Shown here: piece by piece, positions 1-64,000 of the stretch
How positions within the stretch are numbered: the first letter of the stretch is position 1
Layout: the number at the start of each line of letters is the position of its first letter
Assembly: GCA_947488435.1 (NCBI GenBank)
Contig: CANKZG010000001.1
Location: 1,728,308 to 1,792,307 of the forward strand
Direction: 5' to 3'
DNA: 64,000 nucleotides
Source: an uncultured Flavobacteriaceae bacterium
Lineage (GTDB): Bacteria; Bacteroidota; Bacteroidia; Flavobacteriales; Flavobacteriaceae
Program-made: the position numbers and the translations under genes
Notes under the pieces: generated by a model
What the model saw: the letters and a program-made list of their open reading frames with translations, nothing else
The model's database searches: none
Told to the model about the DNA's origin: nothing

Positions 1-564
1 AATTGCCCAGGATTAAAGGTTGTAGTTCCTTCTAACCCTAATGATGCAAAAGGATTATTAAAATCTGCAATACGTGATGATGATCCTGTTATTTTTATGG
101 AATCAGAGCAAATGTATGGGGATAAAGGAGAGGTTCCGGAAGGAGAATATACCATTCCTTTAGGCGTAGCGGAAATTAAAAGAGAAGGAACAGATGTGAC
201 CATCGTTTCTTTTGGCAAGATAATTAAGGAGGCTTATACGGCGGCAGATGAATTGGCTAAGGAAGATATCAATTGCGAAATTATAGACTTACGAACGGTA
301 AAACCATTGGATTATGATGCTGTTCTTACCTCTGTAAAGAAGACAAATCGTTTGGTTGTTTTGGAAGAAGCATGGCCATTTGGAAATGTAGCAACTGAAA
401 TCACCTATCACATACAATCAAAAGCTTTTGATTACCTAGATGCACCTATCGAAAAAATAAATACTGCGGATACTCCGGCACCGTATTCCCCGGTATTATT
501 AGAAGAATGGTTGCCAAATCATGAAGATGTAATTAAGGCTGTTAAGAAAGTGTTATATCGATAA
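1..564 (+). CDS. pdhB: Pyruvate dehydrogenase E1 component, beta subunit (C-terminal part; 5' end outside window)
   Basis: The reading frame is open from base 1, so the gene begins upstream of the window; 187 codons plus the stop are visible. This is the transketolase-like beta subunit of the E1 enzyme that, with the alpha subunit and thiamine diphosphate, decarboxylates pyruvate and acetylates lipoamide on E2. Recognisable family features are a segment reading DDDPVIFMESEQMYG, the C-terminal transketolase domain with VSFGKI, DLRTVKPLD and LVVLEEAWPFGN, and a TPAPYSP motif close to the end. A branched-chain 2-oxo acid dehydrogenase beta subunit is the alternative, but the match to bacterial PdhB is closer by eye. 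A clear intrinsic terminator follows, so this is the last gene of its transcript. Confidence 0.93.
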   Translation, partial: NCPGLKVVVPSNPNDAKGLLKSAIRDDDPVIFMESEQMYGDKGEVPEGEYTIPLGVAEIKREGTDVTIVSFGKIIKEAYTAADELAKEDINCEIIDLRTVKPLDYDAVLTSVKKTNRLVVLEEAWPFGNVATEITYHIQSKAFDYLDAPIEKINTADTPAPYSPVLLEEWLPNHEDVIKAVKKVLYR

Positions 565-592
565 GAAAAACCGTAAGGGACAAGTATCTTAG

Positions 593-622
593 CTCCGTTG
601 ATCCTTGATCGACGGAGTTTTT
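593..622 (+). terminator. Intrinsic terminator after pdhB
   Basis: An 11-bp stem (CTCCGTTGATC against GATCGACGGAG, one G-T wobble) closes a 3-nt loop and is followed by TTTTT. It lies 29 bases after the pdhB stop and separates it from the next gene. Confidence 0.85.
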
Positions 623-733
623 GTTTCTAAAAAAGGAATGGTATTTGATAATAATTCTACTTAAAATTTAAATAAACCATAATTGTGCTTGCAGTTGGCA
701 TTAAAACCAGCGGTAGCATGCTTCGTAAATTAC

Positions 734-3229
734 ATGAAAAAATTACTATCTCTTTTTTTCTTTTTCACTTTCATTTTTGTTTTTTCTCAAACCAAGGTCG
801 GAGGTATAGTTGTTGATGAATCGGGTTCTCCGGTAGCATTTGCCAACGTTTTATTCAAAGGTTCTTCGGAAGGAACAATCACTAATGATAATGGACGATT
901 TTATATAGAATCTGATAACACTTATCAAACACTTGTAATTTCCTTTATAGGATACGAAACCAAAGAAATTTCGCTTACGGCAAAAGTGAATTATAATATG
1001 GAATTTGTGCTGATTGAAGGGAGTGAGCAACTCGATGAAGTAGTGGTTTATACCGGAAAACAGTCTAAAAAGAACAATCCTGCAATCGATATTTTACGAA
1101 AAATCTGGGCCAAGAAAAGGGTTAATGGGCTTAAAAAATTTAAGCAATACACGTATGATAAGTACGAAAAAATAGAATTTGATTTAAATACAATTGATAG
1201 TGCACTTATTAAAAGTAAAATTTTTAGAGGTCTAGAGTTTGTGTTTGACGATTTGGATACCTCAAGGATTACTGGTAAAACTTACCTTCCGGTATTTTTA
1301 AATGAAACTTTTTCAAAAGTATATGGCGATAACCTTTTGGATCAGGAAAAAGAAGATATTATCGGCGTAAATAATTCGGGTTATAGTGGGAATCAGGCTA
1401 TTACTGCCTTTATTGAAGATCTATATTCGGATTATGATATTTACAGTAATTATTTAAAATTCTTCGATAAAAGTTTTACCAGTCCATTATCTCGCACAGG
1501 GATTGATGTGTATAGTTATGTGCTTAACGATAGTACCTATATTGATAATAAATGGTGCTACAATATTATCTATTATCCACGACGAAAAAACGAACTTACG
1601 TTTAAAGGGGACTTTTGGGTAAATGACACCACTTTTGCCATCAAAAAAATTAATATGGAGGTGACAAAAAGTGCCAATATTAATTGGGTGAAAGAGATCT
1701 ATATAGAGCAGGACTTTGATGTGCTTAACGATTCGGTCTTTTTAATTAAAAGGGATTATATGTTGAGTGATTTCGCTTTTAGTAAAAAAGAAAAATCTAA
1801 AGGTGTATATGGAAAGCGAACTACAGTATATGATCGGTACAAGTTTGATGAGCCTAAACCAAAAAAGTTTTATGGAAAAGCATTGAATCCTTTTGATCCA
1901 CAGGTTTTTGCCAAAGGAGAGGAGTTTTGGAAGGCAAATCGGTTGGAAAAGTTAAATAAAGATGAGGAAGGAATATTTCAACTTATCGATACCCTAAAAA
2001 CAGTGCCAAAATTTAACACCTATTTTAAATTAGCCAGTGTGCTGGCTTCGGGATACTATGAAATTGATAAGTGGAATGTAGATATTGGTGATGTTTTTAG
2101 CACTTTTGGGTTTAATGATGCGGAAGGCGTGCGGCTTAGGGCAGGTGCTCGAACCTTTTTTGGACCCAACGATCCGTGGCGATTAGAAGGGTATACCGCC
2201 TATGGATTTAGCGATAAAAAGTTTAAATATGGGATTTCAGGAAAATGGTTGATCGATAAAAAAAGTCGTTTAATTATCTCTGGAGGAAACCGTCGTGATG
2301 TAGAACAATTGGGACTTAGCCTTACTTCAACAAACGATGTTTTAGGAAGGAGTGTGGCCTCCTCCTCAGTGTTAACCGTAGGGTCCAATGATCGTTTAAC
2401 GAATATTAACCTCACTACGTTTAATATAGAGTTGGAACCGGTTAAGAATTTCCGTGTGCGATTGGGAAGCTCCCTTAGAACCTTGAGCTCCGCCTTGCCA
2501 GAAGTATTTAGTTTAGATTATGTGGATACATCTTCTCCGACGGGAATATCATCGCGGGTGAAACAATTTGATTTAAGTACGCAGTTAATTTATCAACCCG
2601 GGAGGCGAGTCATTGGTCAAGGAGTGGAACCTAGAAATATCAACACAAATTTCAGTACACTCTTATTAAACTTCACAACGGGAATAGAAGGAATCTTGGA
2701 AAGTGATTTTGATTATCAACGATTGCAATTTTCATACACGCAACCATGGCAGTTAGGAGGCTTTGGAAGGTTGCTAAGTACAGTTGAGGTTGGAAGAACT
2801 TTTGGTGAAGTTCCACTGTCTTTATTAAATGTAATTCCTGGGAATCAGACCCTGTTTTCAATATATAACACCTTTCCAAATCTCGACTTCTATGAATTTG
2901 TAACAGATACTTATGTCTCTGTGCATTTTGAACATAATTTTAATGGACGAATTTTTTCAAGGATTCCTGTATTGCGAAAATTAAATCTTAGAGAAATTGT
3001 TGGCTTGAGAGGGGCTTGGGGTAGTTTGTCTGATGAAAATATCGCTTTAAATAGCCCAACGAATATAATTCTGCAGGCCCCCGATGAACAGATTTATTAC
3101 GAATACTCTTTTGGAATTGGAAATATTTTCAAAATATTTAGAATCGATTTCAACTTTCGAGGAAATTACTTAGATAGTCCAAATGCACGACCTTTTAGTG
3201 TTACCGGAACCTTTGGCTTTTTCTTTTAG
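734..3229 (+). CDS. DUF5686 outer-membrane protein with carboxypeptidase-regulatory-like N-terminal domain
   Basis: An 831-residue exported protein. I chose the ATG at 734 because it begins a standard signal peptide (MKKLLSLFFFFTFIFVFSQ, cleavage after the SQ); the longer frame from a TTG at 683 would hide that signal. Residues about 20-100 form a CarboxypepD_reg-like beta-sandwich (VGGIVVDESGSPVAFANVLF, then FIGYETKEI). The remainder matches the DUF5686 architecture, ending in an amphipathic beta-barrel-like region with the aromatic terminal residues FGFFF typical of outer-membrane proteins. DUF5686 proteins are common in Bacteroidota and their substrate is not established. It stands alone between a terminator and ppa. 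Confidence 0.88.
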   Translation: MKKLLSLFFFFTFIFVFSQTKVGGIVVDESGSPVAFANVLFKGSSEGTITNDNGRFYIESDNTYQTLVISFIGYETKEISLTAKVNYNMEFVLIEGSEQLDEVVVYTGKQSKKNNPAIDILRKIWAKKRVNGLKKFKQYTYDKYEKIEFDLNTIDSALIKSKIFRGLEFVFDDLDTSRITGKTYLPVFLNETFSKVYGDNLLDQEKEDIIGVNNSGYSGNQAITAFIEDLYSDYDIYSNYLKFFDKSFTSPLSRTGIDVYSYVLNDSTYIDNKWCYNIIYYPRRKNELTFKGDFWVNDTTFAIKKINMEVTKSANINWVKEIYIEQDFDVLNDSVFLIKRDYMLSDFAFSKKEKSKGVYGKRTTVYDRYKFDEPKPKKFYGKALNPFDPQVFAKGEEFWKANRLEKLNKDEEGIFQLIDTLKTVPKFNTYFKLASVLASGYYEIDKWNVDIGDVFSTFGFNDAEGVRLRAGARTFFGPNDPWRLEGYTAYGFSDKKFKYGISGKWLIDKKSRLIISGGNRRDVEQLGLSLTSTNDVLGRSVASSSVLTVGSNDRLTNINLTTFNIELEPVKNFRVRLGSSLRTLSSALPEVFSLDYVDTSSPTGISSRVKQFDLSTQLIYQPGRRVIGQGVEPRNINTNFSTLLLNFTTGIEGILESDFDYQRLQFSYTQPWQLGGFGRLLSTVEVGRTFGEVPLSLLNVIPGNQTLFSIYNTFPNLDFYEFVTDTYVSVHFEHNFNGRIFSRIPVLRKLNLREIVGLRGAWGSLSDENIALNSPTNIILQAPDEQIYYEYSFGIGNIFKIFRIDFNFRGNYLDSPNARPFSVTGTFGFFF

Positions 3230-3288
3230 CAGTCTTCGTATCATTAATTATTACATTTTCAACTATATTTAACCTAAAGAACAAGACC

Positions 3289-3816
3289 ATGAGCAACGAA
3301 GAAATAAGCTCTTTTGATGTATTGATTGAAATACCAAAGGGAAGTAGAAATAAATACGAATACGATTTTGAATTAAAAAAAGTTCGGTATGATCGCATGA
3401 TATTCTCATCGATGATGTATCCGGCAGATTATGGTTTTGTTCCTGAAACTTTAGCTTTAGATGGGGATCCGTTGGATGTTCTAGTATTGGTTACGGAACC
3501 TACTTTTCCAGGTTGTGTTATGGAAGTAAAACCGATCGGTGTGTTTCACATGACAGATGAGAAGGGACCAGATGAAAAAGTAATTTGCGTTCCGGTATCA
3601 GATCCGATCTGGAATAGACTTAATGATTTAAGCGAATTGAATCCACATTTGATTAAGGAAATAGAACATTTCTTTAAGGTATATAAGGATTTGGAAAAGA
3701 AAAAAGTAGATGTAGGAGGTTGGGGTAATGTTGATGAAGCCAAAGAAATTGTGAAAAAATGCATACAGCGTTTTGTTGATAGTGATGTCCCTACAAAGGA
3801 AGTAAGTATTAAGTGA
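3289..3816 (+). CDS. ppa: Inorganic pyrophosphatase, family I
   Basis: A 175-residue soluble enzyme that hydrolyses pyrophosphate to two phosphates with Mg2+. The family I signature DGDPLDVLV is present with its metal-binding aspartates, as are EIPKGSRNKYEYD near the N-terminus (substrate-binding Lys and Glu), YPADYGFVPET, and a late HFFKVYKDLE segment. Length is usual for bacterial family I enzymes. The gene is followed by a strong terminator and then by the gene for the membrane-bound pyrophosphatase, so two unrelated pyrophosphatases sit side by side. Confidence 0.96.
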   Translation: MSNEEISSFDVLIEIPKGSRNKYEYDFELKKVRYDRMIFSSMMYPADYGFVPETLALDGDPLDVLVLVTEPTFPGCVMEVKPIGVFHMTDEKGPDEKVICVPVSDPIWNRLNDLSELNPHLIKEIEHFFKVYKDLEKKKVDVGGWGNVDEAKEIVKKCIQRFVDSDVPTKEVSIK

Positions 3817-3841
3817 TAATAAAATCTTTAGCCGAAAGGAT

Positions 3842-3878
3842 AAAAAAAGCAATATCATACCTCGATATTGCTTTTTTT
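3842..3878 (+). terminator. Intrinsic terminator between ppa and hppA
   Basis: A 15-bp perfect inverted repeat (AAAAAAAGCAATATC / GATATTGCTTTTTTT) around a 7-nt loop, with the T-run included in the 3' arm. The symmetric A and T runs would let it work in both directions. Confidence 0.88.
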
Positions 3879-3895
3879 ATTCTATGGGTTTTCAT

Positions 3896-3903
3896 TACTT
3901 TTG
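3896..3903 (+). promoter_or_regulatory. Likely -7 promoter box of hppA (TACTTTTG)
   Basis: TACTTTTG fits the Bacteroidota -7 consensus TAnnTTTG and lies 28 bases before the hppA start at 3932, just after the ppa terminator. A well-spaced -33 TTG is not obvious: the nearest, at 3868-3870, is 25 bases upstream of the box. Confidence 0.5.
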
Positions 3904-3931
3904 CCCAGCTAAATATTTAACAAGCAAACAA

Positions 3932-6343
3932 ATGGGATCAATGATGATTTATATGCCAATAGTAATGGCAGTGTTAGGTTTACTTTATATGGTAATCAAG
4001 AAATCTTGGGTAATGAAACAAGATGCCGGAGATGGAAAAATGAAAGAGATTTCAGATCATATCTATGAAGGTGCCTTAGCATTCTTAAACGCAGAATACA
4101 GATTACTTGCAATTTTTGTTCTTATCGTAAGTATTGCCTTAGCAGCAGTATCTGTGATTGTGCCAACAACGCACTGGCTTATAGTTGTTGCCTTTATTTT
4201 TGGTGCATTTTTCTCAGCTTTAGCTGGAAATATGGGTATGAAAATAGCAACAAAAACTAACGTTAGAACTACACAAGCTGCACGCACAAGTTTACCGCAA
4301 GCTTTAAAGATCTCATTTGGTGGAGGTACCGTTATGGGACTGGGAGTAGCTGGTTTGGCAGTATTAGGATTAACGGCATTTTTTATATTATTCTTCCACT
4401 TTTTTATGAACGGTAGTTGGTCTTCTACAGATGATATGACTATTGTTTTAGAAACCTTAGCAGGCTTTTCTTTAGGAGCAGAATCAATCGCTTTATTTGC
4501 ACGTGTTGGTGGAGGTATTTATACCAAGGCAGCAGATGTAGGAGCCGATTTGGTGGGGAAAGTAGAAGCGGGTATTCCGGAAGATGATCCAAGAAACCCT
4601 GCTACGATTGCAGATAATGTAGGTGATAATGTGGGCGATGTTGCAGGAATGGGAGCGGACTTGTTTGGTTCGTATGTAGCGACGGTTTTAGCCGCAATGG
4701 TATTAGGAAACTATGTTATTAAGGATATGGGTGGCGCTATTGATGATGCGTTTGGAGGTATCGGTCCTATTTTATTACCAATGGCCATTGCAGGTGCTGG
4801 AATTATTATTTCAGTAATTGGTACCATGCTGGTTAAAATTAAAAATAATGATGCTAAAGAAGCACAAGTAATGGGTGCTTTAAACATAGGTAACTGGGTA
4901 TCTATTGCCTTAGTAGCGGTATCTTGTTTTGCATTGGTTAAGTGGATGCTTCCTGAAACGATGCAAATGGAATTCTTTGGTGAAGGAATTCAGGAAATAT
5001 CTTCCCTTCGTGTTTTTGCAGCTACTATTATTGGACTTATAGTTGGTGGATTTATATCATCAGTTACCGAGTATTATACTGGATTAGGTAAAAAACCAAT
5101 CTTAAAAATTGTTCAACAATCAAGTACGGGTGCAGGAACCAACATCATTGCTGGTTTAGCTACAGGAATGATATCTACATTTCCATCCGTATTATTATTT
5201 GCAGGAGCAATTTGGGCGTCTTACGCCTTTGCAGGATTTTACGGAGTAGCGTTAGCAGCATCGGCAATGATGGCTACAACAGCAATGCAATTGGCTATTG
5301 ATGCTTTCGGACCCATATCTGACAATGCCGGTGGTATTGCTGAAATGAGTGAGCAAGAACCAGTGGTACGTGAACGTACTGATATTTTAGATTCCGTAGG
5401 AAATACCACTGCAGCTACAGGAAAAGGATTTGCCATTGCATCTGCAGCACTTACATCCTTAGCATTATTTGCAGCCTATGTAACTTTTACAGGAATAGAT
5501 GGTATTAACATATTTAAGGCTCCGGTTTTAGCCATGTTATTTGTAGGAGGTATGATACCAGTGGTATTTTCGGCCTTGGCTATGAATGCGGTAGGTAAAG
5601 CTGCCATGGAAATGGTACAGGAAGTACGCCGTCAGTTTAAGGAAATAGCAGGAATTATGGAAGGTACTGGGAAACCAGAATATGATAAGTGCGTTGCTAT
5701 ATCTACGCAGGCTTCGTTGAAAGAAATGATGCTTCCTGGATTACTCACTATCGGATTTCCACTGTTAATTACCTTTGTTCCAATGCTTATTGGAATGAAC
5801 AACCAAGCTATAGCAGAAATGCTGGGAGGATATATGGCAGGAGTTACCGTAAGTGGTGTGTTATGGGCTATTTTCCAAAACAACGCTGGAGGTGCCTGGG
5901 ACAATGCTAAGAAATCTTTTGAAGCTGGGGTAATGATTAATGGAGAAATGACCTATAAAGGTTCTGATGCCCATAAAGCAGCTGTTACTGGAGATACCGT
6001 TGGAGATCCATTTAAAGATACTTCTGGACCTTCTATGAATATCTTAATTAAGCTTACTTGTTTAATCGGGTTAGTGATAGCGCCAATTTTAGGGGGTCAT
6101 ACAGAATCTGGAGTAGCGGTAACAAAGGATGAAATTAAGGTCGAAATGAACGTGTCTTCGGATGATATTGCTCAAGCCACAGTAGTTTACACGACAACGG
6201 TTAATGGAGTTGCGGAAACCAAAGAAATTACATTTTCAGGGGCTAAAGAAGAAGTAGAAGCTGAATTAAAAGCATTTGAGGCAACTACTAAAGATGCAAA
6301 TGGAGAAGTTCTTAAAACCATAGAAAAAGTAGATATTAGATAA
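3932..6343 (+). CDS. hppA: Membrane-bound ion-translocating pyrophosphatase (K+-dependent type)
   Basis: An 803-residue polytopic membrane protein that couples pyrophosphate hydrolysis to export of Na+ and/or H+. The start at 3932 ([11 protein letters not shown]) places the first membrane helix at the N-terminus; an upstream frame from 3884 would overlap the promoter. The catalytic signature [11 protein letters not shown] and the acidic stretch [20 protein letters not shown] bind Mg-PPi. The segment [12 protein letters not shown] has Ala where K+-independent enzymes carry Lys, so by the known family rule this enzyme should need K+, the group that includes Na+ pumps. After the last helix ([12 protein letters not shown]) about 75 extra, mostly acidic residues follow as a soluble tail. 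Confidence 0.95.
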
Positions 6344-6374
6344 CAGTAAATAGTTTTTAATATATCATTGAATA

Positions 6375-6413
6375 CTAAAAAAGGCTGATACCATCTGGTT
6401 TAGCCTTTTTTAG
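6375..6413. terminator. Bidirectional terminator between hppA and the deoxynucleoside kinase gene
   Basis: A perfect 12-bp inverted repeat (CTAAAAAAGGCT / AGCCTTTTTTAG) between two convergent genes. A-run and T-run flank the stem symmetrically, so it can end transcripts from both sides. Confidence 0.85.
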
Positions 6414-6474
6414 TTTTATGGATTTAATAGGTTTAGAGCGGTAAAATAGATGCTACACCTCTAGTATAAGTGTA

Positions 6475-7089
6475 TTAGAATAGTCCGTTAATTTCAGCAT
6501 CTATTTTGTGTATCACTTGCCCTAAATCTTCAGGATTATCTACGAAATTTAGATTGTCAACATTAATGACTAGAAGCTTCCCTCGCTCATATCCTTCAAT
6601 CCAAGCTTCATATCGCTCGTTCAAACGACTGAGATAGTCAATTGAAATCGTGTTTTCATATTCCCGACCTCTTTTATGAATTTGCCCGACTAAATTTGGA
6701 ATCGAACTTCTTAAATAAATAAGTAAATCAGGAGGCTGCACTAAACTTTCCATAAGATCAAAAAGACTGGAATAGTTTTTAAAATCTCGATTTGTCATTA
6801 GCCCCATTGCATGAAGGTTGGGTGCAAATATATGTGCGTCTTCATAAATGGTTCTATCCTGAATGATGTTTTTACCGCTTTGTCGAATTTGTAAAATTTG
6901 TCGAAACCTACTATTTAAAAAGTAAATCTGTAAGTTAAAACTCCAACGTTCCATTTGGGTATAGAAATCGTCTAAATACGGATTGTCAACTACATCTTCA
7001 AAATGAGCCTCCCATTTATAATGTTTGGAAAGTAATCGTGTAAGCGTTGTTTTTCCTGCACCAATATTCCCGGCAACTGCAATATGCAT
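6475..7089 (-). CDS. Deoxynucleoside kinase (dNK/dGK-dAK family)
   Basis: A 204-residue cytoplasmic kinase that phosphorylates deoxyribonucleosides for nucleotide salvage. It starts with the P-loop AVAGNIGAGKTT (residues about 4-15), has the ERWSFNLQIYFLNSRF helix of the dNK fold, and the catalytic and substrate-specificity segment IIQDRTIYEDAHIFA, followed by the basic lid (HKRGREYE). Which deoxynucleoside it prefers cannot be read from this; bacterial relatives are mostly deoxyadenosine/deoxyguanosine kinases. It is monocistronic, convergent with hppA. Confidence 0.9.
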   Translation of the reverse strand: MHIAVAGNIGAGKTTLTRLLSKHYKWEAHFEDVVDNPYLDDFYTQMERWSFNLQIYFLNSRFRQILQIRQSGKNIIQDRTIYEDAHIFAPNLHAMGLMTNRDFKNYSSLFDLMESLVQPPDLLIYLRSSIPNLVGQIHKRGREYENTISIDYLSRLNERYEAWIEGYERGKLLVINVDNLNFVDNPEDLGQVIHKIDAEINGLF

Positions 7090-7314
7090 ACTTTACTTAT
7101 CGTTTGAGTTGGTTAATTTTTTTTAGGGGGAGTACAATATACAAAGTATAACGGGTTCGCAAAAAAATAAAGGATGAAATACCTAAGATAAATTTAATCT
7201 TGGAATAATGTTTTTTGACACGGTTTTTATAAAACTGTTAAAGTTTTATTTTTTCAATTTACCGCTTAAACCAAAAGCAATTATTTTAGTCTAAAAAGCA
7301 TAAACAAAAACACG

Positions 7315-8223
7315 ATGAAAAAAACAGCACTATTATTACTGGCGGTAATTGGTTGTATAAAAGTTGTTGAAGCACAGGATTTTCAGGGCAAAGTAATCTA
7401 TCAAAGTAAGACTACAACAGACCTTAATTTAGATGGTCGGCAAATACCCGAAGAACAAAAGCAGCGTATTCTAGAACGTGTAAAAAATGCCACAGAGCAG
7501 AGTTTTGAACTTAGTTTTGATCGCACTGCTTCACTATATGTTAGAGAACAAAAATTAGATGCACCCTCGGCTGGACCTAATGGTAGAGGTGGATTTCGTT
7601 TTGCATTTGCTGGGGGAGGAAACGGGAAGTATTACAAAAATGTGCAAAACCAAAACTATGTAAATGAATCTGAACTGTTTGGGAAGCAGTTTCTGATTAA
7701 AGATAGTTTGATTAATTGGGAATGGAAACTGGGTTCTGAGACAAAAAAGATCGGGGACTATGTTTGTTATAAAGCCACTGCGGTAAGAAAAGCAGATACC
7801 ATAAGTTTTGCCAATTTTCGACGATTTCGAGGAAACAACAGGCCCGAACGCCAGGCTAGAAGAAATGATACCATTCAAAGAGATTCTACAAAGAGTAACT
7901 CACTTTTATCTCGAATTGAAGCCCCCAAGGATCGAACGATTACTGCTTGGTATGCTCCTGAAATCCCAATTAACCAAGGACCTGGCCCGTATTGGGGGTT
8001 ACCCGGTTTAATTCTTGAAGTAAATGATGGGCGAACTGCCATTCTGTGCAACAAAATTGTCTTAAACTCAACGGAAAAAGAAGAAATAAAGGCACCATCA
8101 AAAGGTAAAAAAGTTAACCAAGAGGAATACGACAAAATCTTGGCTGAAAAAATGAAAGAAATGTCAGAACGCTTTAGAAATGGTAATAGGAGAAGTGGAA
8201 ATGGTCCAAGAATTAGAGGTTAA
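7315..8223 (+). CDS. GLPGLI family secreted protein (copy 1)
   Basis: A 302-residue exported protein with a signal peptide (MKKTALLLLAVIGCIKVVEAQ) and the family hallmark WGLPGLILEVNDG near residue 225, preceded by ITAWYAPEIPINQGPGPYWG. Family function is not established. Its stop codon overlaps the start of the next gene by one base (TAATG), so the two are translationally coupled. A paralogue with the same arrangement lies at 13262-14104. The 225-bp divergent gap upstream holds no copy of the GTTAAC triplet found before copy 2. Confidence 0.92.
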   Translation: MKKTALLLLAVIGCIKVVEAQDFQGKVIYQSKTTTDLNLDGRQIPEEQKQRILERVKNATEQSFELSFDRTASLYVREQKLDAPSAGPNGRGGFRFAFAGGGNGKYYKNVQNQNYVNESELFGKQFLIKDSLINWEWKLGSETKKIGDYVCYKATAVRKADTISFANFRRFRGNNRPERQARRNDTIQRDSTKSNSLLSRIEAPKDRTITAWYAPEIPINQGPGPYWGLPGLILEVNDGRTAILCNKIVLNSTEKEEIKAPSKGKKVNQEEYDKILAEKMKEMSERFRNGNRRSGNGPRIRG

Positions 8224-10910
8224 TGCGACAAATTAAAAAGGGATTATTTGCCGCACTGTTACTTGTTGTAACCGCGGCATCAGCACAAAATATTACTATT
8301 TCAGGAACCGTTCGAGATTCTTTACAAAAGCCATTAGATGTTGCTAATGTAGTAGCCATCAATCAGGTGAATCAAAGCTTAGACGGGTTTGGTATTACAA
8401 ATCCAGAAGGGTTTTATCGAATAAAAGTAAAATCAAATAGTACTTATGTGCTTAAAGTTAGTTATTTAGGGTTTAAAACAAAAGAAATCCAAATTGTAAC
8501 TACCACAGAAGATATTACTAAAGATATCATTTTATTGCCGCAAGCCGAAAATTTGGATGAAGTTGAGGTAGTGTATGAAATTCCAATTACCATAAAAGGG
8601 GATACCATAGTTTACAATACAGATTCTTTTGTCTCAGGTACTGAAAAAAAATTAGCAGACGTACTTGAAAAACTTCCTGGAGTCGAGGTTAATGATGATG
8701 GGGAGATAGAAGTAGAGGGAAAAGCAGTCACTAAGGTTATGGTTGAAGGAGAAGATTTTTTTGATGGGGATTCCAAATTGGCTGCAAAGAATATTCCTGC
8801 AAATGCTTTGAGTAAGGTTGAGGTGCTTCGCAATTACAGCGAAGTCTCACAATTGAGTGGAGTTACTAATAATCAAGATAATGTTGCTATAAATATTAAA
8901 CTAAAAGAAGGGAAAAAGAAATTTTGGTTTGGAGAAATCACTGGAGGTATAGGCTTAGACGAGCGCTTTGTAGCCCATCCAAAATTATTTTACTACAGTC
9001 CTAAAATTAGCATCAATATTTTGACCGATTTGAACAACATTGGAGAACTACCCTATACAGCACGTGATTTTCGCAATTTTGTAGGTGGTTTACGTGGCGC
9101 CACACGTGCAAATAATGGAACTACTTTTAGCACAGGATCTAATAACTTGGGCCTTTCTAATTTGCAAAACAATCGTGCAAAAGATATTAATTCGAGGTTT
9201 GGAGCAGTGAATTTTAGTTATAAACCATCAGATGATTGGCGCTTTAGCGGGTTTGGAATATACTCGTATACCGACGTTTTGTTGGAAACAGAAGCAGTAA
9301 GAACCTTTATCACTAGCAACCAAATCGAATCTACCAATACAAATACCGATCAGATTTCAGAATTAGGTTTGGCTAAATTTGCTATAAATTATAAACCTTC
9401 AGCAAGTTTTCAGTGGGATTATGATGTAGTTTTAAAATTGTCAGACGAAAATGAGAATGTAAATACACTATCCGTTTCTGATGTAACAGATGAGATTGAG
9501 GAAAACAAAGAACAAAAACCGCTAAGTATAACACAAAATGCCAACATTTACTATACGTTAAATGAGAAACATATATTTGCGTTGGAGACGCAATATGTAC
9601 ACTCAAATGAAGATCCGTTTTACAATGCCATTCGTTCTGTGCAACCTTTTGAAGATATCGTTCCTTTTAATATCACCCAAAACTTTTTTAATATTAACCA
9701 AGAGCAACAGGTATTGACAAATCGGCTAGATGCGAAGCTAGATTATTTCTGGGTGTTAGGTCCTAAAAGTAATTTGAATATTGCACTTGGTACTACTCAA
9801 AGCAGTCAAAATTTCGATTCCCGAATTTTTCAAATTTTGGATGGCGATGCGGAACTTAATTTTGAAGAAGCAGAACTTAATAATGATGTAGGCTTCAACT
9901 TTTCAGATGTTTTTATGGGACTTCATTACAAAATTATTGCAGGTAAATTTACCATAAACCCAGGATTTATTGTACATAGCTATGCCGCAACAAATGAACA
10001 ATTAGGTACGGAAATAAAGGATGATTTTTTTAATGTAGTCCCTGATCTCTTTGTGAATTATCAATTTAAACAATCGGAAAGTATACGATTAAATTACAAT
10101 ATACGACGTAATTTTTCTGACATCAATAATTTTGCACAAGGCTATGTTTTCAATAATTATAATGCGCTTTATCAGGGTAATCGGGATCTGGAGAGTGCTC
10201 TTTTTCACAATGTTTCGGTAAACTTTTTTAGCTTTAATATGTTCAACTTGCAAAACATTTTTGCTAATGCAAGTTATAGCAGAAGAATTGACCCTTTTAA
10301 GACCAATACGTTCATAGAAGGAATTAATCAAGCAAGGACTACTATAAACTCAAATCTACCCGATGAAACTTTAAGTGGTTCAGGTAGTTTTCAGCGTACT
10401 TACGGTAAGATCAAACTAAATACTAGGGCAACGTTGGCATATTCTAATACGAATAATATTGTAAACGATGCAGTAAGAAATTCTACATCATTGAACCAAA
10501 ATTACAGGGTTTCTGTAGGAAGTAGTTTTCGGGATGCGCCCAATTTAGAACTTGGTTTTCGTTATAATATTAACGATTATACAACGGGAGGAACTGCATC
10601 CACTTTTTTAACTTCACAACCCTTTTTGAAATTTGATGCTGCTTTTTTGAAACATTTTATTTTTTTAGCAGACTATGACTATTACTTTTATAGAGATCGT
10701 GCACGAACCATTGAAAACGAATATGGTTTTTTGAATGCAAGCTTGTCCTATCAAAAAAAGGATAGTAAATGGGAATATACGCTTAAGGCTACTAATTTAA
10801 CCAATAATGAACAACTGAATAATGACACCTTTAATGATCTATTTTTTAGTACGTCTTCCTATATAGTGCAACCAAGATATGTTATTCTTCAAGTAAAATA
10901 TGAATTGTAG
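8223..10910 (+). CDS. TonB-dependent-receptor-like outer-membrane beta-barrel protein (copy 1)
   Basis: An 895-residue outer-membrane protein. A signal peptide ends at ASAQ; residues about 22-110 are a carboxypeptidase-regulatory-like domain (ISGTVRDSLQKPLDVANVV, YLGFKTKEIQI). A plug-like region follows with LDEVEVVYEIPITIKGDT and a strongly conserved block VMVEGEDFFDGDSKLAAKNI. The rest is a beta-barrel ending in an aromatic C-terminal strand. This matches the outer-membrane beta-barrel family (PF14905-type). It is coupled to the GLPGLI gene, suggesting the two products act together at the outer membrane; the ligand is unknown. Confidence 0.88.
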   Translation: MRQIKKGLFAALLLVVTAASAQNITISGTVRDSLQKPLDVANVVAINQVNQSLDGFGITNPEGFYRIKVKSNSTYVLKVSYLGFKTKEIQIVTTTEDITKDIILLPQAENLDEVEVVYEIPITIKGDTIVYNTDSFVSGTEKKLADVLEKLPGVEVNDDGEIEVEGKAVTKVMVEGEDFFDGDSKLAAKNIPANALSKVEVLRNYSEVSQLSGVTNNQDNVAINIKLKEGKKKFWFGEITGGIGLDERFVAHPKLFYYSPKISINILTDLNNIGELPYTARDFRNFVGGLRGATRANNGTTFSTGSNNLGLSNLQNNRAKDINSRFGAVNFSYKPSDDWRFSGFGIYSYTDVLLETEAVRTFITSNQIESTNTNTDQISELGLAKFAINYKPSASFQWDYDVVLKLSDENENVNTLSVSDVTDEIEENKEQKPLSITQNANIYYTLNEKHIFALETQYVHSNEDPFYNAIRSVQPFEDIVPFNITQNFFNINQEQQVLTNRLDAKLDYFWVLGPKSNLNIALGTTQSSQNFDSRIFQILDGDAELNFEEAELNNDVGFNFSDVFMGLHYKIIAGKFTINPGFIVHSYAATNEQLGTEIKDDFFNVVPDLFVNYQFKQSESIRLNYNIRRNFSDINNFAQGYVFNNYNALYQGNRDLESALFHNVSVNFFSFNMFNLQNIFANASYSRRIDPFKTNTFIEGINQARTTINSNLPDETLSGSGSFQRTYGKIKLNTRATLAYSNTNNIVNDAVRNSTSLNQNYRVSVGSSFRDAPNLELGFRYNINDYTTGGTASTFLTSQPFLKFDAAFLKHFIFLADYDYYFYRDRARTIENEYGFLNASLSYQKKDSKWEYTLKATNLTNNEQLNNDTFNDLFFSTSSYIVQPRYVILQVKYEL

Positions 10911-10995
10911 TAATTTTTAGTAATAAAGTTCCTTAATAAAATTAATGTCTTAATTAATTTCAGGAACTAGCGATTTCTTGGGCGGTAGGAAAAAA

Positions 10996-11676
10996 TCAAC
11001 AAATTAACTTATAGCCATATCCACGAATATTAACGATTTGAATATTGGCATCGCGACGTAATTTCTTGCGGAGTTTACTGATAAATACATCCATACTGCG
11101 TGCATTGAAAAAGTCATCATCTCCCCAAATTTTCTTTAAAATATGAGAACGATCCAAGATCTCGTTGCGTTTTTGTGCCAGATGAAACAGCAATTCAGCT
11201 TCACGATGGGTTAAGAGTTGCTCCATCTTACCATGTACTAATAACTGTTTGGTATAATTGAAATTAAATTGCCCAATTGCAATTTGATCATGTGATTGTT
11301 GCAGTTTTGTGCGATCTAGTAAGGCATGTATACGAACAATAAGTTCTTCCATGCTAAAGGGTTTTTTTAGATAGTCATTTCCCCCGTGTCCAAAGCCTTC
11401 AATGACGTCCTTAGTTTGTGATTTAGCAGTTAAGAAGATAATAGGGATCTGTTTATTTTCTTGTCGTATTTCTTTTGCCAGCGTAAAGCCATCTTTTTTA
11501 GGCATCATAACATCTAGAACTAGGAGATCGGGCTTTTCATTTCGATAAGCTTTAAAGGCTTCCTCCCCATTTTCACAAAAGAAGACCTTGAAATTTCGGG
11601 TTTCTAAACTTTCTTTGATAATCGTACCCAATGCAGTTTCATCTTCCGCTAAAACTATTTTTAACAACTGACTCAT
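10996..11676 (-). CDS. OmpR/PhoB-family response regulator
   Basis: A 226-residue DNA-binding regulator. The receiver domain has the acidic pair E11-D12, phospho-acceptor Asp55 (LLVLDVMMPKKDG), Thr83 and Lys105; residues about 130-226 form a winged helix ending in NIRGYGYKL, typical of the OmpR class. Its start overlaps the end of the sensor kinase gene by 4 bases (ATGA), so both are one operon. It lies between two GLPGLI/outer-membrane-barrel pairs, convergent to the first and divergent from the second. The GTTAAC triplet at 13177-13202 is its most likely binding site. Confidence 0.95.
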   Translation of the reverse strand: MSQLLKIVLAEDETALGTIIKESLETRNFKVFFCENGEEAFKAYRNEKPDLLVLDVMMPKKDGFTLAKEIRQENKQIPIIFLTAKSQTKDVIEGFGHGGNDYLKKPFSMEELIVRIHALLDRTKLQQSHDQIAIGQFNFNYTKQLLVHGKMEQLLTHREAELLFHLAQKRNEILDRSHILKKIWGDDDFFNARSMDVFISKLRKKLRRDANIQIVNIRGYGYKLIC

Positions 11677-13136
11677 AGTGTGATTTTAAAAATAGTATGT
11701 GTTGCATTGGAGATCAATGCAATAACTCCTTCGTGTTTTTCAATAATTTTTTTGGTGTAAAACAAACCTATTCCAAACCCCTTAACATCATGCTGATTTC
11801 CAGTAGGAACGCGATAAAATTTATCAAATATTTTATCTACAACTTGTTTGTCAATACCGCTTCCATTATCAGCAACGGTGATTTCAATAGCATCTAGAAT
11901 AACATTTAAATTTATTTCAACCGTATTTCCTCCGTACTTGATGGCATTGTCAACCAAATTAGCAATAGCATTTTCAAAATGAAAGGGATCTACGGTAATC
12001 TCTAAATCTGTAATATTAGCGGTAAACAAAATTTCCTTATTCCCCGCAACTAAGCGATACTTATCAGCTATGGTCCTGAGTAATACGGGAAGATCTATAG
12101 TTTCTTTATTGAGAATTAATTTATCCGAATCCAAAGCGGCGGTTTCCAATAATTTTTCGACCATTTGATGCAGCTTTTTCAATTGTTGATTAGAAATGGC
12201 CAAATACTTTTTTGTCTTCTCTGGATCATTAGCGGTATTAAAATTCTGAATTCCTTCAATAGCAGTGGCAACCGTAGCTATCGGGGTCTTAAACTCGTGT
12301 GTAATATTGCTTATAAGGTCATTTTTAATTTCTGCTAGTTGTTTTTGTTTTTTAATAATTTGCAGTAGGTATAGTAGACAGGAAATTATTCCAGCAGATA
12401 ATAGAAAAGAAAGTAGAATGCTTGTAGCTCCTCTTTTTAATATAGCCAAAGTTGGATTCGAAAATTGCAATTGCAGTTTCTCATTCACAGGTAAATAAGT
12501 AGATTTGGAAAATGTACTTAATGTCCGTTTTTTATTCTTTGCACTCAATTGTTTTACTACGGAATCGTTTCTAAGATGTTTAAGCGCGTAGGTAATCCTT
12601 ACGTTTTTTCGCCCCAATTCGTTCTTTACTAGCGTATCCAATTTTTTGAAATCTAGCGTATCTCTGGCGAAAGAAATAAAAATTTTCTTTGCAAAATTAG
12701 TAACACTTGAATCTAGGGAGTTTTTATAATCACTTGCTACGGCTATTGATGTAATCTTAGTAGCATTTACTTGACGAGCTGTTTGAAGTGTGTCTATAGT
12801 ATGTATAAAACTTCCAGTTCCAGTCTTAATATGAATGCTATCGGCCTTAAGTATGAAAGAAGAATCTGGCAGAATATCATTCCAAAAGGATTTGGTCTCC
12901 TTATGATTACGGTAAATACTGTCTTTTGAGGTATCAACATAGGTGAAAAAATCAGTCTTTGCCAAATCCGAATAATAGTTTTCTACGCTATTGTCCAAAC
13001 TAATCTGAACTTCATTAATTAATCGCTGTTTATTTATCTTATAGTTCTGTATGTTCCAATACAATTGAATCCCAATCGTAGCAACTATGATCGTAGTAAT
13101 AATATAAATAAGAAAATTGTGACTTTGACGATGCAT
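11673..13136 (-). CDS. Membrane sensor histidine kinase
   Basis: A 487-residue kinase paired with the response regulator that it overlaps. I start it at the ATG at 13136 (MHRQSHNF), directly before the first membrane helix; a longer frame adds an unlikely 16 residues. A helix at about 8-26, a periplasmic domain of roughly 210 residues, and a second helix at about 238-260 are followed by the H-box ISNITHEFKTPIATV with phospho-accepting His280, then the ATPase boxes ANLVDNAIKYGG, VADNGSGI and GFGIGLFYTKKI. The sensed signal is unknown; the flanking gene pairs suggest an envelope or nutrient cue. Confidence 0.93.
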   Translation of the reverse strand: MHRQSHNFLIYIITTIIVATIGIQLYWNIQNYKINKQRLINEVQISLDNSVENYYSDLAKTDFFTYVDTSKDSIYRNHKETKSFWNDILPDSSFILKADSIHIKTGTGSFIHTIDTLQTARQVNATKITSIAVASDYKNSLDSSVTNFAKKIFISFARDTLDFKKLDTLVKNELGRKNVRITYALKHLRNDSVVKQLSAKNKKRTLSTFSKSTYLPVNEKLQLQFSNPTLAILKRGATSILLSFLLSAGIISCLLYLLQIIKKQKQLAEIKNDLISNITHEFKTPIATVATAIEGIQNFNTANDPEKTKKYLAISNQQLKKLHQMVEKLLETAALDSDKLILNKETIDLPVLLRTIADKYRLVAGNKEILFTANITDLEITVDPFHFENAIANLVDNAIKYGGNTVEINLNVILDAIEITVADNGSGIDKQVVDKIFDKFYRVPTGNQHDVKGFGIGLFYTKKIIEKHEGVIALISNATHTIFKITL

Positions 13137-13176
13137 ACGCCAAAAGTACATACTAAAGTCAAGTAATAGCGCATCG

Positions 13177-13202
13177 GTTAACACTCGTTAACATTGGTTA
13201 AC
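13177..13202. promoter_or_regulatory. Triple GTTAAC operator, probable response-regulator binding site
   Basis: GTTAAC occurs at 13177, 13187 and 13197, exactly 10 bp apart, so all boxes face the same side of the helix. The cluster is in the divergent region between the kinase/regulator operon and the second GLPGLI gene. It lies about 29 bp upstream of a TACTTTTG box on the minus strand (13148-13141) and about 22 bp upstream of a CAATTTTG box on the plus strand (13225-13232). OmpR-class regulators are known to bind tandem repeats at about 10-11 bp spacing. Assignment to this regulator is inference from position. Confidence 0.6.
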
Positions 13203-13261
13203 GGTATTTTTAGTAAGGGTATCTCAATTTTGTAATCTATATAAACAAAAAACAATTACCC

Positions 13262-14104
13262 ATGAGAACAGTATCTTTTTTAGTATTAGTGCTTTTTGCA
13301 ATTCAAATACATGCCCAAGACTTTAAAGGAATTGCCACCTATAAAACAAGTTCAAGTATTAAAATTTCCTTAGATAGTACTAAGACCACGGATGGACAGC
13401 AGGAACTCATCAATAAAATGCTAAGACAATCCATGCAAAAAGAATACGAACTAAAGTTTACCAAAGAAGCGTCGAACTGGAAAGTCATTGAATCTTTAGA
13501 CAAAGCTGCCCAAGGGAATAGTTCGGTGCAAGTAAGATTTGTAGGAGTAGGTTCGGGATTCAATGGAGGAACCCTTTACAAAAATATAAAGGACAAGCAA
13601 TTTATTGAAGAGGCCGATGTTTTTGGAAAACCATTTTTAGTTAAAGATTCACTGCCCGAATATGACTGGGAGTTGACCACGGAAACCAAACAAATTGGCC
13701 AATACACCTGTTATAAAGCTATTTACAAGAACGAAACAACGCAAGTGCGTTTTAGTTTTGGAGATGTAGCTGAAGAAGAAAAAGGAAAACAAGAAGAAAA
13801 AATCACTCAAGAAGTAATCGCATGGTATACACCCCAAATCCCGGTAAGTCATGGTCCAGATGATTATTACGGACTTCCCGGCTTAATTTTAGAATTGAAT
13901 GATGGAAATCGTGTAATGATCTGCAGTAAAATAGTGCTTAATCCAGAGGAAGCTGTTGTTATTGAAATTCCCAGTAAAGGAAAAAAGGTAAATAGCGAAG
14001 AGTATCAGGCTATCGTTCAGGAAAAAGCAGAGGAAATGCAATCTATTTATAGCAACGGTCGTAAAAAGGGCGAAAGTGGCATTCAATTTCGCATAGGCGG
14101 ATAA
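13262..14104 (+). CDS. GLPGLI family secreted protein (copy 2)
   Basis: A 280-residue paralogue of the protein at 7315-8223. A signal peptide (MRTVSFLVLVLFAIQIHAQ) precedes the same DFKG...YKT opening; the motif YGLPGLILELNDGN appears near residue 205 after EVIAWYTPQIPVSHGPD. Both copies end in a basic, charged tail after PSKGKKVN. It is followed after 90 bases by the second barrel gene. Its promoter region carries the GTTAAC triplet, so it is the better candidate of the two pairs for direct control by the adjacent two-component system. Confidence 0.92.
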   Translation: MRTVSFLVLVLFAIQIHAQDFKGIATYKTSSSIKISLDSTKTTDGQQELINKMLRQSMQKEYELKFTKEASNWKVIESLDKAAQGNSSVQVRFVGVGSGFNGGTLYKNIKDKQFIEEADVFGKPFLVKDSLPEYDWELTTETKQIGQYTCYKAIYKNETTQVRFSFGDVAEEEKGKQEEKITQEVIAWYTPQIPVSHGPDDYYGLPGLILELNDGNRVMICSKIVLNPEEAVVIEIPSKGKKVNSEEYQAIVQEKAEEMQSIYSNGRKKGESGIQFRIGG

Positions 14105-14194
14105 CCCAACTAAAAATAAGGAAACGCTATTTGTAAAATGGACCTAATCCAGACTCCTTTCATCTGGGAAGTCTAACATCTCAACAATCAAAAA

Positions 14195-16885
14195 ATGAAC
14201 AGATTTTATATAATTCTCCTATTGGGGCTAGGCTTTTTCTGTGTAAAACTCAATGGACAAGCAATAACCATTCAAGGCACAGTAAAAGATAGCACTGGTA
14301 GTGCCTTGGAGTTGGCAAATGTGATTGCAATTTTGAAAGATAGTAAGGGTATAAGTTCTTATGGAATTACCGATAGCGATGGCCGTTTTCGATTAAAACT
14401 CCAGACAGACAGCATCTATACCATTAGAGCCAGCTATCTTGGGTATGCAGATTGGGAGAAAACCATAAGTTTTAAGAAAGGGGACGATGAATCCCTTGAA
14501 ATTATTATGAAAGCCGCACCAAATCAATTGGATGGTGTTGAATTGGTGCAGGAACTCCCTATAAGTGTTTCTGGGGATACGATTACCTATAAAACCGATG
14601 CTTTTAACACAGGTCGAGAACGAAAACTGGAAGATGTACTGGAGAACCTTCCGGGGTTTGAAATAGATGATAATGGACAAGTAAAAGTGCAAGGAAAAAG
14701 CGTTAGTAAAGTGCTGGTAGAAGGGAAGGAGTTTTTTGATGGAGATAGTAAATTAGCAACCCAAAATATTCCTGCCAATGCTGTGGATAAAGTGCAGGTA
14801 TTGCGAAATTTTAACGATGTAAGTCCCTTGCGCAGCGTAAACAATAGCGATGCCATTGCATTAAATGTGAAGTTAAAAGAAGGAAAGAAAAATTTGCTTT
14901 TTGGGGATGTAGAAGCTGGTTATGGTCCAGATGATCGTAATTTGGTACACCCCAACTTATTCTATTACTCTCCAAAGGCTAGCGTTAACTTTATTGGGGA
15001 CTTAAATAACATCGGACAACAAGCCTTTACCTTGCAAGATTACTTTCGATTTAATGGCGGCCTACAAAATTTGGCCAACCGTTCAGGATCTTCTACCCGC
15101 CTAACATCAGATGATATTGGAATTTCGTTACTTCAAAATAACAGAGCTCAAAATATTAATACCAAATTGGGAGCGCTCAACTTTAGCTATAACCCCAATA
15201 AAAAATGGAGTTTGAGTGGTTTTGCTATTGCATCGGGAATAGAAACCGATTTGCGTTCCAATGCTTTTCGAACGTATTTAAGAGAATTGGGGAATTTGGA
15301 AGAAAACCTAAACTCAGAAACATTTCAAGATAACGCTACAGGGCTGCTAAAATTCACATCCACCTATACTCCAAATAGCGATTTGCACATTTCTTTTCAA
15401 AGCTATGTAAGAGCAGCGGACTTGGATCAGAATTCCCTAAGTATCTCTGATTTTGAAGGAGTAGCAAATACCATCGATTCTGATTTTATTCAAAGTCCTT
15501 TTTCTGTAGAACAACGTCTTAGTGCCTTTTATACCCCCAATGAGAATAATATTTTTTCGTTTGAAGCAAACTACCTCTATAAGGACCAGGATCCCCAGTA
15601 CAATTTACAAACCACCGAGGTTCCTTTTGAAGGGATCGCAGATGTTAACGCAGGGAGTCCTTTTCAATTATTTCAAGACAATCGCGTTTTTTCGAATAAA
15701 GCGAATGCTGTTTTAAACTACTATTATGTGCTCAACAAGAAGAATCATATTAATTTCGCTTTAGGTGCTAATTATTTGCATCAAAATCAAACTTCGGGAA
15801 TAGCACAGGGTTCTGGAAATGGGAATACCACTTCCTTAACAGATCCTATCTTTAATAACTTGGTAACTTATGATTTTTTAGACAGTTTTGTCGGTCTTGA
15901 GTTTCGATCCAAATTAGGAAAAATAACACTGAGCCCTGCCCTGAATTTGCATTTCTATGACTTGGTAGATACGCAATTGGGGATTCGAAACGAACAGCAA
16001 AAAACATTGTTATTGCCTAAATTCAATGCACGTTATAAAATTAAAAGTAGTGCTTCGTTAACCTTAGACTATGGGATTGAAGCACAATTTCCAGATATTC
16101 AACCCCGAGCATTAGGAACGATCATCAGATCTTATAATTCTTTGTTTAGTGGAAATCGAGGCCTAGAGAATAGCTGGTTTCATCGCGTGAATATTAATTT
16201 TTACGAGTTCAGCACCTTTAATTTCACCAATATCAGTGCAGGATTAAATTACCAACGAAAACTCGATGAGGTGATTAATAATCTCAATTTTCAGGGTATC
16301 AATCGCACCTTATCACCAATTAATGTAGATGCTGTAAATGAGACACTATCAGGGTATGGAAATTATCAAAAACGCTTTTCGCTATTAAAAATAAAAGCGG
16401 AAACACGACTGAGTTATGCCACTTATGTGAATTTTATTGACGCTTTTGAGAATAACAATGAGTCTTTTACCCAAAACTATAAGGGATCTTTGGAATCTAA
16501 TTTTAAGGGAGGCGTAAATTTTGAATTAGGGTTTGAAAAAGTGATCAACAATTATCAGGGAAACAATAGCGAAAGCACCTTTGTTACCAACAAACCCTTT
16601 GCAAACCTTGAAGTTTCTTTTTTAAAGAATTTTACCCTAACTGCAGATTATGAATACAACGATTACTTTAGCCGTGATGGAAATGCCGAAAGTACCTATG
16701 ATTTTTTAAATGCCAATTTGTATTATCAAAAGGAAGGAAGCAAATGGGAATTTAAATTATCGGGATTAAATTTACTAGATACCACAGAAATTCGCCAAGA
16801 TTCTTTTAGTAATAGTCTTATAAGTACGCAAAGCTATTTTGTGCAGCCACGGTATTTTCTTTTTAGCGTTAAACACAATCTATAA
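14195..16885 (+). CDS. TonB-dependent-receptor-like outer-membrane beta-barrel protein (copy 2)
   Basis: An 896-residue paralogue of the protein at 8223-10910, one residue different in length. A signal peptide ends near LNGQ; a carboxypeptidase-regulatory-like domain follows (IQGTVKDSTGSALELANVI, YLGYADWEKTI), then the plug-like region with LDGVELVQELPISVSGDT and VLVEGKEFFDGDSKLATQNI, then the barrel with an aromatic C-terminal strand. The conserved plug block is nearly identical to copy 1 whereas the barrel has diverged, which fits a duplication followed by specialisation of ligand contacts. The ligand is unknown. Confidence 0.88.
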   Translation: MNRFYIILLLGLGFFCVKLNGQAITIQGTVKDSTGSALELANVIAILKDSKGISSYGITDSDGRFRLKLQTDSIYTIRASYLGYADWEKTISFKKGDDESLEIIMKAAPNQLDGVELVQELPISVSGDTITYKTDAFNTGRERKLEDVLENLPGFEIDDNGQVKVQGKSVSKVLVEGKEFFDGDSKLATQNIPANAVDKVQVLRNFNDVSPLRSVNNSDAIALNVKLKEGKKNLLFGDVEAGYGPDDRNLVHPNLFYYSPKASVNFIGDLNNIGQQAFTLQDYFRFNGGLQNLANRSGSSTRLTSDDIGISLLQNNRAQNINTKLGALNFSYNPNKKWSLSGFAIASGIETDLRSNAFRTYLRELGNLEENLNSETFQDNATGLLKFTSTYTPNSDLHISFQSYVRAADLDQNSLSISDFEGVANTIDSDFIQSPFSVEQRLSAFYTPNENNIFSFEANYLYKDQDPQYNLQTTEVPFEGIADVNAGSPFQLFQDNRVFSNKANAVLNYYYVLNKKNHINFALGANYLHQNQTSGIAQGSGNGNTTSLTDPIFNNLVTYDFLDSFVGLEFRSKLGKITLSPALNLHFYDLVDTQLGIRNEQQKTLLLPKFNARYKIKSSASLTLDYGIEAQFPDIQPRALGTIIRSYNSLFSGNRGLENSWFHRVNINFYEFSTFNFTNISAGLNYQRKLDEVINNLNFQGINRTLSPINVDAVNETLSGYGNYQKRFSLLKIKAETRLSYATYVNFIDAFENNNESFTQNYKGSLESNFKGGVNFELGFEKVINNYQGNNSESTFVTNKPFANLEVSFLKNFTLTADYEYNDYFSRDGNAESTYDFLNANLYYQKEGSKWEFKLSGLNLLDTTEIRQDSFSNSLISTQSYFVQPRYFLFSVKHNL

Positions 16886-16917
16886 ACGTTTAAGAAAAAC
16901 TTATGAGTTATTGCATT

Positions 16918-16947
16918 TTGGAATGCGATCTATTTCCCATACTTTTG
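16918..16947 (+). promoter_or_regulatory. metK promoter (TTG-N19-TACTTTTG)
   Basis: TTG at 16918-16920 and TACTTTTG at 16940-16947 are separated by 19 bases, matching the Bacteroidota sigma consensus TTG/TAnnTTTG exactly. Predicted transcription would begin near 16953, about 8-10 bases before the SAM-II-like aptamer, which strengthens both calls. Confidence 0.8.
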
Positions 16948-16960
16948 TCAACCTAATATT

Positions 16961-17036
16961 ATAGAGGAAGGATTTGACTGATTGCAACCTCCCATGCTGA
17001 AAACAACTTGGTATGGATAAAAATGCTAAAGCAGTG
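16961..17036 (+). promoter_or_regulatory. SAM-II-type riboswitch upstream of metK, with an inserted hairpin
   Basis: P1 is GAGG (16964-16967) with CCTC (16988-16991). Its loop, AAGGATTTGACTGATTGCAA, closely follows the SAM-II loop pattern GATTTAACC..ATTGCAA. The 3' strand ATAAAAATGCTAAAGCAGT holds the invariant GCTAAA (17025-17030). Pseudoknot pairs are consistent: ACTG (16977-16980) with CAGT (17032-17035), and TTGC with GC(T)AA leaving the T bulged as in SAM-II. Unusually, a separate 6-bp hairpin (CCATGC 16992-16997 / GTATGG 17011-17016) sits between P1 and the 3' strand. The SAM-V class shares this core and is the alternative. It would let SAM repress its own synthetase. Confidence 0.8.
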
Positions 17037-17088
17037 TATGCTACTTTACTAGTTTTCGTCAAATTCTCTAGGAAAATTTAAGAAAGAC

Positions 17089-18345
17089 ATGGCATATTTA
17101 TTTACTTCCGAATCGGTAAGTGAGGGACATCCAGATAAGATATCAGATCAAATTAGTGACGCTTTATTAGATAATTTTTTAGCCTTTGACCCTGAAAGCA
17201 AAGTAGCCTGTGAAACATTGGTGACCACGGGACAGGTCGTATTGGCGGGAGAAGTGAAAAGTGCCACTTACTTAGATGTACAGGATATCGCCCGTAAAGT
17301 GATTAATGACATCGGATATACCAAAGGAGAATATCAGTTTAGCGGGGATTCTTGCGGGGTAATCTCGTTAATTCACGAACAATCACAAGATATTAATCAA
17401 GGTGTAGATCGCGGAAACAAAGAAGAGCAAGGTGCTGGGGATCAGGGAATGATGTTTGGTTATGCCACTAAGGAAACGGAAAACTATATGCCTTTAGCCT
17501 TAGATATATCGCATAAAATACTTCAGGTTTTGGCAGAATTGCGTAGAGAAGGGACTCAAATTCCGTATTTACGTCCCGATGCCAAAGCACAGGTGACCAT
17601 TGAATATTCCGATGACAATGTACCGCAGCGTATAGATACCATCGTTGTATCTACCCAACACGACGATTTTGATACCGATGATGCGGTGATGTTAGCTAAA
17701 ATTAAGGAAGACATCATTGCTATTCTTATACCCAGAGTAAAAAAACAACTTCCCGAATCGATTCAGGCATTGTTTGATGCTAATATCACCTACCACATCA
17801 ATCCTACCGGAAAATTTGTAATTGGAGGGCCACATGGCGATACCGGACTCACGGGACGTAAAATTATTGTGGATACCTATGGTGGTAAAGGAGCCCATGG
17901 AGGTGGAGCGTTTAGCGGAAAAGACCCTAGTAAAGTAGACCGAAGTGCGGCCTATGCGGCGCGTCACGCAGCCAAAAATTTGGTTGCAGCAGGTGTTGCC
18001 GATGAAATTTTGGTACAGGTAAGTTATGCGATTGGGGTAGTGGAACCTACTTCCATTTTTGTAGATACCTATGGAACAGCCAAAGTAAATCTTAACGATG
18101 GGGAAATTGCTGAAAAAGTAGCAGCCTTATTCGATATGCGTCCATTTGCTATAGAAGAGCGTTTAAAACTCCGAAACCCTATTTATTTGGAGTCTGCAGC
18201 TTATGGTCATATGGGAAAAACACCGCAAACAGTAACCAAGGTTTTTGAATCTCCCTATAATGGAAAAATTGAAAAAGAGGTAGAATTGTTTACCTGGGAA
18301 AAATTAGACGCTGTCGCCGAAGTGAAAACTGCTTTTGGATTGTAG
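17089..18345 (+). CDS. metK: S-adenosylmethionine synthetase
   Basis: A 418-residue cytoplasmic enzyme making SAM from methionine and ATP. It has the N-terminal [19 protein letters not shown] motif with catalytic His, the hexapeptide GAGDQG followed by MMFGYA, and the phosphate-binding [19 protein letters not shown]. Length is slightly above the usual 385-395 for bacterial enzymes, consistent with Bacteroidota forms. It is monocistronic, with its own strong promoter and a SAM-II-like riboswitch in its 5' leader. Confidence 0.98.
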
Positions 18346-18400
18346 ATAGTTTAGTGCTTTTAGCGGCCTATCGAAACGATATCGTAAAATTAGAAGTGAA

Positions 18401-18487
18401 GGCATCGAAAAATTTTAGGCTGTTTGAGCTGAATTTTATGTAAAGGTTAGAAGTGTTATAGCAGCGAGTTCCTAAAATTTAGATGCC
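18401..18487. repeat. Long imperfect inverted repeat in the metK-metX intergenic region
   Basis: GGCATCGAAAAATTTTAGG (18401-18419) is the imperfect reverse complement of CCTAAAATTTAGATGCC (18471-18487), enclosing about 50 bases. Just upstream is the 10-bp palindrome ACGATATCGT (18376-18385). The right arm runs into the 88-bp direct-repeat copy that starts at 18474. No coding frame of note crosses it. Together with the following repeats it fills an unusually long non-coding gap of 933 bases. Confidence 0.65.
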
Positions 18488-18561
18488 GAACGATATATTT
18501 AGATATGGTTTCGTCAGCCTAGCGTTTTTTGGTTCGTTTTTTGGCAATGAAAAAAATGAAC
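18474..18561. repeat. Direct repeat, copy 1, ending in an A/T hairpin
   Basis: This 88-bp stretch is repeated at 18841-18926 with few changes. Shared blocks include GAACGATA, ATTTAGATATGGTTTCGT, AGCCTAGCGTTTTTTGGTTC and a terminal hairpin in which GTTCGTTTTTT pairs with AAAAAATGAAC. The loop differs between copies (GGCAATGA here) while the arms are kept, which suggests the folded form matters. I believe similar sequence is dispersed in flavobacterial genomes, but that is from memory. Confidence 0.7.
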
Positions 18562-18721
18562 AGCATAAAAGAGATTTGAAATTATTCATTTCTTTTGCTC
18601 ATCCAAAAGAAATCGAAGATTCATGAACTCCTTAGCTAAAATAGATATGTAGTGAACTAAACGAATCAAAGAAAAGGATGCTTTTTCATAGGAATTTTTC
18701 TGCTGTTGCTGAAAACCATTC

Positions 18722-18770
18722 GGCAAGCTCTGCGCCCCGCTCTTGCGGTGCTGAATCTCAGAGCTTTGCC
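18722..18770. repeat. GC-rich hairpin between the two direct repeats
   Basis: GGCAAGCTCTG (18722-18732) pairs with CAGAGCTTTGCC (18759-18770), an 11-bp stem with one extra T, enclosing a GC-rich loop of 26 bases (CGCCCCGCTCTTGCGG...). It stands out from the AT-rich surroundings. A short frame at 18678-18869 runs through it but looks like chance. Confidence 0.6.
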
Positions 18771-18840
18771 TTCCCTATTCTTTTGAAAAAGATTTTGCAT
18801 AACACAAACAATTGTAAATGGTCTGTGGGAAGTCTGTCCA

Positions 18841-18926
18841 AAAATTTAGATACTGAACGATACATTTAGATATGGTTTCGTAAGCCTAGCGTTTTTTGGT
18901 TCGTTTTTTTGCGCAAAAAAATGAAC
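18841..18926. repeat. Direct repeat, copy 2, ending in an A/T hairpin
   Basis: Second copy of the 88-bp element, about 370 bases after the first. Here the terminal hairpin is a near-perfect 28-bp palindrome, GTTCGTTTTTTTGC and GCAAAAAAATGAAC, with a G-T wobble in place of one pair. From here to the promoter box at 19030 the sequence is plain AT-rich DNA in which I see nothing else. Confidence 0.7.
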
Positions 18927-19029
18927 TTAAACCAATCTAAACCTGATTTTAAATACAACGACATCTTATTTATCTGTTATAAAATCAAATTTTTCCAAAA
19001 AATAATAGGAAATACAAAAATTCCGTCCT

Positions 19030-19037
19030 TATATTTG
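19030..19037 (+). promoter_or_regulatory. Likely -7 promoter box of the metX-thrA fusion gene (TATATTTG)
   Basis: TATATTTG fits TAnnTTTG and lies 30 bases before the P1 helix of the SAM-I riboswitch. No good -33 TTG is seen at the expected distance. Confidence 0.5.
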
Positions 19038-19066
19038 CACTCATAACGTTCAAACACGTATTGTAA

Positions 19067-19168
19067 GTTATCAAGAAAGGTGGAGGGATTAGACCCAATG
19101 AAACCTTAGCAACCCTTTGTTCCATATAAAGAAGGTGCTAAATTCTATCCGTAATAGGAATAGATAAC
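19067..19168 (+). promoter_or_regulatory. SAM-I (S-box) riboswitch upstream of the MetX-AK-HSDH fusion gene
   Basis: P1 pairs GTTATC (19067-19072) with GATAAC (19163-19168). Between them are the invariant S-box blocks AAGAAAGGTGGAGGGATTAG, ACCCAATGAAACCTTAGCAACC and AAGGTGCTAAATTC, and a final P4 hairpin. Immediately downstream, AGAAATTAC and GTAATTCT can form a hairpin followed by a T-rich run (TTTTCTTTTT), a plausible terminator for the expression platform. High SAM should therefore shut down aspartate-to-homoserine flux into methionine. Confidence 0.95.
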
Positions 19169-19278
19169 ATTAGAAATTACATTTTTCGTAATTCTCACTT
19201 TTCTTTTTAGCTTTTTATGTTGTTCCAAAATTGGAACTACATCGTACATTTTTGATGTAAAGATGAAGATTAGCTAAA

Positions 19279-22200
19279 ATGTTGTATAAAATTAGAATAC
19301 CAAATTTTGTTACCGCCAGTAAATTGAGGCAAGATATTTCCTTGTCGTACGAATGCTTTGGACAACCCTTGTATGAAGCACCTATTGTACTGGTAAATCA
19401 TGCACTTACTGGGAATTCTGCAGTGGCGGGAGAAAAGGGCTGGTGGGCATCTTTAATTGGAGATAACAAATGTATCGATACTAAAAAGTATACGATTCTC
19501 TGTTTTAATATTCCTGGGAATGGATATGACGGCTTTGTGATTGATAATTATAAAGATTTTGTGGCCAGAGATATTGCGAACATCTTTTTAATAGGGTTGG
19601 AACAATTAAACATAGCGCGGGTATTTGCAATTATTGGAGGTTCTTTGGGAGGTGGAATTGCCTGGGAAATGGCAGCCTTACGTCCAAACTTAACAACACA
19701 TCTAATCCCGGTAGCATCCGATTGGAAATCTACCGATTGGCTCATTGCGAATTGTCAAATTCAAGAACAATTTTTAGTAAATTCAAAACAACCAGTGCAT
19801 GATGCACGCATGCATGCCATGCTTTGTTATAGAACTCCAGAATCTTTTAAAGCACGTTTTCAGCGTAGTACCAACCCTGATTTAAATGTTTTTAATGTGG
19901 AAAGTTGGTTGTTGCATCACGGTGCAAAACTGCAAGAACGTTTTCAATTATCCGCCTATAAATTAATGAATCAGTTGCTAAAGACGATTGATATTACGCG
20001 AGAAGGAAATAATGCTTTTGAACAAATACAACAAAGTGGCACCAATATCCACATTATTGGGGTAGATTCTGACCTCTTCTTTACGGCAAAAGAAAACAAG
20101 GAAACTTTTAAGCAGTTGGCACAATCCAACAAGAATGTCACCTATGGGGAAATTAGCTCGTTGCATGGGCATGATGCTTTTTTGATCGAGTTTCAGCAAA
20201 TGGAACAGCTGCTAAAGGGCATTTTTAATCCAATAGAGAAGGAGCAGCAGTTTAAGGTTTTAAAATTTGGCGGTAAATCCCTATCTAATGGGGAGGGAAT
20301 TACGCGAGCGTTAGATATTATAAGTACAAAAGCTAACAATGGAGAAGCAATTGCTGTGGTATTATCTGCCAGAGAAAAGGCAACAGATCAGTTAGAGACG
20401 ATGCTAGAAAAAGCATTTAGTGGAAAAAACTACAAGAAGGATTTTGAAATTTTTGAAGCCTATCAAAAGCATACCTTTAAGAATATCAACTTTGCCGAAG
20501 AATTTAGGGAATTGGCTAAACTTCTGGAGGGGGTTTCCTTAATAGGAAGTTATAATCCAAAGGTGAAAGATCAGGTTTTAGCCTTTGGGGAACTAATAGC
20601 GGCCAAATTAATCACTAAACTACTGGTGGGCAGAGGGATCAAAGCTGTATACGTGGATGCAAGAAATTGTATTAAAACAAATGCTAGTTTTGGAAATGCA
20701 CAGGTTTTGGAAGAAGCTACCAAAAAACAAATGGGACTCACTTTTGAAAATTGGGATAAAAATGCGGTGCCTGTTATGACAGGTTTTATTGCATCGACGC
20801 TAACCAATGAAACTACAACACTAGGGAGGAATGGAAGCAATTATACCGCCGCTCTTTTGGCCAATTATCTAAACGCCTCCGAATTACAAAATTATACCCA
20901 TGTAGATGGTATTTTCACAGCCAATCCAGATTTGGTAAAGGACGCACAGCGTATTGCCAATATTTCGTATAGTGAAGCAAATGAAATGGCAAGTTTTGGC
21001 GCAAATATTTTACATGCAAAAACAATAATTCCTTTAATCGAGAAAAACATTCCATTACGAATTTTAAATACGTTTAATGGGGATAATGAAGGTACTTTGG
21101 TTAGTGCAAAATCTAGTAAACAAGGTATAAAATCCCTTTCGGTCATTGAGAATGTCGCCCTTGTGCATTTAGAAGGAAGAGGTCTTTTAGGAAAGGTGGG
21201 TGTTGATGCTAGGATTTTTAAGGCCTTAAGTGATCGTGATATTAGCGTGGGAATTATTTCCCAAGGTTCTTCAGAACGTGGTATAGGATTGGTAGTAGAT
21301 TTAGACCGCGCCATAGAGGCTAAAGATGCTTTAGAACAGGAATTTGCTGAGGATTTTCGTTCTCAAGATATCAATACCATTACGGTTACTAAGGAAGTTT
21401 CTATCATTTCAATTGTAGGGCAGGATCTAAGTACATTTCACAAACCATACAATGCCTTAATTAAGAATCAAGTTTTTCCACTGTTGTTCAACAATACGGT
21501 TACCGGGAAGAATGTGAGTTTAGTAGTAAAAAAGACGGATTTACTAAAAGCCTTAAATGTTGTACATGGACAAATCTTTGGAGTAAACAAAAAAGTAAAC
21601 CTAGCTGTTTTTGGTCATGGTAATGTGGGGGGAACATTAATCGATCAGATATTGAAATCTGCCCGTAGTATTGAAAGCAGAAAAGGAATAGCACTTAACA
21701 TTTTTGCCATTGCGAATTCTAAAAACATTTTGTTCCGGAAGACTGGAGTCCCGAAAAAGTGGAAAGCTGCATTGGAAGAACGCGGAATTCCATATACCTT
21801 GGATACCGTTTTTGACTATGCAAAAGAAAACCATTTGGAGAACTTAATTGTTGTTGATAATACGGCCAGTGAGGAATTTGTAAGCAGTTATTTTGATTTT
21901 GTTGGTAATGGTTTTGATTTGGTATCATCAAATAAAATAGCCAATACCTTAGATTATAATTTTTATGAATTATTACGCGAAAATCTAATTAAAAACCAGA
22001 AGCAATACCGTTATGAAACTAATGTTGGCGCTGGATTACCTTTAATTGACACTATAAAGTTACTGCATCTTTCCGGAGAGAATATTACCCGAATAAAAGG
22101 TGTTTTTTCCGGTTCGTTGAGTTATATTTTTAATGTTTTTTCAGATGAAGATAGGCCCTTTTCCAGTATTGTAAAAGAAGCAAAGCAAAAGGGATATACA

Positions 22201-22665
22201 GAACCAGATCCGAGAGAAGACCTTTCTGGGAATGATGTAGGACGAAAGCTCCTAATTTTGGCTAGGGAGTTAGATCTTAAAAATGAATTTTTTGATATTA
22301 CCATTGAAAATTTAATACCTGAAGATCTACGAAAAGGTAGTGCTCTGAATTTTATGGAGCAAATAGAAAGTTTGGATACCCAATTTGAAAAGATTAAAGA
22401 GACGCAGGCGCCAAATCATGTATTGCGTTATGTGGGAGAATTATCCGGGGACTTACAACAGGATCTTGGCACATTGGAGGTGAAATTAATTTCAGTTCCC
22501 AAAGAAAGTGCATTGGGTCAAATCAAAGGATCGGACTCCATTATTGAAATTTATACGGAATCGTATGGAGAGCAACCTTTGGTTATTCAGGGGGCTGGAG
22601 CTGGGGCGGCAGTTACAGCAAGGGGTGTTTTTGGAGATATCCTTAGAATAGCAGAAATGGGGTAG
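19279..22665 (+). CDS. Trifunctional fusion: homoserine O-acetyltransferase-like (MetX) - aspartokinase - homoserine dehydrogenase
   Basis: One 1128-residue frame with three enzyme domains. Residues 1-320 are a MetX-type alpha/beta hydrolase: NHALTGNS, nucleophile Ser122 in GGSLGG, acid Asp265 (VDSDLFF) and His298 (LHGHDAFL). Residues about 325-770 are an aspartokinase with ACT-like repeats, opening KVLKFGGKSL, where the usual Thr of KFGGTS is Lys. Residues 773-1128 are homoserine dehydrogenase with Rossmann motif GHGNVGG and NVGAGLPLIDT. The protein would phosphorylate aspartate, reduce semialdehyde to homoserine and acylate the hydroxyl (acetyl versus succinyl not decidable here). It is preceded by a SAM-I riboswitch and followed by a homoserine sulfhydrylase gene. 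Confidence 0.93.
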   Translation: MLYKIRIPNFVTASKLRQDISLSYECFGQPLYEAPIVLVNHALTGNSAVAGEKGWWASLIGDNKCIDTKKYTILCFNIPGNGYDGFVIDNYKDFVARDIANIFLIGLEQLNIARVFAIIGGSLGGGIAWEMAALRPNLTTHLIPVASDWKSTDWLIANCQIQEQFLVNSKQPVHDARMHAMLCYRTPESFKARFQRSTNPDLNVFNVESWLLHHGAKLQERFQLSAYKLMNQLLKTIDITREGNNAFEQIQQSGTNIHIIGVDSDLFFTAKENKETFKQLAQSNKNVTYGEISSLHGHDAFLIEFQQMEQLLKGIFNPIEKEQQFKVLKFGGKSLSNGEGITRALDIISTKANNGEAIAVVLSAREKATDQLETMLEKAFSGKNYKKDFEIFEAYQKHTFKNINFAEEFRELAKLLEGVSLIGSYNPKVKDQVLAFGELIAAKLITKLLVGRGIKAVYVDARNCIKTNASFGNAQVLEEATKKQMGLTFENWDKNAVPVMTGFIASTLTNETTTLGRNGSNYTAALLANYLNASELQNYTHVDGIFTANPDLVKDAQRIANISYSEANEMASFGANILHAKTIIPLIEKNIPLRILNTFNGDNEGTLVSAKSSKQGIKSLSVIENVALVHLEGRGLLGKVGVDARIFKALSDRDISVGIISQGSSERGIGLVVDLDRAIEAKDALEQEFAEDFRSQDINTITVTKEVSIISIVGQDLSTFHKPYNALIKNQVFPLLFNNTVTGKNVSLVVKKTDLLKALNVVHGQIFGVNKKVNLAVFGHGNVGGTLIDQILKSARSIESRKGIALNIFAIANSKNILFRKTGVPKKWKAALEERGIPYTLDTVFDYAKENHLENLIVVDNTASEEFVSSYFDFVGNGFDLVSSNKIANTLDYNFYELLRENLIKNQKQYRYETNVGAGLPLIDTIKLLHLSGENITRIKGVFSGSLSYIFNVFSDEDRPFSSIVKEAKQKGYTEPDPREDLSGNDVGRKLLILARELDLKNEFFDITIENLIPEDLRKGSALNFMEQIESLDTQFEKIKETQAPNHVLRYVGELSGDLQQDLGTLEVKLISVPKESALGQIKGSDSIIEIYTESYGEQPLVIQGAGAGAAVTARGVFGDILRIAEMG

Positions 22666-22732
22666 TCGTTACTACCTAGTAGTAAATAATAGAAAGACGA
22701 AAGTCATTAGTATAACAGTTAAAAAAAGAGAC

Positions 22733-23896
22733 GTGAAATACAATTTTGAAACCGAAGCCGTGCGAACACAGCTGGAACGTTCTAACTTCTTGGAACATTC
22801 GAGTCCTATGTATTTAACCTCCAGTTTTGTTTTTGAAGATACGGAGGATATGAGAGCTTCTTTTGCGGAAGAAAAAGAACGTAACATCTATTCACGTTAT
22901 TCGAACCCCAATTCCTCGGAGTTTATAGAAAAAGTATGTAAAATGGAGGGAGCAGAAGCCGGTTTTGCTTTCGCTTCAGGAATGGCAGCAGTATTCTCCA
23001 CCTTTGCTGCACTTCTAGAAAGTGGAGATCATATTATATCTGCTCGAAATATTTTTGGATCTACACATACCTTGTTTACCCAATTTTTACCGAAATGGAA
23101 TATTGAAACTTCGTATTTTAATATTAATGCATTAGACAAGGTGTCGGAACTAATCACTCCCAAAACCAAAATTATATATGCAGAATCTCCAACGAACCCC
23201 GGAGTGGACATTTTAGATTTGGAGGCTTTGGGGAAGATCGCTAAAGCGCATAACTTAATTTTTATCATCGATAATTGTTTTGCAACTCCTTACCTGCAAA
23301 AACCCATTCAATTTGGAGCAGATTTAGTCATCCATTCGGGAACAAAGCTTATGGATGGACAAGGAAGAGTTTTGGCTGGAATTACTGTTGGTGGTGCCGC
23401 TCTGGTAGATAAGGTCTATCGTTTTTCTAGGATTACAGGACCTGCGTTATCTCCTTTTAATGCATGGATCTTATCTAAAAGCCTAGAAACTTTAGCACTT
23501 AGGGTAGATCGACACTGTGCAAATGCTTTGGCATTGGCAACATTTTTAGAAGAACACCCCAAGATTAATTGGGTAAAATATCCGTTTTTAAAATCCCATC
23601 CGCAATATGCTTTAGCCAAAAAACAGATGAAAGCTGGAGGATGTGTTGTTGCCTTTGAAATACAAGGAGGTTTGACAGCAGGTAAAAAGTTTTTTGACGC
23701 GATTAAGTTACTATCACTCTCGGCCAATTTAGGAGATGCAAAAAGTATAGTTACGCACCCGGCATCTACCACACATAGTAAACTCTCGGTGGCAGATAGA
23801 AATGAGGTAGGCATTACGGATGGAATGGTAAGAGTATCTGTTGGCTTGGAGCATATCGAAGATATTATTGCAGATATTGATCAGGCTTTGCGATAA
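22733..23896 (+). CDS. PLP-dependent O-acyl-homoserine sulfhydrylase (Cys/Met metabolism family)
   Basis: A 387-residue fold-type I PLP enzyme expected to join sulfide with O-acetyl- or O-succinylhomoserine to give homocysteine. The start is a GTG at 22733. Features are YSRYSNPNSSEF, ASGMAAVFS, AESPTNPG, the PLP-contacting Asp180 and the Schiff-base Lys205 in HSGTKLMDGQGR. It resembles MetZ-type sulfhydrylases more than cystathionine gamma-synthase, but these cannot be separated with certainty by eye. It lies 67 bases after the MetX-AK-HSDH gene and probably shares its transcript and riboswitch control. Confidence 0.88.
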   Translation: MKYNFETEAVRTQLERSNFLEHSSPMYLTSSFVFEDTEDMRASFAEEKERNIYSRYSNPNSSEFIEKVCKMEGAEAGFAFASGMAAVFSTFAALLESGDHIISARNIFGSTHTLFTQFLPKWNIETSYFNINALDKVSELITPKTKIIYAESPTNPGVDILDLEALGKIAKAHNLIFIIDNCFATPYLQKPIQFGADLVIHSGTKLMDGQGRVLAGITVGGAALVDKVYRFSRITGPALSPFNAWILSKSLETLALRVDRHCANALALATFLEEHPKINWVKYPFLKSHPQYALAKKQMKAGGCVVAFEIQGGLTAGKKFFDAIKLLSLSANLGDAKSIVTHPASTTHSKLSVADRNEVGITDGMVRVSVGLEHIEDIIADIDQALR

Positions 23897-23965
23897 AAAT
23901 TGAATGCTGAATTGCGTAATAATTAAATTATTTATAAATTTACATAAGTACTTATATAAATACTT

Positions 23966-24949
23966 ATGAAAGATGAATTACAACGCTTGCAGGAACTGGG
24001 TTTAGGATCCAGACTAAATCGCTTAAGTGTGCATATGATGAAAGATATTCGCGCAGTATACGAGCATTTTGATATTGATTTTGATCCTTTTTTGTTTCCC
24101 ATTTTTAAAATGATTATTGATGCCGAAAAGACTACGACAACGGCTATTCAGGACGGACTTCAGTATACACAACCCGCCATAACACAGGGATTAAAAAAAT
24201 TGGAAGATAAAGGGTTGGTTGCTTTCGAAATGGATAAAAGCGATAAACGAAAGAAAATTTTTGCTATTACAGCAAAGGGAAAAGCACTACATCTTAAAAT
24301 GAAACCCCTATGGAAGAGTATGGATAACTGTGTGAAAGAACTTACTCATTTTTCTGCTTCCAGCTTGACGCAACATATTTTTGATTTTGAACAACGCTTA
24401 GCGCAAAAATCTTTAAAGGAACGAATCTTAGCTTACCATCAGAAAACAACACAAATTGCTATGCAAAATGTAACGATTGAAAACTTTAAACCAGAATATG
24501 CTAAGGATTTTGCAAGACTTAATGTAGAATGGTTGGAAAAATATTTTGAAGTAGAACCGCATGATGCAGAACTATTGGAACGTTGTGAGGAAACAATTAT
24601 TAATAAGAACGGGTATATCTTTTGCGCAAAACTTGAGAATGACATCGTAGGAACCGCTGCATTAATTCAAATGCCCAATGGAGGTTATGAACTGGGGAAA
24701 ATGGCTGTATCTCCGAAGAATCAAGGTTTAAAAATAGGCCAGCAATTGATGCGACATTGTCTGGATTTTGCTGAAAGTAAAAATTGGAAAAATCTAATCC
24801 TATATTCCAATCGTATGCTGGAAAACGCCATATATATTTATAAAAAATATGGTTTTAAGGAGATCCCAATGGAAGAAAACCCACCGTACGAACGCAGCAA
24901 TATTAAAATGGAATATCGATTTAATGCGAAAATAGACACCGGATTATAG
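23966..24949 (+). CDS. MarR-type regulator fused to a GNAT acetyltransferase
   Basis: A 327-residue two-domain protein. Residues about 1-145 are a MarR winged helix (MKDIRAVYEHFDIDFDPFLF; recognition region LQYTQPAITQGLKKLEDKGL; wing DKSDKRKKIFAIT). Residues about 155-320 are a GNAT fold with acetyl-CoA loop QGLKIG and VSPKNQGLKIGQQLM. Such fusions are known across bacteria; substrate and targets are generally unknown. It lies between methionine genes and the Rrf2 regulator of a likely sulfate operon, but nothing in the sequence ties it to sulfur metabolism. Confidence 0.9.
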   Translation: MKDELQRLQELGLGSRLNRLSVHMMKDIRAVYEHFDIDFDPFLFPIFKMIIDAEKTTTTAIQDGLQYTQPAITQGLKKLEDKGLVAFEMDKSDKRKKIFAITAKGKALHLKMKPLWKSMDNCVKELTHFSASSLTQHIFDFEQRLAQKSLKERILAYHQKTTQIAMQNVTIENFKPEYAKDFARLNVEWLEKYFEVEPHDAELLERCEETIINKNGYIFCAKLENDIVGTAALIQMPNGGYELGKMAVSPKNQGLKIGQQLMRHCLDFAESKNWKNLILYSNRMLENAIYIYKKYGFKEIPMEENPPYERSNIKMEYRFNAKIDTGL

Positions 24950-25002
24950 TATCAAATAGGGGGTAATTATTGGTATAGAAGTATTTTAACTATATTCGTA
25001 AT

Positions 25003-25410
25003 ATGCTCTCCAAAAAAACAAAATACGGCTTAAAAGCATTGACTTTTTTGGCAAATCAAAAGGATCGTGAGCCCGTTCAAATTTCGGAAATAGCGAAGCA
25101 CGAAAATATTTCACAAAAGTTCCTGGAAAGTATCTTACTTACCCTTCGTAGAACCGGCATCTTGGGATCTAAAAAAGGTAAAGGAGGCGGGTATTATTTA
25201 ATCAAAGACCCTTCCGATATTCCTATGACTACTGTTATGCGTGTTTTGGAAGGTCCAATTGCTATGGTACCTTGCGTAAGTCTTAACTTTTATGAGAAAT
25301 GTGATGATTGTCCCAATGAGGATGTCTGTGCAGTGAATAAATTAATGCTCAAAGTTCGTGATAGTGCCCTAGAGATATACCGAAACAATACCCTTGCGGA
25401 TCTTATTTAA
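25003..25410 (+). CDS. Rrf2-family transcriptional regulator (probable sulfur-assimilation regulator)
   Basis: A 135-residue Rrf2 regulator: MLSKKTKYGLKALTFLA, helix-turn-helix ISEIAKHENISQKFLESIL, wing GSKKGKGGGYYL, and a C-terminal cluster Cys91, Cys100, Cys103 and Cys109 (C-x8-C-x2-C-x5-C) that could bind an Fe-S cluster as in IscR. It directly precedes the sulfate assimilation genes, and the 220-bp gap between them holds two palindromes with compensating base changes. A role analogous to CymR or another cysteine-status sensor is a reasonable inference; an iron-sulfur sensing role is the alternative. Confidence 0.9.
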   Translation: MLSKKTKYGLKALTFLANQKDREPVQISEIAKHENISQKFLESILLTLRRTGILGSKKGKGGGYYLIKDPSDIPMTTVMRVLEGPIAMVPCVSLNFYEKCDDCPNEDVCAVNKLMLKVRDSALEIYRNNTLADLI

Positions 25411-25513
25411 ACACGTTAATATTGGCGATTTGTTACCATCTGGTTTTTTACAATCGCTAATGCACTGTAAAATCTACTAAATATTTCACAATATTTGCTT
25501 GTTTTATTAATAA

Positions 25514-25530
25514 TCTATTAAAACTATAGA
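25514..25530. promoter_or_regulatory. Putative Rrf2 operator, upstream copy
   Basis: The 17-bp inverted repeat TCTAT-TAAAACT-ATAGA. It is part of a 19-bp direct repeat (CTATTAAAACTATAGAGTA) matching the downstream copy at 17 of 19 positions, 80 bp apart centre to centre. The outer pair T-A here is replaced by C-G in the other copy, preserving the symmetry. Confidence 0.6.
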
Positions 25531-25593
25531 GTATATGTAATATTAATGAACTTTTAACGTCTTATATCCGAAATAAATCTTAGTTTTGATTAT

Positions 25594-25610
25594 CCTATTA
25601 AATCTATAGG
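25594..25610. promoter_or_regulatory. Putative Rrf2 operator, downstream copy
   Basis: The 17-bp inverted repeat CCTAT-TAAATCT-ATAGG, 20 bases before the DUF2061 start. With its partner 80 bp upstream it fits binding by a dimeric regulator; position between the Rrf2 gene and the sulfate operon suggests that regulator. Confidence 0.6.
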
Positions 25611-25630
25611 GTAATATTAAAATATTTTTC

Positions 25631-25894
25631 ATGATTGCTGACCAATTTATAGTAGGAAAAAAACAGAGAACGGAAAGTTATGCCGAAGATGTGAAAATGG
25701 AAAAACCGATTAGAAGTATCGTTAAATCTGTTTCCTGGCGCGTTATTGGAACCTTAGATACGATCTTAATTTCTTGGATTATTACAGGAAAACTTACGTT
25801 AGCATTCTCCATTGGAGCGGTAGAGCTTTTTACGAAAATGATCCTGTATTTTTTTCATGAAAGATTATGGAATAAAATTAGTTGGGGAAAATAA
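25631..25894 (+). CDS. DUF2061 small membrane protein
   Basis: An 87-residue protein matching DUF2061: the core begins at an internal Met (MEKPIRSIVKSVSWRVIGTL) and has two hydrophobic helices, the second ending KMILYFFHERLWNKISWGK. The annotated start at 25631 gives a 22-residue hydrophilic leader; the true start could be the internal ATG at 25697. DUF2061 genes often accompany sulfate assimilation genes, as here at the head of the cluster, but the role is not established. Confidence 0.82.
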   Translation: MIADQFIVGKKQRTESYAEDVKMEKPIRSIVKSVSWRVIGTLDTILISWIITGKLTLAFSIGAVELFTKMILYFFHERLWNKISWGK

Positions 25895-25915
25895 TAATAA
25901 GACAATAAATAAGTC

Positions 25916-26539
25916 ATGAGTTTTACGATAGAACAAATAGAACAGTTAAATATTCAATTTAGAGATGCATCTCCAGATAAGATTATATCTTGGGCAATTA
26001 AGAATGCTAAAAACGCTGTTGTTACAACAAATTTTAGACCTTATGAAGTTGCTATACTGCATGCGATCACTGAAGTATGGGCAGATATCCCGGTACTTTG
26101 GTGCGATACTGGTTACAATACGCCTAATACCTATAAACATGCGGAAACACTTATTTCTGACTTGACTTTGAACTTAAAGTTATTTGTTCCTCAACAGACG
26201 GCGGCACATAGAGATGCGGTTATGGGTATTCCAGGAATTGATGATCCTAAACATGCCGAATTTACCGAACAAGTAAAACTAGAGCCCTTTAGAAGAGCGA
26301 TGGCTTCGTATTTGCCAGATGTTTGGTTTACAAATTTAAGAAAGGGACAAACCGCATTGCGTGATGCTTTAGATATTTTTAGTTTGAGTAGAGATGGAGT
26401 TTTAAAAGTGAGTCCGTTTTATCATTGGAATGATGTAGAACTGGACGCATACTTAAAGAACCACAAATTACCTAACGAACATAAATACTTTGATCCAACA
26501 AAAGTTTTGGAAAATAGAGAATGTGGATTACATGTGTAA
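25916..26539 (+). CDS. cysH: Phosphoadenylyl-sulfate (PAPS/APS) reductase
   Basis: A 207-residue member of the PAPS reductase family, which reduces activated sulfate to sulfite using a C-terminal redox cysteine. The end ENRECGLHV carries the ECGLH motif; LWCDTGYNTPNTY is the adenylyl-binding region. The two Cys-Cys pairs that hold a [4Fe-4S] cluster in APS reductases are absent, which by family rule points to PAPS as substrate. However, no APS kinase (CysC) is in this operon or fused to CysN. It lies between DUF2061 and cysD. Confidence 0.88.
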   Translation: MSFTIEQIEQLNIQFRDASPDKIISWAIKNAKNAVVTTNFRPYEVAILHAITEVWADIPVLWCDTGYNTPNTYKHAETLISDLTLNLKLFVPQQTAAHRDAVMGIPGIDDPKHAEFTEQVKLEPFRRAMASYLPDVWFTNLRKGQTALRDALDIFSLSRDGVLKVSPFYHWNDVELDAYLKNHKLPNEHKYFDPTKVLENRECGLHV

Positions 26540-26614
26540 ATACATCCTCTTTTGCCTTTAGAAAACAAGAGTGAAAAATAACAAGCCTTTGAATCTTATT
26601 AAAAAATAACTGTT

Positions 26615-27562
26615 TTGAATACGATAACTGCAGAATTAGAACCATTGACTACGATAACTGAAACTGTTTCTTTGCAACCTGATGCGCTGGAAAGTGAGGC
26701 AATTTATATTTTTAGAGAAGTTGTAGCACAATTCGAGAAGCCTGTATTGTTATTTTCTGGTGGTAAGGATTCAATAACTTTAGTGCGTCTTGCGCAGAAG
26801 GCTTTTTATCCATCTAAAATACCCTTCCCCTTAATGCATATTGATACAGGACATAATTTTCCAGAAACTATTGCATTTAGAGATAAACTGGTAGAGGAAT
26901 TGGGAGTAGAACTTATTGTACGTAAAGTTCAGGATTCTATTGATCAAGGCAAGGTAGTTGAAGAAACCGGAAAGTATGCAAGTAGAAATATGTTGCAAAC
27001 AACCACACTGTTAGATGCAATTGAAGAATTTAAGTTTGATGCTTGTATTGGAGGGGCGCGAAGAGATGAGGAAAAAGCGAGAGCCAAAGAACGCATCTTC
27101 TCTGTACGTGATGATTTTGGACAATGGGATGAGAAAAACCAACGTCCAGAGTTATTTGATATGCTTAATGGAGCGATAGAAATAGGACAGAATGTAAGAG
27201 TGTTCCCTATTAGCAATTGGACAGAACTTGACGTTTGGAGCTATATCGAAAGCGAGGGTATTGAAATTCCCTCGATATATTTTGCGCACAAACGAAATAT
27301 ATTTGTGAGAGATGGTTTAATCTGGTCTGCGGAAGATGATGTTGTGTTTAGGGCAGAAGATGAGGTCGTAGAAGAACGTATGGTTCGCTTTCGAACAGTT
27401 GGTGATATGTCCTGTACTGCTGCCGTGTTATCGTATGCAGATAGTATAGAAAAAGTCGTTGCAGAAATACGAGAATCACAAATCTCAGAAAGAGGGGCTC
27501 GGATAGATGATAAGCGCTCCGAAGCTGCAATGGAAAAAAGAAAACAACAAGGATATTTTTAA
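26615..27562 (+). CDS. cysD: Sulfate adenylyltransferase subunit 2
   Basis: A 315-residue ATP sulfurylase subunit that, with CysN, makes APS from sulfate and ATP. The PP-loop SGGKDS is at residues 48-53, followed by MHIDTGHNFPETIAFRD and CIGGARRDEEKARAKER; the C-terminus (RIDDKRSEAAMEKRKQQGYF) is that of CysD. Start is a TTG at 26615; no ATG lies in frame before the PP-loop, so a non-ATG start is needed. Confidence 0.95.
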   Translation: MNTITAELEPLTTITETVSLQPDALESEAIYIFREVVAQFEKPVLLFSGGKDSITLVRLAQKAFYPSKIPFPLMHIDTGHNFPETIAFRDKLVEELGVELIVRKVQDSIDQGKVVEETGKYASRNMLQTTTLLDAIEEFKFDACIGGARRDEEKARAKERIFSVRDDFGQWDEKNQRPELFDMLNGAIEIGQNVRVFPISNWTELDVWSYIESEGIEIPSIYFAHKRNIFVRDGLIWSAEDDVVFRAEDEVVEERMVRFRTVGDMSCTAAVLSYADSIEKVVAEIRESQISERGARIDDKRSEAAMEKRKQQGYF

Positions 27563-27702
27563 AATGGTTAATAGTTGTTAGTTACTGGTTATTAGTAATG
27601 ATCAACATGTAAATATTCAAAAGAATAGAAAAATAAGTTGTTGAATTTTTAAGGGAAGCGTGATACACCAAAAACCGTGATTCAACAACCAATAACAAAA
27701 GT

Positions 27703-28950
27703 ATGGAAGTTTTAAAAATAGCAACAGCGGGAAGTGTAGATGACGGAAAGAGTACCTTGATAGGTAGGTTGCTTTACGACACCAAATCATTGACCGAAGA
27801 TAAATTAGAAGCTATAAAGAAAAGTAGTGAGCAACGCGGATATGATTATCTGGATTTTTCCTTAGCCACAGATGGGTTGGTAGCGGAGAGAGAACAGGGA
27901 ATTACAATTGATGTAGCGCATATTTATTTTTCTACGGCAAAAAAAAGTTACATTATTGCAGATACGCCAGGTCATGTGGAGTATACGAGAAATATGGTTA
28001 CCGGAGCATCGACTTCGCAGGTGGCTATAATTTTGATTGATGCTAGAAAAGGAGTGATTGAGCAAACCTATCGCCACTTTTTTATCAATAACCTTTTAAG
28101 AGTTAAAGAGGTAATTGTAGCAATCAATAAAATGGATTTAGTAGGGTATGACGAAGCGGTTTTTGAAAATATTAAAAGAGATTTCGAAGCGTTAAATGCA
28201 CGAAGTACGTTTAATGATCAGCGGTTAACCTATATCCCGGTAAGTGCCTTAAAGGGAGATAATGTGGTTTCTAGTGCGAATGCTATGCCCTGGTATCAGG
28301 GAGATACCATTTTAGATCATCTAGAAAATTTAAAGGCTGAAGATGTTTATCAATCGGGTCAAGTTCGTTTTCCTGTGCAAACCGTAATACGACCTAAGAC
28401 GGCAGATTTTCATGATTTTAGAGGTTATGCAGGTAAGATTTATGGCGGAAGTTTAAAGGTAGGCGATGCTGTAACGGTATTACCCTCACTTACGGCATCA
28501 AAAATTAAAGAGATTTACTTTTTTGATAAAAAGTACGAACAGGCTGCTGCAGGAAGTGCAGTAAATATCACATTAGAGGATGATATCAATGTCACCCGAG
28601 GAGATATGTTGGTAAAGCAAAATGAAATACCAAAAATTGAAAAAGAAATCAATGCAACGGTATGTTGGATGGATAGTAAACAATTACAGACAGGAACTAA
28701 GTATATTGTACAGCACAATACCAATAAAGTACTGTCTAAGATTGCAGGAATCAATAATGTAGTTACAACAGATTACAACGGTACGGTTAGTGCTGATAAT
28801 AAACTGAAATTGAACGAAATAGGAGAAGTTAGTATTAAATTAAGCAAGCCTATTTATTTTGATTCCTACCAAGAAAATAAATCAAATGGAGCCTTTATAT
28901 TAATTGATGCACAAACAAATGCAACTGCAGGTGTAGGGTTTATCAATTAA
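27703..28950 (+). CDS. cysN: Sulfate adenylyltransferase subunit 1 (GTPase)
   Basis: A 415-residue EF-Tu-like GTPase that drives APS synthesis with CysD. G1 is GSVDDGKST (residues 10-18), G3 is DTPGH at 87-91 and G4 is NKMD. The protein ends at the elongation-factor beta domains with TNATAGVGFI and has no fused CysC (APS kinase) domain, unlike the CysNC form of some bacteria. Confidence 0.96.
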   Translation: MEVLKIATAGSVDDGKSTLIGRLLYDTKSLTEDKLEAIKKSSEQRGYDYLDFSLATDGLVAEREQGITIDVAHIYFSTAKKSYIIADTPGHVEYTRNMVTGASTSQVAIILIDARKGVIEQTYRHFFINNLLRVKEVIVAINKMDLVGYDEAVFENIKRDFEALNARSTFNDQRLTYIPVSALKGDNVVSSANAMPWYQGDTILDHLENLKAEDVYQSGQVRFPVQTVIRPKTADFHDFRGYAGKIYGGSLKVGDAVTVLPSLTASKIKEIYFFDKKYEQAAAGSAVNITLEDDINVTRGDMLVKQNEIPKIEKEINATVCWMDSKQLQTGTKYIVQHNTNKVLSKIAGINNVVTTDYNGTVSADNKLKLNEIGEVSIKLSKPIYFDSYQENKSNGAFILIDAQTNATAGVGFIN

Positions 28951-29042
28951 GAGCGACGAAGAGTATTGAAAGTGAAGAAATTTAATGTAGTGTATTTTAT
29001 TACCCTACAAAACGAATAGGATAACAAGGAAAACAAATTAAT

Positions 29043-31133
29043 ATGCAAAGCTTTAGAACCGAAATAGAAAATCCAGTAGTTGCCAAAGACATTATTGAAT
29101 TAGACGCCAAAATAAGGCAGTTTAAAAATGGGAAGTTGGATGAAGAGAAATTCCGTAGTCTTCGTTTGGCAAGAGGGGTATATGGTCAAAGACAGGAAGG
29201 GGTTCAGATGATCCGTATTAAATTGCCTTATGGAAAAGTATCTTCCAGTCAATTGCATCGAATTTGTGATGTTTCGGATGAATATTCCACGGGGCGTTTG
29301 CATATTACAACCCGTCAAGATATTCAAATTCACTATGTAGCACTAGAACGTACTCCAGAGCTTTGGGCACAATTAGAAAAAGACGATATTACATTAAGAG
29401 AAGCCTGTGGTAATGCAGTGCGTAATGTTACCGCTAGTGAAACTGCTGGTATTGATGTAGATGAACCTTTTGATGTATCTCCTTATGCGCATGCCGTATT
29501 TCAGTACTTTTTAAGAAATCCTATAGGTCAGGAATTGGGAAGAAAGTTTAAAGTATCCTTTTCCGCAAGTGATGCGGATACCGGACTTTCTTACATGCAT
29601 GACCTCGGATTTATAGCAAAAATAGAAGATGGTGTTAGAGGTTTTAAAGTAATGTTAGGAGGTGGTCTAGGATCTCAGCCCAGACATGCTGATGAATTGT
29701 ATAGTTTCTTAGCAGCAGATAAGATAGTACCGCTCATGGAAGGTGTTATTCGGATTTTTGATCGCTATGGAGAACGAAAAAGTAGAGCAAAAGCTCGAAT
29801 GAAATTCCTAATTAAAGAGATAGGACTAGAAGGCTTTAAAACCCTTTTAACAGAAGAAGAAAAAGCAATTCCTTTTGAGAAATTCCCAATAAATGCTAGT
29901 GAATATCCACGTCCACTTATTGCCGAAGTTCCCACACCCAAAGTAAAAATTGCTGATAAGAAAGCCTTTACGCAATGGAAGAAAACCAACATTATCCCTC
30001 AAAAGCAAGAAGGTTATGTAGCGATAGGGATTAAAGTAAAACTAGGTGATTTCTTTACCGATAAAGCACGTTTACTAGCGGACTTAGTAGACAATTACGC
30101 GGCAAGTGAAATTCGCTTATCACTGCGTCAGAATATTTTAATTCCTTATGTGAAAGAAGCACTTGTTCCTTTCTTTTATCAAGAATTGGAAAAATTAGGG
30201 TTTGTAGAAGCTGGTTATAACAAAGCCTTAGACATTACAGCATGTCCTGGGACAGATACTTGTAACTTAGGAATTGCAAGTAGCACTGGAATCGCAGATG
30301 AATTGGAACGGGTTATTAGCGAAGAATATCCACAGTATATAAATAATGCAGATGTGGTTATTAAAATTAGCGGTTGTATGAATGCCTGTGGGCAGCATAA
30401 TATGGCTAATATTGGCTTCCAGGGAATGTCGGTAAGAACAAAAGATAAACTAGTTGCTCCAGCATTACAGGTTTTATTAGGAGGAGGAAATTTTGGAAAT
30501 GGAAATGGACGCTTTGCAGATAAAGTAATTAAAATTCCAAGTAAAAGAGGTCCTGAAGCATTACGTTGGATATTGGACGATTTTGAAGCTAATGGCAACG
30601 GTGCTAGTTTTGTAGACTATTATGAAGAAAAAGGAGAGCACTACTTTTATGACTTCTTAAAGCCATTGGGAAATATAGATAACCTTACCCAAGAGGATTT
30701 TATAGATTGGGGAAATACCGAAATCTATAAGAAAGAGATTGGTATTGGAGAATGTGCAGGAGTGGTTATTGATTTAATTGCCACCTTATTATTTGAAAGT
30801 GAAGAAAAAATAGCTACCGCCAAAGAAACATTTGAAGCTGAAAAGTGGGCAGCAAGTATCTACTATTCATATACTTCAATGATTAACACAGCAAAGGCAT
30901 TATTAACTGCTGAAGATAAAAAAACCAATACCCATGCAGGTATTATCAGAGATTTTGATACGTACTTTGTTGCTGAAGGAAAAATAGCCTTGGAAACATC
31001 GTTTGAAATCTTGGCTTTGCAATTAAAAACGAATCGGCCAACAGCTGCCTTTGCCAAAAGGTATTTAGAAGATGCTGAAGTTTTTTTAGGGCGTGTAGCA
31101 GCTTATAGACAATTAGAATTACAACATGCGTAA
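29043..31133 (+). CDS. Siroheme sulfite (nitrite-type) reductase with C-terminal HEPN-like domain
   Basis: A 696-residue protein. Residues about 1-555 are two nitrite/sulfite reductase repeats with STGRLHITTRQDIQIH and the siroheme/[4Fe-4S] cysteines Cys401, Cys407, Cys445 and Cys449 (TACPGTDTC and SGCMNACG). Its place among cysH, cysD, cysN and a siroheme methyltransferase makes sulfite the likely substrate. Residues about 575-696 form an added helical domain (KWAASIYYSYTSMINTAKAL, NTHAGIIRDFDTYFV) resembling HEPN; the RX4-6H motif of HEPN nucleases is not seen. It overlaps the next gene by 8 bases. Confidence 0.9.
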   Translation: MQSFRTEIENPVVAKDIIELDAKIRQFKNGKLDEEKFRSLRLARGVYGQRQEGVQMIRIKLPYGKVSSSQLHRICDVSDEYSTGRLHITTRQDIQIHYVALERTPELWAQLEKDDITLREACGNAVRNVTASETAGIDVDEPFDVSPYAHAVFQYFLRNPIGQELGRKFKVSFSASDADTGLSYMHDLGFIAKIEDGVRGFKVMLGGGLGSQPRHADELYSFLAADKIVPLMEGVIRIFDRYGERKSRAKARMKFLIKEIGLEGFKTLLTEEEKAIPFEKFPINASEYPRPLIAEVPTPKVKIADKKAFTQWKKTNIIPQKQEGYVAIGIKVKLGDFFTDKARLLADLVDNYAASEIRLSLRQNILIPYVKEALVPFFYQELEKLGFVEAGYNKALDITACPGTDTCNLGIASSTGIADELERVISEEYPQYINNADVVIKISGCMNACGQHNMANIGFQGMSVRTKDKLVAPALQVLLGGGNFGNGNGRFADKVIKIPSKRGPEALRWILDDFEANGNGASFVDYYEEKGEHYFYDFLKPLGNIDNLTQEDFIDWGNTEIYKKEIGIGECAGVVIDLIATLLFESEEKIATAKETFEAEKWAASIYYSYTSMINTAKALLTAEDKKTNTHAGIIRDFDTYFVAEGKIALETSFEILALQLKTNRPTAAFAKRYLEDAEVFLGRVAAYRQLELQHA

Positions 31134-31920
31134 ACAACCAAAATTAACGGTAGTAGGAGCTGGTCCAGGCGATATAGATCTTCTTACTTTAAAAGCAATT
31201 AAAGCCTTAAAAAGTGCTGATGTGGTACTTTACGATGCTTTGGTTCATCCGGATATCTTAGAATTTGCACCTAGTGCTGAACGGATATTTGTGGGAAAAC
31301 GAAGAGGATGTTATGCCTATCAACAAGAACAAATCAATGAACTGATTGTGGCCAGAGCAAAAACTCATGGTCATGTTGTACGCTTAAAGGGGGGAGATCC
31401 GTTTGTTTTTGGTAGAGGTGCAGAAGAAATAGAATATGCGGCATCTTATGGGCTTGAAACAGCGGTAGTACCAGGGATATCATCTTCGGTAGCTGTACCC
31501 GCTGCATCTGGAATACCAGTGACCAAGAGAGGAGCGGCAGAGAGCTTTTGGGTAATAACAGGTACTACGAAAAACCATCAATTATCTGGTGATGTGGCCT
31601 TGGCTGCAAAATCCAATGCAACCGTAATTATATTGATGGGAATGAGTAAACTCAATGCTATTGTAACTTTATTTGAAGCAGAAGGAAAAGCAAAGATGCC
31701 CGTTGCTGTTATACAAAATGGCACGCGAGAAGATCAAAAAGTAGGTGTTGGGACTATTGCAACAATTGGCGAAGAAGTAAGAAAACAACAATTAACAAAC
31801 CCGGCCATAATTATTATTGGAGAGGTCGTTAATCATCGTGCAAAACTGAATGAAATTGCACAAAACTATACTATCGAAAGTAGCATAAAACAGAATATTC
31901 CGACGCGTGTGATCGAGTAG
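31126..31920 (+). CDS. cobA: Uroporphyrinogen-III C-methyltransferase (siroheme branch)
   Basis: A 264-residue SAM-dependent enzyme that methylates uroporphyrinogen III twice to precorrin-2, the first step to siroheme for the sulfite reductase encoded just upstream. It shows TVVGAGPGDIDLLTLKA at the N-terminus, VRLKGGDPFVFGRGAEE and VPGISSSVAVPA, all standard for SUMT. It is the stand-alone form; the dehydrogenase/ferrochelatase needed to finish siroheme is not in the window. Start overlaps the previous gene by 8 bases. Confidence 0.95.
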   Translation: MRKQPKLTVVGAGPGDIDLLTLKAIKALKSADVVLYDALVHPDILEFAPSAERIFVGKRRGCYAYQQEQINELIVARAKTHGHVVRLKGGDPFVFGRGAEEIEYAASYGLETAVVPGISSSVAVPAASGIPVTKRGAAESFWVITGTTKNHQLSGDVALAAKSNATVIILMGMSKLNAIVTLFEAEGKAKMPVAVIQNGTREDQKVGVGTIATIGEEVRKQQLTNPAIIIIGEVVNHRAKLNEIAQNYTIESSIKQNIPTRVIE

Positions 31921-31942
31921 GAAATTTGCAATATATAAAAAA

Positions 31943-33007
31943 ATGATAAAGACAGATATAATAATAATAGGAGCAGGTCCTACAGGTTTGTTTACCGTTT
32001 TTGAGGCCGGTTTACTCAAGTTAAAAACGCACCTTATAGATGCATTGCCGCAACCTGGTGGGCAGTGTTCTGAAATTTACCCTAAAAAACCGATTTATGA
32101 TATTCCGGCATTTCCAGAAATTTTGGCTGGAGACTTGGTAAATAACCTCATGGAACAAATAAAGCCTTTTGAAGCTGGATTTACCCTAGGTGAGCGTGCA
32201 GAAACCCTAGATAAGCAGGAAGATGGTTCCTTTATAGTAACTACAAATAAAGGAACAAAACACCATGCCCCTGTTGTGGTAATTGCAGGAGGCTTAGGAT
32301 CTTTTGAACCACGTAAACCATTAATTCCAAACCTCAAAGATTTTGAAGACAAGGGAGTTGCTTACATGATTAAAGATCCGGAAGTGTATCGAAATAAGCG
32401 TGTAGTAATTTCAGGGGGAGGAGATTCTGCCTTAGATTGGGCTATCTATCTAGCCGATGTGGCGTCCGAAGTAGCTTTGGTACACCGACGTAATGAGTTT
32501 AGAGGTGCCTTAGATTCTGTTGAAAAAGCAGCGGAGTTGGCAAAACTTGGAAAGATTCAACTTTATACAAAAGCGGAAGTAACCGAACTTCATGGATCAG
32601 AAAACCTTGAAGCTGTAGTAATCAAGCACAGCGATGCGGAGAAAGGAGAAAGTTATGTAGAAACCGATCATTTTATTCCCTTATTTGGACTTTCACCAAA
32701 ACTCGGCCCTATTGGAAATTGGGGTTTAGAAATTGAAAAGAATGCTATTAAAGTAAATAATGCCAAAGACTATCAAACCAATATTCCCGGTGTTTTTGCT
32801 ATAGGCGATGTAAATACGTATGAAGGAAAATTAAAACTGATACTTTCTGGTTTTCATGAGGCAGCCGTAATGTGTCAGTACGCATACAAAATCATTAACC
32901 CTAATAAGCGCTTTGTCATGAAATATACCACTGTAGGAGGTGTAGAAGGGTTCGATGGTACTAAGAAAGAAGCTAAAAAAGAAGTTGTTCAAAGTATTTT
33001 AGCATAA
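31943..33007 (+). CDS. Ferredoxin/flavodoxin-NADP+ reductase, thioredoxin-reductase-like type
   Basis: A 354-residue FAD enzyme with IIIGAGPTGLFTVFEAG, LPQPGGQC, the NADPH-binding VISGGGDSALDWA and the FAD motif GVFAIGDVNTYEGKLKLI. It lacks the CxxC pair of thioredoxin reductases, which places it in the FNR2 (YumC-like) group. As the last gene of the sulfate operon it probably supplies reduced ferredoxin to the sulfite reductase. Confidence 0.9.
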   Translation: MIKTDIIIIGAGPTGLFTVFEAGLLKLKTHLIDALPQPGGQCSEIYPKKPIYDIPAFPEILAGDLVNNLMEQIKPFEAGFTLGERAETLDKQEDGSFIVTTNKGTKHHAPVVVIAGGLGSFEPRKPLIPNLKDFEDKGVAYMIKDPEVYRNKRVVISGGGDSALDWAIYLADVASEVALVHRRNEFRGALDSVEKAAELAKLGKIQLYTKAEVTELHGSENLEAVVIKHSDAEKGESYVETDHFIPLFGLSPKLGPIGNWGLEIEKNAIKVNNAKDYQTNIPGVFAIGDVNTYEGKLKLILSGFHEAAVMCQYAYKIINPNKRFVMKYTTVGGVEGFDGTKKEAKKEVVQSILA

Positions 33008-33016
33008 TAAATAGAT

Positions 33017-33109
33017 AATCAGCACGGCTTCTTTACAGGTTCCGTTGGGGACGAAGTTGAGAACTTTACACTGCTTGGTTGCGACACAATGACTTCGTCC
33101 TAGCTGATT
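33017..33109. repeat. Nested inverted-repeat element between the reductase gene and the metH riboswitch
   Basis: Outer arms AATCAGC (33017-33023) and GCTGATT (33103-33109) are extended imperfectly by AATAGAT/TCTATT; inner arms GGACGAAGT (33049-33057) and ACTTCGTCC (33092-33100) are perfect. GC content is higher than the surroundings. It may be a dispersed hairpin element, and may also end transcription of the sulfate operon. Between it and the next riboswitch lies only plain AT-rich sequence with a possible promoter (TTG 33175-33177, N20, TTACTTTG). Confidence 0.55.
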
Positions 33110-33231
33110 TCTATTATATTCCTAAGAAATTTATAAAATTTAAAAAGTGAGAGCTTAAAAAAAAGCCACTTTACTTGGTTTTAAATTTCCTGTGCTGTTA
33201 CTTTGTAATCTGTTCATTATTTAATGCAATC

Positions 33232-33335
33232 GTTATCAAGAAAGGTGGAGGGATTAGACCCTATGAAACCTTAGCAACCCTTTACTTCTAAAGAAGGTGC
33301 TACATTCTATCTGCTACTATAGCAGAATAGATAAC
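33232..33335 (+). promoter_or_regulatory. SAM-I (S-box) riboswitch upstream of metH-metF
   Basis: P1 pairs GTTATC (33232-33237) with GATAAC (33330-33335). The core AAGAAAGGTGGAGGGATTAG, ACCCTATGAAACCTTAGCAACC and AAGAAGGTGCTACATTC is almost the same as in the first S-box at 19067, while the P3 and P4 loops differ. A small hairpin (GAAAG-TTGAT-CTTTC) follows; its T-run is weak, so the mode of control is less clear than for the first copy. Confidence 0.95.
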
Positions 33336-33426
33336 AAGATTATAGAAAGTTGATCTTTCGCTCCATTTCATTGATACGATATAAAAAATGCCAATGCTAC
33401 TTTAGGTAGCGGAAGAAGTTATATGT

Positions 33427-34416
33427 ATGAGTGATATTTTAGAGATACTCAAAGAAAGAATTTTAGTTTTAGATGGTGCTATGGGTACCATGCTGCAACA
33501 GTATAAGTTTACCGAAGCAGATTTTCGAGGGAATCGTTTTGCAAACTGGGAACAACCTTTGCAGGGAAATAACGATCTATTGTCGCTAACGCAACCGGAA
33601 GCCATCGCAGCTGTGCACCGTAAATATTTTGAAGCGGGAGCAGATATTGTAGAAACCAATACATTTTCCGGAACTTCAATTGCCATGGCTGACTATCATA
33701 TGGAGGACTTGGTCTATGAATTAAACTACGAATCGGCCAAAATAGCAAAACAAGTAGCACAAGAGTTTACCGAAAAAGAACCGCATAAGCCACGGTTTGT
33801 TGCTGGTAGCATTGGCCCTACCAATAAAACCGCGAGCATGTCTCCAGATGTAAACGATCCGGGGTTTAGAGCCGTATCTTTTGAAGAATTAAAAGTTGCG
33901 TATAAGGAACAGGTAGAAGCGTTAATTGATGGAGGAGCAGATTTACTGCTGGTAGAAACCGTTTTTGACACTTTAAATGCTAAAGCCGCCTTATTTGCTA
34001 TTGAAGAGGTAAAAGAAGAACGAAAAATAACGATTCCTGTTATGGTGAGTGGTACTATAACCGATGCTTCGGGACGTACTCTTTCCGGACAGACCGCAGA
34101 GGCTTTTTTAATTTCCATTTCACATATTCCTTTATTATCTGTAGGTTTTAATTGTGCCTTGGGCGCTAACCAGCTGGTGCCGCATTTGGAAGTATTATCG
34201 GCGAAAACAACAATGGCAGTCTCGGCACACCCAAATGCAGGTTTGCCCAACGCCTTTGGTGCCTATGATGAAACTCCGGAGCAAATGGCAACTCAGATTA
34301 AGGAATATTTAGAAAAAGGACTGGTGAATATAGTAGGGGGATGTTGCGGTACAACTCCAGAGCATATTAAAGCCATTGCTGATTTGACGAAGAATTACAA
34401 CACTAGAAAATTGTAA
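33427..34416 (+). CDS. metH: Homocysteine S-methyltransferase domain protein (N-terminal half of split methionine synthase)
   Basis: A 329-residue homocysteine-binding barrel. Zinc-ligand cysteines are Cys243 (VGFNCALG) and Cys306-Cys307 ([11 protein letters not shown]), with [12 protein letters not shown] and ETNTFSGTS near the N-terminus. It corresponds to domain 1 of cobalamin-dependent MetH; domains 2-4 are encoded by the next gene three bases downstream. Split MetH is usual in Bacteroidota as I know it. It transfers the methyl group from methylcobalamin in its partner to homocysteine. Confidence 0.94.
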
Positions 34417-34419
34417 TTG

Positions 34420-37137
34420 ATGCATACAAACAACTCCAAAATACCATTAACTGATACCAATCAACAAGCAACCAAAGCCCAAAGGTTTCTTAAGCTAAGC
34501 GGTTTGGAACCACTTGTGGTGACCGCTGATAGTAATTTTATTAATGTAGGAGAACGAACGAATGTTGCAGGCTCCAAGAAGTTTCTTCGATTAATTAAAG
34601 AAGAAAAATTTGAGGAAGCTTTAGAAGTAGCGCGACATCAGGTAGAAGGAGGGGCTCAAATTATTGACATCAATATGGATGATGGTCTTATTGATGGAAA
34701 AGCTGCTATGGTGGCATTTTTAAATCTTATTGTTGCGGAACCTGATATTGCCAGAGTCCCTATTATGATTGATAGCTCTAAATGGGACATTATTGAAGCA
34801 GGACTTCAGGTAGTACAAGGTAAATGCGTTGTAAATTCTATTAGCTTAAAGGAAGGAGAGGCAGAATTTATTCGGCAAGCTAAATTAATTAAGCGTTATG
34901 GGGCGGCAGTTATTGTAATGGCTTTTGATGAGGTTGGGCAAGCAGATAATTACCAACGTAGAATTGAAATAGCAAAACGCTCATACGATATTTTAGTTGA
35001 TAAAGTAAAATTTGCTCCTGAAGATATCATTTTCGATCTAAATATTTTTCCAGTAGCTACGGGCATGGATGAGCACAAACGCAATGCTCTGGATTTTATT
35101 GAAGGCACCCAATGGGTACGCGAAAACCTGCCGCATTGTAATGTAAGTGGAGGAGTAAGTAATGTTTCGTTCAGTTTTAGAGGAAACAATCCAGTGCGAG
35201 AAGCAATGCACTCTGTGTTCTTGTACCATGCCATAAAAGCGGGAATGAATATGGGTATTGTAAACCCGGCCATGTTGGAAGTTTATGATGATATTCCTAA
35301 AGACCTTCTTGAACATGTAGAAGATGTTATCCTTAATCGTAGAGAGGACGCTACCGAACGCCTTCTAGATTTGGCGGAAACCGTGGTTGGGAAAAGCAAA
35401 GCGCGAACTGTGGACCTATCTTGGAGGAAAGAACCGTTGCAACATAGAATTACCAGAGCTTTGGTAAAAGGCATTGATCAATATATTGTGGAAGATGTTG
35501 AAGAAGCAAGGTTAGCAGCTGCTAAACCTATTGAAGTTATTGAAGGCCACTTGATGACGGGAATGAATGTGGTTGGAGATCTCTTTGGTAGCGGTAAAAT
35601 GTTCCTGCCTCAGGTGGTAAAATCTGCTCGGGTCATGAAGAAAGCAGTAGCGCATTTAACTCCTTTTATAGAAGCTTCTAAAGACAAAAGTTCCGGTGCT
35701 GCGGGCAAAATACTAATGGCTACGGTAAAAGGAGATGTACATGATATCGGAAAAAATATTGTGAGTGTTGTTTTGGCTTGCAACAACTATGAGATTGTAG
35801 ATTTGGGAGTAATGGTACCTCCTGAAAAAATTATTGATGCTGCTAAAGCAGAAAATGTAGACGTTATTGGATTGAGTGGATTAATTACACCCTCCTTAGA
35901 CGAGATGGTTTTTTTAGCCAAAGAAATGGAGCGTCAAAAGTTTAAAGTACCGCTATTAATTGGAGGAGCAACAACCAGTAAGGCGCATACCGCGGTAAAA
36001 ATTGATCCGCAATATAAAAGTGCTGTAGTGCACGTTAATGATGCTTCTCGAGCAGTAACTGTGGTGGGAGATTTGCTGCAAAAAGAAAAATCGGAAGGCT
36101 ATAAAAAAGCTTTGAAATTGGACTATGAAAGTTTTAGAGATAAATTTTTAAAACGAACAAAGCAAAAAGAATATCTATCGCTTGAAGCCGCACGAGAGAA
36201 TAAGTTTAAAATCGATTGGAGTAGTGCGAAAATTGAACCACCAAAAACTTTAGGAATTCAGGTAATTGAAAGCTTTGATTTGACCAAATTGGTAGATTTT
36301 ATTGATTGGAGTCCCTTTTTTAGGAGTTGGGATTTGCATGGTAAATTCCCTGATATTCTAGAGGATGAGGTAGTAGGCAAGCAGGCTAAAGAGGTATTTG
36401 CGGATGCTCAGGTGTTACTAAAGAAAGTGCTTGCAAAGAAATTGTTGAAAGCGAAAGCAGTTTTTGGTCTTTTTCCGGCAAATACTATTGGTGATGATAT
36501 TGAGCTTATAAATGGAGAACAACAGACAATTTTCAGAACCTTGAGACAGCAGTCCAAAAAATATGGCTCCACACCTAATATAGCATTGGCAGATTTTATA
36601 GCCCCTGTAGAAAGTGGAGTTCAAGATTATATGGGTTGTTTTTGCGTAACTACAGGTTTTGGAACTGCTGAACTGGCTGAAGAATATGAAGCCGCGTTGG
36701 ATGATTATAATGCTATAATGATAAAAGCCCTTGCCGATCGTTTGGCTGAAGCCTTTGCAGAATATTTGCACTGGGAAGTACGCACGGAACATTGGGGATA
36801 TGCTGTGGATGAAAATTTAAGCAATGCAGAATTGATTAAGGAAAGTTACAAGGGAATACGACCGGCACCAGGGTACCCTGCTTGCCCTGATCATTTAGAG
36901 AAATTAAGCATTTGGGAATTACTGCAAGTGAAAGAGCGCATAGGCGTAACGCTTACAGAAAGTTTAGCCATGTGGCCGGCAGCTAGTGTTAGTGGGTATT
37001 ATTTTGGAAATCCGGAAGCCCGCTATTTTGGATTGGGAAAAATAAAAGAGGATCAGGTAAATGATTTTGCAAAACGCAAAGGAATATCGAAGGAGAAAGC
37101 ACATAAGTGGTTGGCTCCTAATTTGGCAGACGAATAA
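34420..37137 (+). CDS. metH: Cobalamin-dependent methionine synthase, pterin-, B12- and SAM-binding domains
   Basis: A 905-residue protein from the ATG at 34420 (a TTG codon just before is in frame but unneeded). The pterin-binding barrel opens with [13 protein letters not shown] and ends near residue 350; the B12 module has the cobalt-ligand motif DVHDIGKNI near residue 440; the reactivation domain has [12 protein letters not shown] near 812. It binds methyltetrahydrofolate and cobalamin and works with the separate homocysteine-binding protein upstream. Both, and metF downstream, are under the SAM-I riboswitch. Confidence 0.96.
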
Positions 37138-37158
37138 AGTGGCACTAGGGGTTGCAGT

Positions 37159-37212
37159 GGCATCCCCTGCTTGCAGGGATATAACGAAAAACCCGACCCG
37201 ATAGGGAAGTGC
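37159..37212. repeat. Structured intergenic element between metH and metF
   Basis: GGCATCCCCTGC-TT-GCAGGGATAT forms a hairpin with one bulge, followed by ACCCGACCCGATAGGG, a second CCC/GGG hairpin, and AGTGC that can pair back with GGCACT at 37141. From memory, elements with ATCC-stem-GGATATAGC and AGCCCGACCC are widely dispersed in Bacteroidota genomes and may correspond to the Flavo-1 RNA; I cannot verify this here. Confidence 0.55.
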
Positions 37213-37265
37213 TATAAGAATACTAAAGAAACGCTTTGTACAAGAAGCAATAGGAATTAGAACGA

Positions 37266-38219
37266 ATGAAGGTAACAGATCATATTAAAAAAGCAAACGG
37301 AAAAACCTTATTTTCTTTTGAAATTATACCGCCGATAAAAGGGCGAAGTATACAAGAATTGTATAACAATATAGATCCCCTAATGGAATTTAATCCTCCA
37401 TTTATAGATGTTACCACTTCTAGAGAGGAGTATGTGTACATAGATCGAGATGGTTTATTGGATAAAAAACTGACTCGAATGCGTCCGGGAACCGTAGGGA
37501 TTTGCGCTTCTATAAAACACAAATACAATGTGGATACGGTACCTCATGTTTTATGCGGTGGATTCACCAAAGAAGAAACAGAATACCTATTGGTAGATTG
37601 CCATTATTTGGGAATAGATAATATTATGGCTTTGCGGGGAGATGCTTTGCAGGAGGAAAAGTATTTTGAACCCACTTCTGGCGGACATCCCTATGCTTTG
37701 GATTTAGTGAAACAAATTCAGGAGTTAAATTGCGGTACCTATTTGCACGAAGTTATCGAAACCGATAATTGCTCAGATTTTTGTATTGGGGTTGCTGGTT
37801 ATCCCGAAAAGCATATGGAAGCACCATCGTTAAAATCTGACTTAAGGCGTTTGAAGCAAAAAGTAGATGCGGGAGCAGATTATGTGGTTACACAAATGTT
37901 TTTTGACAATAAAAAGTATTTTGAATTTGTAAAAGCTGCTCGCGAAATGGGGATAACGGTACCTATTATTCCAGGCATAAAACCTATAGCTATTAAAAAG
38001 CATTTACAACTATTACCACAGGTATTTCGTGTGGATTTACCTCAAGATTTGGTAGATGCGGTAGAAGGGTGTAAAACCAATAAAGATGTACGCCAAGTTG
38101 GGATAGAATGGGCAATTACGCAATCTAAGGAGTTACGAGAAGCCGGCGTTCCGGTATTACATTACTACTCCATGGGCAAATCGAGTAATATTAAGGCTAT
38201 TGCCAAAGGTGTTTTTTAA
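37266..38219 (+). CDS. metF: 5,10-methylenetetrahydrofolate reductase
   Basis: A 317-residue flavoprotein making the methyltetrahydrofolate used by MetH. Family features are SFEIIPPIKGRS near the start with the catalytic Glu, NIMALRGD for FAD and folate binding, and DYVVTQMFFDNKKYFEF. It sits 128 bases after metH and is probably in the same riboswitch-controlled unit. Confidence 0.96.
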   Translation: MKVTDHIKKANGKTLFSFEIIPPIKGRSIQELYNNIDPLMEFNPPFIDVTTSREEYVYIDRDGLLDKKLTRMRPGTVGICASIKHKYNVDTVPHVLCGGFTKEETEYLLVDCHYLGIDNIMALRGDALQEEKYFEPTSGGHPYALDLVKQIQELNCGTYLHEVIETDNCSDFCIGVAGYPEKHMEAPSLKSDLRRLKQKVDAGADYVVTQMFFDNKKYFEFVKAAREMGITVPIIPGIKPIAIKKHLQLLPQVFRVDLPQDLVDAVEGCKTNKDVRQVGIEWAITQSKELREAGVPVLHYYSMGKSSNIKAIAKGVF

Positions 38220-38303
38220 TAGGTGATAGCAACTACATCACAGTTCATACACTAGCATTGACAGTTCGGGCATAAATTTTACCACTAGCGTTAGCTTGGT
38301 TGT

Positions 38304-38325
38304 ACATTGGTTCCTGAACCAATGT
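38304..38325. promoter_or_regulatory. Perfect 22-bp palindrome at the start of the DUF2306 gene
   Basis: ACATTGGTTC-CT-GAACCAATGT is a perfect inverted repeat with 10-bp arms and a 2-bp centre. It overlaps the first possible ATG (38322) of the downstream gene. The minimal centre suits a dimeric protein-binding site better than an RNA hairpin. No linked regulator gene is obvious. Confidence 0.5.
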
Positions 38326-38804
38326 TATTTAAAATGTTTAACAATATTATTCATAGTACTATAGGGTTATTTCATACCCTTACGGCAATTTTAGCGGTTA
38401 TTCTGGGTACGGTTGTACTCTTGCGAAAAAAAGGAACCTTAACCCATAAACGAACAGGTTATGCCTATTGTTTTGCCATGCTAGCCTTAAATAGTAGCGC
38501 TTTTTTTATCGTTAATTTTAATGGTTTTAGCATCTTTCACTTTTTTGCTATCGTAAGTTTGTTGACACTTATTGCTGGTATTGTACCCGCAATTTTACGC
38601 TCGAAAAATTGGTTTCGTCGTCATTTTTATTTTATGAGTTGGTCGGTAGTTGGATTGTATTGTGCTTTTTGGGCAGAAGTAGGGGTACGTTTTGTAGGAA
38701 ATATGAGAGAATTTTGGTGGGTAGTTGCACTATCCGGAATAATAACATCTTTTATTGGTGCAATTGTAATTAATGTACAAGCGAAAAAAATGAAGTTTCG
38801 GTAG
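38322..38804 (+). CDS. DUF2306 membrane protein
   Basis: About 160 residues with four hydrophobic helices and the family's conserved polar spots (LRKKGTLTHKRTGYAYCFAM between helices 1 and 2, NWFRRHFYFMSWSVVG before helix 4). The start is either the ATG at 38322, inside the palindrome, or the ATG at 38334. DUF2306 proteins are predicted membrane proteins of unknown function. It stands alone after metF. Confidence 0.8.
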   Translation: MLFKMFNNIIHSTIGLFHTLTAILAVILGTVVLLRKKGTLTHKRTGYAYCFAMLALNSSAFFIVNFNGFSIFHFFAIVSLLTLIAGIVPAILRSKNWFRRHFYFMSWSVVGLYCAFWAEVGVRFVGNMREFWWVVALSGIITSFIGAIVINVQAKKMKFR

Positions 38805-38880
38805 ATTTCCAATTTAGAATTAGCGATCTGGATAGCGGAATTAACAAAAAAGCTGAAAGAATTCCCTACTTTTATGCCCC

Positions 38881-39981
38881 ATGAGCCTCAGATTTTTTTG
38901 TAGCCTTATTTTTTTAGGTGTTTTTTGCTATGCACAGGAAGAAAAAGCTCCTTTTGCCTATACCCTAGATGTAAGTCAGTTTTATGGGTCAATCTTACGC
39001 CACAACCCTGATATCTCACACCTCCTAACGTCGCATCCGGCAGGTTTGATTGTATCGTACAACAAAAAAACCTTTGGAGAAAAGCAATGGGAACAGGATT
39101 TTGGCTACCCAGATGTGGGGTATTCAGCCATCTATCAAGATCTTAATAATAGTATTTTGGGTCGAAATATTGGACTCTATGCGCATTACAATTTTTATTT
39201 TCTAAACCGCAACCTGCAGTTCCGATTGGGACAAGGTTTGGCCTATAGTACAAATCCCTATGATGCCGAAACAAATTTTAGAAATAATGCCTATGGTTCT
39301 CGGATTCTAAGTTCTACCTATCTGTTGCTCAACTATCAAAAAGAGAATATTATAAATGGCCTTGGATTTAAGGCAGGGATTTCGGTAGTCCATTATTCCA
39401 ATGCCAATCTAAGAGCTCCGAATACATCTACAAATACTTTTGCGTTTAATGCCGGCCTGGTTTACACCATGCAAGACGATAAAAATCCAACGTATATAAA
39501 AACCCCAAAGCCGGAAAAAAAACAGGAACCCATACACTTTAATGCCATTTTTAGATCCGGTATTAATGAAAGTGATGTTATTGGTTCCGGGCAATTTCCA
39601 TTTTATATTCTGTCTGGTTATGCCGATAAACGCTTGGGAAGACGTAGTGCAATCCAATTAGGAACGGATATCTTTTTCTCGAACTTTTTAAAACAACTGA
39701 TAGAATTTCAAGCAGTATCTTTTCCAGAATTAGAAGTGGAAGAAGGAACTGATTTTAAACGTGTTGGGGTGTTTGTTGGACATGAATTATTTGTAAATAA
39801 ACTATCTGTGGTAACGCAATTAGGGTATTACGTATACTACCCTTTTGATTTTGAAGGACGGGTGTATAACAGGGTAGGGCTAAAACGTTATTTTGGCGAT
39901 CAGTGGTTTGGAGCAGTTACCTTAAAATCTCACGGAGCAAAAGCAGAAGCGGTAGAATTTGGAATAGGAATTCGATTATGA
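38881..39981 (+). CDS. PagL-like acyloxyacyl hydrolase / lipid A deacylase family outer-membrane protein
   Basis: A 366-residue exported protein with a signal peptide ending at CYAQ. The segment VVHYSNANLRAPN fits the PagL-type motif in which His and Ser are catalytic; the protein is beta-rich and its C-terminal strand (AEAVEFGIGIRL) resembles an outer-membrane barrel. Expected role is removal of an acyl chain from lipid A, but the PagL match is to the family as annotated in Bacteroidota and activity is not shown. Its stop overlaps the next gene's start (ATGA). TACTTTTA lies only 7-14 bases before the ATG, so the transcript may be leaderless. Confidence 0.78.
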   Translation: MSLRFFCSLIFLGVFCYAQEEKAPFAYTLDVSQFYGSILRHNPDISHLLTSHPAGLIVSYNKKTFGEKQWEQDFGYPDVGYSAIYQDLNNSILGRNIGLYAHYNFYFLNRNLQFRLGQGLAYSTNPYDAETNFRNNAYGSRILSSTYLLLNYQKENIINGLGFKAGISVVHYSNANLRAPNTSTNTFAFNAGLVYTMQDDKNPTYIKTPKPEKKQEPIHFNAIFRSGINESDVIGSGQFPFYILSGYADKRLGRRSAIQLGTDIFFSNFLKQLIEFQAVSFPELEVEEGTDFKRVGVFVGHELFVNKLSVVTQLGYYVYYPFDFEGRVYNRVGLKRYFGDQWFGAVTLKSHGAKAEAVEFGIGIRL

Positions 39982-40730
39982 AGAAAGTTATACTATACTG
40001 TATTGGCATGCTGGTGTTAGGTTGTAATACCGAGGACGGATTTGATTGTTTTCAAAATTCGGGAGATTTGGTGCGCGATATTGTTGCAGTGCCGGATTTT
40101 ACGCAAATTACAGTTTTTGAGAATGTGCAATTGGTGCTTCGCCAAGGCCCGGAGACGGAGGTGATGATAGAAACAGGAGAATTTTTGCGGAGCGATGTTA
40201 GTGCCGTAGTAGATGGAGATCGATTGGTGCTTCGGGATGAAAATGGGTGTAATTTATTCCGAGACTTTGGGCTCACTACCATTTTTGTAACAGCCCCTAA
40301 TATTACCGAGATCAGAAGTAGTACAGGGTTCCCCATCCGAAGTGAAGGTACACTTTCGTATTCCAATTTAACCCTACTTTCGGAAAGTTTTATAGATGAA
40401 ACTGCAGAAACTACGGATGGGGAATTTGATTTGGATTTGGACGCTGAAAATCTTTCGGTCGTGGTAAACGGTATTGCCTTTTTTCAATTGCGCGGTACGG
40501 TCGAAAATGTAAATATCACCATTGCTGCAGGGGATTCCAGAATTGAAGCTGAATCGCTTGTTGCCCAAAATGTGATGCTCAATCATCGTGGATCTAATAC
40601 CATGTTTGTAAACCCCCAACAGAGTTTACGCGGTGTTATACGTGGTAATGGGGATGTTATTTCTGTAAATGAACCTCCAATAGTGGAGGTAGAAGAAATT
40701 TTTAGAGGACGCTTAATTTTCAGGGATTAA
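39978..40730 (+). CDS. Lipoprotein with head-GIN (DUF2807-type) beta-helical domain
   Basis: A 250-residue protein. The start at 39978 gives a lipoprotein signal (MKKVILYCIGMLVLGC, acylated Cys at residue 16) and overlaps the PagL-like gene by four bases. The body shows repeated short strands such as ITVFENVQLVLRQGPETEV and VNITIAAGDSRIEAESLVAQN, typical of the putative auto-transporter adhesin head GIN domain. A second, non-lipoprotein member is at 55474. Function is not established. Confidence 0.82.
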   Translation: MKKVILYCIGMLVLGCNTEDGFDCFQNSGDLVRDIVAVPDFTQITVFENVQLVLRQGPETEVMIETGEFLRSDVSAVVDGDRLVLRDENGCNLFRDFGLTTIFVTAPNITEIRSSTGFPIRSEGTLSYSNLTLLSESFIDETAETTDGEFDLDLDAENLSVVVNGIAFFQLRGTVENVNITIAAGDSRIEAESLVAQNVMLNHRGSNTMFVNPQQSLRGVIRGNGDVISVNEPPIVEVEEIFRGRLIFRD

Positions 40731-40739
40731 GAATAACCA

Positions 40740-41825
40740 ATGAAACCGATACTACGTTATTTAAAGGATCTTTTTGCAAGCAAACGAATACTGTCCGATG
40801 AAAAGTTAGAAGGACTGGTGGGTGCAGACCGGGAACTACAGGCATTAATTACCCATAAAAAAGTTCCTGGACTTGCAATTAGTGTACGGCATAAGGGAAA
40901 ACCTTTTTTTCAGAAAGGCTATGGTTATGCTAATATGGAAGAAAGAATCCCAGTAGATCCGGAACAAACAATTTTTAGGATCGCAAGTGTTTCTAAGCCC
41001 ATTGCGGCAACAGCTTTAGCAATAATGGTGGCAGAAAAGCGTATTGATTTGGATGCTTCTTTTTATGATTATGTGCCCTATTATCCTAAAAAGAAGTTTG
41101 ATTTCACACTGCGACAATTGGCGAGTCATACTGCAGGAATTCGAGGGTATAGAGGTAAAGAATATGCACTAAATATACCGTATTCAATCAAAGATAGCAT
41201 TGCAGTTTTTAAAGAAGATGAGTTGCTTTTTCCTCCGGATACAGGCTATCATTATAATAGTTTTGATTGGGTGTTGATTTCCCTAGCGATGCAGGAGGTT
41301 AGTGGTATTCCTTTTGAAAGCTACGTGGCTGACAAAGTTTTAGAACCACTAAAGATGAAAGCTACTAGTACGGAACAGGCAGCCGATATCGAAACAGAAA
41401 TGGCGACTTTTTATTCCAAAGGAAATTTGGGTTTTAGAAAGGCAGTCCCGGTCCATAATTTTTATAAATTGGCCGGTGGAGGCTATGTGTCTACCGCCTC
41501 AGATATAGCCCTTTTGGGACAGGCATATTTGGATAAACGTATTGCAGTGCCAGAAGAAATTATAAAGGAATTTTTAAGTGCGCGTACTATTAATGATGCT
41601 TCTACCTATTATGGTTTGGGCTGGCAGGTAAGTAATGATGCCAGCGGAAGATCGTATTACGGCCATATTGGAAATGGAGTAGGGGGGTATTCTAATTTTT
41701 TTGTATACCCGAATGAAGAAATGGTAATCAGTATCCTTATAAATTGTACCGATCCTAAGGTGCAGGATAACCTGGATGTTGTAGTTGATAAACTCATTAA
41801 AGCAGGGGTAAAGGAAAATACCTAA
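40740..41825 (+). CDS. Serine hydrolase, class C beta-lactamase/penicillin-binding-protein-like
   Basis: A 361-residue protein with the SxxK motif Ser83-Val-Ser-Lys86 (FRIASVSKPIAATAL), a YNS second motif (YHYNSFDWVL) and HIGNGVGG near the C-terminus as third motif. No clear signal peptide is present at the N-terminus. This family includes esterases and D-amino-acid peptidases as well as beta-lactamases; substrate is not evident. It follows the GIN lipoprotein by 9 bases, likely the same transcript. Confidence 0.87.
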   Translation: MKPILRYLKDLFASKRILSDEKLEGLVGADRELQALITHKKVPGLAISVRHKGKPFFQKGYGYANMEERIPVDPEQTIFRIASVSKPIAATALAIMVAEKRIDLDASFYDYVPYYPKKKFDFTLRQLASHTAGIRGYRGKEYALNIPYSIKDSIAVFKEDELLFPPDTGYHYNSFDWVLISLAMQEVSGIPFESYVADKVLEPLKMKATSTEQAADIETEMATFYSKGNLGFRKAVPVHNFYKLAGGGYVSTASDIALLGQAYLDKRIAVPEEIIKEFLSARTINDASTYYGLGWQVSNDASGRSYYGHIGNGVGGYSNFFVYPNEEMVISILINCTDPKVQDNLDVVVDKLIKAGVKENT

Positions 41826-41922
41826 AGGACATAGCATATTGGAAAAAGAAGCTGTTTGAGAAATTTTTGGGTTGACTTATTCAAGGAAAACAACTAATTT
41901 AGAAGTGTTAATCGTTACTCTT

Positions 41923-42945
41923 GTGAAGCAATTAAAAAGACAGTTGTGGATAATGTTCGCACTGGTTTGTACTATAGTGCAGGCGCAAACGGCTATTTCC
42001 GGTTATGTGAATATAAACGAGCAGGATACTTGGGAGCAGCAGGTCTATTTAATGGAGGTTGCGGTTAAGGAGGATTTAAAATTAGATCAAGGGAAAATTA
42101 TTGCTAAGACTCCTATTCAGGAAGATGGTACTTTCGCTTTTCAACGCAAACTATTGGCCGATCATAATACCATCTACAGAGTGTATGTGAATCGTATCAA
42201 AAAATTAAAAAATAAGAGAAACCATACCGATAAAGTAGATAAAGTATTTATACTCTCCAATACCGACAGTCTGCATTTTCGAAAAGGAAGCGCCATTTTT
42301 GGGGAGTATTACAGTACCAATGCTGCCGATAAAGATTGGCAGCGCCTGCGGCGATTTGAAGCGGATTTTTTTAAACGAAATGTGGGTGAATCCGAAGCTG
42401 TAGAAGAAAATTACGTGAGTGAGGTAAAACAATATACCAAAGATTCCTTGCAGATTCTATGGGTGAAATTACTGGGCATTAAACAACTGGAGGATAAAAA
42501 ATTATTGGATAAAGATATTTTGGTAAATCCAGAATATTATATGTCCTTACTTTCCGAATTAAAGGCAAGCGAATTGGGACCTTCTGAATATCTTTTTTTA
42601 GAAAACAAACTGGCATTTTTAAAGCATCAGGCTGTTGCAAAAAAATATACCTATAGTCGGTGGATTAATATTGTTTTAGGAGGCTTATTAGTGCTTACTT
42701 TACTGGGTCTTTTGCAGTTTAGAAAAAGAAAAAATACCGCAGTGCTTTCAGATCTGAGTCAGCGCGAACAAAATATACAGCAGCTGATATTAGCAGGAAA
42801 AAGCAATAAGGAAATTGCCAATGAACTCTTTATTAGTGTGAGCACCGTAAAGACGCATGTAACACACATTTACCACAAACTAAAGGTGGCTAATCGTAAG
42901 GAACTCCTTCAAAAATGGGGGAATTATACCAGTACTAGTACCTAA
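41923..42945 (+). CDS. Membrane-anchored LuxR-type transcriptional regulator
   Basis: About 340 residues from a GTG at 41923, chosen because it opens a signal sequence (MKQLKRQLWIMFALVCTIVQAQ). A periplasmic domain of about 220 residues is followed by one membrane helix (INIVLGGLLVLTLLGLLQF) and a cytoplasmic LuxR helix-turn-helix: LSQREQNIQQLILAGKSNKE and ISVSTVKTHVTHIYHKL. It is a one-component sensor that could pass envelope state directly to DNA; targets are unknown. ATG at 41953 is an alternative start. Confidence 0.85.
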   Translation: MKQLKRQLWIMFALVCTIVQAQTAISGYVNINEQDTWEQQVYLMEVAVKEDLKLDQGKIIAKTPIQEDGTFAFQRKLLADHNTIYRVYVNRIKKLKNKRNHTDKVDKVFILSNTDSLHFRKGSAIFGEYYSTNAADKDWQRLRRFEADFFKRNVGESEAVEENYVSEVKQYTKDSLQILWVKLLGIKQLEDKKLLDKDILVNPEYYMSLLSELKASELGPSEYLFLENKLAFLKHQAVAKKYTYSRWINIVLGGLLVLTLLGLLQFRKRKNTAVLSDLSQREQNIQQLILAGKSNKEIANELFISVSTVKTHVTHIYHKLKVANRKELLQKWGNYTSTST

Positions 42946-43047
42946 ATCCGACCGCTATTTACGGTAATAAAGCACTTTCTCTTCGAAATTTGTAGTCTTG
43001 GTTGAGCTGTTCGCATCAACTGAAATTATAAATTGTTTTCGTAGCAT

Positions 43048-46000
43048 ATGTTTGCCAAAAAATTTGACACGTACAATACCTATCTGGGATGGGTAGCCTT
43101 TGGTATTGCCTTAATAGTCTATACCCTAACTTTAGAACCCACGGGAAGTTTTTGGGATGCCGGAGAATATATTGCTACTTCCGCCAAATTGCAGGTAGCG
43201 CATCCTCCGGGGGCTCCACTGCAACAAATGTTGGGTGCTTTCTTTGCCCTATTTGCGCTGGCACCAGATCAGATTGCGCGTTGTGTAAACTATGTGTCGG
43301 CAGTTGCAAGCGCCTTTACCATTCTCTTTATGTTTTGGACCATTACCAATGTCCTTCGGAAACTGCTGCAACGAAAAACGCTAACCAATGATAGTGCTAT
43401 TGCCATTTTAGGAAGCGCTTTTATAGGCGTACTGTCCTTTACCTTTTCCGACAGTTTTTGGTTTAATGCGGTGGAAACCGAAGTATATGCTATGGCCAGT
43501 TTGGTAATGGCGCTCCTATTTTGGTTGGGATTAAAATGGACCGATAATTTGGGAACACCCCGAGGCAACAAATGGCTTGTTTTAATTGCCTTCGTGGTAG
43601 GACTTACTTTTGGCATTCAATTTATGGGTTTTTTGGCCATCCCTTCTATAGGATTACTGTATTACTTTAAGACCTACAAAACTACAACACTCAAAAACTT
43701 TTTAGTAGCCAATATAGCTGTGATTGCCCTACTGCTTCTGGTGTATAAATTTTCATTAACCTATGTGTTAAAATTGTTTGGTTGGGGGGAAGTATTTTTT
43801 GTAAATAGTTTGGGATTACCGTTTAATTCTGGATCCTTATTTGTAGGATTCCTCTTTGCAATCGGCTTTTATCTGGCCTTACGTTTTACGCAAAAAAGAG
43901 GCTTTTATACACTACATACGGTGGTGCTTTGTACCTTATTTCTTTTTCTGGGTTTTTCGTCATGGTTAATGCTTCCTATTCGTGCTAGCGCTAAGGTGGT
44001 GATTAATGAAAATAATCCCGAAGATGCCCGCTCCTTATTGGCCTATTACAACCGAGAGCAATACCCTGGGGTAGACAGTCCGTTTTATGGCACCTATTAT
44101 TCCGATAGTTTTGCCCCGGCTGGGGATGATACCGATGAGAAACCCAAATACGAAAAGGATCTTAAATTGGGAAAATACCGTATTGTAAACAAATACAAAG
44201 GCGCTTTGCAAGGACCAAATCCTGATCATAGAGGGTTTTTACCACGGATGTGGAGTGGGCAGCATGCTGCCAATTATATGCAATATTATGGAGCTTTAGA
44301 TTTTACAATCCGTACCGAATATCGTGGAAATGCAGAATTAAAAGCTGCTATTAATGGCTTTAATGCACGCTACGCCGAGGGGGCAATTGATGGCGAAGGC
44401 TACAACAAGTTTTTAAAGGATTTCGCTCCTTACATAAAAGTGGCACCACCTACGCTTTGGAAGCAGGTGAAATTTATGTTTCACTACCAATTTGGCTATA
44501 TGTACTGGCGGTATTTTATGTGGAATTTTGTAGGGCGCCAAAACGATATGCAAGGAAAGTTTAACAACAATGGTAATTGGCTAAGCGGGATCACTTTTTT
44601 GGATAGCTACCGCTTGGGAAGTCAAAAAAACCTGCCTGCCGATGTGGCCGATAATAAAGCGCGTAATACCTATTTCTTTTTACCCTTGGTATTGGGGATT
44701 CTGGGCTTGGTTTTTCAGATTTCCAGGAACCCCAAACAATTTTGGGTGTTTTTAGTATTTTTTGTTTTTACCGGGATTGCCATTCAGTTTTATACAAACC
44801 CCTTTGTTTTTCAACCCCGAGAACGAGACTATTCGCTGGTGGGTTCTTTTTATGTGTTTGCCTTGTGGATTGGTATTGGAGTTTATGGTTTATTTGTTGA
44901 ATTGAAGAAGATCGTTACCCCTAAAATAGGTGCGGTAATGAGCTTCGTACTTTGCTTATTTGCAGTACCGCTGTTAATGGCCTATCAGAATTGGGATGAT
45001 CACGACCGTTCCGGTCGGTATACCGCACGTTCTACCGCAAAAGCCTATTTAGACTCCTGTGCAAAGGATATGGGGGCCATTTTATTTACCATAGGTGATA
45101 ACGATACCTTTCCGTTATGGTATGCACAGGAAATTGAGGGCTATCGTACCGATGTACGTATGATTGTAACCACCTATTTGGTTACGGACTGGTATATCGA
45201 TCAGATGAAACGCAAATCTTATGAGAGTGATCCCATTCCCTCACAATTAACCCATGATTTGTACAGTTATGGAACCCGGGATGCCATTTACTATCAACAG
45301 CTCATCGATCAGCGTTGGGATATTAAAGATTTTATGAACTGGGTGGGGAGTGATAAGCCGCAAACCAAATTTCAACACCTGCTGGAAAAACAAGGGGCAG
45401 ATTTGAGTCAGTATTCGGAAAGCAATTTGGATATTGTTTTTTACCCAACCAATAAGATTCGGATTCCCGTGAATAAGGAGAACGTGCTAGCGTCGGGGTT
45501 GGTTAAGGAAGAAGATGCCCATCTCATTGTGGACTATATAGATATTGATTTGCCGGAAACGGCATTGGCAAAACATCGTATTTTAATGTTGGATGTATTG
45601 GCCAATAACGATTGGGAGCGTCCGCTCTATTTCTCAGGCGGAAGTTTTGATGATGCCGAATACCTCTGGTTAAAAGACTATTTACAGCTAGATGGACTAG
45701 TGTATAAGTTAGTACCCATAAAAACAGAAAATGATGATGCCTTTGCTATGGGACGCATCGATACGGAAGTGATGTACCCGATTGTTAAAAATTGGGAATG
45801 GGGCAACTCCGGGCGATCGGATATTTATCATGACCCGCAAACCCGTATTCAGGGGATTAGTTTTCGTGCTAATATGGCCCGTTTGGTAGAAGCCTTGCTG
45901 AACGAAAACGAGCTGGAAAAAGCCAAAGAAGTCATTGATATAGCAATGGACAACCTTCCGGTGGAACATTTTGCCTTTTATGCCTTTGCAGAGCCTTTTG

Positions 46001-46317
46001 TAGATGGTTATTATAAGGTGGGAGAAACGGAAAAGGCAAGGCAGCTTTACCGAAAACTCATTGCCATTTACCAGGATCGTTTACGTTATTATGCTGAGAT
46101 TCCCTTAAATGAGCAATACGAGCAGATTGAGACCATCCTTTCAGACATGCAAGCCTACCGCAGAAATATTGATATGGTGGTACGTAATAAGGATACCGCA
46201 CTGATTGACCAGGAAACCCTGATCTTTAATGAATATATCGATAAATTTCAACACTTTATGCAGGAAGAAAGTGCTCCTGCGGCACCAGAATTGAACGACC
46301 TGGATCGGATTCGGTAA
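43048..46317 (+). CDS. DUF2723 polytopic membrane protein
   Basis: A 1089-residue protein. The first 650 residues hold many membrane helices and the DUF2723 start (TYNTYLGWVAFGIALIVYTL, EPTGSFWDAGEYIATSAKLQ with acidic residues in the first periplasmic loop as in PMT-type glycosyltransferases). A soluble part follows (DNDTFPLWYAQEIEGYRTDV) and the C-terminal 200 residues contain TPR-like helices. DUF2723 proteins are widespread in Bacteroidota and suspected of envelope glycosylation; biochemical role is uncertain. Confidence 0.87.
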   Translation: MFAKKFDTYNTYLGWVAFGIALIVYTLTLEPTGSFWDAGEYIATSAKLQVAHPPGAPLQQMLGAFFALFALAPDQIARCVNYVSAVASAFTILFMFWTITNVLRKLLQRKTLTNDSAIAILGSAFIGVLSFTFSDSFWFNAVETEVYAMASLVMALLFWLGLKWTDNLGTPRGNKWLVLIAFVVGLTFGIQFMGFLAIPSIGLLYYFKTYKTTTLKNFLVANIAVIALLLLVYKFSLTYVLKLFGWGEVFFVNSLGLPFNSGSLFVGFLFAIGFYLALRFTQKRGFYTLHTVVLCTLFLFLGFSSWLMLPIRASAKVVINENNPEDARSLLAYYNREQYPGVDSPFYGTYYSDSFAPAGDDTDEKPKYEKDLKLGKYRIVNKYKGALQGPNPDHRGFLPRMWSGQHAANYMQYYGALDFTIRTEYRGNAELKAAINGFNARYAEGAIDGEGYNKFLKDFAPYIKVAPPTLWKQVKFMFHYQFGYMYWRYFMWNFVGRQNDMQGKFNNNGNWLSGITFLDSYRLGSQKNLPADVADNKARNTYFFLPLVLGILGLVFQISRNPKQFWVFLVFFVFTGIAIQFYTNPFVFQPRERDYSLVGSFYVFALWIGIGVYGLFVELKKIVTPKIGAVMSFVLCLFAVPLLMAYQNWDDHDRSGRYTARSTAKAYLDSCAKDMGAILFTIGDNDTFPLWYAQEIEGYRTDVRMIVTTYLVTDWYIDQMKRKSYESDPIPSQLTHDLYSYGTRDAIYYQQLIDQRWDIKDFMNWVGSDKPQTKFQHLLEKQGADLSQYSESNLDIVFYPTNKIRIPVNKENVLASGLVKEEDAHLIVDYIDIDLPETALAKHRILMLDVLANNDWERPLYFSGGSFDDAEYLWLKDYLQLDGLVYKLVPIKTENDDAFAMGRIDTEVMYPIVKNWEWGNSGRSDIYHDPQTRIQGISFRANMARLVEALLNENELEKAKEVIDIAMDNLPVEHFAFYAFAEPFVDGYYKVGETEKARQLYRKLIAIYQDRLRYYAEIPLNEQYEQIETILSDMQAYRRNIDMVVRNKDTALIDQETLIFNEYIDKFQHFMQEESAPAAPELNDLDRIR

Positions 46318-46456
46318 GGCGTAAGTTGTTCGATTCTTATTTAAAATTAACTTCTCTACTACAACTTGCTAATAAAATGTAAGAATACCATATGATTGTT
46401 ACTAATATATTCCGATATTGAGGGATATTAACTATATATACTTGTTGTGTGTGATT

Positions 46457-47134
46457 ATGGAAAAAGAACAACTTCATAAATGTCCACGTTGTGGAAACCT
46501 GACAACTCTTAGGCTTGAACATGAACACGAGATTGAAGAGGACTTATTTGATGAAGATAATGAATATGCTACCTTTGGATATAATTGCTACTATTTTTTC
46601 TCCTGTTCTTCATGTAATAGAATATCCATTTATGCTTATTTTTTTACAAACCCTGTGGATGAAAAAATTTCTGAATTAGATTTGATATTCCCAGTTATAA
46701 AAGATGCTTCATATTACTTGCCGAAAGAGGTTAAAAAGAATTATCTTGAAGCCAAAGAGGTTCAAAATATATCTGCAGTTTCATTTGCCATTTTAATCAG
46801 AAAAAGTTTGGAACAGATTTGTAAAGATAAAAAGGCGAAAGGATCGAATCTTTCGGTAATGATAAAAGATTTATCTCGAAGAGAAGTTTTACCGAAAAAA
46901 ATGACTGAATTGGCAACATTAATTAGACATCTAGGCAATGTTTCTGCTCATGATTCCTATCCTGTTGATTTTTGGGATGTTGATCTGTTGGATGAGCTAT
47001 TTCATTTTATAACAGACTACGTATATGTTATTGACAAACGAGTGGAAACTATTAAGGGGAAATGGGGATTAGATAAAACTGCGCACGATAATGGTTATAA
47101 TTCATTGTTTCCTCCCAGCGCGGATAAAAAATAA
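46457..47134 (+). CDS. DUF4145 protein with N-terminal zinc ribbon
   Basis: 225 residues from the ATG at 46457 (MEKEQLHKCPRCGN). Cys9-x2-Cys12 and Cys50-x2-Cys53 form a probable zinc ribbon; the C-terminal half matches DUF4145 (YLEAKEVQNISAVSFAILIR, LATLIRHLGNVSAHDSYPV), a HEPN-like helical domain found next to restriction and other defence genes as well as alone. No such genes are adjacent here. It begins the accessory stretch that ends at 50151. Confidence 0.83.
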   Translation: MEKEQLHKCPRCGNLTTLRLEHEHEIEEDLFDEDNEYATFGYNCYYFFSCSSCNRISIYAYFFTNPVDEKISELDLIFPVIKDASYYLPKEVKKNYLEAKEVQNISAVSFAILIRKSLEQICKDKKAKGSNLSVMIKDLSRREVLPKKMTELATLIRHLGNVSAHDSYPVDFWDVDLLDELFHFITDYVYVIDKRVETIKGKWGLDKTAHDNGYNSLFPPSADKK

Positions 47135-47186
47135 TAACTCTAAATGGGCTCAATTTACTGGGCGAACGATTATATAAAATTAGAAA

Positions 47187-47528
47187 ATGGGAATATCTAA
47201 ACGAAAATCTAGGAAGATTGTAGTAGATGGCCATAATTACAGGTGGAGCCCTTCTCAGGATTCAGGATATATGGTTCTTGTAGTACAAGATTATTCGGGA
47301 AACGGAAAAAAACTGGAAGTAGTGATTTCTGATGATAGAAATATTGTAATTGAAAATGGGAGTTATTCAATTGAGGTTGGGGATTCAAAGAAATTAATAA
47401 TTACGCCTAAACTCGTTGAGAACATAATTAGAGATTCAATAAAGATTGGATGGAACCCTCATGTTGCTGGACCACCAGTAGAACTCTTTTTAAATGAAGA
47501 ATCTCTCGAAGTTAGGAGAGGATTATAA
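47187..47528 (+). CDS. Hypothetical protein, 113 residues
   Basis: I do not recognise this family. It begins MGISKRKSRKIVVDGHNYRW, is beta-rich and soluble, with a hydrophobic stretch MVLVVQDYSGNG and a polar C-terminus (GWNPHVAGPPVELFL). No signal peptide or membrane helix. A GGGCGAACGATT motif lies 17 bases upstream, similar to motifs before the next two genes. Confidence 0.7.
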   Translation: MGISKRKSRKIVVDGHNYRWSPSQDSGYMVLVVQDYSGNGKKLEVVISDDRNIVIENGSYSIEVGDSKKLIITPKLVENIIRDSIKIGWNPHVAGPPVELFLNEESLEVRRGL

Positions 47529-47628
47529 AAGTATAAGACAAGGTAAAGTATTAAAACGCATTTTAACAGGCCGTTAGCGATACCTTAAAAAATAGTAAAG
47601 CAAGAAGAAAACAGATAATTAATCACAT

Positions 47629-48360
47629 ATGCGCGAACCGATACTCTTAATTTTTGTTGCCCTAATCCTTGTTATTTTCATAGTAAGCTATTTTTTTAGT
47701 AAAAAGGCGGTTATTAAACGAAAACTCAAAAAAGCAGAATTTAAACGGATCGACAATTTTAGAAATGGGGATGTCGCAAAAATTGTTGGACAAGTGGAGT
47801 TTGTGGAGAAACCACTTATTTCTCCGCTAGCTAAGCGTAAATGTGCATATTATTACATTCATATTGAACAGCAAGTTTCATCAGGCAAGAGTACCCGTTG
47901 GAAAACGATTATTGAAGAAGAAGTAAGTAGTAAATTTTTAATTAGAGACGGAGATCACTATGCGTTTATAAATGATGATAAGCTTAAAAGCTATATTGTT
48001 CAAGACCGAAGTTTTTCATCTGGATTTTTTAATGACACAACACTAGAGCTAGAAAATTTCCTAACTCTTAGAGGGCATAAAAGTGAAAATTTTTTAGGGT
48101 TTAATAAAACCCTTCGCTATAAAGAGGGGATTCTTGAGAATGAAGAAAAAATAGCCGTTTTTGGAAAGGGAATTTGGAAAGATGCAACCGAGTTAGAACT
48201 GCCCAAGAAATATGGAAAAGTTTTGGCGATAACGGCTAACAACGGCACCCCAATTTACTTAAGTGATGATCCGAATACCACAATAAAAAAGGCAAAGAAA
48301 AATGATTTTTTAATGAATAAGCGAAAACCTAATCATGACCGATGGAATGGCAGAAAATAG
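47629..48360 (+). CDS. GIDE-domain membrane protein (E3 ligase MUL1/GIDE-like fold)
   Basis: A 243-residue protein anchored by one N-terminal helix (residues about 4-23). The remainder follows the GIDE/BAM pattern: DVAKIVGQVEFVEKPLISPL, KRKCAYYYIHIEQQ, RWKTIIEEEVSSKFLIRDGD, then LRYKEGILENEEKIAVFGKG. In eukaryotes this domain is fused to RING ligases; bacterial forms such as this lack the RING finger and have no established role. It lies in the accessory stretch between unrelated genes. Confidence 0.72.
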   Translation: MREPILLIFVALILVIFIVSYFFSKKAVIKRKLKKAEFKRIDNFRNGDVAKIVGQVEFVEKPLISPLAKRKCAYYYIHIEQQVSSGKSTRWKTIIEEEVSSKFLIRDGDHYAFINDDKLKSYIVQDRSFSSGFFNDTTLELENFLTLRGHKSENFLGFNKTLRYKEGILENEEKIAVFGKGIWKDATELELPKKYGKVLAITANNGTPIYLSDDPNTTIKKAKKNDFLMNKRKPNHDRWNGRK

Positions 48361-48510
48361 TAAAAACCGCAATTACAGCGTCCTGAAGTTTTGGCAGACG
48401 GCGTTTGAGTTCGCTTAGCATAGGTAAAGCTCAGTTTCAAATCGAAAATTAATGTATATTCACAGGTAACAGACAGTTATACTGGCCCGTTACAATTCAT
48501 TAATAAACAA

Positions 48511-49584
48511 ATGAAGTATATAATATTTATTTTAACATTAATACTTTTCAGTTGCAACACTTCAAGTAAGAAAAAGAATATGAATTCTGAATATTTAATA
48601 TCGACTTCTTATGAAAGTGAAGAACGAGCAAAGAGTGTTTTACCTCTTGAAGGGAAGGAAGATGTAAGTAACATTCTGAACTTAGACCTCAAAAGCACCC
48701 AGTTTTCTATAGAATCTGGCGACAAAGACTATTTCGCGAATGAGAAATTTGATTGGATTCTAACTTTAAAATCGGCTAACGGAAGCTATTTCAATCGAGA
48801 GTCTGTATCAAAGTATTTCGATAATAAATGGAGGAAAAAATACAATTACCCATGGCTTTATTGTATTCCGAGAGGTGAAACTAAATGGACTTATCTTAAC
48901 TCAAGTGAAAATAAATCCAATGAGTTTACAAAAGTTGCGTTGGGATGGAAACTTTATGATCCGTTAGAAGATCCCCCAATTATCTATAATGAGAAGACTT
49001 TAAAAGAATATAAAATATCAACCTCTAAGATTGCTAAAAAATTAAAATCTAATGAGATTTCTGAGAACTACACGACGGAGCAAGCTGCTAAAAAATCAAG
49101 AGAACTTTCTGGCTATATACCTAAAAATAATCAATACGCTATAATCGTTTTAAAGGCTGAAAAAGAATTTGAAGGAAAAGAAATATGGGATGTTATGATG
49201 TCTTTAGGTTTGGATTGGGGTGATATGGATCTATTTCATTGGAATAATGATTTTGAATATGGGGATGACCAATTAATGAGTGTCTGGACTAGTACTGATC
49301 CAGGTTATTTTTTTCCTGAAGAAATTGCCGTAGGAAGAGTTCAAACTGATGACCTGATATTTGGTTTTAACATTCCACGTTCCATAGCTCCTGACCAAGT
49401 ACTAAAATCCATGTACAGAGCCACACAATACGCTCAATCTAGACTAGGTGGAGAGATTTTAAACGAAAATGGTCACCCATTTGACATTGAAATTGAAAAA
49501 ATTAAAGTCAATACTATTGTTAAAACCTTAAATGATAAATTTATTACTCCTGGAATGGGAGATGCTTTGTATCTATTCCAATAA
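48511..49584 (+). CDS. Lipoprotein with a ZipA C-terminal-like domain
   Basis: 357 residues with a lipoprotein signal (MKYIIFILTLILFSC, acylated Cys15). Residues about 209-340 resemble the FtsZ-binding domain of ZipA in the order and spacing of landmarks: YAIIVLKAEKEFEG, GLDWGDMDLFHWN, LMSVWTSTDPGYF, LIFGFNIPRS and AQSRLGGEIL (E. coli ZipA has FGDMNIYHRH, LFSLANMVKPGTF, TIFMQVP, VGGVVLDD). The lipoprotein signal would put this domain outside the cytoplasm, where FtsZ is absent, so a different ligand is likely. The N-terminal half is unrecognised. Confidence 0.68.
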   Translation: MKYIIFILTLILFSCNTSSKKKNMNSEYLISTSYESEERAKSVLPLEGKEDVSNILNLDLKSTQFSIESGDKDYFANEKFDWILTLKSANGSYFNRESVSKYFDNKWRKKYNYPWLYCIPRGETKWTYLNSSENKSNEFTKVALGWKLYDPLEDPPIIYNEKTLKEYKISTSKIAKKLKSNEISENYTTEQAAKKSRELSGYIPKNNQYAIIVLKAEKEFEGKEIWDVMMSLGLDWGDMDLFHWNNDFEYGDDQLMSVWTSTDPGYFFPEEIAVGRVQTDDLIFGFNIPRSIAPDQVLKSMYRATQYAQSRLGGEILNENGHPFDIEIEKIKVNTIVKTLNDKFITPGMGDALYLFQ

Positions 49585-49677
49585 ATAAAAAGAAATCATA
49601 GCTGAGACATTGTGGGCAATTCAAGAAATTAAAAAGAACAAAACATAATTTTAGCATAACCATAAAGTAGGTAACCT

Positions 49678-49953
49678 ATGGCTCATGGCAGTTTATCGCA
49701 GTTCAAAGCTACTTTAGCTCGAAAAAAAGCTCGAAAAGAAAAAACGCAAGGGAAATTTGACCGAAATAAGATAGATTACAAAGGTTCCGATGTTACAACT
49801 GAATTTGATTTTCCAAAACTTTCGGAATCTGAATTGGAGATACTAAAAGAAGAAATACGTATAAAAGCAAAAACTGAAAAACGGAGGGAACTAATAGTGT
49901 TCGGAATAATACTAATAGTACTAATTACCTTGCTTTTTTATCTAATAAATTAA
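49678..49953 (+). CDS. Small tail-anchored membrane protein, 91 residues
   Basis: Unrecognised. The N-terminal half is very basic (FKATLARKKARKEKTQGKF), the middle is acidic and helical (LSESELEILKEEIRIKAKTE), and the C-terminal 20 residues form one membrane helix (IVFGIILIVLITLLFYLI). It is followed after 6 bases by another small membrane-protein gene, so the two are probably co-transcribed. Confidence 0.7.
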   Translation: MAHGSLSQFKATLARKKARKEKTQGKFDRNKIDYKGSDVTTEFDFPKLSESELEILKEEIRIKAKTEKRRELIVFGIILIVLITLLFYLIN

Positions 49954-49959
49954 ACAACC

Positions 49960-50151
49960 ATGAATAAAAAAAAAGAAAATAAAGGCAGTATACTATCTGG
50001 TATTGGAGGGTTGTTTACCATTGCCGGAATTGTTTTAATGGTATTGAAAGGCTCAGCCATGGGCTATCTTACAGTAATAATTATAGGCGTTTTTTTAGCA
50101 GCATACGGATTTATGCTCACGGCTAAAGCAGGAAAAAAAGAGGAAGATTAG
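49960..50151 (+). CDS. Small two-helix membrane protein, 63 residues
   Basis: Unrecognised. Charged ends (MNKKKENKG, AGKKEED) enclose two helices (ILSGIGGLFTIAGIVLMVL and YLTVIIIGVFLAAYGFMLTA). It overlaps the 3' end of the convergent gldA by four bases and has no room for a terminator between them. Confidence 0.7.
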   Translation: MNKKKENKGSILSGIGGLFTIAGIVLMVLKGSAMGYLTVIIIGVFLAAYGFMLTAKAGKKEED

Positions 50152-51041
50152 CTGGTAAGTTCCGTAAACAAACTTTCTAAGTTTCTGTTTTTACGGCTTA
50201 ATTGTAGCGTTTTAAGTTCGTTGTCATGCGCAAAATCAAATACGGCAGGTCGCATATCCTGATCTGTACTAAATTGAATTTCGTAAACAAAACCACCGAT
50301 ATTAGTAACCTTGGTTACATGCGGTAATTTTTGAAGCAAGGCTTCTTCCACCCGATAATCAAACTCCACTTCAATAATTTGCTCACCCGAAGTGCGAAGT
50401 TCGGTAAGTTTCTTATCGGCTACCAGTTCTCCTTTATTAATAATAATGACACGATCGCAAACGGCCTCAACTTCCTTCATGATATGGGTAGAAAGTAAAA
50501 TGGTTTTTTGTTTTCCAATGTCTAGAATAAGTTTTCGAATTTCCAACAGTTGATTGGGATCCAAACCGGTAGTAGGTTCATCCAAAATAAGCACCTCCGG
50601 ATCGTGCAGTAATGCGGCAGCCAAACCCACACGTTGACGGTATCCCTTAGAAAGCTGTCCTATTTTTTTATGCGCTTCTGGCGAAAGGCCAGTTTTGTCA
50701 ATCACCAGGGCAATCTGATCTTTGGGAACCCCATATACCGAAGCATTAAAATGCAAATACTCTTTTACATACATATCTAAGTATAAGGGATTGTGTTCCG
50801 GTAGGTACCCAATGCATTTTTGCACTTCATTTTTCTGATCCACCACATCAAAGGTATTTACGGCTGCCTCACCGTCATCGGCACGACTATAAGTCGTTAA
50901 AATCTTCATCATCGTAGATTTCCCGGCACCATTGGGCCCCAAAAAGCCTACGATTTCTCCTTTCTTAATGGAAAAGCTTACGTTATTTAATGCTTTTTGT
51001 GTGCCAAAAGTTTTGGTGATGTTGGTGACCGTGATCGACAT
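50148..51041 (-). CDS. gldA: Gliding-motility ABC transporter ATP-binding protein
   Basis: A 297-residue ABC ATPase with Walker A GPNGAGKST, signature LSKGYRQRVGLAAAL, Walker B VLILDEPTTGLDP and the switch His in LLSTHIMKEV. Length and the GldA-like C-terminal extension (LSRKNRNLESLFTELTS) support GldA, the ATPase needed with GldF and GldG for gliding in flavobacteria; gldF/gldG are not in this window, so a related export ATPase remains possible. Confidence 0.87.
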   Translation of the reverse strand: MSITVTNITKTFGTQKALNNVSFSIKKGEIVGFLGPNGAGKSTMMKILTTYSRADDGEAAVNTFDVVDQKNEVQKCIGYLPEHNPLYLDMYVKEYLHFNASVYGVPKDQIALVIDKTGLSPEAHKKIGQLSKGYRQRVGLAAALLHDPEVLILDEPTTGLDPNQLLEIRKLILDIGKQKTILLSTHIMKEVEAVCDRVIIINKGELVADKKLTELRTSGEQIIEVEFDYRVEEALLQKLPHVTKVTNIGGFVYEIQFSTDQDMRPAVFDFAHDNELKTLQLSRKNRNLESLFTELTS

Positions 51042-51229
51042 GAATGCTTTTTTGTGTAAAAATAATAATAAATACAGCAGCAGCAGTATTTCGACATTCG
51101 TAAAAGAGCAGTCTTTTTAGTGAATTATATGTAGCTATTATTTGAAAAAACCGCAGATTTGAAAAAATGTTCTGATTAAATATGATTTTTAAATTTAATA
51201 GGTATCTTAGCCACTTAAATCAAAACAAA

Positions 51230-51298
51230 ATGCGCAATTATTTCTGGAGCAGCTTTTACTTTTACTTCTTTTTTAAAAGAAGTACGGGACTGTTCTAG
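51230..51298 (+). CDS. Phe/Tyr-rich leader peptide of the pheA-tyrA operon
   Basis: A 22-codon frame, ATG to TAG. Its first 18 residues are MRNYFWSSFYFYFFFKRS. Of 22 residues seven are Phe, three Tyr and one Trp, concentrated at positions 4-15, immediately before the hairpin segments of an attenuator and 82 bases ahead of the pheA start. This is the composition and position expected of a regulatory leader for phenylalanine/tyrosine synthesis. The peptide itself needs no function beyond ribosome stalling. Confidence 0.85.
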   Translation: MRNYFWSSFYFYFFFKRSTGLF

Positions 51299-51354
51299 GT
51301 AATATTTGTATACCATATAGATGAAAGTCCCGAGCCAATCGGGACTTTTTTTTT
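51264..51354 (+). promoter_or_regulatory. Ribosome-dependent transcription attenuator of the Phe/Tyr operon
   Basis: Three exclusive pairings are seen. First, ACTTCTTTT (51264-51272) with AAAAGAAGT (51275-51283), inside the Phe codon run. Second, an antiterminator: CGGGACT-G-TTC (51285-51295, in the last leader codons) with GAA-AGTCCCG (51323-51332), 10 bp with one bulged G. Third, the terminator AAAGTCCCG (51324-51332) with CGGGACTTT (51340-51348) and a T-run. A ribosome stalled at scarce Phe/Tyr leaves the antiterminator free; one that reaches the TAG covers it and lets the terminator form. Confidence 0.85.
51324..51354 (+). terminator. Attenuator terminator before pheA
   Basis: A perfect 9-bp stem AAAGTCCCG / CGGGACTTT with loop AGCCAAT and nine T in a row at the end. 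It lies 26 bases upstream of the pheA GTG, where an unregulated terminator would silence the operon. Confidence 0.9.
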
Positions 51355-51379
51355 ATGACCATTTTAAAGTGCGTACAAC

Positions 51380-52207
51380 GTGAATTCGAAAATTGCGATA
51401 CAAGGTATTAAAGGCTCAAACCACCATCAGGTGGCGATGAGTTATTTTGGAAAAGACATCGATTTAGTACCATGTTTGTCCTTTGATGCTTTGGTTGCTA
51501 GGCTTTTACAAAAAAAGGCCGATATCGGTATCATGGCTATCGAAAACTCTATTGCCGGTTCTATTATACCCAACTATGCGCTGGTTTATCATAACAAGCT
51601 GCATATTATTGGTGAATACTACCTGAATATACACCATAACTTAATGACCTTAAACGGAGTGAAACTAGAAGACGTGAAAGAGGTACATTCGCATCCTATG
51701 GCATTGTTGCAATGCAAGGATTTTTTCAAGCAATATCCGGATATAAAATTAGTAGAAGATGTAGATACGGCGGAGACCGCACAACGCATTCAAGAGCAAC
51801 AACTCGATACCATTGCTGCGATAGCCCCAGAGGTGGCAGCAAAACTTTATAATTTGGAAATTATCGCACCGGAAATTCAAACCATAAAAAATAATGCCAC
51901 CCGTTTTATTGTAGTTAAAACAGCGAATAAAGTAATCCCAAAGGAAGTCATTGATAAAGCCTCGCTACGCTTTGTTACAGAGCATAAACGTGGGAGTTTG
52001 GCAGCCGTTTTAAATGTAATGAGTGATTGTAATCTTAGTTTAACAAAAATCCAGTCTTTACCTATTATTGAAACTCCTTGGAAGTATGCATTTTTTGTAG
52101 ATGTAACCTTTGAATCGTATGAGCATTATGCTAAGGCAAAAGCGTTGTTGGAAATCATGGCGGAAGACTTTAGAGTATTGGGCGAATATAAAAACGAACT
52201 TTTATGA
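51380..52207 (+). CDS. pheA: Prephenate dehydratase
   Basis: A 275-residue enzyme converting prephenate to phenylpyruvate. The catalytic domain has ADIGIMAIENSIAGSI and the NNATRFIVV motif with the essential TRF; residues about 195-275 are an ACT domain (HKRGSLAAVLNVMSDCNLSL, LPIIETPWKYAFFVDV) that in the family senses phenylalanine. It lacks a fused chorismate mutase; that activity is on the DAHP synthase gene downstream. Start is GTG, just after the attenuator. It overlaps the next gene by four bases. Confidence 0.95.
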   Translation: MNSKIAIQGIKGSNHHQVAMSYFGKDIDLVPCLSFDALVARLLQKKADIGIMAIENSIAGSIIPNYALVYHNKLHIIGEYYLNIHHNLMTLNGVKLEDVKEVHSHPMALLQCKDFFKQYPDIKLVEDVDTAETAQRIQEQQLDTIAAIAPEVAAKLYNLEIIAPEIQTIKNNATRFIVVKTANKVIPKEVIDKASLRFVTEHKRGSLAAVLNVMSDCNLSLTKIQSLPIIETPWKYAFFVDVTFESYEHYAKAKALLEIMAEDFRVLGEYKNELL

Positions 52208-53349
52208 TTAGTACGGCAGATCGGTTACAAACGGTACAGGAATATTACTTCTCTAAAAAATTACGGGAAGTTCGGGGCTTACAAAGTGCCGGTCGACCTA
52301 TTATTAATATGGGGATCGGAAGTCCGGATTTACCTGCCGCTCCAGCCGTGGTTTCCGCTTTGGAAACAGCCATGCAAGATGCCGGAGCACACCAATACCA
52401 AAGCTATCAAGGACTACTGGAATTACGGGAATCGATCGCTGATTTTTATCGCACTAAATTTTCAGTAACATTGGATCCTGCAAGCGAAATTCTACCCCTT
52501 ATGGGTTCTAAAGAAGGGATCATGCATATTAGCATGGCTTTTTTAAATCCGGGAGACGAGGTACTGATTCCCAATCCGGGATATCCAACTTATAGTGCAG
52601 TAACTAAACTAGTGCAAGCCGAACCCAAGTACTACGATTTGAAGGAAACGATGGGATGGTTTCCGGATATTAATGCTTTGGAAAAAGAGGATCTTTCTAA
52701 GGTGAAATTAATGTGGGTGAGTTATCCGCATATGCCAACGGGAGCAACCGCAAACCATCAACAATTTCAGCAGCTTATTGCCTTTGCAAAAAAACACCAG
52801 ATACTGTTGGTTAATGATAACCCCTATAGTTTTGTGCTAAATACGGAACCTAGGAGTTTGTTGAAAATAGCAGGGGCAAAGGAAACTGTATTGGAATTGA
52901 ATTCGTTGAGTAAAACCTTCAATATGGCTGGCTGGCGTGTGGGGATGTTATTGGGGAGCGAAGCCCATATTAATGCGGTACTTAAAGTGAAGAGTAATAT
53001 GGACTCTGGAATGTTTTACGGAATCCAAAAAGGAGCAATAGCAGCCTTAAAAAGTGATGAAACCTGGTATAAAGAGCTCAATGCGATTTATGCTGAAAGA
53101 AGAGCATTGCTATTTGCAATGGCAGATAAACTAGGGTGTACTTATGATACAAATGCGGTTGGCATGTTTGTTTGGGCAAAACTACCAGAGAATGCGGCTT
53201 CCTGCGAAACTTTTATTGATAAGTTACTGTATGATAAAGACATTTTTATCACTCCCGGAAGTATTTTTGGAAGTAATGGAGAAGGATATATTCGTTTCTC
53301 TTTATGTGTAACGGCAATAAAAATTAAGGAAGCAATAGATCGATTATAA
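52204..53349 (+). CDS. Class I/II PLP-dependent aminotransferase (probable aromatic or prephenate aminotransferase)
   Basis: A 381-residue fold-type I aminotransferase with MGIGSPDLP, NPGYPTYSAV, VNDNPYSF and the Schiff-base lysine in NSLSKTFNMAGWRVG; RFSLC near the C-terminus carries the substrate-carboxylate Arg. In this operon it most likely makes phenylalanine and tyrosine from phenylpyruvate and hydroxyphenylpyruvate. Relatives include LL-diaminopimelate and aspartate aminotransferases, so the substrate is assigned from context. Confidence 0.88.
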   Translation: MISTADRLQTVQEYYFSKKLREVRGLQSAGRPIINMGIGSPDLPAAPAVVSALETAMQDAGAHQYQSYQGLLELRESIADFYRTKFSVTLDPASEILPLMGSKEGIMHISMAFLNPGDEVLIPNPGYPTYSAVTKLVQAEPKYYDLKETMGWFPDINALEKEDLSKVKLMWVSYPHMPTGATANHQQFQQLIAFAKKHQILLVNDNPYSFVLNTEPRSLLKIAGAKETVLELNSLSKTFNMAGWRVGMLLGSEAHINAVLKVKSNMDSGMFYGIQKGAIAALKSDETWYKELNAIYAERRALLFAMADKLGCTYDTNAVGMFVWAKLPENAASCETFIDKLLYDKDIFITPGSIFGSNGEGYIRFSLCVTAIKIKEAIDRL

Positions 53350-53394
53350 GAAAGTTAGTAAGAAGCTTTAATTCGGATATTTTGGAATAAGCAT

Positions 53395-54243
53395 ATGAAT
53401 GTATTTGTAATAGGAATTGGTTTGATTGGAGGCTCTATGGTAAAGGATATCAAAATTGCATATCCTGATACTACCGTTTATGGTATTGACGCCAATGAAG
53501 CACATTTGGAAGAAGCATTTTCCTTGGGGCTTATTGATAAAAAATCGAGTTATGCAGAATTATCAGTTGCAGATGTAGTTATTGTAAGTATTCCGGTAGA
53601 CGCAACTCTAAAAGAGTTGCCAAAAATATTGGATGGCGTACAAGAAACCGCTATTGTTTTTGATGTGGGTTCTACCAAACTTCAGGTATGTGAGCATATT
53701 GCATCCCACCCCAAGCGAAGAAATTTTTTGGCAAGTCATCCTATTTCCGGAACAGAGTTTTCTGGACCAACCGCAGCCATTGAAGGTTTGTACAAGGGAA
53801 AAACCAACATCATTTGTGAGGTAGAAAAAACAGCGTTTCGATTACAAGAAAAAGCGCTAGAGATCTTTCAAAAATTGGGTATGCGAATCCGGTATATGAA
53901 TCCAGAAGCACACGACAAGCATATTGCCTATGTATCGCACTTATCGCATATCAGTTCTTTTATGTTGGGAAAAACAGTGATTGAAAAAGAAAAAAATGAA
54001 CGCGATATTTTCGATATGGCGGGAAGTGGTTTTGAAAGTACGGTGCGCTTAGCGAAAAGCTCTCCGGCAATGTGGACTCCGATCTTTGAGTTTAATAAAG
54101 AGAACGTAGTGGAAACCTTGGAAGAGTATATTCAAAATTTAGAGCATTTTAAACAAATGTTGGAAACGGATGATTATGCAGGAATTTATAATGCCATGGA
54201 AGAAACAAATAGAATTAAAGAGATTTTAAAAGGAATATCTTAA
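53395..54243 (+). CDS. tyrA: Prephenate dehydrogenase
   Basis: A 282-residue NAD-dependent enzyme converting prephenate to 4-hydroxyphenylpyruvate. It opens with the Rossmann motif VIGIGLIGGSM, has DVGSTK, SHPISGTEFSGP and the substrate-binding segment HDKHIAYVSHLSHISSFML with its paired His residues. No ACT or fused chorismate mutase domain is present. Confidence 0.95.
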   Translation: MNVFVIGIGLIGGSMVKDIKIAYPDTTVYGIDANEAHLEEAFSLGLIDKKSSYAELSVADVVIVSIPVDATLKELPKILDGVQETAIVFDVGSTKLQVCEHIASHPKRRNFLASHPISGTEFSGPTAAIEGLYKGKTNIICEVEKTAFRLQEKALEIFQKLGMRIRYMNPEAHDKHIAYVSHLSHISSFMLGKTVIEKEKNERDIFDMAGSGFESTVRLAKSSPAMWTPIFEFNKENVVETLEEYIQNLEHFKQMLETDDYAGIYNAMEETNRIKEILKGIS

Positions 54244-54293
54244 ACGATAGCAATTAAAATAATACAAAATAGATAACGATAAAAATTGAACTA

Positions 54294-55376
54294 GTGGAGA
54301 ACTCGAAAAAATTAAGAACCTGGTTAGATGATATGGGATTGGAACATCCCTTAGTAATTGCGGGACCTTGTAGTGCAGAAACGGAAGAACAAGTACTGAA
54401 AGTAGCACACGAATTAAAAGATACCGATGTAAGCTATTACCGTGCCGGTATATGGAAACCCAGAACGCGCCCGGGAAATTTTGAAGGGGTTGGTGCTATT
54501 GGTTTAAAATGGTTGCAGAAGGTAAAAGAAGAAACCGGATTGAAAACGGCAACAGAAGTTGCCAATAGAGCACATGTGCAACTAGCTTTGGAACACGATG
54601 TAGATCTACTATGGATTGGAGCGCGTTCTACCGTTAGCCCATTTATTGTTCAGGAGATTGCAGATGCTTTGGAGGGGACGGATAAGGTAGTACTAATTAA
54701 GAACCCTGTAAACCCCGATTTACCCCTATGGTTGGGTGCTGTGGAGCGACTGCATACCGCCAATATTGAAAAATTAGGGGTAATACACCGCGGATTTTCT
54801 ACCTACGAAAAAACCAAATATCGAAATATTCCAGAATGGCAATTGGCGATAGAATTGCAGAGTCGTTTCCCAGATTTGCCCTTAATTAATGATCCATCAC
54901 ATATTACTGGAAAACGAGATATGATTTTTGATGTATCGCAAACCGCTTTAGATCTTAATTTTGACGGTTTAATGATCGAGACGCATACAGATCCAGATAA
55001 TGCATGGAGTGATGCGGCACAACAGGTAACCCCTTCAAGATTGGTACAAATTATGGAAGACCTTAAAATTAGAAAAGAAACGGACGTTGAGCTGGATTAC
55101 AATACAAAAATGAGTACGCTTCGCGCTCAGATTGATGTAATTGATAATCAGCTCATCGAAACTTTAGGAAAACGAATGAAAGTTTCAGATACAATTGGAG
55201 CCCTAAAAAAAGAACGTAATGTAGCCGTATTGCAGACCAATAGATGGAATGCAATATTGGGTAATATGATTCTGGAAGGAGAATCCAAAGGCCTAAGTGA
55301 GGAATTTGTGTTGCGGATGTTCAAGGCAATTCACCAGGAATCGATCAATCATCAAGAGAAGATAATTAAAGGTTAG
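54294..55376 (+). CDS. Bifunctional DAHP synthase / chorismate mutase (type II, AroQ)
   Basis: A 360-residue fusion, starting at GTG. Residues about 1-265 are a type I beta DAHP synthase (VIAGPCSAETEEQV, AGIWKPRTRPGNFEG, LWIGARSTV, LPLINDPSHITGKR, DGLMIETHTDPDNAWSD); residues about 280-360 are an AroQ chorismate mutase (MSTLRAQIDVIDNQLIETLG, KRMKVSDTIGALKKE). It provides the first shikimate step and the chorismate-to-prephenate step feeding pheA and tyrA. A terminator follows six bases after the stop. Confidence 0.96.
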   Translation: MENSKKLRTWLDDMGLEHPLVIAGPCSAETEEQVLKVAHELKDTDVSYYRAGIWKPRTRPGNFEGVGAIGLKWLQKVKEETGLKTATEVANRAHVQLALEHDVDLLWIGARSTVSPFIVQEIADALEGTDKVVLIKNPVNPDLPLWLGAVERLHTANIEKLGVIHRGFSTYEKTKYRNIPEWQLAIELQSRFPDLPLINDPSHITGKRDMIFDVSQTALDLNFDGLMIETHTDPDNAWSDAAQQVTPSRLVQIMEDLKIRKETDVELDYNTKMSTLRAQIDVIDNQLIETLGKRMKVSDTIGALKKERNVAVLQTNRWNAILGNMILEGESKGLSEEFVLRMFKAIHQESINHQEKIIKG

Positions 55377-55381
55377 TATAT

Positions 55382-55413
55382 AAACCCCAATGAAAATTGG
55401 GGTTTTTCTTTTT
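55382..55413 (+). terminator. Intrinsic terminator ending the Phe/Tyr operon
   Basis: A 10-bp perfect stem AAACCCCAAT / ATTGGGGTTT with a GAAA tetraloop followed by TTTTTCTTTTT. Confidence 0.92.
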
Positions 55414-55473
55414 GCAAACTGTAACAATATTCATTTTATGGTGTCTCTTTGTATATACAGAAACACAGAACCT

Positions 55474-56145
55474 ATGAAACGTATACTATTACTTTATTGC
55501 CTATTTATATCCGTACATACATTTGCTCAGGATATCATTGAAAAAAATGTGGGGGATTTCCATACCATTAAAGTATTTGATCTTATTGAAGTAAACCTCA
55601 TTAAATCTGAGGAGAACAAAGTGCTGATAAAAGGTGAAAATGTCTATGACCTTAAAATCGTTAATAAAAATGGCGTACTTAAGGTTCGCATGGGCGTAGA
55701 TAAAATTTTTCAAGGGGAAGATACCTTTGTGGAAGTGCATTATACCGATCTGGATGTTATTGATGGCAATGAGGGAGCTAAAATTGTAGCCAATGCGGTA
55801 ATAAAACAAAATACAATTGCCCTAAGAGCGCAAGAAGGCGCTCAGATTAAGATAGGTTTGGATGTAAATCATTTAGAAGTACGTTCGGTAACCGGAGGAA
55901 TTATAGATGCTGCAGGTTTAGCTACAAATCAAGAAGTGGTGTTAAATACCGGAGGTATTTTTGAAGGTCGGGAATTACATACAGAAACGGCAAAAATAAA
56001 GATTACGGCAGCAGGAGAGGCAGATGTGTATGCTACAGAAAAAGTAGACATCAATGTAAAAGCTGGAGGAGATGTGTATGTGTATGGAAACCCTAAAGAA
56101 GTGAATAAAAGCACCTTTGCTGGTGGGCGGGTTTACGTACGATAA
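55474..56145 (+). CDS. Secreted head-GIN domain protein
   Basis: A 223-residue exported protein with a signal peptide MKRILLLYCLFISVHTFAQ. I set the start at 55474 because a longer frame would begin inside the loop of the preceding terminator. The body is a repetitive beta structure with GIN-type features (FHTIKVFDLIEVNLIKSEEN, VLIKGENVYDLKI, INVKAGGDVYVYGNPKEV). It is related in fold to the lipoprotein at 39978. Role unknown; a strong terminator follows. Confidence 0.83.
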   Translation: MKRILLLYCLFISVHTFAQDIIEKNVGDFHTIKVFDLIEVNLIKSEENKVLIKGENVYDLKIVNKNGVLKVRMGVDKIFQGEDTFVEVHYTDLDVIDGNEGAKIVANAVIKQNTIALRAQEGAQIKIGLDVNHLEVRSVTGGIIDAAGLATNQEVVLNTGGIFEGRELHTETAKIKITAAGEADVYATEKVDINVKAGGDVYVYGNPKEVNKSTFAGGRVYVR

Positions 56146-56177
56146 TAAAAGGGGAATGTTATATAGTGGATTATAGT

Positions 56178-56213
56178 AAAAAGGGCTTATTACTTTAGTA
56201 ATAAGCCCTTTTT
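56178..56213. terminator. Bidirectional terminator
   Basis: A perfect 16-bp inverted repeat AAAAAGGGCTTATTAC / GTAATAAGCCCTTTTT with loop TTTA, between two convergent genes. Confidence 0.92.
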
Positions 56214-56232
56214 CAGTATAAAACTCTTCTTG

Positions 56233-57042
56233 TTAGCGTACGGAAAAATCAAATACAGATTGGTTGGATCTTCCTTGTGGTACTTGCCCTTGATAAATAA
56301 AAGCATACTCTCCAGGAGGTAAATTTGCAGGGATCACCTTAAACTTATTTCCCTCTATTTCTTCAATCGAGAATTCTAAAGCATATTTAGGGTCTATGCC
56401 TTCTGAGCTTGAAACCCAACTGGATTTTCCTGTAATAACTTCTCTTAAGTTCTTTTTTTCCTTTACCGTTAGTTTTACTAGAACAAACTCATTAGGATTG
56501 CTTGCAGTTCTAAACCACCAATTGTAAAAACCTGCCTGCTGTCCTTGTCCGGTTTGTAAATTGTCAACCTCAGTAGTTGATGGATCAAAAATAAAGGTGA
56601 ATTCTGCGTTTCCACTAATCACATTATTGGATCTCGTTTTAGGTAAACGTGCCTTTTGTTTTGAATTAATTAAACCAGATACTAATTTTTGTGCTACTTT
56701 GTTATTACTGGATCCTGAAAAAACAGTCGGTTGTACCAATTTAGATTCTCCATCATCATTAAGGTAATAGATGCCTGTTTTTGATTTGGTATTTTGCTTT
56801 GACTTTTCAAGAATAAGAGACATTATCTCTGAGGATACACCTGCTTTTTTAAGTTTTGAAAGTGCAGCAATCGAAGTTTCAAATTTAACGTCTGAGGTGT
56901 TAATTTTATCGATGATCAGATAATCATCAAATCCCAATTCTACCATTTCTATTACTGCCTGGTTGGTTATGGTTTCTTGCGCAATTGCAATATTAAAAAT
57001 CAGCAATACTAGAAGAGTGGTTAAACATTTAAGTTTTTTCAT
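56233..57042 (-). CDS. Secreted protein of unknown function, 269 residues
   Basis: Unrecognised family. A signal peptide (MKKLKCLTTLLVLLIFNIAIAQ) is followed by a helical section resembling short degenerate repeats (AVIEMVELGFDDYLIIDKIN, IAALSKLKKAGVSSEIMSLI), a Ser/Lys-rich linker, and a beta-rich C-terminal half (FTFIFDPSTTEVDNL, VLVKLTVKEKKNLREV, PANLPPGEYAFIYQG). A periplasmic or surface location is likely. Confidence 0.78.
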   Translation of the reverse strand: MKKLKCLTTLLVLLIFNIAIAQETITNQAVIEMVELGFDDYLIIDKINTSDVKFETSIAALSKLKKAGVSSEIMSLILEKSKQNTKSKTGIYYLNDDGESKLVQPTVFSGSSNNKVAQKLVSGLINSKQKARLPKTRSNNVISGNAEFTFIFDPSTTEVDNLQTGQGQQAGFYNWWFRTASNPNEFVLVKLTVKEKKNLREVITGKSSWVSSSEGIDPKYALEFSIEEIEGNKFKVIPANLPPGEYAFIYQGQVPQGRSNQSVFDFSVR

Positions 57043-57200
57043 TTCGGTGTATATTTATGTTTGTGTTTCAATATTATAATATTTCTCAATAAAACAAAAG
57101 CTATTCTACAGCAATGTCGCGAAATTCACGGTAATTTAATTTTGAAGAAAGTATAAACTCGAAATATGGCGTAAAACCTCTCAAAGTACTAAGAATTCAA

Positions 57201-57641
57201 CTATCTTTTAAAAATGTAACGCGTAATAAAAATCCCGCTTCCATCGCCTTTTCCGGAATCACTTTCTACAGCACTTGTTACAAAAGCAAGTTCCCAACCT
57301 TCGGAAACCATTGCATTAATTTTAGAACTTATAAGTGCATCATTCGCTGCAATATTTTGAAATCGAATACCACCAATGTTGAAGAAATTCAACAATTTAG
57401 TTTCTTCGAAGTTCTTGACACGAATGTCTGACCTTTTGGATTTGTTGCGGGTATTATCTTGATCCGTTTGCTCACTAGTGTAAGCTCTATAATCTTTAGC
57501 TTCGGTTGCACTTATCAATCTGGACCTTCCAAGACCACTAGAAACGATAGATTCAACGCTGGTAATAACCTTGTATTCCTGCGCTTTTCCTTCTGTCATA
57601 ATAATCAAAAAGAGAAGTAAGGGTATAAAAAATGCTTTCAT
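57201..57641 (-). CDS. Secreted protein of unknown function, 146 residues
   Basis: Unrecognised beyond a faint DUF4177-like pattern at the end (INAMVSEGWELAFVTSAVES, then GIFITRYIFKR). A signal peptide ends near EGKAQ. The middle is polar and rich in Arg, Lys and Asp. It lies 158 bases upstream of the start of the similarly oriented secreted protein at 56233; the gap between them shows no terminator, so the two may be co-transcribed. Confidence 0.72.
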   Translation of the reverse strand: MKAFFIPLLLFLIIMTEGKAQEYKVITSVESIVSSGLGRSRLISATEAKDYRAYTSEQTDQDNTRNKSKRSDIRVKNFEETKLLNFFNIGGIRFQNIAANDALISSKINAMVSEGWELAFVTSAVESDSGKGDGSGIFITRYIFKR

Positions 57642-57741
57642 AAGTTAGTTTGGTGTTATGTTAGTGGTACAGATTCTAGTAAAGATATAAGATAGAGTTT
57701 TAGGATTGTTGTTTCTTTGTATAAAATGCACGAAACCCTTT

Positions 57742-58692
57742 ATGAAAGGAACGATTTATAAATCAACCGGTAGTTGGTATACCGTAAAAACGGATGACGG
57801 AAAATTCTATACGTGTAGAATTAAAGGTAAATTCCGCATTAAAGGTATTAAAAGTACCAACCCAATTGCTGTAGGTGATGTGGTTGGTTTTAAAATTGAA
57901 CAGTTAGGAGACGAGACCATTGGTGTTATTTCAGAAATAGAAGATCGTAAAAATTACATCATACGGAAATCGGTTAATCTTTCAAAGCAAACCCATATAA
58001 TAGCTGCAAATTTAGATCAGGTTTTCTTGCTGGTTACGTTAAACAACCCAACGACCTATACTAGTTTTATTGATCGATTTCTAGTGACTTCAGAAGCTTA
58101 TGAAATTCCGGTGATATTACTTTTTAATAAAATGGACACCTATACTGCTGAACAGTCAGTAGATATCCAATACCTCATGACGTTGTATGAAAGTATTGGA
58201 TATCGTTGTTTGGAGTTATCTGCTAAAAATGGCGATAACGTCGCTAAGGTTAAGGCAATGATGCTTGGTAAAACGAGTATGTTTTCTGGACATTCTGGGG
58301 TGGGAAAATCTACACTTGTTAACGCTATAGAGCCGCAGTTAGAACTAAAAACGTCGGCAATATCAGAACAACATCTTCAAGGCCAGCATACCACTACTTT
58401 TGCTGAAATGTACGATCTAAGTTTTGATGCCCGTATTGTAGACACACCTGGAATCAAAGGCTTTGGTATTGTAGACATGGAGCGTCAAGAAATAGGAGAT
58501 TATTTCCCTGAATTTTTTAATTTAAAGCAGGATTGTAAATTTAACAATTGTCTGCATTTGGACGAACCTAAATGTGCCGTCAAAATGGCATTAGAGGAGA
58601 ATAAATTGCCTTGGAGTCGCTATCGAAGTTATGTGCAAATGATAGAAGGCGATGAGGAAAATTATAGGGTAAATAACTATGATCCAAAATAG
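57742..58692 (+). CDS. rsgA: Ribosome small-subunit-dependent GTPase A
   Basis: A 316-residue circularly permuted GTPase that helps mature the 30S subunit. The order is an N-terminal OB fold, then G4 (LLFNKMD), G1 (GHSGVGKST), G3 (DTPGIKGFG) and a C-terminal zinc finger (CKFNNCLHLDEPKC). I start it at the ATG at 57742 (MKGTIYKSTGSWY), where the family usually begins. The next gene starts directly after its stop. Confidence 0.96.
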   Translation: MKGTIYKSTGSWYTVKTDDGKFYTCRIKGKFRIKGIKSTNPIAVGDVVGFKIEQLGDETIGVISEIEDRKNYIIRKSVNLSKQTHIIAANLDQVFLLVTLNNPTTYTSFIDRFLVTSEAYEIPVILLFNKMDTYTAEQSVDIQYLMTLYESIGYRCLELSAKNGDNVAKVKAMMLGKTSMFSGHSGVGKSTLVNAIEPQLELKTSAISEQHLQGQHTTTFAEMYDLSFDARIVDTPGIKGFGIVDMERQEIGDYFPEFFNLKQDCKFNNCLHLDEPKCAVKMALEENKLPWSRYRSYVQMIEGDEENYRVNNYDPK

Positions 58693-59145
58693 ATGAGAGT
58701 TGTTGTACAGCGTGTGAGCCATGCCAGTGTTAGGGTAGACGGAGTATCAGTGGCTTCTATAGGTAAAGGTCTCCTACTTCTTTTGGGTATTGAAGATGAC
58801 GATAATGAAGAAGATATTCTGTGGTTGACGCAGAAAGTTGCGAAACTTCGAATTTTTAATGATGCCGAAGGGTTAATGAACTTGTCTGTAAATGATGTGC
58901 AGGGTGAGGCTTTGGTAGTGAGTCAGTTTACACTTTTTGCTGCTACTAAAAAAGGAAATCGGCCGTCCTATATTCGAGCTTCTAAACCGCCAGTTGCAGT
59001 TCCTTTGTACGAACGATTTGTATTAGAATTAGAGCGTTGTTTGGGTAAAAAGGTTGGCACCGGAATTTTTGGTGCGGACATGAAAGTAGATTTGTTAAAC
59101 GACGGGCCTGTAACGATTATAATTGACACAAAAGCGAAAGAATAG
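58693..59145 (+). CDS. dtd: D-aminoacyl-tRNA deacylase
   Basis: A 150-residue enzyme that hydrolyses D-amino acids and glycine mischarged on tRNAs. Family signatures are VVQRVSHASVRVDG, VVSQFTLFA with catalytic-site residues, NRPSYIRASKPPVA and NDGPVTIIID. It follows rsgA without a gap, and the two probably form one transcript concerned with translation quality. Confidence 0.97.
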   Translation: MRVVVQRVSHASVRVDGVSVASIGKGLLLLLGIEDDDNEEDILWLTQKVAKLRIFNDAEGLMNLSVNDVQGEALVVSQFTLFAATKKGNRPSYIRASKPPVAVPLYERFVLELERCLGKKVGTGIFGADMKVDLLNDGPVTIIIDTKAKE

Positions 59146-59241
59146 CTAATTTTATCGGGTTTGTTTGGTTTTAGGTACGAAATAAAGTAATTTAACGTTG
59201 TTTTAACAAAATCCATACCCGAACCAATTTTTATCCCATCT

Positions 59242-61137
59242 ATGCGTCTTTTTTTTGCATTTCTCTTGCTAAGCTACAGTGCTTTAGCCCAAAACTCCAG
59301 TCTTTCTGCAAATACCTTAAGTAAAAATTTAACTGATAATGCTAACGCCGTGGTCCGCTTAGATAAAACGGAAGTAACACTGGTTTCCAAAAGTAAAATG
59401 TTAGTTACCGAAAAACGAATTATTACGGTATTAAAATCTGCAGGAGAGCGCGCTATCAATCCTTATGCATATTATGATTTAGTTACAAAAATTAAAGATA
59501 TAGAAGCAAAAATATATGATGCTTCAGGGAATGAAATAAAGAAAATCAAGAAAAAAGATTTTAAAGATATTAGTGCGGTAAGTGGTGGGACTTTATACGG
59601 AGATTCGCGTCTTAAGTATTTTGAATATTCCGCGGTAGCCTATCCTTACACCATTGCTTTTAGCCATACCTATGAAACTTCAAATACCGCTTTTCTTCCT
59701 GTTTGGTCGCCCATCGATGAATATATGGTAAGTACCGAAAGAAGCAGTTATACATTGAATAATCCGACAGGAATGGAACTTCGCAAAAAGGAGAAGAATT
59801 TTGAGGGATACCCTATTAGGAATACATCAACAGGAAACAACTTGCATTACGAACTTATAAATATACCTGCTGAAAAAGCAGAAATGCTCAGTCCTGCATT
59901 TTTTGAAATAGAGCCAAGCCTAATGGTGGGATTAAATGATTTTCATTTGGCAGGAGTTGATGGTGCAGGAGCCGATTGGAAGAGTTTTGGCGCTTGGCAA
60001 TACAATAGTTTAATAGCAAAAAGAGATGAATTATCCGAAGCAACCAAAGCTAAGATGGATGCTTTGGTAAAAGGTATTGACGATCCTTTGGAGAAAGCCA
60101 AAAAAATATACCAATATGTACAGGATAATACGAGGTATATCAGTGTGCAATTGGGTATAGGCGGTTGGATGCCGATTTCGGCTCAAGAGGTAGACGAGGT
60201 TAAATACGGTGACTGCAAAGGACTAACTAATTATACTAAGGCATTACTGAAAACACAGGGAATCGAATCGTATTATAGTGTAGTCTGGTCTGGAGATACC
60301 AAGCGAAGTATGGAGTCAGATTTCGCTTCAATGCAAGGCAATCATGTTATTTTAAATATTCCCAGAGAAGAAGGTGACGTTTGGTTGGAATGCACGAGTC
60401 AGCAAATACCTTTCGGGTTTTTGAGTGATTTTACGGATGACAGAGATGTTTTGGTAATAACACCTGAAGGAGGCCTTGTAAAACATACGCCTGCCTATTT
60501 GAATGAAGAAAACAAGAAGATTACCAAAGCGGCATATGCCATTAACGATAACGGAACGCTTACTGGAAATGTCCTAATTAATAGTCATGGTATTCAATAC
60601 GATAATCGCAATAGTATCGCAGGGCTTTCAGAAAAAAGAAGAGATCAATATTATAAGGAGTATTGGAGTAACATTAATGGGGTTACTATTAAAGATGTAA
60701 AACTTCTAAATAACAAAGAGAAAGTGCAATTTATAGAAGTAATCAATGTAGAAGCTCCTGCTTATGCAAATAAGGTGGGAGACGAATTACTATTCGCTAT
60801 AAATTCTTTTGATGCAAAAAACTTTGTGCCAAATCGCTATCGCAATAGAAAACAACCTTTAGAAATAGCTCGCGGCTATTTGGACGAAGATACTTTTACA
60901 GTAACCTTACCTGCCTCCTATGAAATAGACAACTTACCAGAAGCGATTACTGTTGAGAATCAGTTTGGGAGTTACAAAGTAAGCATCGAGCGTAAAGCAG
61001 CTAATGAATTGGTGTATCAGCGGCAATTGTTGATAAAGAAAGGTAGGTATGCGAAGGAAGCTTATAACGACTATAGGAATTTTAGAAGAGCCGTTTCCAA
61101 AGGAGATAATTTGAAATTAATATTGACCAAAAAATAA
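59242..61137 (+). CDS. DUF3857 / transglutaminase-like exported protein, intact catalytic Cys
   Basis: 631 residues with a signal peptide MRLFFAFLLLSYSALAQ. Residues about 50-230 are DUF3857, about 270-400 a transglutaminase-like core with Cys325 (KYGDCKGLTNYTKAL) and His368 (GNHVILNI), with Glu383 (WLECTS) where Asp is more usual. The C-terminal part is DUF2569/DUF3858-like beta structure. These proteins are common in Bacteroidota; whether they act as peptidases or cross-linkers is unknown. Its paralogue follows after 5 bases. Confidence 0.85.
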   Translation: MRLFFAFLLLSYSALAQNSSLSANTLSKNLTDNANAVVRLDKTEVTLVSKSKMLVTEKRIITVLKSAGERAINPYAYYDLVTKIKDIEAKIYDASGNEIKKIKKKDFKDISAVSGGTLYGDSRLKYFEYSAVAYPYTIAFSHTYETSNTAFLPVWSPIDEYMVSTERSSYTLNNPTGMELRKKEKNFEGYPIRNTSTGNNLHYELINIPAEKAEMLSPAFFEIEPSLMVGLNDFHLAGVDGAGADWKSFGAWQYNSLIAKRDELSEATKAKMDALVKGIDDPLEKAKKIYQYVQDNTRYISVQLGIGGWMPISAQEVDEVKYGDCKGLTNYTKALLKTQGIESYYSVVWSGDTKRSMESDFASMQGNHVILNIPREEGDVWLECTSQQIPFGFLSDFTDDRDVLVITPEGGLVKHTPAYLNEENKKITKAAYAINDNGTLTGNVLINSHGIQYDNRNSIAGLSEKRRDQYYKEYWSNINGVTIKDVKLLNNKEKVQFIEVINVEAPAYANKVGDELLFAINSFDAKNFVPNRYRNRKQPLEIARGYLDEDTFTVTLPASYEIDNLPEAITVENQFGSYKVSIERKAANELVYQRQLLIKKGRYAKEAYNDYRNFRRAVSKGDNLKLILTKK

Positions 61138-61142
61138 CAACC

Positions 61143-63092
61143 ATGTTGCTAAAAAAAATTGTTTTTATGTTATGTGCGCTAATCGCATTACAAATGCAAG
61201 CACAAGAGCTCAAGTTCGGAAAAGTATCACCCGAAGAACTCAAAGAAACTGTATATGCTCAAGATTCTTCTGCAGCTGCTGCATATCTGTATAAAGAACG
61301 AAATTCTTATTATCAAAATCAGGCTGGAAGTGGTTTGATGTTGATTACGGAAATCCGAGAAAGGATCAAGATATACGATAAAAATGGATTGGACTATGCA
61401 ACCAAAACCATTCAGTTATATCAAAGTGGATCCACTGATGAAAAAATATCTGGCCTTAAGGGATATACCTTTAATGAAGTTGATGGAAAAGTAGCGCAAA
61501 TAAAACTTGGAAAAGATGGCATTTTTAAATCTGAGTATTCCAAAAATATAAAAGAAGTAAAACTAACAATGCCCCAGGTTAAGGTTGGTTCGGTTATCGA
61601 ATATAAGTATAAAATCACATCGCCTTTTGTTTGGTCTATTGATGAGTTTGTGATGCAAAGCCGTATTCCAATTCGTAAATTGGAAGCTTCTATGGGTATT
61701 TTAGAATACTTCGAGTACAATCAACGCGAGAAAGGTTTTTATATGTTAAACCCTAAAATTTCAAAATTCAACGATTCAAATATAGGAGCCAAGGTAAATA
61801 AAATTGAATATAGCCTTACCAATATGCCCAAGCTAAAATCCGAAAGGTATGTATCTAATATTAATAATTACAGATCGGGTGTTCGTTTTGAAATTGTTTC
61901 CTTGGAAATTCCGCAAAGTGGTGTTTATGAGGTCTTTTCAAAAACTTGGGATGATGTAGTTGAAACCATTTATGAGAGTGATTCTTTTGGAGCGGAAATG
62001 AAAAAGAAAAATTATTTTGAGGACGAATTGGACGCATTATTATCCAGTACTTCGGACAAAACCCAAAGAATGCAAATTGTTTTAGACTTTGTAAAAGAAA
62101 AAGTAAAATGGAACTCTTCTCGTGGAGTAAGTTGTGCGGAAGGAGTTAAGAAGGCCTTTAAGAATAAATCTGGGAATAGTGGAGATATGAACCTTATGTT
62201 GGTTGCGATGTTAGAACATGCTGGTATTAAAGCCTATCCTGTAATAACAAGTACAAGAGATAACGGAATTCCTTTATTTCCAACACTTCAAGGGTTTAAT
62301 TATGTAGTAGCCGCAGCTAAGATAAACGAGAACTATATCCTGTTAGATGCTACAGATCCCTATAGTATGCCTGATGTGCTTCCGGTACGAACGCTCAATT
62401 GGTTCGGTAGGATGATATCCGAAAATGGAAACTCTACCTCTATAGACCTTATGCCAAAGCATAAAGCAGAAGAACTTACAATGATGAATGTGGTCATAAA
62501 TACCGACGGATCTATCGATGGAAAACTTAGACAACGCTATACAAATCATTATGCGATGAACTTTCGGTCAAAGTATAACGAAACCACAGAGGATAGTTTT
62601 TTAGAGACAATGGAAAAGGAAAATAGTGATATTGAAATATCGAACTATGTGCTTAAAGATAACGAGGATGTTTCCAAACCAATTACCCAATCGTATGAAC
62701 TCTTTAAAGAAGATATGATCGATGTGATCGGTGATAAACTATACTTTAATCCACTATTTCATATGGCGAGTAGCGAGAACCCCTTTAAAATTGATAAACG
62801 CGAATACCCTGTAGATTTTGGATACCCTTGGCAAGACAAATACATGATTACCATTAAAATTCCGGAGGGCTACAAGGTAGAGTCTTTACCTCAAAGTACG
62901 TTGGTTTCTTTGCCTGAAAATATGGGTACCTTTAGATACCAAATTCAAGAAAATGCAGGTGCTATCACCGTAAATGCCTTAATTGCTATTAATACTGCTG
63001 TTATAGCATCTACTCATTATGATTTTCTCAAAGAATTTTACAGTCAAATGGTAGAAAAAGAAACAGAAAAAGTAGTTTTGTCTAAAATTTAG
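61143..63092 (+). CDS. DUF3857 / transglutaminase-like exported protein, catalytic residues lost
   Basis: 649 residues with a signal peptide MLLKKIVFMLCALIALQMQAQ. DUF3857 at about 60-270 and a transglutaminase-like core at about 305-410, but the Cys position is Ser346 (KSGNSGDMNLMLVAML) and the His position Tyr387 (GFNYVVAA), while the Asp402 (LLDATDP) remains. It is probably a non-catalytic partner or binding protein for the active paralogue upstream, with which it is co-transcribed. Confidence 0.84.
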   Translation: MLLKKIVFMLCALIALQMQAQELKFGKVSPEELKETVYAQDSSAAAAYLYKERNSYYQNQAGSGLMLITEIRERIKIYDKNGLDYATKTIQLYQSGSTDEKISGLKGYTFNEVDGKVAQIKLGKDGIFKSEYSKNIKEVKLTMPQVKVGSVIEYKYKITSPFVWSIDEFVMQSRIPIRKLEASMGILEYFEYNQREKGFYMLNPKISKFNDSNIGAKVNKIEYSLTNMPKLKSERYVSNINNYRSGVRFEIVSLEIPQSGVYEVFSKTWDDVVETIYESDSFGAEMKKKNYFEDELDALLSSTSDKTQRMQIVLDFVKEKVKWNSSRGVSCAEGVKKAFKNKSGNSGDMNLMLVAMLEHAGIKAYPVITSTRDNGIPLFPTLQGFNYVVAAAKINENYILLDATDPYSMPDVLPVRTLNWFGRMISENGNSTSIDLMPKHKAEELTMMNVVINTDGSIDGKLRQRYTNHYAMNFRSKYNETTEDSFLETMEKENSDIEISNYVLKDNEDVSKPITQSYELFKEDMIDVIGDKLYFNPLFHMASSENPFKIDKREYPVDFGYPWQDKYMITIKIPEGYKVESLPQSTLVSLPENMGTFRYQIQENAGAITVNALIAINTAVIASTHYDFLKEFYSQMVEKETEKVVLSKI

Positions 63093-63096
63093 ACTC

Positions 63097-63423
63097 ATGC
63101 ATATAAAGAATGCTCAAGACGCCGTGGACCAATGGATTAAGGATCATGGCGTTCGTTATTTTAACGAACTAACGAATATGGCGCAACTTACGGAGGAGGT
63201 AGGTGAAGTAGCTCGTATTATAGCAAGACGCTATGGAGAACAGAGTGAAAAAGAGTCTGATAAGGACAAGGATTTGGGAGAAGAATTAGCTGATGTCCTT
63301 TTTGTGGTGCTGTGTTTGGCAAATCAAACTGGAATTAATTTACAAGAATCGTTTGATGCAAAACTGGCCTTAAAAACAAAGCGGGATCACGATCGACATC
63401 AAAACAACGAAAAATTGAAATAG
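63097..63423 (+). CDS. MazG-like nucleotide pyrophosphohydrolase
   Basis: A 108-residue all-alpha NTP-PPase. The acidic metal-binding motif is spread over LTEEVGEVARIIARRYGEQS (ExxE) and LGEELADVLFVVLCLANQTG (ExxD). Single-domain members of this group hydrolyse non-canonical or excess dNTPs. It starts 4 bases after the previous gene and thus probably shares its transcript, though a functional link is not evident. Confidence 0.9.
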   Translation: MHIKNAQDAVDQWIKDHGVRYFNELTNMAQLTEEVGEVARIIARRYGEQSEKESDKDKDLGEELADVLFVVLCLANQTGINLQESFDAKLALKTKRDHDRHQNNEKLK

Positions 63424-63427
63424 TACG

Positions 63428-63435
63428 TATATTTG
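63428..63435 (+). promoter_or_regulatory. Possible -7 promoter box before aroA (TATATTTG)
   Basis: TATATTTG fits TAnnTTTG and begins 69 bases before the aroA start, just past the previous stop codon. No TTG lies at the proper distance upstream, so the call rests on the box alone. Confidence 0.4.
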
Positions 63436-63496
63436 TAGCTTATCTTTTAGCAGAAAACGTACTACTCCAAATTTTTTTGGATAAAATTAATCCAAC

Positions 63497-64000
63497 TTGA
63501 AATTAAGAACAACTAGTCCTCCAACGCTTCAGTTACAAGCAGATATTAAAATTACAGGCTCTAAAAGTGAGTCAAATAGACTCCTGCTGTTACAAGCATT
63601 GTACCCGAATATTAAAATTAAAAACCTTTCTAATTCTGATGATGCCCAGGTAATGCAGAAGGGGTTAAATACTTCACAAGGTATTGTGGATATTCATCAT
63701 GCGGGCACAGCAATGCGATTTTTAACTGCATATTTTGCAAGTCAGGAAGGAAAAACAATAACGCTTACGGGTTCAAAGCGCATGACGGAACGACCCATCA
63801 AGGTTTTGGTAGATGCTCTACGTCAACTGGGAGCTGAGATTGATTATGTGCAAAATGAAGGATATCCGCCACTTCGCATAAAAGGACGCAAGTTGGTAAA
63901 AAAGCAGGTGAGTTTACCTGCAAATATTAGCAGTCAATATATCTCTGCGCTTTTGCTAATTGCACCGCATTTAGAGGAAGGACTCAGTTTAGAACTGGTA
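63497..64000 (+). CDS. aroA: 3-phosphoshikimate 1-carboxyvinyltransferase (EPSP synthase), 5' part; runs off the window
   Basis: The last 168 codons of the window are an open frame from a TTG at 63497; an in-frame TAA at 63488 precludes an earlier start. The translation shows the EPSP synthase signature KITGSKSESNRLLLLQAL with its substrate-binding Lys and Ser, then HHAGTAMRFLTAYFA, LTGSKRMTERPIKVLVDALR and SSQYISALLL. It makes EPSP, the penultimate precursor of chorismate, and so feeds the Phe/Tyr operon 8 kb upstream. No stop is seen before the window ends. Confidence 0.95.
   Translation, partial: MKLRTTSPPTLQLQADIKITGSKSESNRLLLLQALYPNIKIKNLSNSDDAQVMQKGLNTSQGIVDIHHAGTAMRFLTAYFASQEGKTITLTGSKRMTERPIKVLVDALRQLGAEIDYVQNEGYPPLRIKGRKLVKKQVSLPANISSQYISALLLIAPHLEEGLSLELV

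Follow-up and report, generated by a model that had tools for sequence, protein, structure and literature searches.

A probable ribosome-mediated attenuator with a Phe/Tyr-rich leader peptide upstream of pheA in Flavobacteriaceae

Background

In Escherichia coli, pheA is preceded by an attenuator (pheL) composed of a Phe-rich leader, an antiterminator and a terminator, and this class of switch has long been known. Lopatovskaya et al. 2010, a large survey of attenuation, may list Bacteroidetes cases.

For Bacteroidota, leader-like short frames are mentioned in general terms in a transcriptome paper on B. thetaiotaomicron (PMC7366714). Closest to the present locus is the main text of Guerin et al. 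2021 (PMC9723704), which gives clues that leader peptides attenuate amino-acid operons in Flavobacterium psychrophilum and describes structured 5' elements of pheA and hisG that are present in other Flavobacteriaceae genera. Their pheA element belongs to the same family and the same gene as the attenuator described here, but the main text does not call it an attenuator and gives no frame, alternative helices or covariation; its supplement may differ. The pheA case in flavobacteria was partly announced before, and the initial annotation of this DNA, to which no described flavobacterial example was known, is to that extent anticipated by what the main text of Guerin et al. reports. To the extent that the literature could be checked, what is new is the explicit mechanism, together with the three-way covariation and the class-wide range.

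The window is the whole stretch of DNA analysed, 64,000 nucleotides (64 kb) from an uncultured Flavobacteriaceae bacterium. Like the E. coli attenuator, it has a Phe-rich leader, an antiterminator and a terminator before pheA; unlike that system and the Rfam family RF01859 (Phe_leader), its leader also has Tyr and Trp codons and its operon further includes tyrA and DAHP synthase-chorismate mutase. RF01859 matches 51226-51354 on the correct strand over model positions 1-125 of 125 (27.4 bits, E 0.0095), and since this is below the gathering score of 55, membership is not claimed.

Methods

The comparison used the regions upstream of pheA in 80 named relatives, in two family samples, and in class, order and phylum samples; the samples are biased to high-scoring PDT matches and are not random draws. 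To score as positive, a region had to contain a reading frame 14-36 codons long that encodes 7 or more aromatic residues and, after it, a T-run hairpin. Covariation was examined in a MAFFT alignment of 104 distinct family sequences. In the masked-ribosome folding, the transcript ended at 51334 (segment 4 not yet made) and the ribosome was given a footprint of 14 nt on each side of the start of the A site, using equilibrium energies.

Organization of the leader region and operon

The features of the locus are listed in Table 1. The leader frame encodes 22 residues and ends with TAG at 51296-51298; the strand GAA-AGTCCCG lies at 51323-51332, a second copy of CGGGACT at 51340-51346 and the T9 run at 51346-51354, so that the terminator as a whole occupies 51323-51354, and the GTG of pheA follows 25 nt past the T run. 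A recount agreed with the initial annotation on the 22-codon frame with its 7 Phe, 3 Tyr and 1 Trp and on the positions of CGGGACT-G-TTC, GAA-AGTCCCG, the repeated CGGGACT and T9. The fold also contains the hairpin that it placed within the Phe codons, at about 51264-51283. Its terminator, a stem plus T9 before pheA, also stands, except that the stem, given as 9 bp, folds slightly longer (11 bp, counting weak basal pairs; -16.7 kcal/mol).

Table 1. Coordinates of the leader features and of the downstream genes in the window
Feature	Position	Strand	Basis and remarks
Predicted promoter -7 box TATCTTAG	51203..51210	+	TAnnTTAG, Bacteroidota-type TAnnTTTG; putative promoter role
Leader peptide frame MRNYFWSSFYFYFFFKRSTGLF and stop	51230..51298	+	7 Phe, 3 Tyr, 1 Trp
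Segment 1	51234..51252	+	predicted to pair with 51290-51309 and sequester segment 2 (MFE fold)
Phe/Tyr codon block (codons 9-15), likely stalling region	51254..51274	+	codon conservation, masked-ribosome folding
Small hairpin within Phe codons (loop end of 1:2 structure)	51264..51283	+	MFE fold, pairing in alignment
Segment 2, antiterminator strand CGGGACTGTTC	51285..51295	+	CGGGACT-G-TTC, pairs with 51323-51332
Segment 3, shared strand GAAAGTCCCGA	51323..51333	+	antiterminator 3' side and terminator 5' arm
Segment 4 and T9 (terminator 3' arm, U run)	51339..51354	+	stem -16.7 kcal/mol
pheA, prephenate dehydratase	51380..52207	+	GTG start; PF00800 E 1.9e-58, ORF
Aminotransferase	52204..53349	+	ORF; name from initial annotation and sequence; 4-nt overlap with pheA
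tyrA, prephenate dehydrogenase	53395..54243	+	ORF; name from initial annotation and sequence
DAHP synthase-chorismate mutase	54294..55376	+	ORF; name from initial annotation and sequence

In 96 of 108 relatives a box TAnnTT[TA]G, the form expected for Bacteroidota promoters, lies no more than 50 nt ahead of the leader ATG, usually at a distance of 17-19 nt; shuffled windows contain it in 8%. The conserved start and this box point to the ATG at 51230, and a longer leader starting from the in-frame ATG at 51182 was ruled out. In more than 90% of the aligned relatives, five consecutive A occur some 36-40 nt ahead of the TAnnTTAG box and may form an upstream promoter element. A phage origin was considered and rejected, no match being found.

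The pheA product shares 73-79% identity with its counterparts in Allomuricauda, Flagellimonas, Maribacter, Zobellia, Muriicola and their kin. At all 77 loci where the four genes were seen, pheA is followed by the aminotransferase, tyrA and DAHP synthase-chorismate mutase in that order, and a single switch would thus set the flux into and through the Phe/Tyr branch.

Folding of the leader and the alternative helices

The 145-nt leader folds at -44.9 kcal/mol, compared with -23.1 +/- 3.5 kcal/mol for 200 dinucleotide shuffles (z -6.3), none of which was as stable. The fold includes a helix that is absent from the initial annotation, formed by 51234-51252 with 51290-51309 (helix 1:2). By its predicted pairing this helix can pre-empt the antiterminator, and it would complete the classical set of helices 1:2, 2:3 and 3:4. 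Taken in isolation, these have energies of -24.8 (including the inner hairpin), -16.6 and -16.7 kcal/mol respectively.

With a masked ribosome whose A site lay at any of the modelled codons 4 to 14, the antiterminator formed with a probability of 0.96-0.99, as against 0.00 for a ribosome at the stop codon, in a model where footprint and kinetics are assumptions. Segment 2 was free with the A site in codons 9-14 of the Phe/Tyr block, but once the A site reached codon 15 the model gave no antiterminator. The masked-ribosome folding thereby reproduces in silico the expected switch. Folding of the full transcript favours the terminator, and the ground state without a ribosome is 1:2 plus 3:4. For the transcript to 51334 without a ribosome, 2:3 is still favoured at equilibrium (0.76), from which we infer that default termination would depend on the earlier formation of 1:2.

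Conservation among relatives

An aromatic frame and a terminator precede pheA in 79 of 79 testable named relatives (at one locus the upstream DNA was too short) and in 65 of 69 sampled family genomes (26/29 and 39/40). Outside the family the element was found in 14 of 27 genomes of other families in the class, and its absence from about half of these was counted against the attenuator. It was found in 3 of 26 genomes from other families of the order, a sample rich in 0.6 Mb genomes, and in 0 of 28 genomes sampled from other classes of the phylum. The reverse complements of the upstream regions gave zero full matches in every group, and shuffled upstream regions gave an aromatic ORF with a terminator in 0 to 0.25%.

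In two family genomes (L087, L224) the search upstream of pheA gave no aromatic leader, and these are candidate losses. Separately, in another Flavobacteriales family (f2), the loci L111, L139-L146, L151, L153 and L160 carry a very divergent prephenate dehydratase, 28-32% identical to that of the window, and no leader, which suggests gene replacement and loss of the switch.

Selection on the aromatic codons

Such a strongly structured leader, with a conserved hairpin in the Phe codons that itself forces a T-rich sequence, could also be read as a terminator that responds to binding of a ligand, a protein or a tRNA, in the manner of a riboswitch or T-box, the aromatic frame then being a by-product of T-rich structured RNA. 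We judge this to be very improbable. A search of 51150-51420 against Rfam gave no riboswitch or T-box match above the gathering score, whereas the codons bear the marks of coding selection. For the seven codons of the aromatic block in 92 leaders, minor alleles fall at the third position in 82 cases against 29 at the first and 23 at the second, and Phe and Tyr are retained through exchange of TTT/TTC and TAT/TAC. The Trp codon is retained in 72 of these leaders, and in 19 of the 20 others it is replaced by Phe or Tyr. Aromatic richness also persists in distant leaders (e.g. MKFNNAYFYGYYFYFTSKSRD, MKRFNTYFWFYYYFFKALPGFERVAVCC), despite their other sequence and structure and without conservation of residue order, while the leaders of near relatives (e.g. 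MTKTYFWNGFYFYFFFKRGTGLF, MTKQYFWNGFYFYFFFKRGTGLL) are well conserved as peptides.

Covariation of the hairpins

Changes on both sides were observed for 8 of 10 pairs of the terminator and 9 of 10 pairs of the antiterminator (51285-51295 with 51323-51332), compared with shuffle means of 3.1 and 3.5; these counts, which may be inflated by shared ancestry, were equalled by 0 of 500 shuffles. Slid helices pair far less than the true positions, and the result was nearly unchanged with 56 representatives of less than 80% identity.

The joint change of segments 2, 3 and 4 is the strongest point seen in the alignment. Such three-way changes comprise CGGAACT/AGTTCCG/CGGAACT, CGAGACT/AGTCTCG/CGAGACT, CAGGACT/AGTCCTG/CAGGGCT and TAGGATT/AATCCTG/CAGGATT (segments 2/3/4), and they fit attenuation because attenuation predicts one strand that pairs with two partners in turn. 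Of 21 divergent leaders, each tested singly, 15 show significant pairing between a segment 2 and the terminator arm of the same leader; for instance, in L159, where the terminator sequence is unlike that of the window, GAGCGGTC pairs with GACCGCTC. Conservation of helix 1:2 is moderate (58% of cells paired, versus 30-52% when slid), and the hairpin in the Phe codons, with 92% of cells paired, is largely made of U-A and U-G pairs and hence gives weak covariation evidence.

Another possibility is that the leader peptide works in trans as a small protein in its own right, with the terminator as a partial stop only. The good conservation of the peptide among near relatives is in favour of this reading, as is the precedent of peTrpL of Sinorhizobium meliloti, a leader peptide for which a trans role is reported (PMC7298713). 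It nevertheless leaves the three-way covariation unexplained, and the distant leaders retain aromatic richness without residue order. We therefore give it even less credit than regulation by a ligand, although a trans-acting peptide and attenuation could be compatible.

Reinitiation has been proposed for Bacteroidetes leader genes, whose distance to the following gene peaks at 11-14 bp (PMC4833913), and the short frame might by analogy serve translational coupling at pheA instead of attenuation; with a gap of 81 nt and an intervening terminator at this locus, and with the aromatic codons and the antiterminator covariation left unexplained, this is hardly credible. It is equally hard to credit that the hairpin, although a good intrinsic terminator, merely ends an upstream transcript, since it lies downstream of the conserved promoter box and ahead of pheA, and shows covariation with a segment of the leader, and it cannot belong to the neighbouring gene, which lies divergently on the opposite strand (50148-51041, minus).

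Proposed mechanism

The operon from pheA to DAHP synthase-chorismate mutase, including the aminotransferase and tyrA, is very probably controlled by a ribosome-mediated transcription attenuator. The initial annotation had read the element as a Phe/Tyr leader-peptide attenuator; this reading is supported by the conserved frame and by covarying, mutually exclusive hairpins, and the two comparisons that it had proposed bear it out, the aromatic frame being kept in nearly all Flavobacteriaceae sampled and compensatory changes occurring in both the terminator and the antiterminator.

In the cell, the leader would be translated by a ribosome trailing RNA polymerase along its 22 codons, and stalling or its absence would place read-through under the control of Phe and Tyr. 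When charged Phe- and Tyr-tRNA are ample, the ribosome would reach the stop codon at 51296 and cover segment 2; segments 3 and 4 would then pair, the terminator would form and transcription would end before pheA. A shortage of charged Phe- or Tyr-tRNA would stall the ribosome in the Phe/Tyr block; segment 2 would stay uncovered and pair with segment 3 as soon as the latter emerges, so that no terminator would form and the operon would be transcribed. If no ribosome is present, helix 1:2 would sequester segment 2 and termination would be the default.

A modelled stall at the Trp codon (codon 6) also frees segment 2, which makes Trp sensing possible, though unproven. Sensing of three amino acids through this mostly conserved codon would match the control that the operon has over the entry enzyme, DAHP synthase. 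More tentatively, and with rather less than even confidence, we propose that the leader is a pooled sensor of Phe, Tyr and Trp, an old feature of Bacteroidia and one of a set of his, trp and phe-tyr attenuators in the phylum.

Other leaders in the genome

Two further leaders of the same genome share the plan of the pheA leader (a short frame with cognate codons in a row, a T-run hairpin after it, and then the operon's first gene) but concern other amino acids and operons. About 250-310 nt before a HisG match (L234, G000:C2), a His leader MRNRNTHHHFYTCTQAS (HHH) is followed by a T-run hairpin and hisG, likely a second attenuator. About 120-180 nt before an Anth_synt_I_N match (L235, G000:C7), a Trp leader MKIRTLNTWWWKNLRCKS (WWW) is followed by a T-run hairpin and trpE, likely a third. 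These matching His and Trp leaders count in favour of the attenuator reading at pheA, and attenuation of this kind seems to be in wider use in the organism; no convincing attenuator leader was found before ilvD and pheS in the same genome.

As a separate observation, Rfam places two SAM (S box) riboswitches (19065-19170 and 33230-33337) and one SAM-II riboswitch (16958-17039) in the window, two different SAM-sensing classes thus lying near each other within 64 kb.

Conclusions

With the pheA leader, ribosome-mediated attenuation in Bacteroidota gains an explicit and testable example that is deeply conserved; as far as could be checked, this form of control is otherwise documented there in passing. 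The leader is a likely explanation of the 5' element of pheA in Flavobacterium psychrophilum, and its alignment could found a new Rfam family. Such an attenuator implies a close coupling of transcription and translation in Bacteroidota.
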